Source: a virus
Virus record (IMG/VR): IMGVR_UViG_3300046002_004749
Location: 1-36,685 of that record
Reading direction: 5' to 3' (one strand)
DNA: 36,685 nt
Each line of letters opens with the position of its first letter. Within the stretch, counting starts at the first letter, position 1. The position numbers and the translations under genes are program-made. The notes beneath the pieces were generated by a model. It saw nothing but the letters and a program-made list of their open reading frames with translations. It was not told the origin of the DNA and did not search any database. Positions 1 through 36,685 of this stretch are shown in pieces.

Positions 1-119
1 CCAATAACTATTTTGCACTTTCCAGATTTCAGAGAATCCATTTGAAACTTTGACGCAGAAAGAAAATCACGCTCAAATGAAAGGTCACGAATTAGCTTCT
101 TGATTTCTTCGATGTTCAT
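1..119 (-). CDS. 5' part of small coiled-coil protein gene (redundant copy)
   Basis: This is the first 39-40 codons of the 95-residue gene that is complete at 36390-36677, seen again because of the terminal repeat. The start codon is at 117-119. It is not a separate gene and should be merged with the right-end copy when the sequence is circularised. Confidence 0.9.
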   Translation of the reverse strand, partial: MNIEEIKKLIRDLSFERDFLSASKFQMDSLKSGKCKIVI

Positions 120-127
120 TTTGCTAG
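1..127. repeat. Terminal direct repeat, left copy
   Basis: These 127 bases are identical to 36559-36685. The length equals a common maximum assembler k-mer, and the repeat begins and ends inside ordinary gene sequence. The simplest reading is an assembly overlap of a circular or circularly permuted genome rather than a biological end. A headful-packaging P22-like phage would be expected to assemble this way. Confidence 0.95.
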
Positions 128-238
128 CTCCATAAAAAACACATAAATCACGTAGAAAAACAAAGCCATTGTCGGCACACACCAAGCCAAGCCTTCAAAG
201 AAGCGAGACTTGAAACACTTCCGGCGATCGTTACGCAT
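116..238 (-). CDS. Small single-pass membrane protein, 40 aa
   Basis: The product begins MRNDRRKCFK and then has one hydrophobic stretch at about residues 18-36, rich in Leu, Phe, Val and Tyr. A basic N-terminus followed by one membrane span suggests an N-in inner-membrane protein. An AAGGA ribosome site lies about 8 nt before the ATG. The start overlaps the end of the upstream helix-turn-helix gene by 8 bp, and its TGA overlaps the ATG of the following gene (ATGA). Translational coupling on both sides supports a real gene. The function is unknown. Confidence 0.65.
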   Translation of the reverse strand: MRNDRRKCFKSRFFEGLAWCVPTMALFFYVIYVFFMELAK

Positions 239-566
239 AAATAATTCCTTCTATCTGTGCAATTGCTGATTGTAGGTTTTCGACTGTTAAGTCAGTGGTC
301 GGAATAAACCAAGAGCTTTCATTGTCTAGCGTCATTACGCTAAAGTGCCCGCAGCCGTCGTTGGTGTATACGTTGGCAAATAGCTTGTTGCTCATGTTGC
401 TTGTTGCAAAGCACAGCGCGTAAAGCTCGCCAGTTAGCTGCATGATTACTGGGTTGATCTGCATATCGATTAAACGAGATGCGCGCTCTAAGCGTGTTTT
501 AGACCACTTGCGCACAGTATGGTGCGACAGGTTGTAATGCTTTGCGATTTCGCGTGGTGTTTTCAT
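231..566 (-). CDS. Helix-turn-helix DNA-binding protein, 111 aa
   Basis: The N-terminus (MKTPREIAKHYNLSHHTVRK) has a clear helix-turn-helix pattern at about residues 4-23. The remaining ~85 residues are not recognised. The ATG at 566 is chosen because GAGG lies 7 nt upstream; a longer reading would start at a TTG inside the promoter. It is the first gene after the promoter at 598-626, whose spacer is an 18-bp palindrome, so autoregulation through that palindrome is a natural inference. It probably controls the distal part of the leftward operon. Sure of the fold, not of the target. Confidence 0.7.
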   Translation of the reverse strand: MKTPREIAKHYNLSHHTVRKWSKTRLERASRLIDMQINPVIMQLTGELYALCFATSNMSNKLFANVYTNDGCGHFSVMTLDNESSWFIPTTDLTVENLQSAIAQIEGIIYA

Positions 567-597
567 TTTGTTTCCTCGGTTGTTATTTCTTGAATTC

Positions 598-626
598 AAT
601 ATAGTACCATGTCCGGTCATGGTCAA
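598..626 (-). promoter_or_regulatory. Leftward promoter with palindromic operator in its spacer
   Basis: On the minus strand: -35 TTGACC (621-626), 17-bp spacer, -10 TATATT (598-603). The spacer region contains the dyad ACCATGTCCGGTCATGGT at 606-623, symmetric at 16 of 18 positions. It follows the terminator at 637-663 and reads into the helix-turn-helix gene at 566. The boxes are directly visible; repressor binding is inferred. Confidence 0.75.
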
Positions 627-636
627 GCGCTAAAGC

Positions 637-663
637 AAAAAAAAGGCGAATTATTTTTCGCCT
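637..663 (-). terminator. Rho-independent terminator, minus strand
   Basis: On the minus strand there is a perfect 7-bp stem AGGCGAA/TTCGCCT (657-663 with 644-650) with a 6-nt loop, followed by eight U residues. The TAG stop of the 173-residue gene lies in the stem region. It closes the first leftward transcription unit just before the next promoter. Confidence 0.9.
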
Positions 664-1172
664 AGTTCACTCAAATAATCAATCCTCGCCTCAATGCTCT
701 GAATCGCCTCGCGCAAATCCTGCAATTCACTTTTAACGCCTCGCTTGCCTGGAGCAAGTAACTTTTTAATGGCATGATCAATCTCAGGCGAGCCACTTGG
801 AAAAGCATTAAGCACTCTGTAAACGTCTACAACGCATTTCCCGCTTCCGTACTTGCCAAGTATTGTCCGGTCGTATTTGTTGGCTTGTGGTGCTGCTGGT
901 TGCGCTTGTTCGTGTTGCTCGCGCTGTTCGTCGTAGTGCATTCCGTCATTCCCATTAGTTGCTATGATGTCAATTCGGCTTTCTTCGGGCCATTGTTGCG
1001 GGCGCTCAAAATATTCAGAATACGCATAAGGTGAATTTTTATAATGCCCATCTGACGAAGAAACCCAGCCAATGCACCAATAATTCCATCCGTATTCATC
1101 TTGCATCCACCATAAATCGTTTGCATAAAACACTGCCCACTCTGGTGCTTCGTCCCAATTCACTATTGCCAT
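651..1172 (-). CDS. Conserved phage protein, 173 aa
   Basis: The N-terminal ~60 residues are very rich in Trp and Tyr and probably form a separate small domain. A Gln/Glu-rich linker follows at about 80-98. The C-terminal ~70 residues (YRVLNAFPSGSPEIDHAIKK onwards, then LAPGKRG and a long helix) resemble a short domain common in phage early proteins. In that domain a conserved His and a basic loop precede a coiled helix. Function unknown. It is the last gene of the first leftward unit, with its stop in the terminator stem, and its start overlaps the upstream 53-codon gene. Confidence 0.7.
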   Translation of the reverse strand: MAIVNWDEAPEWAVFYANDLWWMQDEYGWNYWCIGWVSSSDGHYKNSPYAYSEYFERPQQWPEESRIDIIATNGNDGMHYDEQREQHEQAQPAAPQANKYDRTILGKYGSGKCVVDVYRVLNAFPSGSPEIDHAIKKLLAPGKRGVKSELQDLREAIQSIEARIDYLSELGEK

Positions 1173-1324
1173 GATTTCAACCCCATCTTAATCCGCTTCT
1201 GATTCCACTTACACGCCATCTTAATGGCGTCCTCAATATCTTTCTCGTTCGGCTCGTCACGATTGCGCTCAAGGCATAGCTGTTGCGCTGTGATTAGCTC
1301 GAATTCGGTTGGTGGTAGGTTCAT
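1163..1324 (-). CDS. Small hypothetical protein, 53 aa
   Basis: A charged, probably helical protein (MNLPPTEFEL start; basic helix near residues 37-47). The ATG overlaps the TGA of the upstream gene (ATGA), and its end overlaps the next gene by 10 bp. That is the tight packing seen throughout this operon. No recognisable domain. Confidence 0.6.
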   Translation of the reverse strand: MNLPPTEFELITAQQLCLERNRDEPNEKDIEDAIKMACKWNQKRIKMGLKSWQ

Positions 1325-1497
1325 TTTTCCAACTCAATATAAGCGCTCAGCCAATCTCTTAGCTTTACTGAGTTTTCAATTGATAGAATTACAGATGAAT
1401 AGTTGCGGGTATCTTCCACAACTAAAGCAAGACCCCTATCAAGCAGTAAGCATTGAACATCTTGATTTTTATCTATCGCAATATGTAAATCTTCCAT
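1321..1497 (-). CDS. Small hypothetical protein, 58 aa
   Basis: An acidic protein starting MEDLHIAIDK, with an alternating strand/helix pattern and C-terminus WLSAYIELEK. The ATG at 1497 is preferred over an upstream TTG because GGA sits 7 nt before it. It lies after the SSB gene and a weak hairpin (1510-1527), and its stop overlaps the next start. A protein of similar size and style is encoded at 9697-9885 (both have a Leu-rich WL/FL ending), but homology is uncertain. Function unknown. Confidence 0.6.
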   Translation of the reverse strand: MEDLHIAIDKNQDVQCLLLDRGLALVVEDTRNYSSVILSIENSVKLRDWLSAYIELEK

Positions 1498-1509
1498 ATC
1501 AAAATCCAA

Positions 1510-1527
1510 AGCGCCATTGCTGGCGCT
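1510..1527 (-). terminator. Hairpin after SSB gene, possible attenuator
   Basis: On the minus strand, AGCGCC and GGCGCT form a perfect 6-bp stem around a 6-nt loop. The following sequence is TTGGATTTT rather than a clean U run. It may partly terminate after the SSB gene or protect its mRNA, and it probably reduces but does not block expression of downstream genes. Confidence 0.45.
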
Positions 1528-1536
1528 GCTAGTTAA

Positions 1537-2079
1537 TTAAAAAGGGATGTCTGGATCGAAGTCAGGCACTCCACCACCTGATTGCTGCGCTTGCCCGTAA
1601 GTCGGATTAGGCTGATTCTGATAGCCTTGCTGCATCGGCTGCCCAATCTGCGGCTGATAACCTGCTGGCGGTTGTTGGCGTGGCTGATTGTATGACTGCT
1701 GCGGCTGTTGTTGTGGCTGCGGCCTTTGCTGCTGTGGTGTCTGTGCTTGACTGTTGCTTGACTGAGGCGCATGAACAAAGCCTAATTTCGCATCAAGCAA
1801 TTCAATCGACAGGCTCAAACCGTTTTGGCCTTGGAATTGGCGAATCTTCAGCTTATCACCTGAAACTTCGACTACTGCACCTTCAACCAATACTTGTTGG
1901 TAAAACTGGATTTGCGCCGGAGCTTTGGCGAAAATTACAGCGGAATAATTAGTCCACTGATCTGACTTTGTTTCTCTATCGTAGTAGCGCACGCCAACAT
2001 TGATATTGAACCCGGTGTTTTCGCCAGCTTGAAACTGATTGGCTGACTTATTTAACTTTCCTGTAATCGTTGTTGCCAT
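1537..2079 (-). CDS. ssb: Single-stranded DNA-binding protein
   Basis: 180 residues. An N-terminal OB-fold-like region (about 1-105) is followed by a long linker very rich in Gln, Pro and Asn (about 108-168). The protein ends in an acidic tip, DFDPDIPF, matching the DDDIPF-type tail that bacterial SSBs use to recruit partner proteins. The protein should coat single strands at the replication fork and during annealing. It follows the Gp157-family and annealing-protein genes, a standard phage recombination module. AAGG lies 7 nt before the ATG. The OB part is diverged from E. coli SSB, but the tail makes the call firm. Confidence 0.9.
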   Translation of the reverse strand: MATTITGKLNKSANQFQAGENTGFNINVGVRYYDRETKSDQWTNYSAVIFAKAPAQIQFYQQVLVEGAVVEVSGDKLKIRQFQGQNGLSLSIELLDAKLGFVHAPQSSNSQAQTPQQQRPQPQQQPQQSYNQPRQQPPAGYQPQIGQPMQQGYQNQPNPTYGQAQQSGGGVPDFDPDIPF

Positions 2080-2088
2080 TTTATAACC

Positions 2089-2568
2089 TTACTTGATTTG
2101 TATTGTTGTTTCGCCGCGCTTAAGTGCAGCACCTTTAACTTCTTTGCCAGCTCGCAAGTCGGCTTTGATTGCGTTTTTGTCGATTTTCTCAACTACTTCA
2201 GCAATCACGTATTCATCAGGGATTTCACTTTCATCCAGGATGTCAACAGATTCAGAACCAATGCGCAGCGACACAGTAAACAACGGGCAAGTAATTTTAC
2301 TGATGCCAGTCGCTTGCATGTTATGCAGCAAGTAATTACGTAATCGCTTTTGGTTGTTCTGAATTGTTGTCTTTCTGGCTTTTAGTCGCTCGATTTCGGC
2401 ATCAATTACCGAAGTGTCAGCAGCCATATTCTCGACCACTTTAATGATAGCAACGGCTTTATCATTAAACTCGCCACACACTGAGTCAAGAGTGTTTTCG
2501 ATAGTCTCAGCATCAAAGTCAAGATTCTCGATTTGCTTTAACTCGCCTGTTATTTCATGCAGTTTCAT
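2089..2568 (-). CDS. Gp157 family protein (siphovirus Gp157-like)
   Basis: 159 residues. The order of elements is typical of the Gp157 family (PF05565): an N-terminal helix with LDFDAETIENTLDS, a long coiled coil with IDAEIERLKARK, and a C-terminal segment with EIPDEYV followed by KADLRAGKEVKGA. Members are usually encoded beside phage single-strand annealing proteins, as here; some were linked to phage resistance in streptococci. The exact role is unknown. The ATG at 2568 is chosen over a GTG at 2577 because AGGTGG is well placed before it. The upstream gene overlaps it. Confidence 0.85.
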   Translation of the reverse strand: MKLHEITGELKQIENLDFDAETIENTLDSVCGEFNDKAVAIIKVVENMAADTSVIDAEIERLKARKTTIQNNQKRLRNYLLHNMQATGISKITCPLFTVSLRIGSESVDILDESEIPDEYVIAEVVEKIDKNAIKADLRAGKEVKGAALKRGETTIQIK

Positions 2569-3253
2569 TTTCGCCACCTAAGTCTAATAAACGTGATTCA
2601 TACTGACGCTTAAACGCTTTCATGCCTTCTTCATCATTACGGCGCTTACATGCCCGAGCGTGCGCAGTGTAAGCGGTCTTTAACGCTGTAATGGTTTTTA
2701 AATGCTGATAGGTATCAAGCTCGCGTTGTTTCCAATCTTCATGCTCGTTGCGTTGGCGCACGATTTCAGCATCTTTGTCATCTGCCTTCTGGATTGCTAA
2801 CTCGTTTTGAAGCTCTAAAATGTATGATTGATCTTCATGCAAGCCCATGAACACATCAGCATTAAAGCCGAGTTTTGATAACGCTTTGCTCACTGTATTT
2901 GTTTCAACTTTCTTAGCAAAGTCAGTATCGACATAACGACCATTTTTAGTAGTCTTTGCCGCTTCGATTGCGTTGGTTAGTGGGAACTCATAACGCTTGC
3001 CGTCTAGCAAATAAAAGAACACAGCTTTATGGATAACGATGCCAGTCGATTCAAACAGTTCAAAGCTCATTTCTGATTGGCACAAGCCAAAGCCAGCTCC
3101 ATAAGCGCCGAATTGTTCAGTGGCGATCATAAGCTGATATTGAGGACTGATTGCAGTATATCCGCCTCGCTGGTTTACGTGTTTAGTGTATGAAAGGTCG
3201 GTTGTATCGACTGACTTCCACAGTTTAAGGTTTTGGGATTCTCTTGCGATCAT
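2555..3253 (-). CDS. Putative single-strand annealing protein (Rad52/ERF-like)
   Basis: 232 residues. The N-terminal half contains LWKSVDTTD, RGGYTAISPQYQL and ATEQFGAYGAGFGL. This pattern (W..V..TD, a Gly-rich turn, then ATE.FG..G.GFG) is familiar from phage recombination proteins placed in the ERF/Rad52-like group. KTTKNGRYVDTDFAKKVETN and ALSKLGF follow. The C-terminal ~80 residues are charged and helical. It would anneal complementary strands during phage recombination and circularisation. Context agrees: first gene of the leftward operon, followed by Gp157 and SSB. Family placement is from motif memory, so the exact subgroup is open. Confidence 0.7.
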   Translation of the reverse strand: MIARESQNLKLWKSVDTTDLSYTKHVNQRGGYTAISPQYQLMIATEQFGAYGAGFGLCQSEMSFELFESTGIVIHKAVFFYLLDGKRYEFPLTNAIEAAKTTKNGRYVDTDFAKKVETNTVSKALSKLGFNADVFMGLHEDQSYILELQNELAIQKADDKDAEIVRQRNEHEDWKQRELDTYQHLKTITALKTAYTAHARACKRRNDEEGMKAFKRQYESRLLDLGGENETA

Positions 3254-3276
3254 TTCTTCTTTCCTCGTTGTTGGTG

Positions 3277-3305
3277 TTGACTATATTAATATCTGCGTTT
3301 ATCAT
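3277..3305 (+). promoter_or_regulatory. Rightward early promoter
   Basis: Plus strand: -35 TTGACT (3277-3282), 17-bp spacer, -10 TATCAT (3300-3305). It reads into the ribbon-helix-helix gene at 3339. It overlaps the leftward promoter almost exactly, so RNA polymerase can occupy only one at a time. Confidence 0.75.
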
Positions 3306-3311
3306 TGTCAA
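3283..3311 (-). promoter_or_regulatory. Leftward early promoter
   Basis: Minus strand: -35 TTGACA (3306-3311), 17-bp spacer, -10 TAATAT (3283-3288), close to consensus. It drives the annealing protein/Gp157/SSB operon. The inverted repeat GTGTTGAC (3274-3281) and GTCAACAC (3307-3314) covers both -35 boxes and is a likely operator pair. Confidence 0.85.
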
Positions 3312-3338
3312 CACAACATAACACATAAGGGTAAATAA

Positions 3339-3599
3339 ATGTCTAAGCAAATTGTTCACATGAGAATCGATGAAGAAATTAAATCGGCAGTAAAACGCCT
3401 TGCAGATAATGAGTATGAAGGAAACTTTACTGCTGCTGTAGAGTGTCTTTTGGCGCAGTCTCTTCGGATGCGCATGATTGACTTAACTACCAGGTGGGAA
3501 ATGTACGGGGCGGCTAAAAACGCAAAATCAAAAGTTGTAATGGATGACAAGCAATATAACGAGTTCATCAGAAAGCTAACTGACGGCCTGTTTATCTAA
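3339..3599 (+). CDS. Ribbon-helix-helix-like regulator, 86 aa
   Basis: The first ~40 residues fit a ribbon-helix-helix fold of the Arc/MetJ/CopG type. A short strand (VHMRIDEEI) is followed by two helices separated by NEYEGNFTAAVECLLAQ. The C-terminal half is basic and unrecognised. These proteins bind operators as dimers through the strand. Position argues for a regulatory role: it is the first gene of the rightward operon, immediately next to the overlapping promoters and their inverted repeat. AAGGG lies 7 nt before the ATG. The target site is inferred, not shown. Confidence 0.65.
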   Translation: MSKQIVHMRIDEEIKSAVKRLADNEYEGNFTAAVECLLAQSLRMRMIDLTTRWEMYGAAKNAKSKVVMDDKQYNEFIRKLTDGLFI

Positions 3600-3647
3600 C
3601 AAATAAAAAGCCCCGCTATTAAGCAAGGGCAGAAAGGACGAATCATT

Positions 3648-4466
3648 ATGGCAAGAATTAGAACTGTAAAGCCAGAACTTTTTAGGCATGAAGGGCTTTA
3701 CGAGCTAGAAATTGAAACTGGTCTGCCAATCAGGATCTCTTTTGCTGGACTGTTTACAGCTTGCGATAGAGAAGGCCGCTTTAAGTGGAAGCCAAGACAG
3801 CTCAAGTTAGACGTTTTACCGTTTGACGCTATCGACTTTTCACGCGTGCTTGACGCGTTGGTCACGCGTGGCTTTATCGTGAAGTACGAGAATTCAGGAG
3901 AGCTTTTTGGGTGCATTCCTAGCTTTAAAAAGCATCAAGTTATCAATAACAGAGAAAGTGAAAGCGAATTGCCATCATATCAAGATGAACAATCGTTAGT
4001 TATTGATTTAACTGATGATTTGACGCGTCAGTCACGCGTCAGTCACGCGTCAGTCACGCGGCTTGTGCAAGATCAAGGGGAAAGGAAGGGAAAGGAAGGG
4101 AAAGGAAGGGAAGAGGAAGGGAAAGGTATATGTCAGCAAGCTGACGACTTGACTGCAATCTTTGATTATTGGTGTAGCGTTATGAACAAGCGAGGCACTG
4201 CCAAATTTACCGAAGATAGAAAGCGAGCTGTAAAAGCTAGGCTGAAAGAAGGTTACACAGCAGCACACATCATGCAGGCTATTGATGGCTGCTCACGCTC
4301 AGACTTTCACATGGCTAGGGACGGAAAGAATACAACCGTCTATGATGACTTGGCTATGATCTGCAAAAGTGGCTCACAGCTTGAAAAACTAGCAATGAAT
4401 ATCGGCGCTGGTTCAATGACTAGCGGAATTTTAAACGGCTATCAGGAGTTTGTAGGAAATGAATAA
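3648..4466 (+). CDS. Replication initiator / replisome organizer
   Basis: 272 residues. The start MARIRTVKPELF and the following ~100 residues (FAGLFTACDREGRF, LKLDVLPFD, LVTRGFIVKY, PSFKKHQVIN) match the N-terminal winged-helix domain of phage replisome organizers. Residues 140-162 are a low-complexity Lys/Glu/Gly linker. Residues 168-250 (IFDYWCSVMNKRGTAKFTED, ARLKEGYTAAHI) resemble the C-terminal domain of phage replication proteins (Phg_2220_C type). It should bind the origin and recruit the loader and helicase encoded next. As in lambda O, the gene carries iterons (3842-3869, 4021-4060) that are probably its own binding sites. AGGA lies before the ATG. Confidence 0.8.
   Translation: MARIRTVKPELFRHEGLYELEIETGLPIRISFAGLFTACDREGRFKWKPRQLKLDVLPFDAIDFSRVLDALVTRGFIVKYENSGELFGCIPSFKKHQVINNRESESELPSYQDEQSLVIDLTDDLTRQSRVSHASVTRLVQDQGERKGKEGKGREEEGKGICQQADDLTAIFDYWCSVMNKRGTAKFTEDRKRAVKARLKEGYTAAHIMQAIDGCSRSDFHMARDGKNTTVYDDLAMICKSGSQLEKLAMNIGAGSMTSGILNGYQEFVGNE
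3842..3869. repeat. Iteron cluster 1 (three 11-bp-phased ACGCGT boxes)
   Basis: ACGCGT occurs at 3842, 3853 and 3864, exactly 11 bp apart, about one helical turn. The flanking bases vary. The cluster lies inside the initiator gene and shares its core and spacing with the cluster at 4021-4060, so both probably belong to one origin. Confidence 0.7.
4021..4060. repeat. Iteron cluster 2 (tandem 11-bp repeats), probable replication origin
   Basis: The unit ACGCGTCAGTC is repeated three times without a gap from 4023, with a fourth partial copy at 4056. The first copy is preceded by TG, which makes the perfect palindrome TGACGCGTCA (4021-4030). The 11-bp period is not a multiple of three, so the encoded peptide is not repetitive; selection must be on the DNA. 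Direct repeats inside an initiator gene are the classic lambdoid origin arrangement. Confidence 0.75.
4077..4126 (+). repeat. Homopurine tract of 10-bp repeats
   Basis: About 50 bases consist only of A and G on the plus strand. They are built mainly from the unit AAAGGAAGGG repeated three times, followed by degenerate copies. The tract starts about 17 bp after iteron cluster 2 and encodes the Lys/Glu/Gly linker of the initiator. Such tracts can form triplex DNA or stable R-loops; a role at the origin is inference. Confidence 0.8.
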
Positions 4467-4977
4467 ACAAGATAAGCAGCAATTTGCTGACGGATACGCT
4501 TTGACTTGCTTGGCCTATGAGAAGAAATTCAATCCAGAGCAGGCACAGCTTTACTTTGGCGACCTTTCAGAATATGACGTTAACCAGGTTATAGGCGCAA
4601 TGACTTCTCACCGCAAAGATCAGGATCGCGGCAGATTCTTTCCGACGATTGCAGATTTGATTTTTCAGATTAACAAAGCCAGCAAACCAGCGGATGTAAA
4701 AAGCATTGCAGAGCTTGAATGGTCGAAAGTAATATCTGCTGCATCGCGTGGTGTAAATTTAAAATCATCTGACGAACTATCGATAGGCTCTTTGCAAATG
4801 ATTGGCGGCTCATTGGCTGTTGGCAATGCTGATCAATATGAGCTTGCCAAGCTGAAAAAGTCATTTATCGACTGCTACCTATCGCTTTCAAGTTGCCGAG
4901 CTGAACAAGTTCCTGAACACTTGGCGAATGCGCAACAACTAAAACAAATTAAAACGCAGGTTATTAAACATGGTTAA
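4459..4977 (+). CDS. Probable helicase loader / replication protein
   Basis: 172 residues, mostly helical. The segment YFGDLSEYDVNQVIGAMTSH followed by RFFPTIADLI resembles the N-terminal domain of phage replication proteins that act as DnaB-type helicase loaders (DUF6475-like). It sits between the initiator and the DnaB-like helicase, the position of lambda P and P22 gene 18 style proteins. Its start overlaps the initiator by 8 bp and its end overlaps the helicase by 8 bp, so the three are translationally coupled. Loader function rests mainly on context. Confidence 0.6.
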   Translation: MNKQDKQQFADGYALTCLAYEKKFNPEQAQLYFGDLSEYDVNQVIGAMTSHRKDQDRGRFFPTIADLIFQINKASKPADVKSIAELEWSKVISAASRGVNLKSSDELSIGSLQMIGGSLAVGNADQYELAKLKKSFIDCYLSLSSCRAEQVPEHLANAQQLKQIKTQVIKHG

Positions 4978-6310
4978 TTCATACGAAGCTGAATGTGCTT
5001 TCATTGGCTCACTGATCATCATGGCCGATCAAAGACCAATAAACGAACTTTTCAAGCACGTCAACAAGGTTGAAGAAAGTGATTTTTCAGACCTGATCTG
5101 CAAGATAACTTATCGATATATTAAGCAAATGGTTTTGGCTGAGCAGCCTTTTGACGTTGTTAGCTTGTACGATAAAATAGAATCATCAAACATGCTCAAT
5201 GGTGTTGATGTTAAGTTCTCTGACGTTGGCAGGCTGGCTAATGAGCAATCAGGGTTTGCGGCAATAGAAAGCCATCAAGCAAAGATTCTTGATTGTTCGA
5301 TGCGTAGAAGTGCGCTGCAAGAAGTGTCTGCGTTAATCCAGAAGATTGAGCAAGGCGAAGATGTTGTGCAATCTGTTGGTAATGCGGAATCTGCAATGTC
5401 TGTTTTGCTTGGCCGCGTGTCTGGTGGCGACTCTGGTTTGGTTCATATGCGCGACCTGATACCGCAGTGGATTGCTGACGCAGAAGCTGAGTGCAGAAAT
5501 GAGCCTGTTGAAGTTGGCTTTACTTCTGGCTTTTCAGGGCTTGATGAAATGCTAGGTGAAAAGTTATTCAGACCAAAATCGATGCTTGTTATCGGCGCAA
5601 ATCCAGGCAAAGGTAAAACGTCATTGATGATTACAATGTCAACAGCCATTGCCCGCCAATATCCTGATAGGGAAGTGCACGTATATTCTCTGGAAATGCC
5701 AAAAGAGCAGATTGTAGATAAGTTGATGGTCAGTGCAGTAAACAACAAAAAAGCAAGATGGTGGCTTGATGAAGATTGGGCGAGAATTGGCAATCAGATA
5801 CAGACTTTTGAAAGCACAAATCTTTATGTGTGCGATAAGGTTGCTGTTGCTGTTGAGCAAATCAAAGCTAACGCAAGAGCTAAAATCGCACAAGGCATTC
5901 GCATATCGGCAATCTTTATCGACTACGCAACGCTTTTAAAGCTGCCTAAAGCAGATCGTAGGGATTTATCTGTTGGCATGGTGTCGATGGCTTGCACAGC
6001 TTTAGCGAAAGAGATTGGTTGTTTAGTTGTCTTGCTGTCGCAGCTTAGTCGAGAAAACGAAAAACGAGTAAACAAGCGCCCGCAAAATTCAGACTTGCGC
6101 GACTCTGGACAAATAGAACAGGACGCTGGTTATATCCTTTTCCCTTACTTCGATTATCTTTTCCATCCTGATAGCGATTGCGGCCCATTCGCTGAGCTTG
6201 GATTAAATAAAAATAGGTTCGGCGCAACTGGAGTCAGTTATGCCAAAGTGATTAACGGCGTTTGGAATGACTGCGATCAACAAGAAGCAAAAGCGAGGCT
6301 TTGCCAATGA
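4970..6310 (+). CDS. DnaB-like replicative helicase
   Basis: 446 residues. The N-terminal helical domain (about 1-150) is followed by a RecA-type core. The Walker A is GANPGKGKTS (209-218), Walker B AIFIDYA (314-320), then LSQLSRENEKR (356-366) and SDLRDSGQIEQDAG (374-387), matching the DnaB motifs LSQLNR and SDLRESGAIEQDAD. It unwinds DNA at the fork and is probably loaded by the preceding gene product. P22 gp12 is the comparable protein. The stop overlaps the next start (ATGA). The usual DYLQLM after Walker B is DYATLL here, a modest variation. Confidence 0.93.
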   Translation: MVNSYEAECAFIGSLIIMADQRPINELFKHVNKVEESDFSDLICKITYRYIKQMVLAEQPFDVVSLYDKIESSNMLNGVDVKFSDVGRLANEQSGFAAIESHQAKILDCSMRRSALQEVSALIQKIEQGEDVVQSVGNAESAMSVLLGRVSGGDSGLVHMRDLIPQWIADAEAECRNEPVEVGFTSGFSGLDEMLGEKLFRPKSMLVIGANPGKGKTSLMITMSTAIARQYPDREVHVYSLEMPKEQIVDKLMVSAVNNKKARWWLDEDWARIGNQIQTFESTNLYVCDKVAVAVEQIKANARAKIAQGIRISAIFIDYATLLKLPKADRRDLSVGMVSMACTALAKEIGCLVVLLSQLSRENEKRVNKRPQNSDLRDSGQIEQDAGYILFPYFDYLFHPDSDCGPFAELGLNKNRFGATGVSYAKVINGVWNDCDQQEAKARLCQ

Positions 6311-6465
6311 GCTATCAACCAGTAACAAACAACGAGATCAATGAGCCACCTTACCAGCTAGTTAAGATCATCTGTGATGATTTTAAGCGGATGACGATAT
6401 GCGCGAGATTTGCAAAGAACATTAAGCGGAATATTACTGCATACAAAAAGGTTGTGAGGGTTTAA
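6307..6465 (+). CDS. Small basic hypothetical protein, 52 aa
   Basis: Starts MSYQPVTNNE, with a basic C-terminal half (KRMTICARFAKNIKRN). The ATG overlaps the helicase stop, and the stop is 2 bp before the next ATG. No domain recognised; the charge suggests nucleic-acid contact. Its coupling to the helicase hints at replication or early control. Confidence 0.6.
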   Translation: MSYQPVTNNEINEPPYQLVKIICDDFKRMTICARFAKNIKRNITAYKKVVRV

Positions 6466-6467
6466 AC

Positions 6468-6686
6468 ATGAAAGAAATTAGCGAAAAACTAGCTTTAGAA
6501 ATGTATGAGTTAATCAAAGATGCTGAAAAAAATTCAGATCAAGCATATTTATTTGCAAAAAAAGGAGACGCAACAGCGGCAGCGCATAGAGCGCTTCTTG
6601 CGTCTGTCCGGCTTTTTGAGCTTAAAACCCACTTAGAATGGCACATTGAAGGCCATTTAAATTGCGAAGAGCAATCAGCACCTTAA
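6468..6686 (+). CDS. Hypothetical helical protein, 72 aa
   Basis: An acidic, all-helical protein (MKEISEKLALEMYELIKDAE at the start) with a His/Cys-containing tail (WHIEGHLNC). It lies 2 bp after the preceding gene, within the rightward early operon. GTGAGGG lies before the ATG. No family recognised. Confidence 0.6.
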   Translation: MKEISEKLALEMYELIKDAEKNSDQAYLFAKKGDATAAAHRALLASVRLFELKTHLEWHIEGHLNCEEQSAP

Positions 6687-6705
6687 AATTAATTAGGAGT
6701 TAAAA

Positions 6706-6873
6706 ATGAAAGGCTTTCAATATATCGAAGATAAGCAATTTCCAATGATTACCATCAAGCTAAACGGAAAATCAATATCAGTTGAGCAATTAGTTAAGAT
6801 TGCTGAGCAAATGCGCATTGAGCTGCTAGAGCATGGCGTTGATGTCAAATTAGTGGATAAAAACAATGGCTGA
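6706..6873 (+). CDS. Small hypothetical protein, 55 aa
   Basis: Starts MKGFQYIEDKQFPMITIKLN, a strand pair followed by a helix (VEQLVKIAEQMRIELLEHG). A good TAGGAG lies 6 nt before the ATG, and the last codons overlap the DUF1367 start by 8 bp. Function unknown. Confidence 0.65.
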   Translation: MKGFQYIEDKQFPMITIKLNGKSISVEQLVKIAEQMRIELLEHGVDVKLVDKNNG

Positions 6874-7435
6874 AATCATGTTAGTTAAAACAGGAAATTC
6901 ACTTCGACCAGCTTATGACCAAGACGGCGAAGCGCTGCGAAAGCTAAAAGCTGGCGTTATTTATCGTGCTGAAGTGTCAGCGCCAAGAGATCAGAAAAAA
7001 CACAAGAAGTTTTTCGCTTTGCTGAATTTAGCTTTTAGTTATTGGGAGCCTGAAACAATGATCAGCGATGTTGAGCGACAAACGGTCGATAAGCTGGCGG
7101 ATTATTTAAAACGCGCTGGAATTGATTCTGAAGCTGTCAATAGCTTAACCAGTGACTTTATGCGTCAATTAGAGTTAAAGCGCAGCACAATCAGTTTGGG
7201 GCGCAATTTCGATATGTTTCGAGAGCATGTGATAGTCGCAAGCGGATTCTTTGAGCTTGTCGCGACTCCGGCAGGGCCAAAGAAGATCGCTAAGTCGATG
7301 AGCTTTGCAAATATGGATGAAACAGAATTCGATGGGTTATATCGGTCGGTTTTAGATGTTTGTTGGCAAATCTGCTTGAGTCGATGCTTTGATAATCAGT
7401 CGATGTTAATCGAGCATTTAGCGAGGTTTGAGTGA
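6866..7435 (+). CDS. DUF1367 family phage protein
   Basis: 189 residues. The start MAEIMLVKTGNSLRPAYDQD, then LKAGVIYRAEVSAPRDQKKHKKFFALLNLAFSYWEP, is the hallmark of DUF1367 (PF07105), a family in the nin-like region of lambdoid phages. The C-terminal part (SISLGR-like RSTISLGRNFDMFREHV, SMSFANMDETEFD) also fits. The biochemical role is not established. It is followed by an HNH nuclease and NinG, so the block is a recombination/nuclease region comparable to the lambda nin segment. Confidence 0.85.
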   Translation: MAEIMLVKTGNSLRPAYDQDGEALRKLKAGVIYRAEVSAPRDQKKHKKFFALLNLAFSYWEPETMISDVERQTVDKLADYLKRAGIDSEAVNSLTSDFMRQLELKRSTISLGRNFDMFREHVIVASGFFELVATPAGPKKIAKSMSFANMDETEFDGLYRSVLDVCWQICLSRCFDNQSMLIEHLARFE

Positions 7436-7806
7436 TGGCTTTAAATAAAAAACAAAGAGCTGAATTAAAGCAAAAATTTGGCGGGAAGTGCGCTTACTGC
7501 GGAGTTGTGCTTGGTGATGGCTGGCACGCTGATCACGTTGAACCAATTTACAGAGGGTATAACACTCCTTCAGGGATGGCTAATCCGCATAATGAAAGAT
7601 TGGATAACTATTTTCCAGCGTGCAAGCCATGCAATCTTTTTAAATCTGTTTTTAGCGTGGAGCAATTTAGAAATGAAATTAGCGAGCAAGTTGATAGAGC
7701 CAGAAAATACTCTGTAAATTTTAGAACCGCAGAAAGGTTTGGATTGGTTATTGAGAATAAGAAGCCTGTGGTTTTTTGGTTTGAGGAGTATTCAAATGGC
7801 AATTAA
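7435..7806 (+). CDS. HNH endonuclease, 123 aa
   Basis: Zinc and active-site elements are clear: CAYC (Cys19, Cys22), HADH (His31-His34), NYFPACKPCN (Cys63, Cys66, Asn67). The catalytic ββα-metal fold would cut DNA. The ATG at 7435 overlaps the TGA of DUF1367 (TGATG); a GTG one codon earlier is possible. Small HNH proteins of this type occur in phage early regions, sometimes as recombination nucleases. The spacing and operon position argue against a homing intruder here. Substrate unknown. Confidence 0.85.
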   Translation: MALNKKQRAELKQKFGGKCAYCGVVLGDGWHADHVEPIYRGYNTPSGMANPHNERLDNYFPACKPCNLFKSVFSVEQFRNEISEQVDRARKYSVNFRTAERFGLVIENKKPVVFWFEEYSNGN

Positions 7807-8338
7807 ATGCCCTACATGCAAAGCGCCAGCAACGCTCCGAATTAACTTGAAACTATTCTGCTCGATAGATTGCGCGGTCAGTTGGTCAAAGCTCCAGGCT
7901 GATAAGTCGAAGGCTAAGAAGCAAAAAGAGTTCAACGCTGAAACCAGGCAGAGAAAACAGAAGTTAAAGACTCGCCAAGAATGGTTAAAAGACGCGCAGA
8001 CGGTTTTTAATAAGTTTATCCGGTTAAGGGATGAGGGATTGCCTTGTGTTAGCTGCGGAAGATTCCACGAGGGTCAATGGCACGCAGGGCATTATTTAAG
8101 TGTCGGCTCGCATCCTGAATTGAGATTTAATCCGCTCAACACATGGCGTCAGTGCATGCCCTGTAACGCGCACTTATCCGGCAATCAGGTTAATTACAGA
8201 ATCGAGCTAATCAAGCGAATCGGAATTGAGAAAGTCGAATGGCTGGAAGGTAAGCATGAGCCACTAAAACTAACAATCGAAGAAATCAAAGAATTAATTG
8301 CAGAGTACAAGCAAAAAATAAAGCAACTTTCGACTTGA
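7796..8338 (+). CDS. ninG: NinG / Rap-like recombination protein
   Basis: 180 residues from the ATG at 7796, which overlaps the HNH gene by 11 bp; a longer upstream reading lacks support. The N-terminal zinc site is CPTC...FCSIDC (Cys5, Cys8, Cys22, Cys26). A Lys/Arg-rich helix follows, then LPCVSCGRFHEGQWHAGHYL, FNPLNTWRQC and CMPCNAHLSGN, which is the NinG (PF05766) signature. Lambda NinG/Rap is a structure-specific nuclease that resolves recombination intermediates. Length and motifs agree with the family. Confidence 0.92.
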   Translation: MAIKCPTCKAPATLRINLKLFCSIDCAVSWSKLQADKSKAKKQKEFNAETRQRKQKLKTRQEWLKDAQTVFNKFIRLRDEGLPCVSCGRFHEGQWHAGHYLSVGSHPELRFNPLNTWRQCMPCNAHLSGNQVNYRIELIKRIGIEKVEWLEGKHEPLKLTIEEIKELIAEYKQKIKQLST

Positions 8339-8362
8339 TCATTGGCGCATATCTGATACACT
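8335..8362 (+). promoter_or_regulatory. Possible promoter before the small-gene block
   Basis: TTGATC (8335-8340), 16-bp spacer, TACACT (8357-8362), in one of the few gaps (53 bp) of the rightward early operon. Match to consensus is moderate and spacing slightly short. Confidence 0.35.
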
Positions 8363-8391
8363 TAAGCCTGAATCAATGACGGAGAGATGAA

Positions 8392-8664
8392 ATGAAACGA
8401 ATGAATGAGGTTTTTGAGTTGCCAGTTGATGAAATGGATATCTGCGAAGCTGTTGATCACTACTCAGAAGAAAAGGATGCAGCGATTGTTAGAGCTGTAA
8501 ACCACGTTGACGCGCTTGCTGATGCTTTGGAGTCTTTAACGTCAGATTACACAAGCTATAAAGCAATCAACGACATTGACTTGACGGATGATCACTCGTT
8601 TGCGCTTGAAGTTAAAATGAATGCAGCTAAGGCAGCGCTAGCTGCTTATCGAGGTGAGAAATGA
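8392..8664 (+). CDS. Hypothetical acidic protein, 90 aa
   Basis: A helical, Asp/Glu-rich protein starting MKRMNEVFELPVDEMDICEA. It has a good GGAGAG before the ATG and follows a 53-bp gap that may hold a promoter. It opens a run of about a dozen small genes joined by 4-bp ATGA overlaps. No family recognised. Confidence 0.65.
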   Translation: MKRMNEVFELPVDEMDICEAVDHYSEEKDAAIVRAVNHVDALADALESLTSDYTSYKAINDIDLTDDHSFALEVKMNAAKAALAAYRGEK

Positions 8665-8840
8665 AACCAATATCAGACCTAGTGCGCAAATACGGCTCAT
8701 TGCGCAAAACTGGCAAGGTGCTAAACAAATGCCATGCGACGGTTGACCGGTGGGTTAAGGCAGGCGCAAAGATTGGCAGCGACGGAGCTGTTTGGATTAA
8801 GACGGCAGAGACAGGATTTAAACAAGGGGAAGAAGAATGA
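8661..8840 (+). CDS. Small helix-turn-helix protein, 59 aa
   Basis: MKPISDLVRKYGSLRKTGKV followed by LNKCHATVDRWVKAG forms a Cro/XRE-like or MerR-like helix-turn-helix, with W-V-K-A-G after the recognition helix as in small phage regulators. A short β-hairpin (AVWIKT) follows. It overlaps both neighbours by 4 bp. It is likely DNA-binding; the operator is not identified. Confidence 0.65.
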   Translation: MKPISDLVRKYGSLRKTGKVLNKCHATVDRWVKAGAKIGSDGAVWIKTAETGFKQGEEE

Positions 8841-9079
8841 AAAACGGTGATTTACCAGCAATGCCAGCACATCAAGTTTGGCAAGATTGCGGCATAGATG
8901 GCAACTCAGGCCCGCATTATGTTGAGACTGTGCAGCAAGGCCTAACAAAGCGAGAAATGTTTGCAATGGCGGCTATGCAGGGGTTTTGCAGCAATCCAAT
9001 GGTTTCTTATAAGTCTTTGGCAGAATACGCAGTAGAAACAGCAGACTCACTACTTGCAGAATTGGAGAAAACGAAATGA
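8837..9079 (+). CDS. Conserved phage hypothetical protein, 80 aa
   Basis: The N-terminus has a Pro/Gly-rich stretch (MPAHQVWQDCGIDGN). It is followed by GLTKREMFAMAAMQG and a helix with YAVETADSLLAELEK. The GLTKRE.FA..A.QG plus A...AD.LL.EL pattern is common in small early proteins of enterobacterial phages and prophages. Function unknown. Confidence 0.7.
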   Translation: MKNGDLPAMPAHQVWQDCGIDGNSGPHYVETVQQGLTKREMFAMAAMQGFCSNPMVSYKSLAEYAVETADSLLAELEKTK

Positions 9080-9321
9080 GCGAACAGATGCGGAAAGAGT
9101 TTGAGGCTTGGGCTAAAGGAAGGCTTCACCTTGATAAATGCGATGACGGAACTTACGATTGGGCCTCTACGTTATCGGCATGGTCAGCATGGCAAGCCAG
9201 CCGAGCGGCGATTGTTGTTGAGCTGCCGCAAGAGTTAAAGTTTCCAAATGTGACAAAGAAACTTGTTTATGTCATGCAAATCAAACAAGCAATAGCAAAA
9301 GCAGGAGTTAGATACAAATGA
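9076..9321 (+). CDS. Conserved phage hypothetical protein, 81 aa
   Basis: FEAWAKG near the N-terminus and the segment LSAWSAWQASRAAIVVELP match a widespread family of small phage proteins with an EAWA...W.AWQASRA pattern. The C-terminal extension (VMQIKQAIAKAGV) forms a helix. It overlaps both neighbours by 4 bp. Role unknown. Confidence 0.7.
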   Translation: MSEQMRKEFEAWAKGRLHLDKCDDGTYDWASTLSAWSAWQASRAAIVVELPQELKFPNVTKKLVYVMQIKQAIAKAGVRYK

Positions 9322-9485
9322 AAGGATTAACATACCAAGTAAAACAAAAAGCCACCAACGGCGTACTGCGGCTTTCGGAGCTTGGCCCTAACAGCCGTGA
9401 GATTGCAAAGCGCTTAATCGCACAAGGCGAGCTGATTAAATCTAAATGCGGAACTGGTTTTGTGATTGGGGAGTTGAAGAAATGA
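9318..9485 (+). CDS. Small winged-helix-like DNA-binding protein, 55 aa
   Basis: The stretch LRLSELGPNSREIAKRLIAQ followed by GELIKSKCGTGFVIGEL reads as a helix-turn-helix plus a short wing, as in small phage regulators. ATGA overlap at the start and an overlapping ATG at the end show coupling with its neighbours. Function inferred only from the fold pattern. Confidence 0.6.
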   Translation: MKGLTYQVKQKATNGVLRLSELGPNSREIAKRLIAQGELIKSKCGTGFVIGELKK

Positions 9486-9700
9486 AATGGATTAGTGTTT
9501 TTGATATGACTCCAGAAGGTCATGTAAACGTTCTTGTTCGATTTGATGATGGTGAAATGGCGGTTGGCTGGGGCGTTTATTGGCACGGAGCAAAAGAAGG
9601 CGTGTTTGCAGGTTTTGTTTTCCCGTTTGATGAAATGGCAGAAGGCAGAGAAGTGACCCACTGGATGCAACTACCAGCAGCGCCAGAGGTGGAAGAATGA
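9482..9700 (+). CDS. DUF551 family protein
   Basis: 72 residues starting MKWISVFDMTPEGHVNVLVR and ending with VTHWMQLPAAPE. This W-I-S-V...P start and V.HW.PLP.PP end define DUF551 (PF04448), common in lambdoid early regions. The ATG at 9482 overlaps the preceding stop; an upstream ATG at 9446 would add 12 residues not seen in the family. Role unknown. Confidence 0.85.
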   Translation: MKWISVFDMTPEGHVNVLVRFDDGEMAVGWGVYWHGAKEGVFAGFVFPFDEMAEGREVTHWMQLPAAPEVEE

Positions 9701-9885
9701 AAAAGTTAACACTAACATGCAATATTAATCGCTGCGAAAATATTGAGTTTGAAGAATACGACAACCAGCTATTTGTTGAGATTGTGATGGATAGAGATCA
9801 TGGCGATTCTTCGATTGTCGCGCTGAAAAAGTCTGACGTAGCAAAGTTAATTGAGTTTCTTAATGGTTTGGAGTTTGAAGAATGA
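9697..9885 (+). CDS. Hypothetical protein, 62 aa
   Basis: Acidic; β-strands (KLTLTCNINRCENIEFEEY) followed by a C-terminal helix (SDVAKLIEFLNGLEFEE). The start and stop both use ATGA overlaps. The layout is similar to the small protein at 1321-1497, but no family is assigned. Confidence 0.65.
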   Translation: MKKLTLTCNINRCENIEFEEYDNQLFVEIVMDRDHGDSSIVALKKSDVAKLIEFLNGLEFEE

Positions 9886-10169
9886 CAGTACACGACTTTT
9901 GGCTAACAATCGACCATCAAGGCGAGCGCGACAGCCTAGAGCAAGCGCGACTAGAACACTTAGCGCAGCAAATCCGCAGTGATATGAAGCCGAGCGACTT
10001 TATTCAGGAGTTGGAGTGCGACGCTTCATTTGATGTTGAATGCTGCAAGGCTATTCAGTTGATGTTCTTAGGCGGAGATCCGGTAACTTGTGCGAAGGTT
10101 TTGACTAAGTTTGCTGATAATTGGTTAGACCGCCAGGCTATGAAATTGGCTCAACAGTATAGCAAATAG
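9882..10169 (+). CDS. Hypothetical helical protein, 95 aa
   Basis: Starts MTVHDFWLTIDHQGERDSLE and is helical throughout, with three Cys residues in the middle (ELECDASFDVECCKAI). It overlaps the preceding gene by 4 bp. A UUCG-tetraloop hairpin lies just after its stop. No family recognised. Confidence 0.6.
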   Translation: MTVHDFWLTIDHQGERDSLEQARLEHLAQQIRSDMKPSDFIQELECDASFDVECCKAIQLMFLGGDPVTCAKVLTKFADNWLDRQAMKLAQQYSK

Positions 10170-10185
10170 CGCTTCGGCGCTTGAG
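10168..10185 (+). other. Small UUCG-tetraloop hairpin
   Basis: AGCGC-TTCG-GCGCT forms a 5-bp stem capped by a UUCG tetraloop just after the stop of the 95-residue gene. No U tract follows, so it is more likely an mRNA processing or stability element than a terminator. Confidence 0.5.
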
Positions 10186-10195
10186 GAAATAAGAA

Positions 10196-10396
10196 ATGAA
10201 CGAAACATATTTGGCTTGGGCTATTTTAGCTGTCGCATCGTTATTGAGCCTGATAGCATTCGCGTTTAATGCAGTTAAAATTAAAAATTCATCACTTGGG
10301 TTTGTAGTGCTTTTAATTCAAGTTGTTTGGATGATGGTGATTATACTGCTGATTGCTTGTGCAATATTTTGGGCTTTATCGGCGGTGGTTAGATGA
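10196..10396 (+). CDS. Small two-span membrane protein, 66 aa
   Basis: Two hydrophobic segments, about residues 4-24 and 34-62, are separated by a short basic loop (AVKIKNSS). GAGGAA lies before the ATG. It overlaps the next gene by 4 bp. The topology would suit a holin or an inner-membrane exclusion protein, but its early-operon position makes the second somewhat more natural. Function not assigned. Confidence 0.6.
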   Translation: MNETYLAWAILAVASLLSLIAFAFNAVKIKNSSLGFVVLLIQVVWMMVIILLIACAIFWALSAVVR

Positions 10397-10845
10397 AAAG
10401 AAAGCCACACAACCAAAACAAGCGACTAATCACGCAATCAATCATAGCAATGCGCAACCTGGCGTTGACTATGAAACTGTCTGAAGTAGACAAGGGCGTT
10501 GATGTAATCAACTACAAGACGTCGAAGCCTGAAGCGGTAGGTCAGTCAGTTGCACAGGCTTTAGACCGCACAGCTTTCAAATGGGCTATCTTATTAGTGG
10601 TGAACGCAATCGAGCGCAACGGGAATAGCAAGACACTAACCAAGTGGACAAGATTAGCGGCGCCTTATAAGCACAGCGCGTTAACTGAGTGGTTGAGAGT
10701 CGAACATCAGGCGATGATTGATGATTGTAAAGGTAAGTGCGAAGTTGTTGATGCTGGATGGGTAGCAGTTCCGACTCCGCCAGCGTTTGCTGATGATTTG
10801 ACCGAGCAGATATTGATTGATAACTTATTGGAGTTGATAGCATGA
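10393..10845 (+). CDS. Hypothetical protein, 150 aa
   Basis: A basic N-terminus (MKRKPHNQNKRLITQSIIAM) precedes a mostly helical protein with an acidic C-terminus. There are four Trp and only two Cys (CKGKCEV). In P22-like phages a late antiterminator (gp23/Q) lies near here, ahead of the late genes. This gene occupies a comparable place but shows no Q-like signature that I can recognise, so that role is only a possibility. Confidence 0.55.
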   Translation: MKRKPHNQNKRLITQSIIAMRNLALTMKLSEVDKGVDVINYKTSKPEAVGQSVAQALDRTAFKWAILLVVNAIERNGNSKTLTKWTRLAAPYKHSALTEWLRVEHQAMIDDCKGKCEVVDAGWVAVPTPPAFADDLTEQILIDNLLELIA

Positions 10846-11111
10846 AATTTAACTTATACAGAATGAGCGCAGTTGAGACATCTGCATGGGCTAGGAATAC
10901 TGACGATTTAGAAATTTACATCGAGATTAATTTGCACGTTTCTTTTAGTCGCGGATTCTTCTTTGCTGTAAATGTTGTTAATAAGAGTTTTTGCAGTATA
11001 AGCCCATTTAAAGCTCTAGTTATGGCTTTAGAGTCTGAAACTGTTGGGATGGCAAAGTATGACAAGCTGAAAGAGCGCGTTAGAGACTTGGATTTATGGA
11101 GAAAGTTATGA
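10842..11111 (+). CDS. Hypothetical protein, 89 aa
   Basis: The N-terminal half looks β-rich (IYIEINLHVSFSRGFFFAVN), with a helical, charged C-terminus (KLKERVRDLDLWRKL). ATGA overlaps at both ends. No family recognised. Confidence 0.6.
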   Translation: MKFNLYRMSAVETSAWARNTDDLEIYIEINLHVSFSRGFFFAVNVVNKSFCSISPFKALVMALESETVGMAKYDKLKERVRDLDLWRKL

Positions 11112-11278
11112 ACACTTACAGAATTGCAGCAACAACACGCGCAGGCGATTTTATCCAGACCGAGATAACAGCCAGCAATATGCTAGCACTTGTGCAGCCG
11201 ATGGTTTACGAGTTAGCAGTTGAGCATAAGACTTGTATTGATGATATTGTTGAATTAGATATAACGGAGCTTGAATGA
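11108..11278 (+). CDS. Hypothetical protein, 56 aa
   Basis: Starts MNTYRIAATTRAGDFIQTEI. It has strand-strand-helix-strand character with an acidic end. The ATG at 11108 is preferred over one at 11096 because GGAG lies 6 nt before it and it gives the usual 4-bp overlap. Similar short proteins with an ITASN.L segment are found in phage early regions. Role unknown. Confidence 0.6.
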   Translation: MNTYRIAATTRAGDFIQTEITASNMLALVQPMVYELAVEHKTCIDDIVELDITELE

Positions 11279-11454
11279 TGGAACTAATAATGGAGCTAAC
11301 AGAGTTTATCGCCTCACTAATCTGGTCACTGATTAATTTTTTGTTTTGGGCTGGACTGTTTTTCGGATTAACGATTGGAGTGGTTGCGCTAATTGTAGCC
11401 TTTCCGCTTCCTTGTATAGCGTTTATCCTGCTTTGGATTGCACTGAAGAATTAG
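11275..11454 (+). CDS. Small two-span membrane protein, 59 aa
   Basis: After MMELIMELTE come two hydrophobic segments (about 12-38 and 40-56) joined by a short Gly/Pro-containing turn, with a Lys-Asn C-terminus. The start overlaps the preceding stop, and the TAG lies at the base of the terminator at 11453-11475. Its place at the end of the early operon just before the terminase genes could suit a holin-like role, but a stronger holin candidate is at 30848. Confidence 0.6.
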   Translation: MMELIMELTEFIASLIWSLINFLFWAGLFFGLTIGVVALIVAFPLPCIAFILLWIALKN

Positions 11455-11475
11455 CCGCTTAACAGCGGCTTTTTT
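11453..11475 (+). terminator. Rho-independent terminator ending the rightward early operon
   Basis: A perfect 7-bp stem AGCCGCT/AGCGGCT with loop TAAC is followed by five or more U residues. It overlaps the stop codon of the membrane-protein gene. Its loop also supplies the -35 of the late promoter. Confidence 0.9.
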
Positions 11476-11487
11476 GTGCGCTATACT
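11459..11487 (+). promoter_or_regulatory. Late promoter for the head operon
   Basis: TTAACA (11459-11464), 17-bp spacer, TATACT (11482-11487). The -35 lies in the loop of the terminator hairpin. The -10 is part of the sequence GCTATACT, which recurs before the other two late units (18852, 26345). It is 31 bp from the first late gene. Confidence 0.65.
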
Positions 11488-11518
11488 GAAATTACCTTTC
11501 AAAAAAGACTGTTAACAA

Positions 11519-11965
11519 ATGACATATAGCACAGACAGACAGCCAGACTATGAGGACAGGCTACCAAGAGGGCTTGGCAAGAAAACTATTATACTAGCAG
11601 CCATCGAGGAAGAAACAGGCGGCGACGAAAAAGAGTTTTTTAAGAAGGTTATCAGAATCGGCTTAGGCAGTACGACAGATGGTCAGCCACCTGTACCAAT
11701 GCTTCTCAGTGAGGCTATGAAGCGATTGCAGCCACCACTTAAGCCAGCAGGCGAGAAGATAACTTTAAACATCGCAGAAGGCGCTACGCACGCTCAGAAA
11801 TGCGAGTCTATATTCCTGGCAGTAACAAGCGGCGGTATTAGTGCTGAGCATGGACAAATGCTAATCGGCATGATCAAAGACACTTTAGCAATCACAGAAT
11901 CAACTGAATTAGTCAAACGCTTAGAAGCATTAGAGGAAGCACTTGAAAAAGCTAACAGCAACTAA
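11519..11965 (+). CDS. Probable terminase small subunit
   Basis: 148 residues (P22 gp3 is 162). An N-terminal basic, Pro/Arg-containing stretch (RLPRGLGKKTIILAAIEEET) precedes a helical region, and the C-terminus is an acidic coiled helix (ELVKRLEALEEALEKANS). Position directly before the large subunit and after the late promoter supports the call. The small subunit selects the packaging start on viral DNA and regulates the large one. No ribosome site is obvious before the ATG. Sequence similarity to known small subunits is not strong. Confidence 0.65.
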   Translation: MTYSTDRQPDYEDRLPRGLGKKTIILAAIEEETGGDEKEFFKKVIRIGLGSTTDGQPPVPMLLSEAMKRLQPPLKPAGEKITLNIAEGATHAQKCESIFLAVTSGGISAEHGQMLIGMIKDTLAITESTELVKRLEALEEALEKANSN

Positions 11966-13604
11966 GCTAGAAGCGCTTGAGAAGCGAATAGCGAGCGCAA
12001 CGACTGATGCAAGCTATAACACTGTATTTGGCATTGTCAGCCCGACAGAAGGCCACCTGTATAACCTAGAGTATGCAGACGGAGAATGGCTGAAGACCAT
12101 TAAGCCGCCTGAAATATTCATTGCTGAAAAACTTGAGAAGGTACTCAGGACTAACAAGCGCTTTGTGATTGTCATAGGTGGGCGCGGCTCGGGAAAGTCT
12201 GTACAGCTAATTGATATTGCGTTGGCCGGAGTTAAAGACCTTGGCGACAAAGTGTATTGCTTGCGCGAGTTCCAAAACTCACTAGAAGACTCAGTACATA
12301 GCTTGATAACCACTGAATACCAGCGATTAAACATCAAAGGCTTTTCAACGCAAAACAATATCATTCAGCATGAATCAAGCGGTGGCTCGTTCAAGTTCAA
12401 AGGTCTAGCTAGAAACCCTGCCAGCATTAAGTCAGCAGCAGGCTTTCGGCGCTTTCTGATTGAAGAGGCGCAGACTATCAGTGCTGAGTCGATGAAGGAA
12501 TTGACGCCAACAGCAAGGAACAAAGCTAAAGCCGGATTACCTTCAAAATTCCTAGTCGAGACTGATGAGGAAGAGAACCAGGAAATTGACCAGCTTAATA
12601 AAGTTCAGTTGATCTTCATCGCTAACCCTGCATCGAGTGAAGATCCATTTAGCCAGCGATTCATCAAGCCATTCGAGAATGAGCTTTTAGCAGATGGCTT
12701 TTATGAAGATGATTTGCATCTGATTGTAGTTATGAACTACTGCGACAATCCTTGGTTTGATGACTCAGGCTTAGAAGGTGAAAGGACTTTTGATTATCAG
12801 AATCTTCCTCGAGCTTTGTACGATCACATCTGGCTTGGTAAGTACAACGATTCAGTTGCTAACTCAATTATTCCTAGCGAATGGTTTGACGCCTGCATTG
12901 ACTCGCACATAAAACTTGGATTCAAGCCAAGAGGCGCTAAAGTGTTTTCGCTTGATCCAGCCGACACTGGCAAAGATGCTAAAGGATATGCTTTACGGCA
13001 TGGCGTTGTCTTCACTGATGCCGGAGAGATTGACCAGCCCGATATAAACACGTCACTAGACGCAGCGGCAGAGATGGCGATTGATGAACGAGTTGACTTG
13101 TTCACTTGGGACTGTGATGGCATGGGCGTGGGCTTGAAACGCGAGGTTGACACATGGATGGCCCCGAAGAATATACCGACCAAGCAATTCAGAGGAAGCG
13201 GCTCACCGGATAACCCGAAAGCTATTTATGAGCCAGTCGGCGAGCAGTTAAAGCAAAAGACTAACTCAGAGACGTTTAAGAATAAACGCGCACAGAATTA
13301 TTGGGAATTGCGCGATAGATGCTATCGGACATACAAAGCTGTTGTCGATGGCGTTTATGCTGATCCAGATTCTTTGATTAGTTTTAGCTCAGGTATTAAA
13401 CTATTACAAAAGCTACGCTCAGAGCTTTGCAGAATTCCGAAGAAACCGAATACAAGCGGATTTATTCAAATTATGAGCAAAGAAGAAATGCGCAAGTTAG
13501 GCATAAAAAGCCCGAACATAGCAGATTCTGTTATGATGGCGCTAGAAAAGCCTGACTCAATGAATTCAGATATTGATACTTTGGAGTTCAAATCATTATG
13601 GTAA
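11943..13604 (+). CDS. Terminase large subunit
   Basis: 553 residues. The ATPase domain has Walker A GGRGSGKS (79-86) and Walker B RFLIEEAQ (170-177). The C-terminal nuclease domain shows conserved acids in FSLDPADTG (Asp338), TWDCDG (Asp390/392) and IADSV (Asp528), as in headful terminases. It pumps DNA into the procapsid and makes the cuts. There is no in-frame ATG before the Walker motif, so the start is probably the TTG at 11943, with AGAGGA 5-7 nt upstream and a 23-bp overlap with the small subunit. That suggests coupled, limited expression. Confidence 0.93.
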   Translation: MKKLTATKLEALEKRIASATTDASYNTVFGIVSPTEGHLYNLEYADGEWLKTIKPPEIFIAEKLEKVLRTNKRFVIVIGGRGSGKSVQLIDIALAGVKDLGDKVYCLREFQNSLEDSVHSLITTEYQRLNIKGFSTQNNIIQHESSGGSFKFKGLARNPASIKSAAGFRRFLIEEAQTISAESMKELTPTARNKAKAGLPSKFLVETDEEENQEIDQLNKVQLIFIANPASSEDPFSQRFIKPFENELLADGFYEDDLHLIVVMNYCDNPWFDDSGLEGERTFDYQNLPRALYDHIWLGKYNDSVANSIIPSEWFDACIDSHIKLGFKPRGAKVFSLDPADTGKDAKGYALRHGVVFTDAGEIDQPDINTSLDAAAEMAIDERVDLFTWDCDGMGVGLKREVDTWMAPKNIPTKQFRGSGSPDNPKAIYEPVGEQLKQKTNSETFKNKRAQNYWELRDRCYRTYKAVVDGVYADPDSLISFSSGIKLLQKLRSELCRIPKKPNTSGFIQIMSKEEMRKLGIKSPNIADSVMMALEKPDSMNSDIDTLEFKSLW

Positions 13605-15640
13605 AAGATCCAAAAGACTGCTTGGCAGCATTCGTCAAAGCGCAGTCAGACGAACACGACAACCGCGAGCTGTCCCGCGAAGAGGATTACTTTTGTTTGG
13701 AAAAGGGCGGCCAGTGGGAAGATAACGTTGTTAACGCGATGGGTAATCGCCCAAAGTTCACGTTTGATAAAGTCAATCCAATCATTGACGATATTATGGC
13801 TGAAGTCGAAGGCATGGACTTCGGCATTAGAGTCAGACCAGCAGGCGGCGGAGCAACGAAAGAGCTTTCAGAGACGTATGCAGGCGTTATACGCTACATC
13901 GAAAACCTGTCTGACGCTTCTACCATTTACCGCCAATCAACACGCCGCATTTGTCGGCGCGGCGTTGACTTCATTCGCTTAGATACAGGTTGGTCAGGTG
14001 AAGGCTTTGACCAGGATATTCTGATTAAGTCTGTGCCTGATTCGGTCAATCGCGTATGGCTTGGCTATCACGAAAAGCAAGACGGCTCAGACGCAAAGGA
14101 GGCTTGGCAGCTTCGGGCGATGGACTCAAAAGAGTTTGAAAAAGAATACGGCAGGCCTTGCATCAGTGTTGGGATTGATGCAGAAGATTACACCAAAGAA
14201 GAGCGTAGCGACGTTGCCACTTTCTTGGAATACTTGTGTGCTAGGCCATACGAAAAAACACTAGCTTTACTCAGTAATGGCAAAGTGATTGAGCTAACCA
14301 AAGAAACGCAATTGATCATTGATGAATTGGCTTTGCTTGGTATTGAAGTCGAGCGCACTCGCAAAGTTCCTGCGGTTAAAGTGTATAGCCGCTTCCTAGA
14401 TGGTCAGGATTGGCTAGGCGCTGAAATGCTGACGGTTTGGGATTCAATTCCAATCATTCCTGTTTACGGTAACTTTGAGCTATTCGACGGCAATATCAGT
14501 TATTCGTCAATCACTCGGCGCTTAATGGATGCTCAGCGAGTTTACAACTACGCACGAAGCCGCGAGATTGAAGAAGGCGCACTGGCTCCACGTAAGAAAC
14601 TGTTAATGACTGCCAAGCAAGTCAGCAACAAGCTAACGCAGAAGCAGCTTAGCGAAATGAATACAAGTGCTGATCCGGTGCTGATTTACACAGCAGACGG
14701 TGAAGCGCCACCGCCATTTGAAACGGCAGGCCCACAGATCAACCCTAACCTAGCCAATACCGCAGCCGCATCGAATCAAGACATGGCAGAGCAAGGCGGC
14801 GTTTACTCAGCTCAACAAGGCGCTAATCCTCGCTACCAATCTGGCTGGGCTGTTGAGCAGATGATTAGCAAAGGCGACGCTAAGACGACTAAATGGTTAA
14901 ACTCTACCGCTATCGCCGTGCGCCGCATTGCCAACATGATCATTGCAGCCATTCCGAAGGTTTACGATAACCAGCGGCAATTACGCATCCTAAACGATGA
15001 CGGCACCGACGATATGGTGACGATTAACGAAGAAGTAATCGACCAGCAAACCGGACGCGTTGTGACAGTTAACGACTTATCACAAGGCAAGTATGATGTA
15101 GTTGTCGAGCTAGATAAGGCGTTTAAATCACGCAGAAACGAAGCGGCCGAGCGATTGATTGCGCTTGCTGGTATTGATCAAAGCCTGATGATTGAAGCTG
15201 CTGATATTGTTTATGGCTCGATTGACGTTCCAGGTGCTGAGCAAATCCGCCAACGCAAGCGCGCTGCAATGCTCAAGCAAGGCATGATACCTGACACGCA
15301 AATGACTGACGAAGAGAAGCAAGAAGCTGATATGCTGATTCAACAGCAACAACAGCAAGCAGCTCAACAAGCGCAGCAAATGGCTCCGGTGACTCAGGCG
15401 ATGATTGCTAACTATGAATCGCTAATCAAAGAGCGCGACGCCAAAACGATGAAAGTTATTGAAGACATGCAGCTAGAGCAAGAGAAGCTAAACCTTCAGA
15501 AGCAAAAGCAGATTGATGATGTGATGCTTAAGCTGACTGAAATGGAGCAGAAGTATGCCATGCAACTTAACCAAGAAGCGCAGCAAAACATGGTGTCTAG
15601 TGTAAATAATGGCCAAATATTTGACACGCCAACAAATTGA
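13598..15640 (+). CDS. Portal protein, P22 gp1-like
   Basis: 680 residues (P22 gp1 is 725). N-terminal features such as GGQWEDN, RPKFTFDKVNPIIDDI and RRICRRGVDFIRLDTGW match the P22-type portal family. The dodecameric portal forms the DNA channel at one capsid vertex. The C-terminal ~110 residues hold a Gln/Ala-rich segment (about 580-597) and a long coiled coil, resembling the helical barrel that extends into the P22 head. The start overlaps the terminase end by 7 bp. Confidence 0.92.
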   Translation: MVKDPKDCLAAFVKAQSDEHDNRELSREEDYFCLEKGGQWEDNVVNAMGNRPKFTFDKVNPIIDDIMAEVEGMDFGIRVRPAGGGATKELSETYAGVIRYIENLSDASTIYRQSTRRICRRGVDFIRLDTGWSGEGFDQDILIKSVPDSVNRVWLGYHEKQDGSDAKEAWQLRAMDSKEFEKEYGRPCISVGIDAEDYTKEERSDVATFLEYLCARPYEKTLALLSNGKVIELTKETQLIIDELALLGIEVERTRKVPAVKVYSRFLDGQDWLGAEMLTVWDSIPIIPVYGNFELFDGNISYSSITRRLMDAQRVYNYARSREIEEGALAPRKKLLMTAKQVSNKLTQKQLSEMNTSADPVLIYTADGEAPPPFETAGPQINPNLANTAAASNQDMAEQGGVYSAQQGANPRYQSGWAVEQMISKGDAKTTKWLNSTAIAVRRIANMIIAAIPKVYDNQRQLRILNDDGTDDMVTINEEVIDQQTGRVVTVNDLSQGKYDVVVELDKAFKSRRNEAAERLIALAGIDQSLMIEAADIVYGSIDVPGAEQIRQRKRAAMLKQGMIPDTQMTDEEKQEADMLIQQQQQQAAQQAQQMAPVTQAMIANYESLIKERDAKTMKVIEDMQLEQEKLNLQKQKQIDDVMLKLTEMEQKYAMQLNQEAQQNMVSSVNNGQIFDTPTN

Positions 15641-15665
15641 CGCCAAAATAATGACGTAAGCGGTA

Positions 15666-15683
15666 CGACAGCGCTATCTGTCG
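15666..15683 (+). other. Hairpin between portal and scaffold genes
   Basis: CGACAG and CTGTCG form a 6-bp perfect stem with a 6-nt loop in the 70-bp gap before the scaffold gene. No U tract follows. It may be an RNA processing or stability element separating portal mRNA from the more abundant scaffold/coat mRNA. Confidence 0.5.
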
Positions 15684-15710
15684 GCTCAAATAACCATGAA
15701 GGTGCTTTAA

Positions 15711-16532
15711 ATGAATGAAGAGTTGAACGACGTTATTACATCTTTTGATGATGAACCCGTATTACAGGACGTAGACGAGCCAAGCCAACAAGATGAAGAC
15801 ACGCCATCGGGGATCAACGCCGATTCGGAACCGGACACCGAGACAAATACCGAAGACCAGCCAAAAACTGGTAACAAGCTGCAAGAGCGACTGGATAAGT
15901 TAACCGCAGAAAAGTATGCAGAGAAGCGCAGAGCTGATGAATTAGCCGCGAAGATTGCAGAACTTGAGCGAGCGAAACCAGTTCAACTTGGCGAAGATTT
16001 GCAAGAGCCTGTTATGCCTGATGACATTTTCGACGCAGACGCGATGCGGAAATACCATTCAGAAATGGCGCAATATAATCGCAAGATGGCAGCGCATGAA
16101 GCGAAAGCTTTAATGAACAACACTGCAAGCGAGCAGAAAGCGCTACAGCAACAAACGGAGCAACGGCAAATTGTCCAAGAGTTTGCAAAGCGTACACTAA
16201 CTGCCGGATATACGATTGACCAAATCGAGCAGGCAGGCACAGCGCTAGTAAATGCAGGACTCAGCCAGGAATTGCAGTTAATGCTGCTAGAAGACGACGC
16301 AGGGCCGCAAATCACAATGTACTTGGTGAAAAATCCAGACGCAGCGCAAGAATTGCTAACCATGCCGACTCACAAAGCAGCCGTTGCGATTGCAACAAAG
16401 ATTAAAGCTCAAGCTGTTAAGACTAAAGCCAGAGCGACAAACGCGCCTGATCCAATTCCTGAGACTCGCGGAGCCTCACTTGTGGACAGCGACGAAAACG
16501 ACAAATTTTTCAAAAACGCTAAATTCATTTAA
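15711..16532 (+). CDS. Scaffolding protein
   Basis: 273 residues (P22 gp8 is 303). The first ~60 residues are strongly acidic and probably disordered. Next come a coiled coil (QERLDKLTAEKYAEKRRADE) and helical regions, and the C-terminal part is basic before a short acidic end. It lies between portal and coat, the P22 position. It directs coat assembly into a procapsid and then leaves. The call comes from order, length and composition; scaffolds are poorly conserved in sequence. Confidence 0.8.
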   Translation: MNEELNDVITSFDDEPVLQDVDEPSQQDEDTPSGINADSEPDTETNTEDQPKTGNKLQERLDKLTAEKYAEKRRADELAAKIAELERAKPVQLGEDLQEPVMPDDIFDADAMRKYHSEMAQYNRKMAAHEAKALMNNTASEQKALQQQTEQRQIVQEFAKRTLTAGYTIDQIEQAGTALVNAGLSQELQLMLLEDDAGPQITMYLVKNPDAAQELLTMPTHKAAVAIATKIKAQAVKTKARATNAPDPIPETRGASLVDSDENDKFFKNAKFI

Positions 16533-16543
16533 AGGAGCCTATC

Positions 16544-17809
16544 ATGGCTAACTCATTACAAAGTAACTACAACAAGAAATTGTTGATGCAGTTTACCAAG
16601 TCATTCATGTCTGAATTGACTATTGCTAAATCAGTTGAACGTCAAGTGTTAGTAAACGACTTTGACGCCACAACTGGCGGCCAAGTTGCAATGAAGCGCC
16701 CAACTCAGTACGCACCACAGCGCACGAATGACGGCGATTTATCAGCAGCATCAACTAACCCAATCAAAGTCGGTCAAGTAATCGGTGAAGTCGGACAATA
16801 CTGCACAGTATTAGTTGAAGCGACTCAAACCGAAAAAGCGTTACAGTTAAACCAACTGGACGAGCTGTTACGTCCTGCTGCTGTTGACATGGCGATTGCC
16901 GTTGAATCTGAGCTTGCAAGCCGCATGGTTAAAGCTGCTGCAATGCAATCAGGCACAAAAGGCACCTTGATCAACAAATGGTCAGACGTTGCCAATGCTG
17001 GCGCTTTATTCCGTCAAGCTGGCGCACCAGAAGGCGACAAGTACGCAGTTATCAACAACTTTGAACAAGTTGCATTAGCTGACAAGCAATCTAGCTTAGC
17101 TGTTAACCCTAATGTTGCTGACGCTTGGTCTTCTGCAACTGTGGCAACTCGCTTTGCTGGTTTTGATCGCGTATTAACGTCAAGCAACCTGGCGCAGTAC
17201 ACAGTCGGCACAGTAACTGCGGCGGCTTTATCAGCTACTCCGGCAGCTACTTACACCACGTATAAAGACACTTACCAAATGACTTTGGCGTTATCTGGTG
17301 TAACTCCATCAACTGGCACAATCAAAGCTGGCCAGCAAATCCAAATTGCTGCAAGCAAGCTGGTTAACTTCCGCAACCGCAACATTGTACGCAGCACCGC
17401 AGGCGACGTGCCTATCACTTTGACAGTGTTGGAAGATGCAACAGCATCAGCAGGCGTTATCGCAGCTCTTAAAGTGTCTGGCGCAGCAATCTTTGAATCT
17501 GGCGTTGATGCAGCGTTCAACACTGTAAACCGCGCTTTCACTTCAGGCGATGCGCTGGTATTCTTAGGTACTGCAAGCTCTGTTCAAACTCCGGCATTAG
17601 CCTACCATAAAGGCTTCTTCGGTATGGGTTCAGTGCAATTGCCTAAGTTGGACAGCTTAGACTCAATGGTCATGAACTATGAAGGCTTCTCGATTCGCGT
17701 TCATAAGTTTAGCGATGGTAAGGCGAATAAGTCTTTCTATCGTTATGACATTCTGCCAACTTTTGCTTGTTACAACCCATTTTGGGGCATGCAGGTCAGC
17801 GGCACCTAA
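16544..17809 (+). CDS. Major capsid (coat) protein, P22 gp5-like
   Basis: 421 residues (P22 gp5 is 430). Segments such as RQVLVNDFD, PTQYAPQRTNDGDLS, AVESELASRM and ATRFAGFDRVLTSSNLA align with the P22 coat fold. P22 has GFDDVLRSPKL at the last position. Residues of about 225-345 are β-rich and probably form the inserted telokin-like I-domain. The ATG has a strong AAAGGAG. The gene ends at the terminator 17829-17850, which suits a highly expressed last gene of its unit. Confidence 0.9.
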   Translation: MANSLQSNYNKKLLMQFTKSFMSELTIAKSVERQVLVNDFDATTGGQVAMKRPTQYAPQRTNDGDLSAASTNPIKVGQVIGEVGQYCTVLVEATQTEKALQLNQLDELLRPAAVDMAIAVESELASRMVKAAAMQSGTKGTLINKWSDVANAGALFRQAGAPEGDKYAVINNFEQVALADKQSSLAVNPNVADAWSSATVATRFAGFDRVLTSSNLAQYTVGTVTAAALSATPAATYTTYKDTYQMTLALSGVTPSTGTIKAGQQIQIAASKLVNFRNRNIVRSTAGDVPITLTVLEDATASAGVIAALKVSGAAIFESGVDAAFNTVNRAFTSGDALVFLGTASSVQTPALAYHKGFFGMGSVQLPKLDSLDSMVMNYEGFSIRVHKFSDGKANKSFYRYDILPTFACYNPFWGMQVSGT

Positions 17810-17828
17810 TAGGTTCCAATGTAATAAG

Positions 17829-17850
17829 AGGGCGCGAAAGCGCCCTTTTT
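17829..17850 (+). terminator. Rho-independent terminator after the coat gene
   Basis: A 6-7 bp GC-rich stem (GGGCGC/GCGCCC) is capped by a GAAA tetraloop and followed by five U residues. It ends the head operon. The stop codon of the minus-strand HNH gene lies in its T tract. Confidence 0.92.
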
Positions 17851-18421
17851 ATTGGTATCTTTTAACTATCGCTTCAGCAACTCTTTTATCTTCTTGAAGC
17901 TCAGCCACGAGCAAAGCAAGCTCATGCTTTCTTTTCTTCCAAGCTAAGTGTGCAGAAAGCTCGCTGTCGAAATATCCGAGAAAGTCGCTTTTCTTGGTGA
18001 ATGGATTGCTGCACCTTGATTGATAAACCTTATCTCTTGAGTGAAAGTTAACACCAATCATCGTGCAGCCTCTTGCGGCTTTATTTTCATTAATGAAGCT
18101 GTTTGTCATCGAGCTAACAAATACGCATGTTTCAGGAGAGTAAACCTTGTTGTCTTGACGCAAAATATCCTTGTCAAGTTGCTTGCCTTGCCAATCTTGC
18201 TGAATCATCCAGCTTCTGAAATTGCTAAAAGTAAGCCATTCATCACATACATAGCAGCCAATGTATGACGGCTTTTTTGCTTGGTATATTTTTGAGTAGC
18301 ATCGAGTAATCATGCTTTGCCATGCCTTATAGAAAGGACACATAACATGCTTACCGTTTATGATTGGGTTTACTTTGTAATCAATGTCGTTGAAGCCAAC
18401 GCCACAAAGGAGCTTTGCCAT
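17849..18421 (-). CDS. HNH homing endonuclease with AP2-like domain
   Basis: 190 residues. The N-terminal part holds the degenerate HNH pattern typical of phage free-standing homing endonucleases: WQSMITRCYSK, VCDEWLTFSNFRSWM, LDKDIL and NKVYSPETCVFVS. The C-terminal part (RGCTMIGVNF, KVYQSRCS, LGYFDSELSAHLAWKKRKHE) fits an AP2-type DNA-binding domain. It would cut an allele lacking the insertion and spread by repair. It is opposite in strand to the late genes, has its own promoter and structured leader, and lies between coat and gp4, so it is a mobile intruder. Confidence 0.85.
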   Translation of the reverse strand: MAKLLCGVGFNDIDYKVNPIINGKHVMCPFYKAWQSMITRCYSKIYQAKKPSYIGCYVCDEWLTFSNFRSWMIQQDWQGKQLDKDILRQDNKVYSPETCVFVSSMTNSFINENKAARGCTMIGVNFHSRDKVYQSRCSNPFTKKSDFLGYFDSELSAHLAWKKRKHELALLVAELQEDKRVAEAIVKRYQ

Positions 18422-18513
18422 AATATCTCTACCTTTTGAGATTCCTGAATTAGAATGGCGGCAACTGGCTTCAGGTGTGACCAGCTTTCGGGAGCTAACC
18501 TAGCCGCACATAA
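18422..18513 (-). promoter_or_regulatory. Structured 5' leader of the HNH gene
   Basis: On the minus-strand transcript an outer stem pairs GCGGC (18503-18507) with GCCGC (18458-18462) and encloses a second stem, CTGGTCA/TGA-AG-CCAG (18465-18484), with a 4-nt loop. Near the start codon ATCTC/GAGAT closes a small hairpin with the AAGG ribosome site in its loop. Homing endonuclease genes of T4 are known to be delayed by leader hairpins; a similar control here is inference. Confidence 0.5.
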
Positions 18514-18522
18514 ATTATAGCA
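18514..18522 (-). promoter_or_regulatory. Extended -10 promoter for the HNH gene
   Basis: On the minus strand TGC-TATAAT is a perfect -10 with an extended TGn element (TATAAT at 18514-18519). No good -35 is seen at 16-18 bp, which extended -10 promoters can lack. Confidence 0.6.
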
Positions 18523-18536
18523 ACAAAACATAGAAG

Positions 18537-18565
18537 TTGCACGATTAACGAAGTTGGTTTAATCT
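18537..18565 (+). promoter_or_regulatory. Promoter for the putative non-coding RNA
   Basis: TTGCAC (18537-18542), 17-bp spacer, TAATCT (18560-18565). It would start RNA at about 18571-18573, at the foot of the long stem described for the downstream RNA. It diverges from the HNH promoter 15 bp away. Box matches are moderate. Confidence 0.5.
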
Positions 18566-18569
18566 ATTG

Positions 18570-18771
18570 AAATTACCTCTTGGCTTGGCGACTAATGGCC
18601 GATGCAAGGTTACAGACTAAAGCTGCTTCCTCAGCTTGTTATAGCTTCCTTGTTGAAATTGTCGCAGGCAGGTTCTTTCCGTCCACATAGTACGGTTTCT
18701 ACCTTTCCGCCATAGCTGCATGGTGCCGACATCGCAGCAAACAGACCAGCCTTGTGCTGGTTTTGTTTTTT
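18570..18771 (+). ncRNA. Putative structured non-coding RNA, about 200 nt
   Basis: A 465-bp gap before the gp4 gene has no convincing coding sequence but strong RNA structure on the plus strand. A long irregular stem pairs 18569-18592 with 18661-18679. It consists of GAAA/TTTC, ACCT/AGGT, and GCTTG(g)CGAC/GTCGCAGGC. Nested in it are CAAGG (18605-18609)/CCTTG (18648-18652) and AAGCTG (18620-18625)/CAGCTT (18632-18637). Then come CCGT/ACGG and GCTGC/GCAGC hairpins, and finally an intrinsic terminator at 18745-18771. A promoter lies just upstream. I do not recognise the family; 6S, tmRNA, RNase P and group I intron cores do not fit. Confidence 0.55.
18745..18771 (+). terminator. Rho-independent terminator of the putative RNA
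   Basis: ACCAGC (18745-18750) and GCTGGT (18756-18761) pair around CTTGT, followed by a U-rich run broken by one G. No open reading frame on this strand ends before it, which implies a non-coding transcript. Confidence 0.85.
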
Positions 18772-18850
18772 GTAAGCAAAATTCCTAAAAGTAAGTATAA
18801 AACCAAGAATGTAAGCGCTTCTTGAGTATTGCGTATGCCTGCTGAATAAA

Positions 18851-18859
18851 TGCTATACT
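18851..18859 (+). promoter_or_regulatory. Late promoter for the tail/ejection operon
   Basis: Extended -10 TGC-TATACT (18851-18859), with TTGCGT at 18829-18834 as a weak -35 (19-bp spacer). It shares GCTATACT with the promoters at 11482 and 26347 and lies 27 bp before the gp4 homologue. Confidence 0.6.
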
Positions 18860-18885
18860 AAATAAAACTTTCTCAGGGCTTCACC

Positions 18886-19323
18886 ATGATCACAAAAGGC
18901 GATTTAATCAAAGGCGCAATGCAGCACTTAGCTGCTGATGGTTTATTAATGCAACCAATGGCGCAAGATAACCAGGCAGCTTTGCAGCACCTTGACGACT
19001 TTGCAGCTAGTTATGCAGCCATCGGTCAAGATGTCGGCTATCTTCAACCGTTAGAATATGGCACAAGCACAGAGTCAGACGATTCCGGCGTTGATGTGTC
19101 ATTGGTTGGCCCTGTTAAAGTTATGCTTGCTGCCTATATTGCAAATATGTTTGGCAAAGAATTAAACCATAGCAAAACGACATGGGCTGAAGGTATGATG
19201 ATGAAGCAACTGGTTAGCGTTGACGGATGCAAATATCCTGTGACGCTTCCGGTTGGTTCAGGCAATTACGATTCAATGAGTGACCAGCAATACTATCGCG
19301 GCGGTTTGCCGTTTGAAAATTAA
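18886..19323 (+). CDS. Tail accessory protein, P22 gp4-like
   Basis: 145 residues (P22 gp4 is 166). MITKGDLIKGAMQHLAADGL, LQHLDDFAASYAAIGQDVGY and VKVMLAAYIANMFGKEL match the gp4 family. It binds beneath the portal ring after packaging and begins sealing the head. It is the first gene of the second late unit, behind its own promoter. AAGGAG follows immediately for the next small gene. Confidence 0.88.
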   Translation: MITKGDLIKGAMQHLAADGLLMQPMAQDNQAALQHLDDFAASYAAIGQDVGYLQPLEYGTSTESDDSGVDVSLVGPVKVMLAAYIANMFGKELNHSKTTWAEGMMMKQLVSVDGCKYPVTLPVGSGNYDSMSDQQYYRGGLPFEN

Positions 19324-19333
19324 GGAGTAAGCA

Positions 19334-19405
19334 ATGCCAGCACAAGACACGCCAATCAAAGAAAAACCAGTCGGCACTAACAAGAAAAAGCCGTCTAAAA
19401 AATGA
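19334..19405 (+). CDS. Lys-rich microprotein, 23 aa
   Basis: Reads MPAQDTPIKEKPVGTNKKKP followed by SKK. It is very short, but has an excellent AAGGAG 7 nt before the ATG, and its TGA overlaps the ATG of the next gene (ATGA). This suggests real translation, either as a functional basic peptide or as a leader that couples the next gene. No family. Confidence 0.6.
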   Translation: MPAQDTPIKEKPVGTNKKKPSKK

Positions 19406-19893
19406 GTAACGAAGCAGCTTTGATTGTCATTGTGGCAATATGGCTGTTTAGCGGCAGAGGGTTAAACCTCTGCTTGCTTATTGCGGCTTACTATGTTGCA
19501 TTTCTTTCTGTAGATATTACCGCCCTTTCTCGCTTGTTTGTCGCTGATACAACCAGCGTTTATGGCACTTACGCCATACAAGCAAGCCTCGACAGCTTAA
19601 TGCTGCTATCTATCATATATTTATCAAGTTTTCATCACAAATCTACAAGGATTTATCTAGGTTATGGCGCTATCATTGGTACTAGCTTATTATTAAACGG
19701 TTTGATGCTGTTTGATCAAATAACTGATTTATCAATGTTTTATCGCGCACATGCTATACGTCAAGACTTTTCGATTCCGCTTGATGTGCTGTTCGCTGTG
19801 CTAGGGAGTGCATTTGGTGGACAATCACATACTGATAGTGATTTGCGTACTGGTTACGATTCAAACTATAATCGCTCTAATAGTGATTATTAA
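19402..19893 (+). CDS. Multi-span membrane protein, 163 aa
   Basis: At least four hydrophobic segments (about residues 5-17, 23-37, 64-76, 87-103), then a polar C-terminal tail rich in Ser, Asp, Asn and Tyr from about 140. It is encoded inside the tail operon between the gp4 and gp10 homologues, where P22 has no membrane protein. A role in lysis, superinfection exclusion or DNA entry is possible; I cannot choose. Its end overlaps a separate membrane-peptide reading frame starting at 19817. Confidence 0.6.
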   Translation: MSNEAALIVIVAIWLFSGRGLNLCLLIAAYYVAFLSVDITALSRLFVADTTSVYGTYAIQASLDSLMLLSIIYLSSFHHKSTRIYLGYGAIIGTSLLLNGLMLFDQITDLSMFYRAHAIRQDFSIPLDVLFAVLGSAFGGQSHTDSDLRTGYDSNYNRSNSDY

Positions 19894-19996
19894 CTTATTC
19901 AAGGCTATGAAACATGAGCGACGAACTGATAAACCTGCGGCAGAAAGTAGATCAACACGAACGCGAGATTATCGCGATTCAAACCTCGACGCGTGA
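19817..19996 (+). CDS. Candidate overlapping small membrane protein, 59 aa (GTG start)
   Basis: In another frame from both neighbours, a GTG at 19817 has AGGGAG 8 nt upstream. It opens a frame with one long hydrophobic segment (ILIVICVLVTIQTIIALIVI), then a basic polar tail with many Arg and Asp. It overlaps the 163-residue gene by 77 bp and the next gene by 83 bp. Nested membrane proteins are common in phage lysis cassettes (Rz1-like, antiholins). The ribosome site and composition support it, but it may be chance. Confidence 0.4.
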   Translation: MDNHILIVICVLVTIQTIIALIVIINLFKAMKHERRTDKPAAESRSTRTRDYRDSNLDA

Positions 19997-20261
19997 AATG
20001 ATTGATGGGCAAAAGTCTTCGACTAAAGCCATTCAAGAATTGGTTGCGACACTTGAGCGATACATGGTTAAGCATGATCACGTTGCCGCACAATCAACTG
20101 AACTGACAAAAGACGTCAGAGCTTTACGCGAGCAAGCCGCAGCTAATCAGCCAATGATTGACAGCATCAGAAACTTCGGCGGAAAGATTAGCTGGCTTTT
20201 GGTTTCTACCCTGCTTAGTCCGGCAGCTATTGCTGCTCTATTCGCTTTCGGTGGCAAATAA
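19914..20261 (+). CDS. Coiled-coil protein with C-terminal membrane anchor, 115 aa
   Basis: Residues 1-85 are amphipathic coiled coil (LINLRQKVDQHEREIIAIQT; LTKDVRALREQAA). Residues 92-112 are hydrophobic (ISWLLVSTLLSPAAIAALFA). This layout is like XhlA-type hemolysin/holin partners and other tail-anchored phage proteins. It lies next to two further membrane-protein genes, so a small membrane cluster is embedded in the tail operon. The stop overlaps the gp10 start (TAATG). The role is a guess: holin partner or spanin-like. Confidence 0.6.
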   Translation: MSDELINLRQKVDQHEREIIAIQTSTREMIDGQKSSTKAIQELVATLERYMVKHDHVAAQSTELTKDVRALREQAAANQPMIDSIRNFGGKISWLLVSTLLSPAAIAALFAFGGK

Positions 20262-21670
20262 TGCCTATCATCAGCTTGCCATTAATCAAAGGGCAATCAG
20301 TTGATCAATCGGCGGATTATCGCGACTTTCTGCCAATCAATATGATGCCAATCAACGCACAAGCGCCAAATGCACAAGGTTATTTCATTAATCATCCTGG
20401 CGCTGAGCAAATTCAAGATACCGGATTAAACCGCAGCAACGGCGCAATCTTCAATGTTGTTGATAACGCCATGTATCGCGCCATTGGCAATAAACTGCAC
20501 AGGAACGGAGTAGAGGTCGCAACGCTGCCAGAAGATGCGCGAGTGTCAATGGCTTACTCTAGTTTAACTACGGCCTTCACAGGTGCTGACGGCAACGGCT
20601 ATTACTGGACAGGCTCAGAGCTGAAGCAGTTTAAAAACTGGCAAGTTGGCGAGAATCCAAGCGGCCCGACTAGCTACGACTTGAGCGGCATTATTGACGT
20701 TACCAGAAACAAAGGACGTTACATCTGGTTAGCTCCGCCAGGCTTTATTGTCACAGACTTACTCAATGAGCAGCGCCCCGACTACATCGCGCCCATTTAC
20801 TCTGCCGAGTCTGATGTTGATGATAACGTCGCTATTACTACTTGGCATGATTATGTTGTTGTCATTGGTCGAAACTCTACAGAGTTTTTCAGGCTTACTG
20901 GCGACAGCTCAGAAATTTACGTGAGCCAGCAATCCTTGGTTGTTCCTTTTGGTTGCATCGCCACACAAGCTAAATGCCTATTTGCTGACATGATCGCTTT
21001 GCTTGGCTCCGGCCGAAACATGCCGCCAAGTATTAATGTGATCACAGCGAACGGCGGTCAGAAGTTATCAACGCCAGAAGTTGACAAGGTGCTTCAGCAA
21101 TATTCAGATGAAGAATTGCAAAAGACTGTTTTAGAATCTGCAACGTGGAAAGGTGAACCAATTCTATATGTTCACTTGCCAACAGAAACGATTGCTTATC
21201 TTGCCAATGCGCAAACTTGGATCAAACTGCAAACAGGCTTAGCTGGCGGTCGGTGGACTCCAATCGACGTTAGATATAATCCGCTAACAGGTGACACTGA
21301 ATGCGGAGATAAAGCAACAGGCGTTATTGGTCGATACATTTCGGAGATTGCGCAATATGGTCGGATGCAAGAGGCGTATTTGCAGACGCCAATCGTTAAG
21401 ACGGGCAAGGCTTTTCTCTTTGACCTGTCGCTTGATACAGTCTCGGGCTTTAGTGACTCAACCGTTGTATTGAGCATCTCAGCAACTGAAAACGGCTATA
21501 CGTACAGCGGCGAGCATACGTTACCTATATCAACTCCGGCAGGATACAATAAAGTGCCTGTCATGCCTCGAGTTGGCGGTGTTAGAGATAAAATCGGCTT
21601 TAGGCTGCGAATGACTACGCACGCATCTGTTAACATCTCAGGCTTAACAGTGAGGGCTGAGAATGGCTGA
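20261..21670 (+). CDS. Tail hub/stabilisation protein, P22 gp10-like
   Basis: 469 residues (P22 gp10 is 472). The start MPIISLPLIKGQSVDQSADY and later RDFLPINMMP, GRYIWLAPPGFIVTDL, TTWHDYVVVIGRNSTEFFRL, CGDKATGVIGRY and IGFRLRMTTHASVNISGLTV follow the gp10 sequence closely. It forms a hexameric ring on gp4 that holds the needle and helps keep DNA in the head. The coding start overlaps the preceding stop by one base. Confidence 0.93.
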   Translation: MPIISLPLIKGQSVDQSADYRDFLPINMMPINAQAPNAQGYFINHPGAEQIQDTGLNRSNGAIFNVVDNAMYRAIGNKLHRNGVEVATLPEDARVSMAYSSLTTAFTGADGNGYYWTGSELKQFKNWQVGENPSGPTSYDLSGIIDVTRNKGRYIWLAPPGFIVTDLLNEQRPDYIAPIYSAESDVDDNVAITTWHDYVVVIGRNSTEFFRLTGDSSEIYVSQQSLVVPFGCIATQAKCLFADMIALLGSGRNMPPSINVITANGGQKLSTPEVDKVLQQYSDEELQKTVLESATWKGEPILYVHLPTETIAYLANAQTWIKLQTGLAGGRWTPIDVRYNPLTGDTECGDKATGVIGRYISEIAQYGRMQEAYLQTPIVKTGKAFLFDLSLDTVSGFSDSTVVLSISATENGYTYSGEHTLPISTPAGYNKVPVMPRVGGVRDKIGFRLRMTTHASVNISGLTVRAENG

Positions 21671-22214
21671 TTCGTCGCTAAAAGCTCCACTATCAAGTAA
21701 TCAAGAGCAAATCCGGCGCGAGTTGCTGCCGCGTGAATGGTCGGCGGCTTTAGTGTTGGATTACCTGTCAAAGTCTGAGTATGGCGGCGAGTTAACCAAT
21801 CGAGTGCTATCTATTGGCAACGCAACTTACGACTTGCAGGTAACGCTTGAGGGCGTTGTTATTGACTTGGATTTGGCAGAGCAGGCATTGCTAGATCATA
21901 TCAATTCAAACTCTGCACATGGCGTTACGGGCTCTAATGTTGGCAGTGAGAACTATTGTTCTGCAACTACGGGCGGCGTTGTTTTATTGGCTGATGCTGT
22001 AACGGATGTTCCTGACTCGACTGTCAATATTTTGACGGCTGACGTTGGCGCAGCAGGTGCAACTTATTCGCAAGCATACGCGCAACAGCAAACAGACTTG
22101 ATTAACGAACTGAAAGCAGCAGTGAATCAGCTAGCAACTGATTTAAACGCCTGCATTGAAGCAGGTAACGATGCGCTAGGTTCTGAGCGCACAGCTAAGC
22201 AGAGGGCGTTATGA
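21663..22214 (+). CDS. Tail needle / plug protein, P22 gp26-like (short form)
   Basis: 183 residues, shorter than P22 gp26 (233). The N-terminus MADSSLKAPLSSNQEQIRRE then LLPREWSAALVLDYLS parallels the gp26 tip that binds gp10 (MADPSLNNP...ILPRNVFSKSYLLY). The middle is β-rich (HGVTGSNVGSENYC) and the end helical (QTDLINELKAAVNQLATDLN). It is in the gp26 position after gp10. It would plug the portal channel and pierce the outer membrane. The long trimeric coiled coil of gp26 is much reduced here. Confidence 0.75.
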   Translation: MADSSLKAPLSSNQEQIRRELLPREWSAALVLDYLSKSEYGGELTNRVLSIGNATYDLQVTLEGVVIDLDLAEQALLDHINSNSAHGVTGSNVGSENYCSATTGGVVLLADAVTDVPDSTVNILTADVGAAGATYSQAYAQQQTDLINELKAAVNQLATDLNACIEAGNDALGSERTAKQRAL

Positions 22215-22666
22215 TTAAGCCAGAGCAAGAGCAGGCGCTTAGGATTGCGCTAGGTAAAATCTACCAAGGCAATCAAGATGCAATCGAGCTTTCTGCAATG
22301 CTGTTTGGTATCGCTCAGGTTTGGGATGATGTTGTTGACGGCGATTTAGTAACGGTCAAGAATGCCAACTCTGCTTTTGTCGCTGCGCTTGTCGGCATTC
22401 CAACAAACCGAATTGCACAAGCCATGCCTGAATTGCCTTATCACATTTATAACGTCTTTTTACGTTGGCGAGATGCAACGAATATCGAAAACAATAAACC
22501 AAGCAAGTCAGATTTGCACAAATGCTATATGCTTCGGGCTGGTTTATACGATATTTTTGTATTGATTGCTGCTAAACTATACGGAGACGAATACGCAGCC
22601 GAAGTTGGGCCACAAGTCCGGCGCTTATACGGCGAAGAATTCACAGATTACGCGAAGGAGTTTTAA
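22211..22666 (+). CDS. Hypothetical protein in the gp14 position, 151 aa
   Basis: All-helical, with an acidic motif VWDDVVDGD at about residues 37-45. P22 has gp14 (a chaperone for ejection proteins, 172 aa) between gp26 and gp7, which is exactly this position, so an assembly-factor role is a reasonable inference from order alone. I see no sequence signature confirming it. The start overlaps the needle gene by 4 bp. Confidence 0.55.
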   Translation: MIKPEQEQALRIALGKIYQGNQDAIELSAMLFGIAQVWDDVVDGDLVTVKNANSAFVAALVGIPTNRIAQAMPELPYHIYNVFLRWRDATNIENNKPSKSDLHKCYMLRAGLYDIFVLIAAKLYGDEYAAEVGPQVRRLYGEEFTDYAKEF

Positions 22667-22668
22667 TC

Positions 22669-23301
22669 ATGCCAGATATGAAAACGGGCGTTAGCTCGGC
22701 GCTTGGCGGCGTGCAAGTAGGCGGTGCGGTAGCGGGCGCTGAAGCAGCAAAGAAGGCAGCTAAGCTAGAAGCTGAGGCGGCTCAGAAGGCTTTAGATTTA
22801 CAGCGCGAGACGCGAGACATTAGCCTTGCTAACTTAAAACCATTTTTGCAAACAGGCACAGCAGGCTTAACCGGATTAACTGAAGCTGCAAACCAACAGT
22901 TAGATCCGGCCAAGTTTTACGGCGATTACTTCAACTCGCAAGAATACGGCCAGCTAAATGACCAAGCGCAGCGGAACTTATTAGCAACGCGAGAAGCTAC
23001 GGGCGGCTTGCGCACTACATCAAGCGCCAACCTGCTCGGCTCAATCGCGCCACAGCTTGCGCAATCAGCTTTTGCTAGACAGCAAGCCTTACAGGATGCC
23101 AACTATAACCGCCAAATGGGATTGGTTAACGTCGGCTTAAATGCGGCAGGCGGCAGTAACGCGGCAGCAGGCAATGCGGCAAACTCAATGAGCAACCTGC
23201 TATTGCAGCAAGGTCAAGCCAAAGCAGGCGGAGCTGCTGCACCATATCAAGCGGCAAGCGGATTATTCTCTAATCTTTCACAATTCGCGGGGCTTTTCTA
23301 A
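22669..23301 (+). CDS. Ejection (internal virion) protein, P22 gp7-like
   Basis: 210 residues (P22 gp7 is 229). It is Ala/Gln/Gly-rich: MPDMKTGVSSALGGVQVGGA, then a helical AEAAKKAAKLEAEAAQKAL, a central FLQTGTAGLTGLTE and YFNSQEYGQLNDQAQRN, and a C-terminal Gly/Ala/Asn-rich stretch. Such proteins travel in the head and are ejected to help DNA cross the envelope. Order (before gp20/gp16-like genes) supports the call. Confidence 0.78.
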   Translation: MPDMKTGVSSALGGVQVGGAVAGAEAAKKAAKLEAEAAQKALDLQRETRDISLANLKPFLQTGTAGLTGLTEAANQQLDPAKFYGDYFNSQEYGQLNDQAQRNLLATREATGGLRTTSSANLLGSIAPQLAQSAFARQQALQDANYNRQMGLVNVGLNAAGGSNAAAGNAANSMSNLLLQQGQAKAGGAAAPYQAASGLFSNLSQFAGLF

Positions 23302-24404
23302 TGGCTACTAATTATTTTGAGAATCTAGGCTTTGGCGCAAACCTTCGGCAAGGCTTAGGTGACTTGGCGCAAGTTGGCTATATGAAGCAAGCGCAAGCGG
23401 CACAGCAAGCCGCAGAGCAGAAGAAAGAAGAGCAAGCCATGCTGAAGTTTGCCAACGACCAACAAAAGCAACGAGCTGCGCAAAGTGCAGGCGCGTTTTA
23501 TAACGCATTGCAGTCAAACAATCCGCAACTAGCTTTACAGATTGCCAAGCAGTCAGAGCAAGACATTAACAGTCTTGGCGATCCGTCTTTCACAGTGGCA
23601 AATGTCGAGCAGATGTTGCAAACGCCTGAAGGCATGAACCAGTTAAAGCAAATGGCTGCTGGCACTGTGCAAATGGCTGCGGGGCCTGATAAGTTTGCTG
23701 AATATGTGCAGGCGCAGCAAAAGCCAGTTGCAGCGGAAAAGCCGCAGCCATTCCAGCAAGGTACAGGCGACGCAGCAGGTTATGTATTTGATCCAAATAC
23801 AGGGCGGTATCAAGCTGCTGACAATGTGCTGTCAAGAATCAATATCGCCAAGCAAGCGAAAGAGCAAGGTTCGACGATTGACGTTAAAGACATTGCAAGT
23901 ATCAATAAGGACATTACCGGACTTGTAAAAGATTCTGATATGATTTATCGCACAAGTAAGGATGTAACAAAACTTAAAGAGCTTGGCGGCGGCCCTGCTT
24001 CGATTTCAATCGTTTATAAGTTCATGAAGTCATTAGATCCGACTTCTGTTGTTAGAGAAGGTGAGTTTGCAACAGCAACAAATGCTGGCGGTGTTCCTGA
24101 CGCCATAATGAACGGGTACAACAAGCTGCTTAAAGGCGAAAGACTTCCTGAAAATGTAATCGCTGATTTTGAAATTGCAGCGGCAGAGCTTGCTAACAGC
24201 TCAATTGATGCCACAGGTCAGGCTGTTGATAGCTACCTAAACACTTTTGATGACAAACTGCCAGAAAAGCTCAAGAAAGATTTGCGCGCTAGGGTTCCAT
24301 CAAGAATTGAGTTGAAGAAAAAAGCGCCCGAGCAGCTAGTAGTTGATCAAGTTAATCAAACTCAAGATCAACCAGCAGTGGTTGACTTTAAGGATTTACC
24401 ATAA
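23301..24404 (+). CDS. Ejection protein, P22 gp20-like
   Basis: 367 residues (P22 gp20 is 471). The N-terminal ~100 residues are Gln/Ala-rich helices (GYMKQAQAAQQAAEQKKEEQ), then comes a Gln/Pro-rich hinge (about 135-155), then a more globular C-terminal half. Composition, TAATG coupling to both neighbours and position between the gp7- and gp16-like genes support an ejected internal protein that helps form the DNA conduit. Sequence conservation in this family is low. Confidence 0.7.
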   Translation: MATNYFENLGFGANLRQGLGDLAQVGYMKQAQAAQQAAEQKKEEQAMLKFANDQQKQRAAQSAGAFYNALQSNNPQLALQIAKQSEQDINSLGDPSFTVANVEQMLQTPEGMNQLKQMAAGTVQMAAGPDKFAEYVQAQQKPVAAEKPQPFQQGTGDAAGYVFDPNTGRYQAADNVLSRINIAKQAKEQGSTIDVKDIASINKDITGLVKDSDMIYRTSKDVTKLKELGGGPASISIVYKFMKSLDPTSVVREGEFATATNAGGVPDAIMNGYNKLLKGERLPENVIADFEIAAAELANSSIDATGQAVDSYLNTFDDKLPEKLKKDLRARVPSRIELKKKAPEQLVVDQVNQTQDQPAVVDFKDLP

Positions 24405-26245
24405 TGGATGTTAGATTACCAAATGGCACAATCATTAAAAACGTTCCCGAAGGCACAAGCAAAGAGGCTGTAATGCAAAAAGCCATTGCAGCAGGACTTG
24501 CAAAGCCTTCTGATTTTGGCATTACTGAAGCTGCAAAAGTTCCTGCATCTGAGGGAATTCCGCTGTTTGATGCTAACAACAATCCAATTGAGGCAGACAT
24601 GCCAAGAGGCGAGCAAAAAGGCAAGCCTGAAGCGCTTGGCTTTCTTGGCCCTGCTGAGGTTGTCCTGTCTGCTGGCACTGGCGCGTTAAGTTCGCTGCAA
24701 GGCGTTGCAACTGGTATTGTTGACGCAATTACTTCAGGCAAGATTGGCACCGAGGAAGGCGTAAAGCTGATTGAACAATCAATGCAGGATTATGCTAGAG
24801 CAGGCACTTATCAGCCAAGGACGCAAACAGGTCAAGATATTGCAAAGAAAGCAGGCGAAACGCTTGGAGCATTGCCGCCAGTAGTTGCAGGCTTTACGCC
24901 AACACAAACGCTAGGTGCAATGCAATCTGCTGGCAGATCTGCTCAAGCTCTTGGTGCTGAAAGGTTAATGACAAAAGCTCCTGCAACTGTAAAAGATGCA
25001 GAGCTTGCGCAGCAATTTGCTGAAGAAAACGCACTGCCTTTAACAACTAGCGATGTGATTCCAACGACAAGCGCTATTGGTAAAAACATCAAGGTTTTAA
25101 GCGAGCAAACGCCAATTGTTGGCACTAGCGCACTGAGGGCTAGACAGCAAAATGCTCGCGTTGGTTTGCTTGATAAGTTAAGAGAAGAAACGCCAGAGAT
25201 CACAGATGAAGCTCTTAGCAAATCACTGATGGAGTCAAACGATAAGTATTCACAGCAAATCGCCACTCAGTATCAAGATCTTTCCAAGAAAATGGAAGGA
25301 AAGCAAATACCTATCAGTCGAACAATCCAGGCAATTGATAACGAGCTTTTCGAGCTTAGCAGAGAAGGTGTTGTAAAAGACAATCCAACTATTGAGACAC
25401 TTTTCAAGCTGCGCGACGACTTAACAAGTGGAGCGCAAGACTTTCAGACTCTGCGAAACAATAGAACATATATTCGCGAGCAACTGAAAGCAGATCCAAG
25501 CAAGCCAAGCACGCAAGCTGATCGCGTTATTAATCGCGTTTACACAGCAATGACTGAAGACATTCAGGATTCTGTGCAGAAAACTCTAGGCAACAAAGAA
25601 AGGGCAAGCCTTGCTGAATTGGATAAGGTTTATGCCATACAAGCTAAGACTCAGAAGAAAACAAAGCTTAGAAACGCCCTAGTTAATGGAGATGTAAAGC
25701 CGGAAGAAGCTGCCAAGGTTTTGTTTTCAAACAGTCCAACAGATGTTAGGGAGCTTTACAAAACACTTGACGACCAAGGCAAGGCTAACGCCAGAGCTGC
25801 AATCATAAACAAGGTTTTAGATATTTCTGGAGATAGTCCTGAGAAATTCTTGTCTGCTGTAAAAAAATACAAGACGCAGTACAGCACATTTTTTCAAGGA
25901 AATGAAAAGTACAAAATTGATGGGTTGATTGCATATCTTAACGCATCAAAAAGGGCTGCAACTGCAAACTTAGATACAGCGACAGGTCAGAGAACAATAC
26001 CTTTCCTGCTTGCTGGTGGTGTCGCATCTGACTTAACAACAAGTGGCGGAGCTGCGACTGCAACGATCGGCACTCTGTCTGCACTGTCTAGGATTTACGA
26101 GTCCGGCCCAGTTCGCAGAGCTTTGATGCGAATGTCAAAAGCAAAAGAAGGAACTCCGAATTATGATGCTGCTTTAATTGGTGTCGATACTGCTGTAAGA
26201 TCACAAATCGAACAGTCAGAGAAAGGCAAGGAGAAAAACAAATGA
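24404..26245 (+). CDS. Ejection protein, P22 gp16-like
   Basis: 613 residues (P22 gp16 is 609). The N-terminus MDVRLPNGTIIKNVPEGTSK matches the short β-domain at the front of many phage injection proteins (GT.IKNVP.G). Next come an Ala/Gly-rich amphipathic segment (about 80-110, possibly membrane active), a long helical region, and a Gly/Ala-rich hydrophobic stretch near 525-560. It is the largest ejected protein and is thought to be the inner-membrane part of the DNA translocation channel. No transglycosylase motif seen. Confidence 0.75.
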   Translation: MDVRLPNGTIIKNVPEGTSKEAVMQKAIAAGLAKPSDFGITEAAKVPASEGIPLFDANNNPIEADMPRGEQKGKPEALGFLGPAEVVLSAGTGALSSLQGVATGIVDAITSGKIGTEEGVKLIEQSMQDYARAGTYQPRTQTGQDIAKKAGETLGALPPVVAGFTPTQTLGAMQSAGRSAQALGAERLMTKAPATVKDAELAQQFAEENALPLTTSDVIPTTSAIGKNIKVLSEQTPIVGTSALRARQQNARVGLLDKLREETPEITDEALSKSLMESNDKYSQQIATQYQDLSKKMEGKQIPISRTIQAIDNELFELSREGVVKDNPTIETLFKLRDDLTSGAQDFQTLRNNRTYIREQLKADPSKPSTQADRVINRVYTAMTEDIQDSVQKTLGNKERASLAELDKVYAIQAKTQKKTKLRNALVNGDVKPEEAAKVLFSNSPTDVRELYKTLDDQGKANARAAIINKVLDISGDSPEKFLSAVKKYKTQYSTFFQGNEKYKIDGLIAYLNASKRAATANLDTATGQRTIPFLLAGGVASDLTTSGGAATATIGTLSALSRIYESGPVRRALMRMSKAKEGTPNYDAALIGVDTAVRSQIEQSEKGKEKNK

Positions 26246-26319
26246 GCATTGGAACAATTATGATCATCGTTGCTGTGATTATGTGCATTGACAAAACAAA
26301 CAAAGAGCCGCAGCAATAG
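26242..26319 (+). CDS. Membrane microprotein, 25 aa
   Basis: MSIGTIMIIVAVIMCIDKTN plus KEPQQ: one short hydrophobic helix and a polar tail. The ATG overlaps the stop of the gp16-like gene (ATGA), and its 3' end lies inside the terminator hairpin. Coupling favours translation, but the length makes this tentative. Confidence 0.4.
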   Translation: MSIGTIMIIVAVIMCIDKTNKEPQQ

Positions 26320-26330
26320 CGGCTTTTTTA
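26306..26330 (+). terminator. Rho-independent terminator ending the ejection operon
   Basis: AGCCGC/GCGGCT stem (26306-26311 with 26319-26324) with a 7-nt loop and a U tract. The stem is nearly the same as that at 11453-11475, and as there it is followed directly by a late promoter. Confidence 0.88.
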
Positions 26331-26346
26331 TACTAACTTTTCAAGC

Positions 26347-26352
26347 TATACT
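26347..26352 (+). promoter_or_regulatory. Late promoter for the tailspike/lysis unit (-10)
   Basis: TATACT in the context AAGCTATACTAG, 36 bp before the first gene. Another TATACT lies at 26329-26334, overlapping the terminator U tract. No good -35 is visible, so an activator or phage factor may be needed. It shares GCTATACT with the other two late promoters. Confidence 0.45.
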
Positions 26353-26387
26353 AGACCAAGGCCGAAACTAAACTATAAGGCGCGATC

Positions 26388-27578
26388 ATGAATATTATTT
26401 GTCCAGCTACTTACTTTCCTTCCTTAACTTTTGGCCGTCCGATTTCTGGCGGTCAGGTTTATGTTTTTGAGGATGGCGTTTCCATCCCGTCAACCACCGT
26501 CTCGATTAACCCCGTCGATTTGGTTGATGTTTTTTACACTGACGAAGGCGGCAATCAAATTGCTGTATCACAGCCACTAGAAACATCTAAGGGCGGAGTG
26601 CTGTTCTATGGCAGCGCAGAAACAGTTCGGACGTTCTATAGCGATTCCACAGCGTTTATTGTGGCAGCTTATGACGGCGCAGGCGCTTTGCAGTATTACA
26701 ACAGCGTCAATCAAGAATCAGACAATCCGGTGACTGTTGCCAATTGGGATCTAGCGCTTTCTGAAGGTCGCTATGTTGACACCAATAGCACGCTAAACAA
26801 GCCTGATGCAGGCTTGCATGTTGGTCACGTTTTCTCTGATGTCACAGGTGCCAACTTATACCAAGTGCTTGCTAATGTCTCTGATGAAAACGGCGCTGTA
26901 TCTGTGCGAGTTCGGTCGGTTGGCGTTTTCGGCGATTGGCGTACAGTCTGGGACTCAGCTAGCCTTGGCATTCAATCAAGCTCGTCAGACACAACAGCAG
27001 GCGCTGCGATTCTTGTTGGCGGCTTTGGTCTTGGTAGTTATGCAGTAAGATTGCCTGGCGACGCAAACGCGATTGCTTGGTTTGGCTTGCTTGGCGTAGA
27101 GTCAACAGCAACTAACTGCCCATCAGGCACAACGCTTGACGGCTCGCTAATTCTCAACATGCCTTGGGGCGCATCGAATCAAGCTCAAATCTTTTTCGAG
27201 GTTGGCACTGGCAATCAATGGCAACGAATCAAGAACGCATCTTGGGGCGATTGGCAGCGTGTTGGAAAAACAGCTTTAGCTACAAAGACTGCTAACTATC
27301 AACTAACAAGCGGTGACTTTGGCTCTGTTGTTAAGTTTTCCGGCGGCTCAACCATGACGCTAACACTCCCGATCAATATCGGCTATGACGGCGGCTTAGT
27401 TTCAGTTATCAACTTAAACTCCGGTGATTTGTCAGTTGCTTTAAGCGGCACTACTTTAACTTGGCTGCAAGGCGGCACGACTGCGGCAGGCGCGCGCACT
27501 GTGCGCACAGGCTCAGTTTTCACGTTAACGCGCCTATCTGCGACTGAGTACACTATTGCAGGGAATGGCATTGTATGA
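26388..27578 (+). CDS. Tail protein with P22-type head-binding domain, 396 aa
   Basis: Residues 1-110 (FPSLTFGRPISGGQVYVFED, INPVDLVDVFYTDEGGN, QPLETSKGGVLF) match the P22 tailspike head-binding domain. Residues of about 125-195 (LNKPDAGLHVGHVFSDV, VRVRSVGVFGDWRTVWDS) resemble a pyocin-knob-like repeat, with a second related copy at about 235-300 (SWGDWQRVG). The C-terminus is a small β-domain. It lacks a β-helix, so it is more likely an adaptor or short fibre than an enzyme. It is the first gene of the third late unit. Confidence 0.8.
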   Translation: MNIICPATYFPSLTFGRPISGGQVYVFEDGVSIPSTTVSINPVDLVDVFYTDEGGNQIAVSQPLETSKGGVLFYGSAETVRTFYSDSTAFIVAAYDGAGALQYYNSVNQESDNPVTVANWDLALSEGRYVDTNSTLNKPDAGLHVGHVFSDVTGANLYQVLANVSDENGAVSVRVRSVGVFGDWRTVWDSASLGIQSSSSDTTAGAAILVGGFGLGSYAVRLPGDANAIAWFGLLGVESTATNCPSGTTLDGSLILNMPWGASNQAQIFFEVGTGNQWQRIKNASWGDWQRVGKTALATKTANYQLTSGDFGSVVKFSGGSTMTLTLPINIGYDGGLVSVINLNSGDLSVALSGTTLTWLQGGTTAAGARTVRTGSVFTLTRLSATEYTIAGNGIV

Positions 27579-27973
27579 GCCTACTACTAGCCTCAATCGC
27601 TCAAAACTCTGTCCAGCTTTACGGCGGCGAGTCTGTAACCATTGGCTTTGTCAATCCAATGACAGCATCAATTGAGTTTACAAGTGCTGGCGGCATTAAC
27701 GGATTAACAGACGGTGTTGCGCAGTGGCAATTTCCAGGTGGCACAGGTGTTGGCGCTTCTTATGAGATTTTCGCCACTCGCACAGCAGGCACAATTCCTG
27801 ATGTTGGAACTATGGACACTTGGGAAGCCTTGTCAAGCAATCGCACTTGGTCAAATACTCTAACCGTTGGTGTAGAAAAAACGTCAACGCTATTGATTAA
27901 AATCCGCGAGACTGCAACAGGCGCAATATTGTCGCAGGCTTCATACCTGATCAACGTGGAGAATATTTCCTGA
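27575..27973 (+). CDS. Probable tail-associated β protein, 132 aa
   Basis: Mostly β-strand pattern with many Thr, Ser and Gly, starting MSLLLASIAQNSVQLYGGES. It overlaps the preceding tail gene by 4 bp and the next by one base. It probably belongs to the same tail or receptor-binding assembly; no family recognised. Confidence 0.6.
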   Translation: MSLLLASIAQNSVQLYGGESVTIGFVNPMTASIEFTSAGGINGLTDGVAQWQFPGGTGVGASYEIFATRTAGTIPDVGTMDTWEALSSNRTWSNTLTVGVEKTSTLLIKIRETATGAILSQASYLINVENIS

Positions 27974-28302
27974 TGCTTAATGAATTCATGACAAACACAG
28001 TAGAGCTAAATGCTCGGCTAAACTCCGGTCAGCGCCTTGACGTTACCAAAATCATTGCAGCGCGGTACACTATCGCTACGCCTTGGGGAAATATCAATAA
28101 AACGCTGTCAGATATGACAATCGAATACATTGATCATCTTGGTGATAACTATCTAGTTGTGACATTAACGCCTGAAGAGTCAAACCAAGCCGGAGAATAT
28201 CCGCATCAACTTGAAGTTAGTTTCGACGGCTCAACTTATGTTGGGTGCGTTTTACGTCCAGATGCGCTAACATTTAAGCCAAACATTGCAAGGAATTTCT
28301 GA
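27973..28302 (+). CDS. Probable tail-associated protein, 109 aa
   Basis: The segment ARYTIATPWGNINKTLSDMT followed by VVTLTPEESNQAGEYPHQLEV and DGSTYVG reads like the Ig-like N-terminal domain of baseplate/fibre proteins (BppU-like) that describes T.EET...G.Y..QL. This suggests a virion β-sandwich. It is coupled to the flanking tailspike genes. Function inferred from pattern only. Confidence 0.6.
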   Translation: MLNEFMTNTVELNARLNSGQRLDVTKIIAARYTIATPWGNINKTLSDMTIEYIDHLGDNYLVVTLTPEESNQAGEYPHQLEVSFDGSTYVGCVLRPDALTFKPNIARNF

Positions 28303-28303
28303 C

Positions 28304-30463
28304 ATGGCATTTTTAAGAAACCCAGTTGTATACGTGCCTGATTTGGCAAATGGTCGGCCAATTGTTGATGGCAAGGTTTACGCATTAGTTGCAGGCACTG
28401 TGCCGCCTATGCACGACTCAGCGATTGATCCGGCAGACTTGTTGACGGTAACGTATAAAAACGAAGCAGGAAACATTGTCGAGCAGCCACAGCCTTTATA
28501 CACAAGCAAAGGCGGTTGTCTGTTTGGCAATTATCCAGACGCGGCAGTTCAATACATGATCACACCGCAAGAATACGTTTACGCGGTTTATAATCGCATC
28601 GGACAGCTTGAGTATTCAGGCTCGACAAGCGCTAGTGATTATGTCGAAACAGCTGCTTTAGCTGCTGTTGGTTCGACCGTATCAATTGCAGGGATGGAAG
28701 CGGCAGATCTTGTCTCGCTAAACAAAGCGGTTAATTGCTTAATGTTTGGCGGTGACGCGACAGGCGTTGCAGATAGCACCGCGGCTATTCAAGCGGCAGT
28801 TAACTATGCAATCGCTAATAACTTGCCATACCTAGAGGCGACAGGCACTTACAAAGTCACAAGCAAAGTAACACTTGGCCGAATGGTGTTTAAAGGCGCT
28901 GGTCACGGCTTATCAGGCGGCGGCACTACTTATGTTCCAACTATTACCGACGGCTCGGCTGCGTTTGAAGTTCCGGCAGGTACTAACTTTTTTGACATTG
29001 GCAATTTCCGCATTGCACCAGCGCTGAGCAAAGCTGATTTTATCAGTGGAGCCATTAACGGCCAAAACTGCATAGGACTAAAAGTTGTTTCAACTTCTAG
29101 CTATGCTGCTCGCTTTAAGATGTCTGACATTCTTGTAACTCTGTGCAAGACTAACTTTGACATTAACGGCTTCATCGGCGTCTTCGATAACGTGTGGTCA
29201 ATCGCTGGCGAAACTGGCTTTAAATTTACCAATATCAATGCCTGTAATTTGCAAATCAAAATTGAAGAATGCCGCAAAGACTTTGAGATCACAAACTCGA
29301 ACGGCTTTGTTTTAGAAAACATGATCTGCGAAGGTGGAGCTTTCCAATCCGGTTTGGTTTCCTCAACTATCGACGGCTGCGCAGGTATCACGCTCAACTC
29401 ACCATATTGGGAGCAGCAGCGCAATAGTGCATTTTTAAAGGTTGGTTTTACAACTCAGTGCTACGGCATAACTATCAACGGTATGACATTGGCGGCAGCT
29501 AATGATGCGGCTAATGATTACAACTTGTCTCTGATGGAGTTTGACAAGGTTGATGGCTTGTTTATCCTTGGCCAATTTTCAACAGGCAACCATCACAACA
29601 GATACACGACAACCGCTAACACTAAAAACATCATTGACAACACTACCGCAAACAGCGTTGACAACTTTGGGCCGCATGACGCGAGCAAGAACTTATCTTG
29701 GGCGCTGAATCACTTCCCGAATCCAAACTTCGACTTATGGTTACGTGGTTGGCCTAATATAACAATTACTCGCGCAACGGTAACGCAAGAGGCAACACTT
29801 GTACGCAAAGGTAAAAACGCCTTGCGTATGACGTTTACCGCAGCTCAGACCTCACCCGCAAACGTGCAGTTCATTTTGAACGATGCTGCATTAACTCCGG
29901 CAGTATTGGCAGGTAAGAACATCAGTTTGTATGCTTGGGTTTGGATCCCAGACACAGCGGATTTCAACGCTAACGACGGCTCAGCGCAGAAAATACAGCC
30001 ATACTTGCAAATTACAACAAACGGCACAGGCGGCACTTCGACAATCAGCGGCACACACCACACGATGCGCGGCCAATGGAACTTGTTTAAAGTCACAGCG
30101 CCAGTTCCAAGCGATTGCACATCGATCACAGCGGCGTTTTACATGGGGCTTGGCTCAGGCTCGTCAAGTGGCGCTGAATACGTTGTTATCGACTCAATGT
30201 ATCTGCTCGAAGGCACACTAGGCCAAACTACGCACATCGTAAATGGTTGGGTTAAAGATGCCTTTGTTAATCCGGTTACTTGTCGCGGCGGTAAGTTAGA
30301 GCAGTATTGCACCAGTGTACCAACTGACGCAGACATGACTTATGAAGTAGGAGATAAGTTTCATCTGCTAACTGTTGCGGCAGGCGGCGCGGCAACTCAA
30401 GTTGTCACGACAGCAGGCACAGGCGCAACTAAAGTTATCAAAGCAATCAACGTGAGTGCATAA
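28304..30463 (+). CDS. Tailspike with head-binding domain and β-helix, 719 aa
   Basis: Residues 1-110 (NGRPIVDGKVYAL, IDPADLLTVTYKNEAGN, QPLYTSKGGCLF) are a second P22-type head-binding domain. At about 145-180 GDATGVADSTAAIQAAVNYA opens a pectate-lyase-like right-handed β-helix to about 440. Residues ~465-640 (NHFPNPNFDLWLRGWPNITI; then YAWVWIPD) look like a carbohydrate-binding-like β-sandwich. This is the likely receptor-binding depolymerase. The ATG at 28304 has AAGGAA and gives the family start; a TTG lies 18 bp upstream. Confidence 0.88.
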   Translation: MAFLRNPVVYVPDLANGRPIVDGKVYALVAGTVPPMHDSAIDPADLLTVTYKNEAGNIVEQPQPLYTSKGGCLFGNYPDAAVQYMITPQEYVYAVYNRIGQLEYSGSTSASDYVETAALAAVGSTVSIAGMEAADLVSLNKAVNCLMFGGDATGVADSTAAIQAAVNYAIANNLPYLEATGTYKVTSKVTLGRMVFKGAGHGLSGGGTTYVPTITDGSAAFEVPAGTNFFDIGNFRIAPALSKADFISGAINGQNCIGLKVVSTSSYAARFKMSDILVTLCKTNFDINGFIGVFDNVWSIAGETGFKFTNINACNLQIKIEECRKDFEITNSNGFVLENMICEGGAFQSGLVSSTIDGCAGITLNSPYWEQQRNSAFLKVGFTTQCYGITINGMTLAAANDAANDYNLSLMEFDKVDGLFILGQFSTGNHHNRYTTTANTKNIIDNTTANSVDNFGPHDASKNLSWALNHFPNPNFDLWLRGWPNITITRATVTQEATLVRKGKNALRMTFTAAQTSPANVQFILNDAALTPAVLAGKNISLYAWVWIPDTADFNANDGSAQKIQPYLQITTNGTGGTSTISGTHHTMRGQWNLFKVTAPVPSDCTSITAAFYMGLGSGSSSGAEYVVIDSMYLLEGTLGQTTHIVNGWVKDAFVNPVTCRGGKLEQYCTSVPTDADMTYEVGDKFHLLTVAAGGAATQVVTTAGTGATKVIKAINVSA

Positions 30464-30464
30464 C

Positions 30465-30851
30465 ATGATCACAATCAAACGCTGGTATCATAACGACTGC
30501 ACTGTTGGACGGCTCACACTGTCCGGCAGTGCTTTTCAGTGTTTTACTTTGGAATTGCCTTGGCTAGAGAATGAAGCGAATGTAAGTTGCATACCTAAAG
30601 GCACTTACAAGGCATTCAAGCGCATCAGTCAGCGCAATGGCTCAGTGTTTGAATTGCGCAACGTGCCGCAGCGCTCAAGCATTCAGTGTCATGGCGGTAA
30701 CTATACTCGGCAGATTCAAGGCTGCATTCTTGTTGGCTCAAGCGTCACATTCTTGGATGCTGATACAATTCCAGATGTAACCAATAGCAAAGATACTTTA
30801 GCAAAACTTCTGGCGTTGTTGCCGGATGAATTTGAGGTGACATTGTTATGA
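30465..30851 (+). CDS. DUF5675 family protein, possible lysis-related
   Basis: 128 residues starting MITIKRWYHNDCTVGRLTLS, with FTLELPW, SCIPKGTYKAFKR, IQCHGGNYTRQIQGCILVG. These match DUF5675 (PF18925). The His-Gly-Gly-Asn...Gly-Cys-Ile segment looks like the HG...S.GC.R active site of L,D-transpeptidase (YkuD) proteins, suggesting a peptidoglycan-related role; this is inference. It is followed with a 4-bp overlap by a holin-like gene. The ATG at 30465 is preferred over a GTG three codons earlier. Confidence 0.75.
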   Translation: MITIKRWYHNDCTVGRLTLSGSAFQCFTLELPWLENEANVSCIPKGTYKAFKRISQRNGSVFELRNVPQRSSIQCHGGNYTRQIQGCILVGSSVTFLDADTIPDVTNSKDTLAKLLALLPDEFEVTLL

Positions 30852-31291
30852 GCCTATTAGACAAAATCACAGACTTCGTTGGCGGCGGATTATTCAAAGA
30901 AGCCAAAGAGCTGATTAAGGATTATTGGCCGCCGGATTTATCGCCGGAGAAGCGAGCAGAGCTTGAAATGCGATTGACTGAAGCTGAACATGAGAAAGAA
31001 ATTAAACTCGCTGAATTGACGCAGGCGCAGCTGCAAACCGAAGCCGACGACAAGAAAAACGCTCGCAGCGAACACAAGCTGTCTTTGATGCCTGCCATGC
31101 TTTCGCTGCTGCTCACATGCTTTATTGCGGGTATCGTTTTCCTGCTGTTTTACGTTGAAATGCCCGAAGGCAGCAAAGAAGTTTTATTTATGCTGCTAGG
31201 TATCGTCGTTAAAGAATGGGGCGGTGCAATGCAATACTGGTTTGGCACAACTCGCGGCAGTGAAGAAAAAACGCGACTGCTTAATAAATAG
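30848..31291 (+). CDS. Holin-like membrane protein, 147 aa
   Basis: An N-terminal amphipathic region (LLDKITDFVGGGLFKEAKEL) and a charged coiled coil (about 35-78) precede two hydrophobic segments, MPAMLSLLLTCFIAGIVFLL and VLFMLLGIVVKEWGGAMQYW. A basic tail follows with YWFGTTRGSEEKTRL. The GGAMQYWFG-S..K ending is common in phage holins of the 3TM/DUF3154 type. It would permeabilise the inner membrane at lysis. It overlaps the DUF5675 gene. Confidence 0.75.
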   Translation: MSLLDKITDFVGGGLFKEAKELIKDYWPPDLSPEKRAELEMRLTEAEHEKEIKLAELTQAQLQTEADDKKNARSEHKLSLMPAMLSLLLTCFIAGIVFLLFYVEMPEGSKEVLFMLLGIVVKEWGGAMQYWFGTTRGSEEKTRLLNK

Positions 31292-31322
31292 CTGCGATAA
31301 TAAATAAAAAGGAGTCAAACCA

Positions 31323-32117
31323 ATGGCAATTACAACACTAGATCAACTAATCGCGGCGCAATCTCAGCGCGTCGGCTATTTAAAAACCGCATCACGTACA
31401 AGCGTTGCCGCAATTCCTTTCAGCGTTTTTGACTTGGCAGGCAATCCAGGCGCGGGCACGTTAGCTGTAGGCAACACAACAACAGGCGTTGTTCCAACTG
31501 ATACAACAACTGGCTACCCGACCATTAACAGCTTCGGTGGTGCGACTGGCTATCTAGCAGGCGTTCAATTTGGATCTTCTGTTGCTTGCCGTATTGCTGT
31601 TTTTGATTGCCTATTCTCAGCAGGTGCTTTTGCGTTTAACGCTGCTGCAACTTTATCAAGTCAGCCAAGTTATTCAGGCCGGGTTTTAGGTGGCACTGAT
31701 TATACAAATACAGAAATTTGGCTTGAATGCGTCACAGCGTTTACTGGCAACCAATCAATTGCAGTGACATACACAAACCAAGACGGCGTTACGGCGCGCA
31801 CTACAGGCACGATTGCGACAGGTGTCGCTCCGACAGTGGGTCGGATGCTTCAGCTTCCATTACAGGCGGGTGACACAGGCGTGCAGAAAATCGAATCAGT
31901 TACCGCTACAATTGCAACTGCTGGCACATTTAACGTGCATGTTATGCGCAGGCTGTGGAATGGCAGGGTGCGCATCAACAACGACGGCGATGCTCACGAT
32001 TTCTTGAAAACTGGTTTAGTTCAGATTTTTGACACTTCAGCCTTGCGCCATGTAATTTATACAGATAGCACATCAACTGGCGTTCCTGAAATTCAGTTTG
32101 AAATAGCGGCGGGCTGA
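31323..32117 (+). CDS. Probable virion surface protein, 264 aa
   Basis: β-rich, low in Lys, high in Thr/Ala/Gly. The N-terminus MAITTLDQLIAAQSQRVGYL and features such as PFSVFDLAGNPGAG, CRIAVFDCLFSAGAF and LPLQAGDTGVQKIESV resemble a family of phage structural proteins of unknown role. It has a strong AAGGAG and opens a set of five genes with the same composition. Decoration or fibre-base protein is the best guess. Confidence 0.6.
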   Translation: MAITTLDQLIAAQSQRVGYLKTASRTSVAAIPFSVFDLAGNPGAGTLAVGNTTTGVVPTDTTTGYPTINSFGGATGYLAGVQFGSSVACRIAVFDCLFSAGAFAFNAAATLSSQPSYSGRVLGGTDYTNTEIWLECVTAFTGNQSIAVTYTNQDGVTARTTGTIATGVAPTVGRMLQLPLQAGDTGVQKIESVTATIATAGTFNVHVMRRLWNGRVRINNDGDAHDFLKTGLVQIFDTSALRHVIYTDSTSTGVPEIQFEIAAG

Positions 32118-32118
32118 T

Positions 32119-32988
32119 ATGAGTGCAAACAACATTGCAGAGACAAGCACAAGCACAGGCACAGGCAACTTCACGCTTGCTGGCGCTTGGTCGCAGTCAG
32201 GCACTTTCAATACCGGAAATTTGACATTCAACAGCTTTTACGGAACGAATCACGTATTCCCATACATGATCCGCGACACTTCCGGCAATTGGGAGAGCGG
32301 TGAAGGTTACTTGAGCGCATCGACTACGCTTGTGCGTCAAAACGTGTTTAATAACTCATTAGGCACAACTGCAAAAATTAACTTTTCAGCAGGTGACAAA
32401 CTTGTTTTTGTGCCAACTGATGCTCGCGGTTACGGCGGACGGATGCTGAATAATGTCAACTGGCAACTGCCAGGCCCGACAGTGGGCATACGGGGCGAGA
32501 TAACGCTCACTGCAAACAGACTTTACATTGTGCCAATCATTGTGCAAGCGCCGATCAAGCTATCATCGATTGGCATTACCGTCACTTTATTAGCCTCAAG
32601 TTCATCAGCTCGCATCGGCCTTTATAACCTGCTAAAACAGCCAGACGGCGGAAACGGTTACGATACCAACTTCACGTTATTAACTGACCTTGGCACTGTC
32701 GATGTTAGCACTACAGGCATCAAGCCAATTACAACAACTTTGAAGCTTGGTCAAGGCGTTTACGGTTTCGCAGTTATCAGTAACGGTGCGCCGAAACTAA
32801 TGGCAGGCGGAACAAACTTGATGGACATGGGCATTTCAGGTAATAGCTATCAATATAATCCTGTATCGTATTGGTACAACGACAACGCACCATCATTCAC
32901 AGCGCTTCCATCAACAACTCGCGGTGATATGCCTGTTATAATGAACTCAGGCGCTCCACAGGTTATGTTCAGAGGTGGCATTCAATGA
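32119..32988 (+). CDS. Probable virion protein, 289 aa
   Basis: Residues 1-110 (ETSTSTGTGNFTLAGAWSQS, FNSFYGTNHVFPYMIRD, GNWESGEGYLSASTTLVR) match a domain frequent in phage structural proteins, where the E.ST.TGTG.. motif is repeated in relatives. The rest is a β-rich domain (PTVGIRGEITLTANRLYIVP). It lies one base after the preceding gene and overlaps the next. Likely part of the virion surface or fibre; role unknown. Confidence 0.65.
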   Translation: MSANNIAETSTSTGTGNFTLAGAWSQSGTFNTGNLTFNSFYGTNHVFPYMIRDTSGNWESGEGYLSASTTLVRQNVFNNSLGTTAKINFSAGDKLVFVPTDARGYGGRMLNNVNWQLPGPTVGIRGEITLTANRLYIVPIIVQAPIKLSSIGITVTLLASSSSARIGLYNLLKQPDGGNGYDTNFTLLTDLGTVDVSTTGIKPITTTLKLGQGVYGFAVISNGAPKLMAGGTNLMDMGISGNSYQYNPVSYWYNDNAPSFTALPSTTRGDMPVIMNSGAPQVMFRGGIQ

Positions 32989-33479
32989 TTAACTACATCG
33001 AGCTTGGCATTGGCTTGCACGAACACTTGGCGAAAGAAGGCGTATTCCTTGAGCAGTCACAAAGCGGCGAATGGCTATCAAACGCAAGCGACGAGCGAGT
33101 AAACAACCTGATCGCAGCGTACAATCCTTGGGGCGCTGAGAAGGCTAAAAAGCTAATCGAGATTAATGATTGGTTTCAGGCTGAAGTGGAAAAACTGACG
33201 GCAGGAACGACACAGGCAGAGCGCGACTCATGGTCGGTGCAAGTTAGCGAGGCGTACGGCTATCGACCAATTTCTATGCTTGCTGCAATGGCTCAGGCTC
33301 GCGGCATTGAAGTCGAAACTCTAGTGATGAAGGTAAAAGCCAAAGCTGAGCTATTTTCTGTGCTGTACGGCAGATTGCAAGGCGCGAAAGATGCGCTAGA
33401 GGATAAAGTTAAAGCTCTACCTGATGTCGGAGAATTGCACCGCTTGCCAGAACTTTGGGCCATTAAATGTACGGGCTAA
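32985..33479 (+). CDS. Tail-fibre-assembly-like protein, 164 aa
   Basis: Residues of about 1-55 form a small α/β region (GEWLSNASDERVNNLIAAYN). The remainder is a helical hairpin (INDWFQAEVEKLTAGTTQAE, then LAAMAQARGIEVETL and VKAKAELFSVLYGRLQGAKD) like that in phage DUF4376 and fibre-chaperone proteins. It sits among virion-surface genes, where such chaperones occur. Medium confidence. Confidence 0.6.
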   Translation: MINYIELGIGLHEHLAKEGVFLEQSQSGEWLSNASDERVNNLIAAYNPWGAEKAKKLIEINDWFQAEVEKLTAGTTQAERDSWSVQVSEAYGYRPISMLAAMAQARGIEVETLVMKVKAKAELFSVLYGRLQGAKDALEDKVKALPDVGELHRLPELWAIKCTG

Positions 33480-34234
33480 GCCATAGTGGTTTAAGTCAGT
33501 CAGGCTCTGTTGGTAATCAGCAACCAGCAGGGCAAGCGTCAACTACAAACATTTGGCGAAGATTTCCAACAGGTAGAATTACAGGCACTAACTTTATCCC
33601 TTGGAATAATGCCGAGCAGATAGTTGATGATTTCTTTGAGGCTCTACCGAGCGAAGGCGCAGTAATATCTGCAACAATGCCGCAAATGACTGTTGCGGTC
33701 TCTGCATCGAAAACAGTGCCTGATTTTAGCTCTGCAATCGCGTTTGCAATGCCTCAGATGTCGGTGGCCATTGCAGCAACTAATGCGGCGGCAGGTGTTA
33801 GCGCTTCTATTGCTTTCACAATGCCGCAAATGTCGGTGTCAGTGGCAGCTAGCAAGACAGTGCCAGTATTCTCGGCTGCTGTCGCTTTTACGATGCCGCA
33901 AATGCAAGTAGCTGCAAGCGCTAGCAAGACTGTACCGACTGTTAACGCTGCGATAGCGGTCACAATGCCTCAAATGAGCGTGGCGGCTGTTGCAAGCGCT
34001 TCCGTTCCGGTGTTTGCATCAACCGTTAACGTTACTATGCCGCAGATGTCGGTTGCCTCGACTGGTGAGGTTGATTTCGGTGTTGCTTCGGTGATTTCGT
34101 TTTCAATGCCACAAATGGTTGTTTACTCGATAGCAACTAATGCGATACCGTCAGAGCCTGAAAGAAGTTTAGCGCCTGCTAAAAATAACAGGTCAGTGCA
34201 TAATAGTATTTTCTTTAACAACACTTATAGATAA
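33467..34234 (+). CDS. 24-residue tandem-repeat protein, 255 aa
   Basis: After a ~70-residue N-terminal domain (RRFPTGRITGTNFIPWNNAE), the protein has six tandem repeats of 23-24 residues beginning MPQM, then a seventh MPQM. A typical unit is MPQMSVSVAASKTVP plus FSAAVAF. The repeats alternate small and hydrophobic residues with Ala, Val, Ser, like a β-solenoid or stacked β-hairpins. The short C-terminal tail is basic. It overlaps the fibre-assembly-like gene by 13 bp. A thin virion fibre or surface filament is plausible; no known family recognised. Confidence 0.7.
   Translation: MYGLSHSGLSQSGSVGNQQPAGQASTTNIWRRFPTGRITGTNFIPWNNAEQIVDDFFEALPSEGAVISATMPQMTVAVSASKTVPDFSSAIAFAMPQMSVAIAATNAAAGVSASIAFTMPQMSVSVAASKTVPVFSAAVAFTMPQMQVAASASKTVPTVNAAIAVTMPQMSVAAVASASVPVFASTVNVTMPQMSVASTGEVDFGVASVISFSMPQMVVYSIATNAIPSEPERSLAPAKNNRSVHNSIFFNNTYR
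33677..34105 (+). repeat. Coding tandem repeat, 72-bp unit (six copies)
   Basis: Units start with the MPQM codons at 33677, 33749, 33821, 33893, 33965 and 34037 (72 bp apart), then 34106 after a 69-bp unit. Codons for the repeated MPQM vary (CCG/CCT/CCA, CAA/CAG), so the repeat has aged and is held at protein level. Units could still recombine to change copy number. Confidence 0.9.
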
Positions 34235-34244
34235 GGGGCTAATC

Positions 34245-34589
34245 ATGCCATCACTTAACACAACAGCACGCGATTACATGGCTAGCTCTATTAGTACAGG
34301 CTGGTCTACTGCAACGCTTACCATATTGGCAGGCGGCACAACTTTAGCAACTCACACGCTGACAGGCTTTGGTGCGCCATCAAGTGGAGTCATTACAGCA
34401 AGCGCGATTGCATCAGCTACGATTGCGGCGACAGGCACAGCAACAAGCGCCACGTTAACGCTATCAGGGCGCACGCTAACTCTGTCAATTGGCACAAGTG
34501 GAACTGAGGTGGTGGTTCCGACATTGAGTTATGTATCGGGCGGCACAAGCTCGATAACTAGCTTAACGATTACTTATCCGGCATCATAA
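34245..34589 (+). CDS. Probable virion β protein, 114 aa
   Basis: Starts MPSLNTTARDYMASSISTGW. It is a Thr/Ser/Ala/Gly-rich β protein with almost no charge, including TLTILAGGTTLATHTLTGFG. It is the last gene of the rightward late unit, with AAGGGG before the ATG and the bidirectional terminator 3 bp after the stop. Related in style to the other four genes of this cluster. Role unknown. Confidence 0.6.
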   Translation: MPSLNTTARDYMASSISTGWSTATLTILAGGTTLATHTLTGFGAPSSGVITASAIASATIAATGTATSATLTLSGRTLTLSIGTSGTEVVVPTLSYVSGGTSSITSLTITYPAS

Positions 34590-34591
34590 GA

Positions 34592-34616
34592 AAAGGCGCA
34601 TCAAGCGCCTTTCTTT
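34592..34616. terminator. Bidirectional terminator between convergent operons
   Basis: An 8-bp perfect stem AAAGGCGC/GCGCCTTT with loop ATCAA has T-rich sequence after it on the plus strand (TTTCTTTAT) and on the minus strand (CCTTTTCTTAT). It lies exactly between the end of the late genes and the end of the leftward operon, whose last stop codon is in the loop. Confidence 0.9.
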
Positions 34617-35053
34617 ATCAATCCGATTTCGTATTTCAATCGGTTATACATCGAGACAGTGACACCGACAACGGCGCAGGCTTCTTTTGTTGTCATGCCA
34701 TCTTTGCATAGCGTATAGACTTGCTTAATCTTTGCGTTTCGCTTCTTCACCGATTCAGAGTAAGTCAGCCCGAGATTACGCTGCGCAGCTCTGACTGTGT
34801 TTGTACACATGCCAAGGCTTGACGCGATAAAGTTTGCTGAATACTTCTGCTGTTTAATCATTTCAAGCAATCGTGCATCTTTGCTGCTGCGCTGATTGTA
34901 TCGCACCTTAACACCCATGGATTCACAGATAGCCACGACCTTAGTCGCTTTAAAGCCGAACTTATTCCCGATAAGACTTGCTGTCATGTTTGACTTTGCA
35001 AGCTCTGCGATCAAGTGTTTGTCTTCCTGAGATACTAGATTTAAATTAACCAT
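34601..35053 (-). CDS. Protein with three helix-turn-helix motifs, 150 aa
   Basis: Three similar helix-turn-helix units follow one another, each ~40 residues: AELAKSNMTASLIGNKFGF (about 16-34), MIKQQKYSANFIASSLGM (about 64-81) and LCKDGMTTKEACAVVGV (about 113-130). Each is followed by a recognition-like helix. The middle linker is basic (RYNQRSSKDAR, KKRNAKIK). It is probably a DNA-binding regulator; the last gene of the leftward operon, ending in the terminator loop. Target unknown. Confidence 0.7.
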   Translation of the reverse strand: MVNLNLVSQEDKHLIAELAKSNMTASLIGNKFGFKATKVVAICESMGVKVRYNQRSSKDARLLEMIKQQKYSANFIASSLGMCTNTVRAAQRNLGLTYSESVKKRNAKIKQVYTLCKDGMTTKEACAVVGVTVSMYNRLKYEIGLIKKGA

Positions 35054-35189
35054 TTACTTTTACCAATTTTGCCGTTGTTTTATGGTGCAGATTGCCTTTT
35101 GCGTCGATCCAGCCCGAGCCGTAGCTTCTCACGGTTACTAGCTCGCCAGTTTTAAGGATGCGAATTACTGCTGTTTTTGGTTGGTTCAT
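35046..35189 (-). CDS. Small hypothetical protein, 47 aa
   Basis: Starts MNQPKTAVIRILKTGELVTV; a small basic β-protein (SYGSGWIDAKG turn, then KTTAKLVKVNG). SH3-like by appearance. It overlaps its neighbours on both sides (4 and 8 bp), consistent with operon coupling. Function unknown. Confidence 0.6.
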   Translation of the reverse strand: MNQPKTAVIRILKTGELVTVRSYGSGWIDAKGNLHHKTTAKLVKVNG

Positions 35190-35557
35190 GCTGCAAGCTC
35201 CGATAGTTCAACAGTTTGCATAGCAACAGGCTGCGCAATCCACTTATTAACGCGCGGCTTATGACCAAAAAACAACTTGCGCACTGAGTAGATAATGCCG
35301 TAATCGACTCCGGTTGCTCGCTTTACTTCGCCCGGCTTTGCGCCTCTGTTGGTAGTTAAGTAATCATAAACCATCCGGCTAGCTGTGCCTTGCTTTGGTT
35401 TATCCTGCACCGGACAGCGGATAGGCTCCGGCGCGATTTCGTTGTACTGAATACGCACTCGCACAACATAATTAAGCGTAGTCGGCACTAGCTCGACGAT
35501 TTGCTTATTTGTCAAGCCTTGCTCGATTGCGGCCATGATTTGGCTTTTGAGGTTCAT
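35186..35557 (-). CDS. Helix-turn-helix / winged-helix protein, 123 aa
   Basis: An N-terminal helix-turn-helix (IMAAIEQGLTNKQIVELVPT; then helix YVVRVRIQYN) is followed by a basic linker. A second DNA-binding-like domain follows at about 59-98 (ASRMVYDYLTTNRGAKPGEV, then ATGVDYGIIYSVRKLF). Similar two-module proteins occur in phage regulatory regions. It is coupled by 4-bp overlaps. Likely a regulator; target unknown. Confidence 0.7.
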   Translation of the reverse strand: MNLKSQIMAAIEQGLTNKQIVELVPTTLNYVVRVRIQYNEIAPEPIRCPVQDKPKQGTASRMVYDYLTTNRGAKPGEVKRATGVDYGIIYSVRKLFFGHKPRVNKWIAQPVAMQTVELSELAA

Positions 35558-35694
35558 TTCGCATCGCCTTGTTTATTGTTTAATTCTTTGCAAATCGGAC
35601 ATTCCTCAGGAATCAGCTTCATCTCTTCCAGCGAAAATATCCAGCCATCTTTTTTAAGTGGATGACCAAGAAGCTTGCATATTAGCTTGATCAT
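35554..35694 (-). CDS. Small zinc-ribbon-like protein, 46 aa
   Basis: MIKLICKLLGHPLKKDGWIF contains Cys6 and His11, and CPIC (Cys32, Cys35) completes a possible zinc site. The short length and GW.F hairpin suit a zinc ribbon. The start and stop overlap adjacent genes by 4 bp. Function unknown. Confidence 0.6.
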   Translation of the reverse strand: MIKLICKLLGHPLKKDGWIFSLEEMKLIPEECPICKELNNKQGDAK

Positions 35695-36017
35695 TTCGAT
35701 CCACCTTGCCGGATTTTGGCGGCGTATTCATCGGCGCGACACTTATCAACAACTCCAGCGTAGTACCTGTCTATAAAGCGCTCGCAAACATCGAAGCAAG
35801 CCAGCCAACCAGCCCGACCAGCCTCGGCGCGGATTTCGGCTAGACATTGCTGCGGCTCTTTAAACACTGCGCTTTCAGCTTCATCTAGCGCTCTATGAAA
35901 GACAGATAATGAAGGTTCATTTCCGGTATTGTTGTAATAACATAGCGCTACACGCTCAATGTGCTTTTGCAGCATTTCAACCTGAGCCGCTAACTCTTCA
36001 TAAGTTGGCTTATTCAT
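35691..36017 (-). CDS. Conserved phage coiled-coil protein, 108 aa
   Basis: MNKPTYEELAAQVEMLQKHI begins a coiled coil. The C-terminal half AEIRAEAGRAGWLACFDVC and DEYAAKIRQGG is a pattern shared by many small early proteins (Ead/Ea22-like) of enterobacterial phages. The ATG at 36017 overlaps the upstream TGA by 4 bp and is preferred over one 15 bp upstream. Function unknown. Confidence 0.7.
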   Translation of the reverse strand: MNKPTYEELAAQVEMLQKHIERVALCYYNNTGNEPSLSVFHRALDEAESAVFKEPQQCLAEIRAEAGRAGWLACFDVCERFIDRYYAGVVDKCRADEYAAKIRQGGSK

Positions 36018-36226
36018 AACTTCCGCTCCCAAATTTCAGCAAATCGTAAAAGTTCACTAACTCCAGGCTTATTCTGCAACATTGCAAACTCGGCATTTTC
36101 TAACAAGTCGCAATCATCTGCGAAACGATAGCCGGAGTCAAAACAGATAGACTCGACGGCTTTGTATAATTCATCTTGGTTGCGAGCCTTGATGATGCTC
36201 GCTTTTGCTTCGGCTAGACCTTTCAT
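36014..36226 (-). CDS. Hypothetical protein, 70 aa
   Basis: Starts MKGLAEAKASIIKARNQDEL. It is helical and acidic, with LLRFAEIWERKL at the end. The ATG at 36226 overlaps the preceding gene (ATGA) and follows a G-rich ribosome site; a TTG upstream is less likely. No family recognised. Confidence 0.6.
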   Translation of the reverse strand: MKGLAEAKASIIKARNQDELYKAVESICFDSGYRFADDCDLLENAEFAMLQNKPGVSELLRFAEIWERKL

Positions 36227-36393
36227 TTCTGCCCCCAAGGCTTATCGTTACCAGTGCGCAGAAACTTCTCAAAGTCTGCACGAATCCGGTCATTCTCTTC
36301 AATCCGGTGCGCATCTTTGCGAGCATCGCGGATAACTGAAGCAATCAAAGCGATTGCAGCGATAACAAAGAAAATTGCTAGTGATGTATTCAT
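36223..36393 (-). CDS. Small membrane-anchored protein, 56 aa
   Basis: Residues 4-21 are hydrophobic (SLAIFFVIAAIALIASVI). The rest is highly charged (RDARKDAHRIEENDRIRADF) and probably helical, ending KPWGQK. This is a single-span protein with a cytoplasmic or periplasmic helix. ATGA overlaps with both neighbours. With the 40-residue gene at 116-238 it forms a pair of small membrane proteins in the distal leftward operon. Function unknown; exclusion is a possibility. Confidence 0.65.
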   Translation of the reverse strand: MNTSLAIFFVIAAIALIASVIRDARKDAHRIEENDRIRADFEKFLRTGNDKPWGQK

Positions 36394-36677
36394 TTTGCCA
36401 ACTCCTTGATTTTTGACTCAATCTCAAAGCATTTGCTTTCTACTGCCTTGATTTGCTCGCCAAGCATGTCGATGACTAGCTTGGCTATATTTCTTTCAAA
36501 TTCAATTGCATTAATACTTGTGTCGATGGTGAAAATATCTTTATAGGAATCCTCAAGCCCAATAACTATTTTGCACTTTCCAGATTTCAGAGAATCCATT
36601 TGAAACTTTGACGCAGAAAGAAAATCACGCTCAAATGAAAGGTCACGAATTAGCTTCTTGATTTCTTCGATGTTCAT
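36390..36677 (-). CDS. Small coiled-coil protein, 95 aa
   Basis: Mostly helical and charged, with a central β segment (KCKIVIGLEDSYKDIFTIDT). The N-terminal helix MNIEEIKKLIRDLSFERDFL and C-terminal helix KAVESKCFEIESKIKELAK could form a coiled coil. ATGA overlaps at both ends once the genome is circularised (upstream partner at 116-238). Its first 119 bases are repeated at 1-119. Function unknown. Confidence 0.65.
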   Translation of the reverse strand: MNIEEIKKLIRDLSFERDFLSASKFQMDSLKSGKCKIVIGLEDSYKDIFTIDTSINAIEFERNIAKLVIDMLGEQIKAVESKCFEIESKIKELAK

Positions 36678-36685
36678 TTTGCTAG
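36559..36685. repeat. Terminal direct repeat, right copy
   Basis: Identical to 1-127; see the left copy. Removing one copy gives a 36,558-bp circle in which the leftward operon is continuous. Confidence 0.95.

Follow-up and report, generated by a model that had tools for sequence, protein, structure and literature searches.

A structured RNA gene with two predicted pseudoknots, carried next to different capsid genes in metagenomic phage contigs

The coat–gp4 interval and its plus-strand RNA unit

The window (i.e., the whole 36,685-base virus record that was analysed) holds a P22-like head module, of which the portal gene (PF16510) forms part, and a terminase large subunit gene. The interval from the end of the coat gene (17809) to the start of the gp4-like gene (18886) is occupied by the coat terminator, by a minus-strand HNH endonuclease gene with its leader, and by a plus-strand unit consisting, in this order, of a putative promoter (18537–18565), an RNA (~18572–18770) and its terminator. 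None of the ten neighbouring proteins was recognised as a defence-system protein by PADLOC. The features of the interval are as follows:

16544–17809, plus strand: P22-like coat protein gene, upstream of the RNA (PF11651, 185 bits)
17849–18421, minus strand: free-standing HNH endonuclease gene (phrog_953 at 1e-87), a neighbour lying outside the RNA unit
18443–18519, minus strand: int-alpA-like leader belonging to the HNH gene, TATAAT lying on the 5′ side (leader region ~18422–18519; RF02996, 24.7 bits)
18537–18565, plus strand: putative promoter TTGCAC-N17-TAATCT, with an expected start at ~18572 and a spacing conserved among copies
18572–18770, plus strand: structured non-coding RNA of ~200 nt (covariance model R1; 17 other IMG/VR copies and the distant locus L041)
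18739–18770, plus strand: intrinsic terminator with an extended stem and a U tract (terminator scan; 97.9% paired, two compensatory pairs)
18886–19323, plus strand: P22 gp4-like tail accessory gene, downstream of the RNA (PF11650, 39 bits)

A preliminary description of this DNA had credited the RNA with a promoter and a terminator of its own. The terminator was recovered by the terminator scan and carries compensatory changes. For the putative promoter, 11 of the 18 copies have the form TTGCNN-17 nt-TAATCT in the corresponding position with divergent spacers, and the other seven lack it; the window's version agrees with the consensus at 6 of 12 positions, which is not significant in one sequence and went unlisted by a consensus promoter scan. 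Directly after the RNA terminator, 11 of the 18 copies have a TTGACA-type promoter of another gene, so that the simplest role for the terminator is to end a separate transcript, and the RNA very probably constitutes a transcription unit of its own, judging from this arrangement. Its longest ORFs span 19–42 codons in frames that differ among copies, no reading frame being conserved. A coding RNA was thus rejected, in agreement with the preliminary description, which had seen no convincing reading frame.

The minus-strand leader of the HNH gene is a different element. Its score against RF02996 (int-alpA), for which the cut-off is 35.8 bits, is 24.7 bits in the window and 30.5 bits in L041 (both below the cut-off), vs. 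47.6 bits in L004 and 38.8 bits in L026 (both above); among the 20 HNH-relative loci scanned, only L026 passes. By blastn, the leader motif was detected in phages of Shewanella, Vibrio, Aeromonas and Pseudoalteromonas; in most cases it is followed closely by a gene with the annotation HNH/NUMOD4, DNA-binding or hypothetical. Int-alpA-like leaders were found in the window, L001–L008, L026, L027, L039–L041 and L049. In Aeromonas phage 4_4512 (L007, ~1462–1539, minus strand), the motif precedes a gene for a hypothetical, TM-like protein of ~51 aa, not an HNH gene, and blast places it at two positions of that record.

In 13 of the leader loci, the second hairpin has a loop complementary to the sequence that separates this hairpin from the start codon. 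This match is specific to the own locus (mean of 6.1 vs. 4.6 nt, permutation p of 5e-5), and some of the matching sites overlap the ribosome-binding site. The pattern suggests that the HNH gene may be under cis translational control by loop–leader pairing, C4-like in principle, and such pairing is possibly the mechanism of the int-alpA family.

Covariation among copies and the predicted fold

Folded as a single sequence, the RNA is unremarkable (MFE of –58.8, z of –1.44), with 15 of 200 shuffles folding as well. Such folding energy does not prove a structure; comparison does. Two IMG/VR contigs with near-identical coat proteins carry the RNA in the same place with no HNH gene in between, and pattern scans, run for two independent parts of the RNA, returned much the same contigs and added a few. 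This yielded 18 IMG/VR copies including the window, of which 17 distinct ones were aligned (alignment A2).

RNAalifold proposed 46 pairs on A2, 14 of them with changes on both sides. After refinement of the structure with pseudoknots allowed, 99.4% of the cells of the 17 copies are paired and 18 of the 46 pairs show both-side changes. The covariation score reached 0.370, compared to 0.146 for shuffled alignments (none of 500 reaching the observed value) and 0.021–0.061 for slid controls; likewise, 99 cells with both-side changes were observed vs. 33.6 expected on shuffling and 0–6 on sliding.

A covariance model built from A2 (R1, spanning 18573–18770) scores 236.9 bits on the window, whose sequence is itself part of what the model was built from. 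It also finds a distant homologue in L041 (52.5 bits, E of 1e-13 to 1e-14), a locus originally collected for its HNH leader motif, independently of the plus-strand RNA. Despite low sequence identity, L041 keeps P1, P2, the inner stem of P4 and both pseudoknots. With L041 added to A2, 99.0% of the cells are paired and double compensatory changes are seen in 23 of the 49 pairs, a result matched by none of 500 shuffles. Weak R1 hits in L007, L078, L060 and L100 were judged to be chance, and looser scans of viral sequences revealed no homologue beyond the 18 copies and L041.

With covarying stems thus present in homologues, the plus-strand stretch is almost certainly a real structured RNA gene, and the ~200-nt structured RNA of the preliminary description is borne out at its position and on its strand. 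The fold predicted from covariation has nine helices and two H-type pseudoknots, with the following elements, all on the plus strand:

18583–18599: hairpin of pseudoknot 1 (18583–18585/18597–18599), whose loop carries the 5′ strand of P1
18589–18664: P1 (18589–18596/18658–18664, U18593 bulged), formed between the loop of the first hairpin and the strand that follows P2
18604–18653: P2 (18604–18609/18648–18653), with double changes in 6 of 6 pairs and enclosing P3
18620–18637: P3 hairpin (18620–18625/18632–18637) with loop CUUCCU and double changes in 5 of 6 pairs
18670–18704: P4 (18670–18673/18701–18704 and 18679–18682/18692–18695), with a symmetric pyrimidine internal loop between its two stems
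18710–18738: pseudoknot 2 (18710–18712/18721–18723, and loop 18715–18719, GCUGC, with 18734–18738, GCAGC)

Support differs among these elements. P2, P3, the inner stem of P4, the first stem of pseudoknot 2 and the terminator are well supported by compensatory changes. The inner stem of P4 occurs as CCGU/ACGG, CCGC/GCGG and CUGG/CCAG, with double changes in two pairs, and in the first stem of pseudoknot 2 all three pairs covary (CCA/UGG, UCG/CGA, CUU/AAG). The basis is thinner for the hairpin of pseudoknot 1, for P1 and for the outer stem of P4, and uneven among them. In the hairpin, one pair varies (C-G, G-C or U-G, 100% paired) and the other two are invariant; in P1 there are two varying pairs, i.e., A-U changed to G-C in five copies and U-A changed to A-U in L041; and the outer stem of P4 rests mostly on invariance. 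The second stem of pseudoknot 2 is almost invariant and 98.9% paired, and L041 seems to preserve this pseudoknot by a shifted pairing of loop CUGCA with UGCAG. The loop of P3 is invariant in A2 as CUUCCUC, of which UCCU is kept in L041. The copy in L053 (6505–6721) has ~19 nt extra between pseudoknot 1 and P2, where the junction tolerates a change in length.

The long nested stem proposed in the preliminary description survives in part. Both of its inner stems (P2 and P3) are confirmed, and its outer portion is reduced to P1. The part of the outer extension that was tested (ACCU at ~18575 with AGGU at 18670–18673) has 76% of its cells paired, no compensatory pairs and a result equal to shuffles; instead, AGGU at 18670–18673 pairs with 18701–18704. 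That description had also missed both pseudoknots, and the fold derived from covariation differs from it accordingly.

Distribution and exchange of the RNA

The carriers of the RNA are metagenomic phage contigs only. At the sensitivities used, blastn searches of cultured phages, plasmids and E. coli returned, besides the HNH-leader motif, only terminator matches or short matches due to chance, and pattern scans of GTDB contigs returned no copy. When neighbour families were assigned from one member per group, the RNA was found downstream of a P22 coat (PF11651) gene in the window, L050 and L053, of a phrog_283 head protein gene in L044, L048, L057 and L058, and of a Gp13-like capsid (PF20036) gene in L045, L047, L051 and L054, while a fourth group (L042, L043, L049, L052, L055 and L056) has it after a phrog_9747 gene. 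In some copies, one accessory gene separates the capsid gene from the RNA. The phrog_283 protein also matches the P22 coat family (38.8 bits), and these two classes may be distant relatives; the Gp13-like capsid matches its own Pfam family only.

The same 29-nt promoter stretch is found in the window and in L054 despite their different capsid classes. Moreover, helix alleles are reshuffled among copies: most helix pairs show four-gamete sets, so that the RNA unit recombines. The cassette of promoter, RNA and terminator is thus passed by recombination among phages that differ in capsid type. The relative L012 has the same operon and lacks the RNA, which marks the RNA as accessory.

The region 3′ of the RNA is a hot spot of accessory genes. 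Variable accessory genes with their own TTGACA promoter directly follow the RNA terminator in L042, L043, L046, L050, L052, L053 and L055, and the one in L046 resembles the C-terminal part of phrog_3483. L047 has a second copy of the 3′ end of the RNA and its terminator (8760–8794) after the downstream accessory gene, a duplication that suggests cassette exchange by homologous recombination at terminators. In L041, the distant copy of the RNA is directly preceded by a sequence (5322–5391) that resembles the 3′ part of a tRNA, from the D arm to CCA; it received no ARAGORN call and an Rfam tRNA score below the cut-off, was rejected as a tRNA, and is possibly the remnant of an attachment site.

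Possible function and relation to known RNAs

We favour, with some reserve, a stand-alone phage gene for a non-coding RNA that acts in trans and is carried as a moron-like accessory function. The RNA would be transcribed as its own unit and would serve a purpose useful in the hosts shared by the carrier phages; taken by itself, the trans-acting and accessory character of the RNA seems probable. The covarying helices would fix conserved unpaired stretches in position for a partner. In this fold, 76% of the unpaired vs. 54% of the paired columns are invariant, and loops that vary less than the stems are typical of RNAs binding a specific partner.

This partner could be either a host protein or ribonucleoprotein, or else mRNAs contacted via the invariant, anti-Shine-Dalgarno-like CUUCCU loop of P3. 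The UUCCU of this loop is the best lead to a target, though binding of mRNA through it is itself doubtful. Several phage initiation regions match the CUUCCU loop well, in a test of low power, and phage ribosome-binding sites pair with UUCCU at –3.8 kcal/mol vs. –2.4 kcal/mol for random 35-mers, a difference expected of any anti-SD-like string. A bolder and still more tentative idea is that of a class of doubly pseudoknotted RNAs acting in trans on a machine of the host or of a rival phage (the ribosome, a ribonucleoprotein or a defence complex), e.g., as decoy or inhibitor, and traded between phages that differ in capsid and share a host.

Among the alternatives, a cis-acting element of the late operon, i.e., a leader or attenuator, or a processive antitermination RNA like put of HK022, controlling read-through into the tail genes, seems unlikely. 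In put-type systems, the nascent RNA makes the polymerase pass downstream terminators. The RNA always lies on the strand of the structural genes, near a capsid gene where late transcription must pass, and a terminator follows directly, all of which would suit such an element. What lies 3′ of the RNA, however, differs between copies, a TTGACA-type promoter right after the terminator serves the next gene in 11 of the 18, no alternative pairing was seen that would open the terminator, and L012 has the same operon without the RNA. For an antiterminator, moreover, a conserved terminator directly after it would be odd. A packaging or virion-associated RNA, loosely like the pRNA of phi29, would fit a location among the head genes of several phage types, but is very improbable for an RNA common to different head types, missing from the head relative L012, and found in a window that has a terminase large subunit and in which no phi29-like motor was seen.

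The preliminary description had also considered a tie to the adjacent endonuclease, which did not hold up. In favour of a guide, leader or homing-related RNA, the HNH gene adjoins the RNA in the window and in L041, and the L049 contig contributes two more HNH relatives. Yet these are the only 3 of 19 RNA loci with a relative of this HNH gene in the fetched flanks (the other 16 have none), the arrangement differs in each, the orientation of the HNH gene differs between the window and L041, and a separate leader, on the strand opposite to the RNA, belongs to the HNH gene; we consider this link highly improbable. Least credible of all is a sequence without function, be it chance stems in an intergenic region or the remains of a coding sequence or of an intron, for which the unremarkable single-sequence folding energy might speak: compensatory changes in 23 pairs, reached by none of 500 shuffles, argue against this, as does the lack of any ORF or match to an intron family. 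With strong covariation, conserved loops, a compact unit and horizontal exchange among capsid types, the RNA is directly expressible and testable, and the identity of its partner would reveal a host process worth targeting for several phage lineages.

The RNA had been called unrecognised, and a scan of the whole window with Rfam 15 agreed, giving no match at the gathering cut-offs; when E values up to 10 were admitted, RyhB alone matched within the RNA on the plus strand (16.3 bits vs. a cut-off of 55). Apart from tRNAs and antisense switches, very few phage RNAs are known with a fold established by comparison. A large list of viral RNA candidates, compiled computationally in earlier work, may include this one, unnamed. 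In P22, the sar RNA is an antisense RNA of immI (arc-ant); it has no Rfam match in the window, and the present RNA sits elsewhere, between coat and gp4. The int-alpA family (RF02996) is related to the minus-strand HNH leader and unrelated to the plus-strand RNA.

In the literature, comparable phage RNAs are the T4 band C/D, PAK_P3, C4, AgvB, AsxR and IsrK RNAs, none of which could be identified with the plus-strand RNA. T4 band C/D and the PAK_P3 sRNAs are likewise small RNAs encoded by (virulent) phages, with unknown function, those of PAK_P3 being intergenic, abundant late and ~100 nt long (PMC4933390). Compared by description only, they differ from the present RNA in size and context, and the passages drawn on here describe no covariation-backed conserved fold for them, unlike for the RNA studied here (PMC4933390). 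The C4 antisense RNA of P1/P7 is, like our RNA, a structured phage RNA; it carries complementary sequence in its loops and blocks translation at the ribosome-binding site (PMC12197685), whereas the plus-strand RNA does not match C4 in Rfam and contains two pseudoknots in its fold. The prophage sRNAs AgvB, AsxR and IsrK are phage-carried accessory RNAs that act in trans on host or phage regulation (PMC12197685); the present RNA has no Rfam-detectable relation to them and a more elaborate fold supported by covariation.
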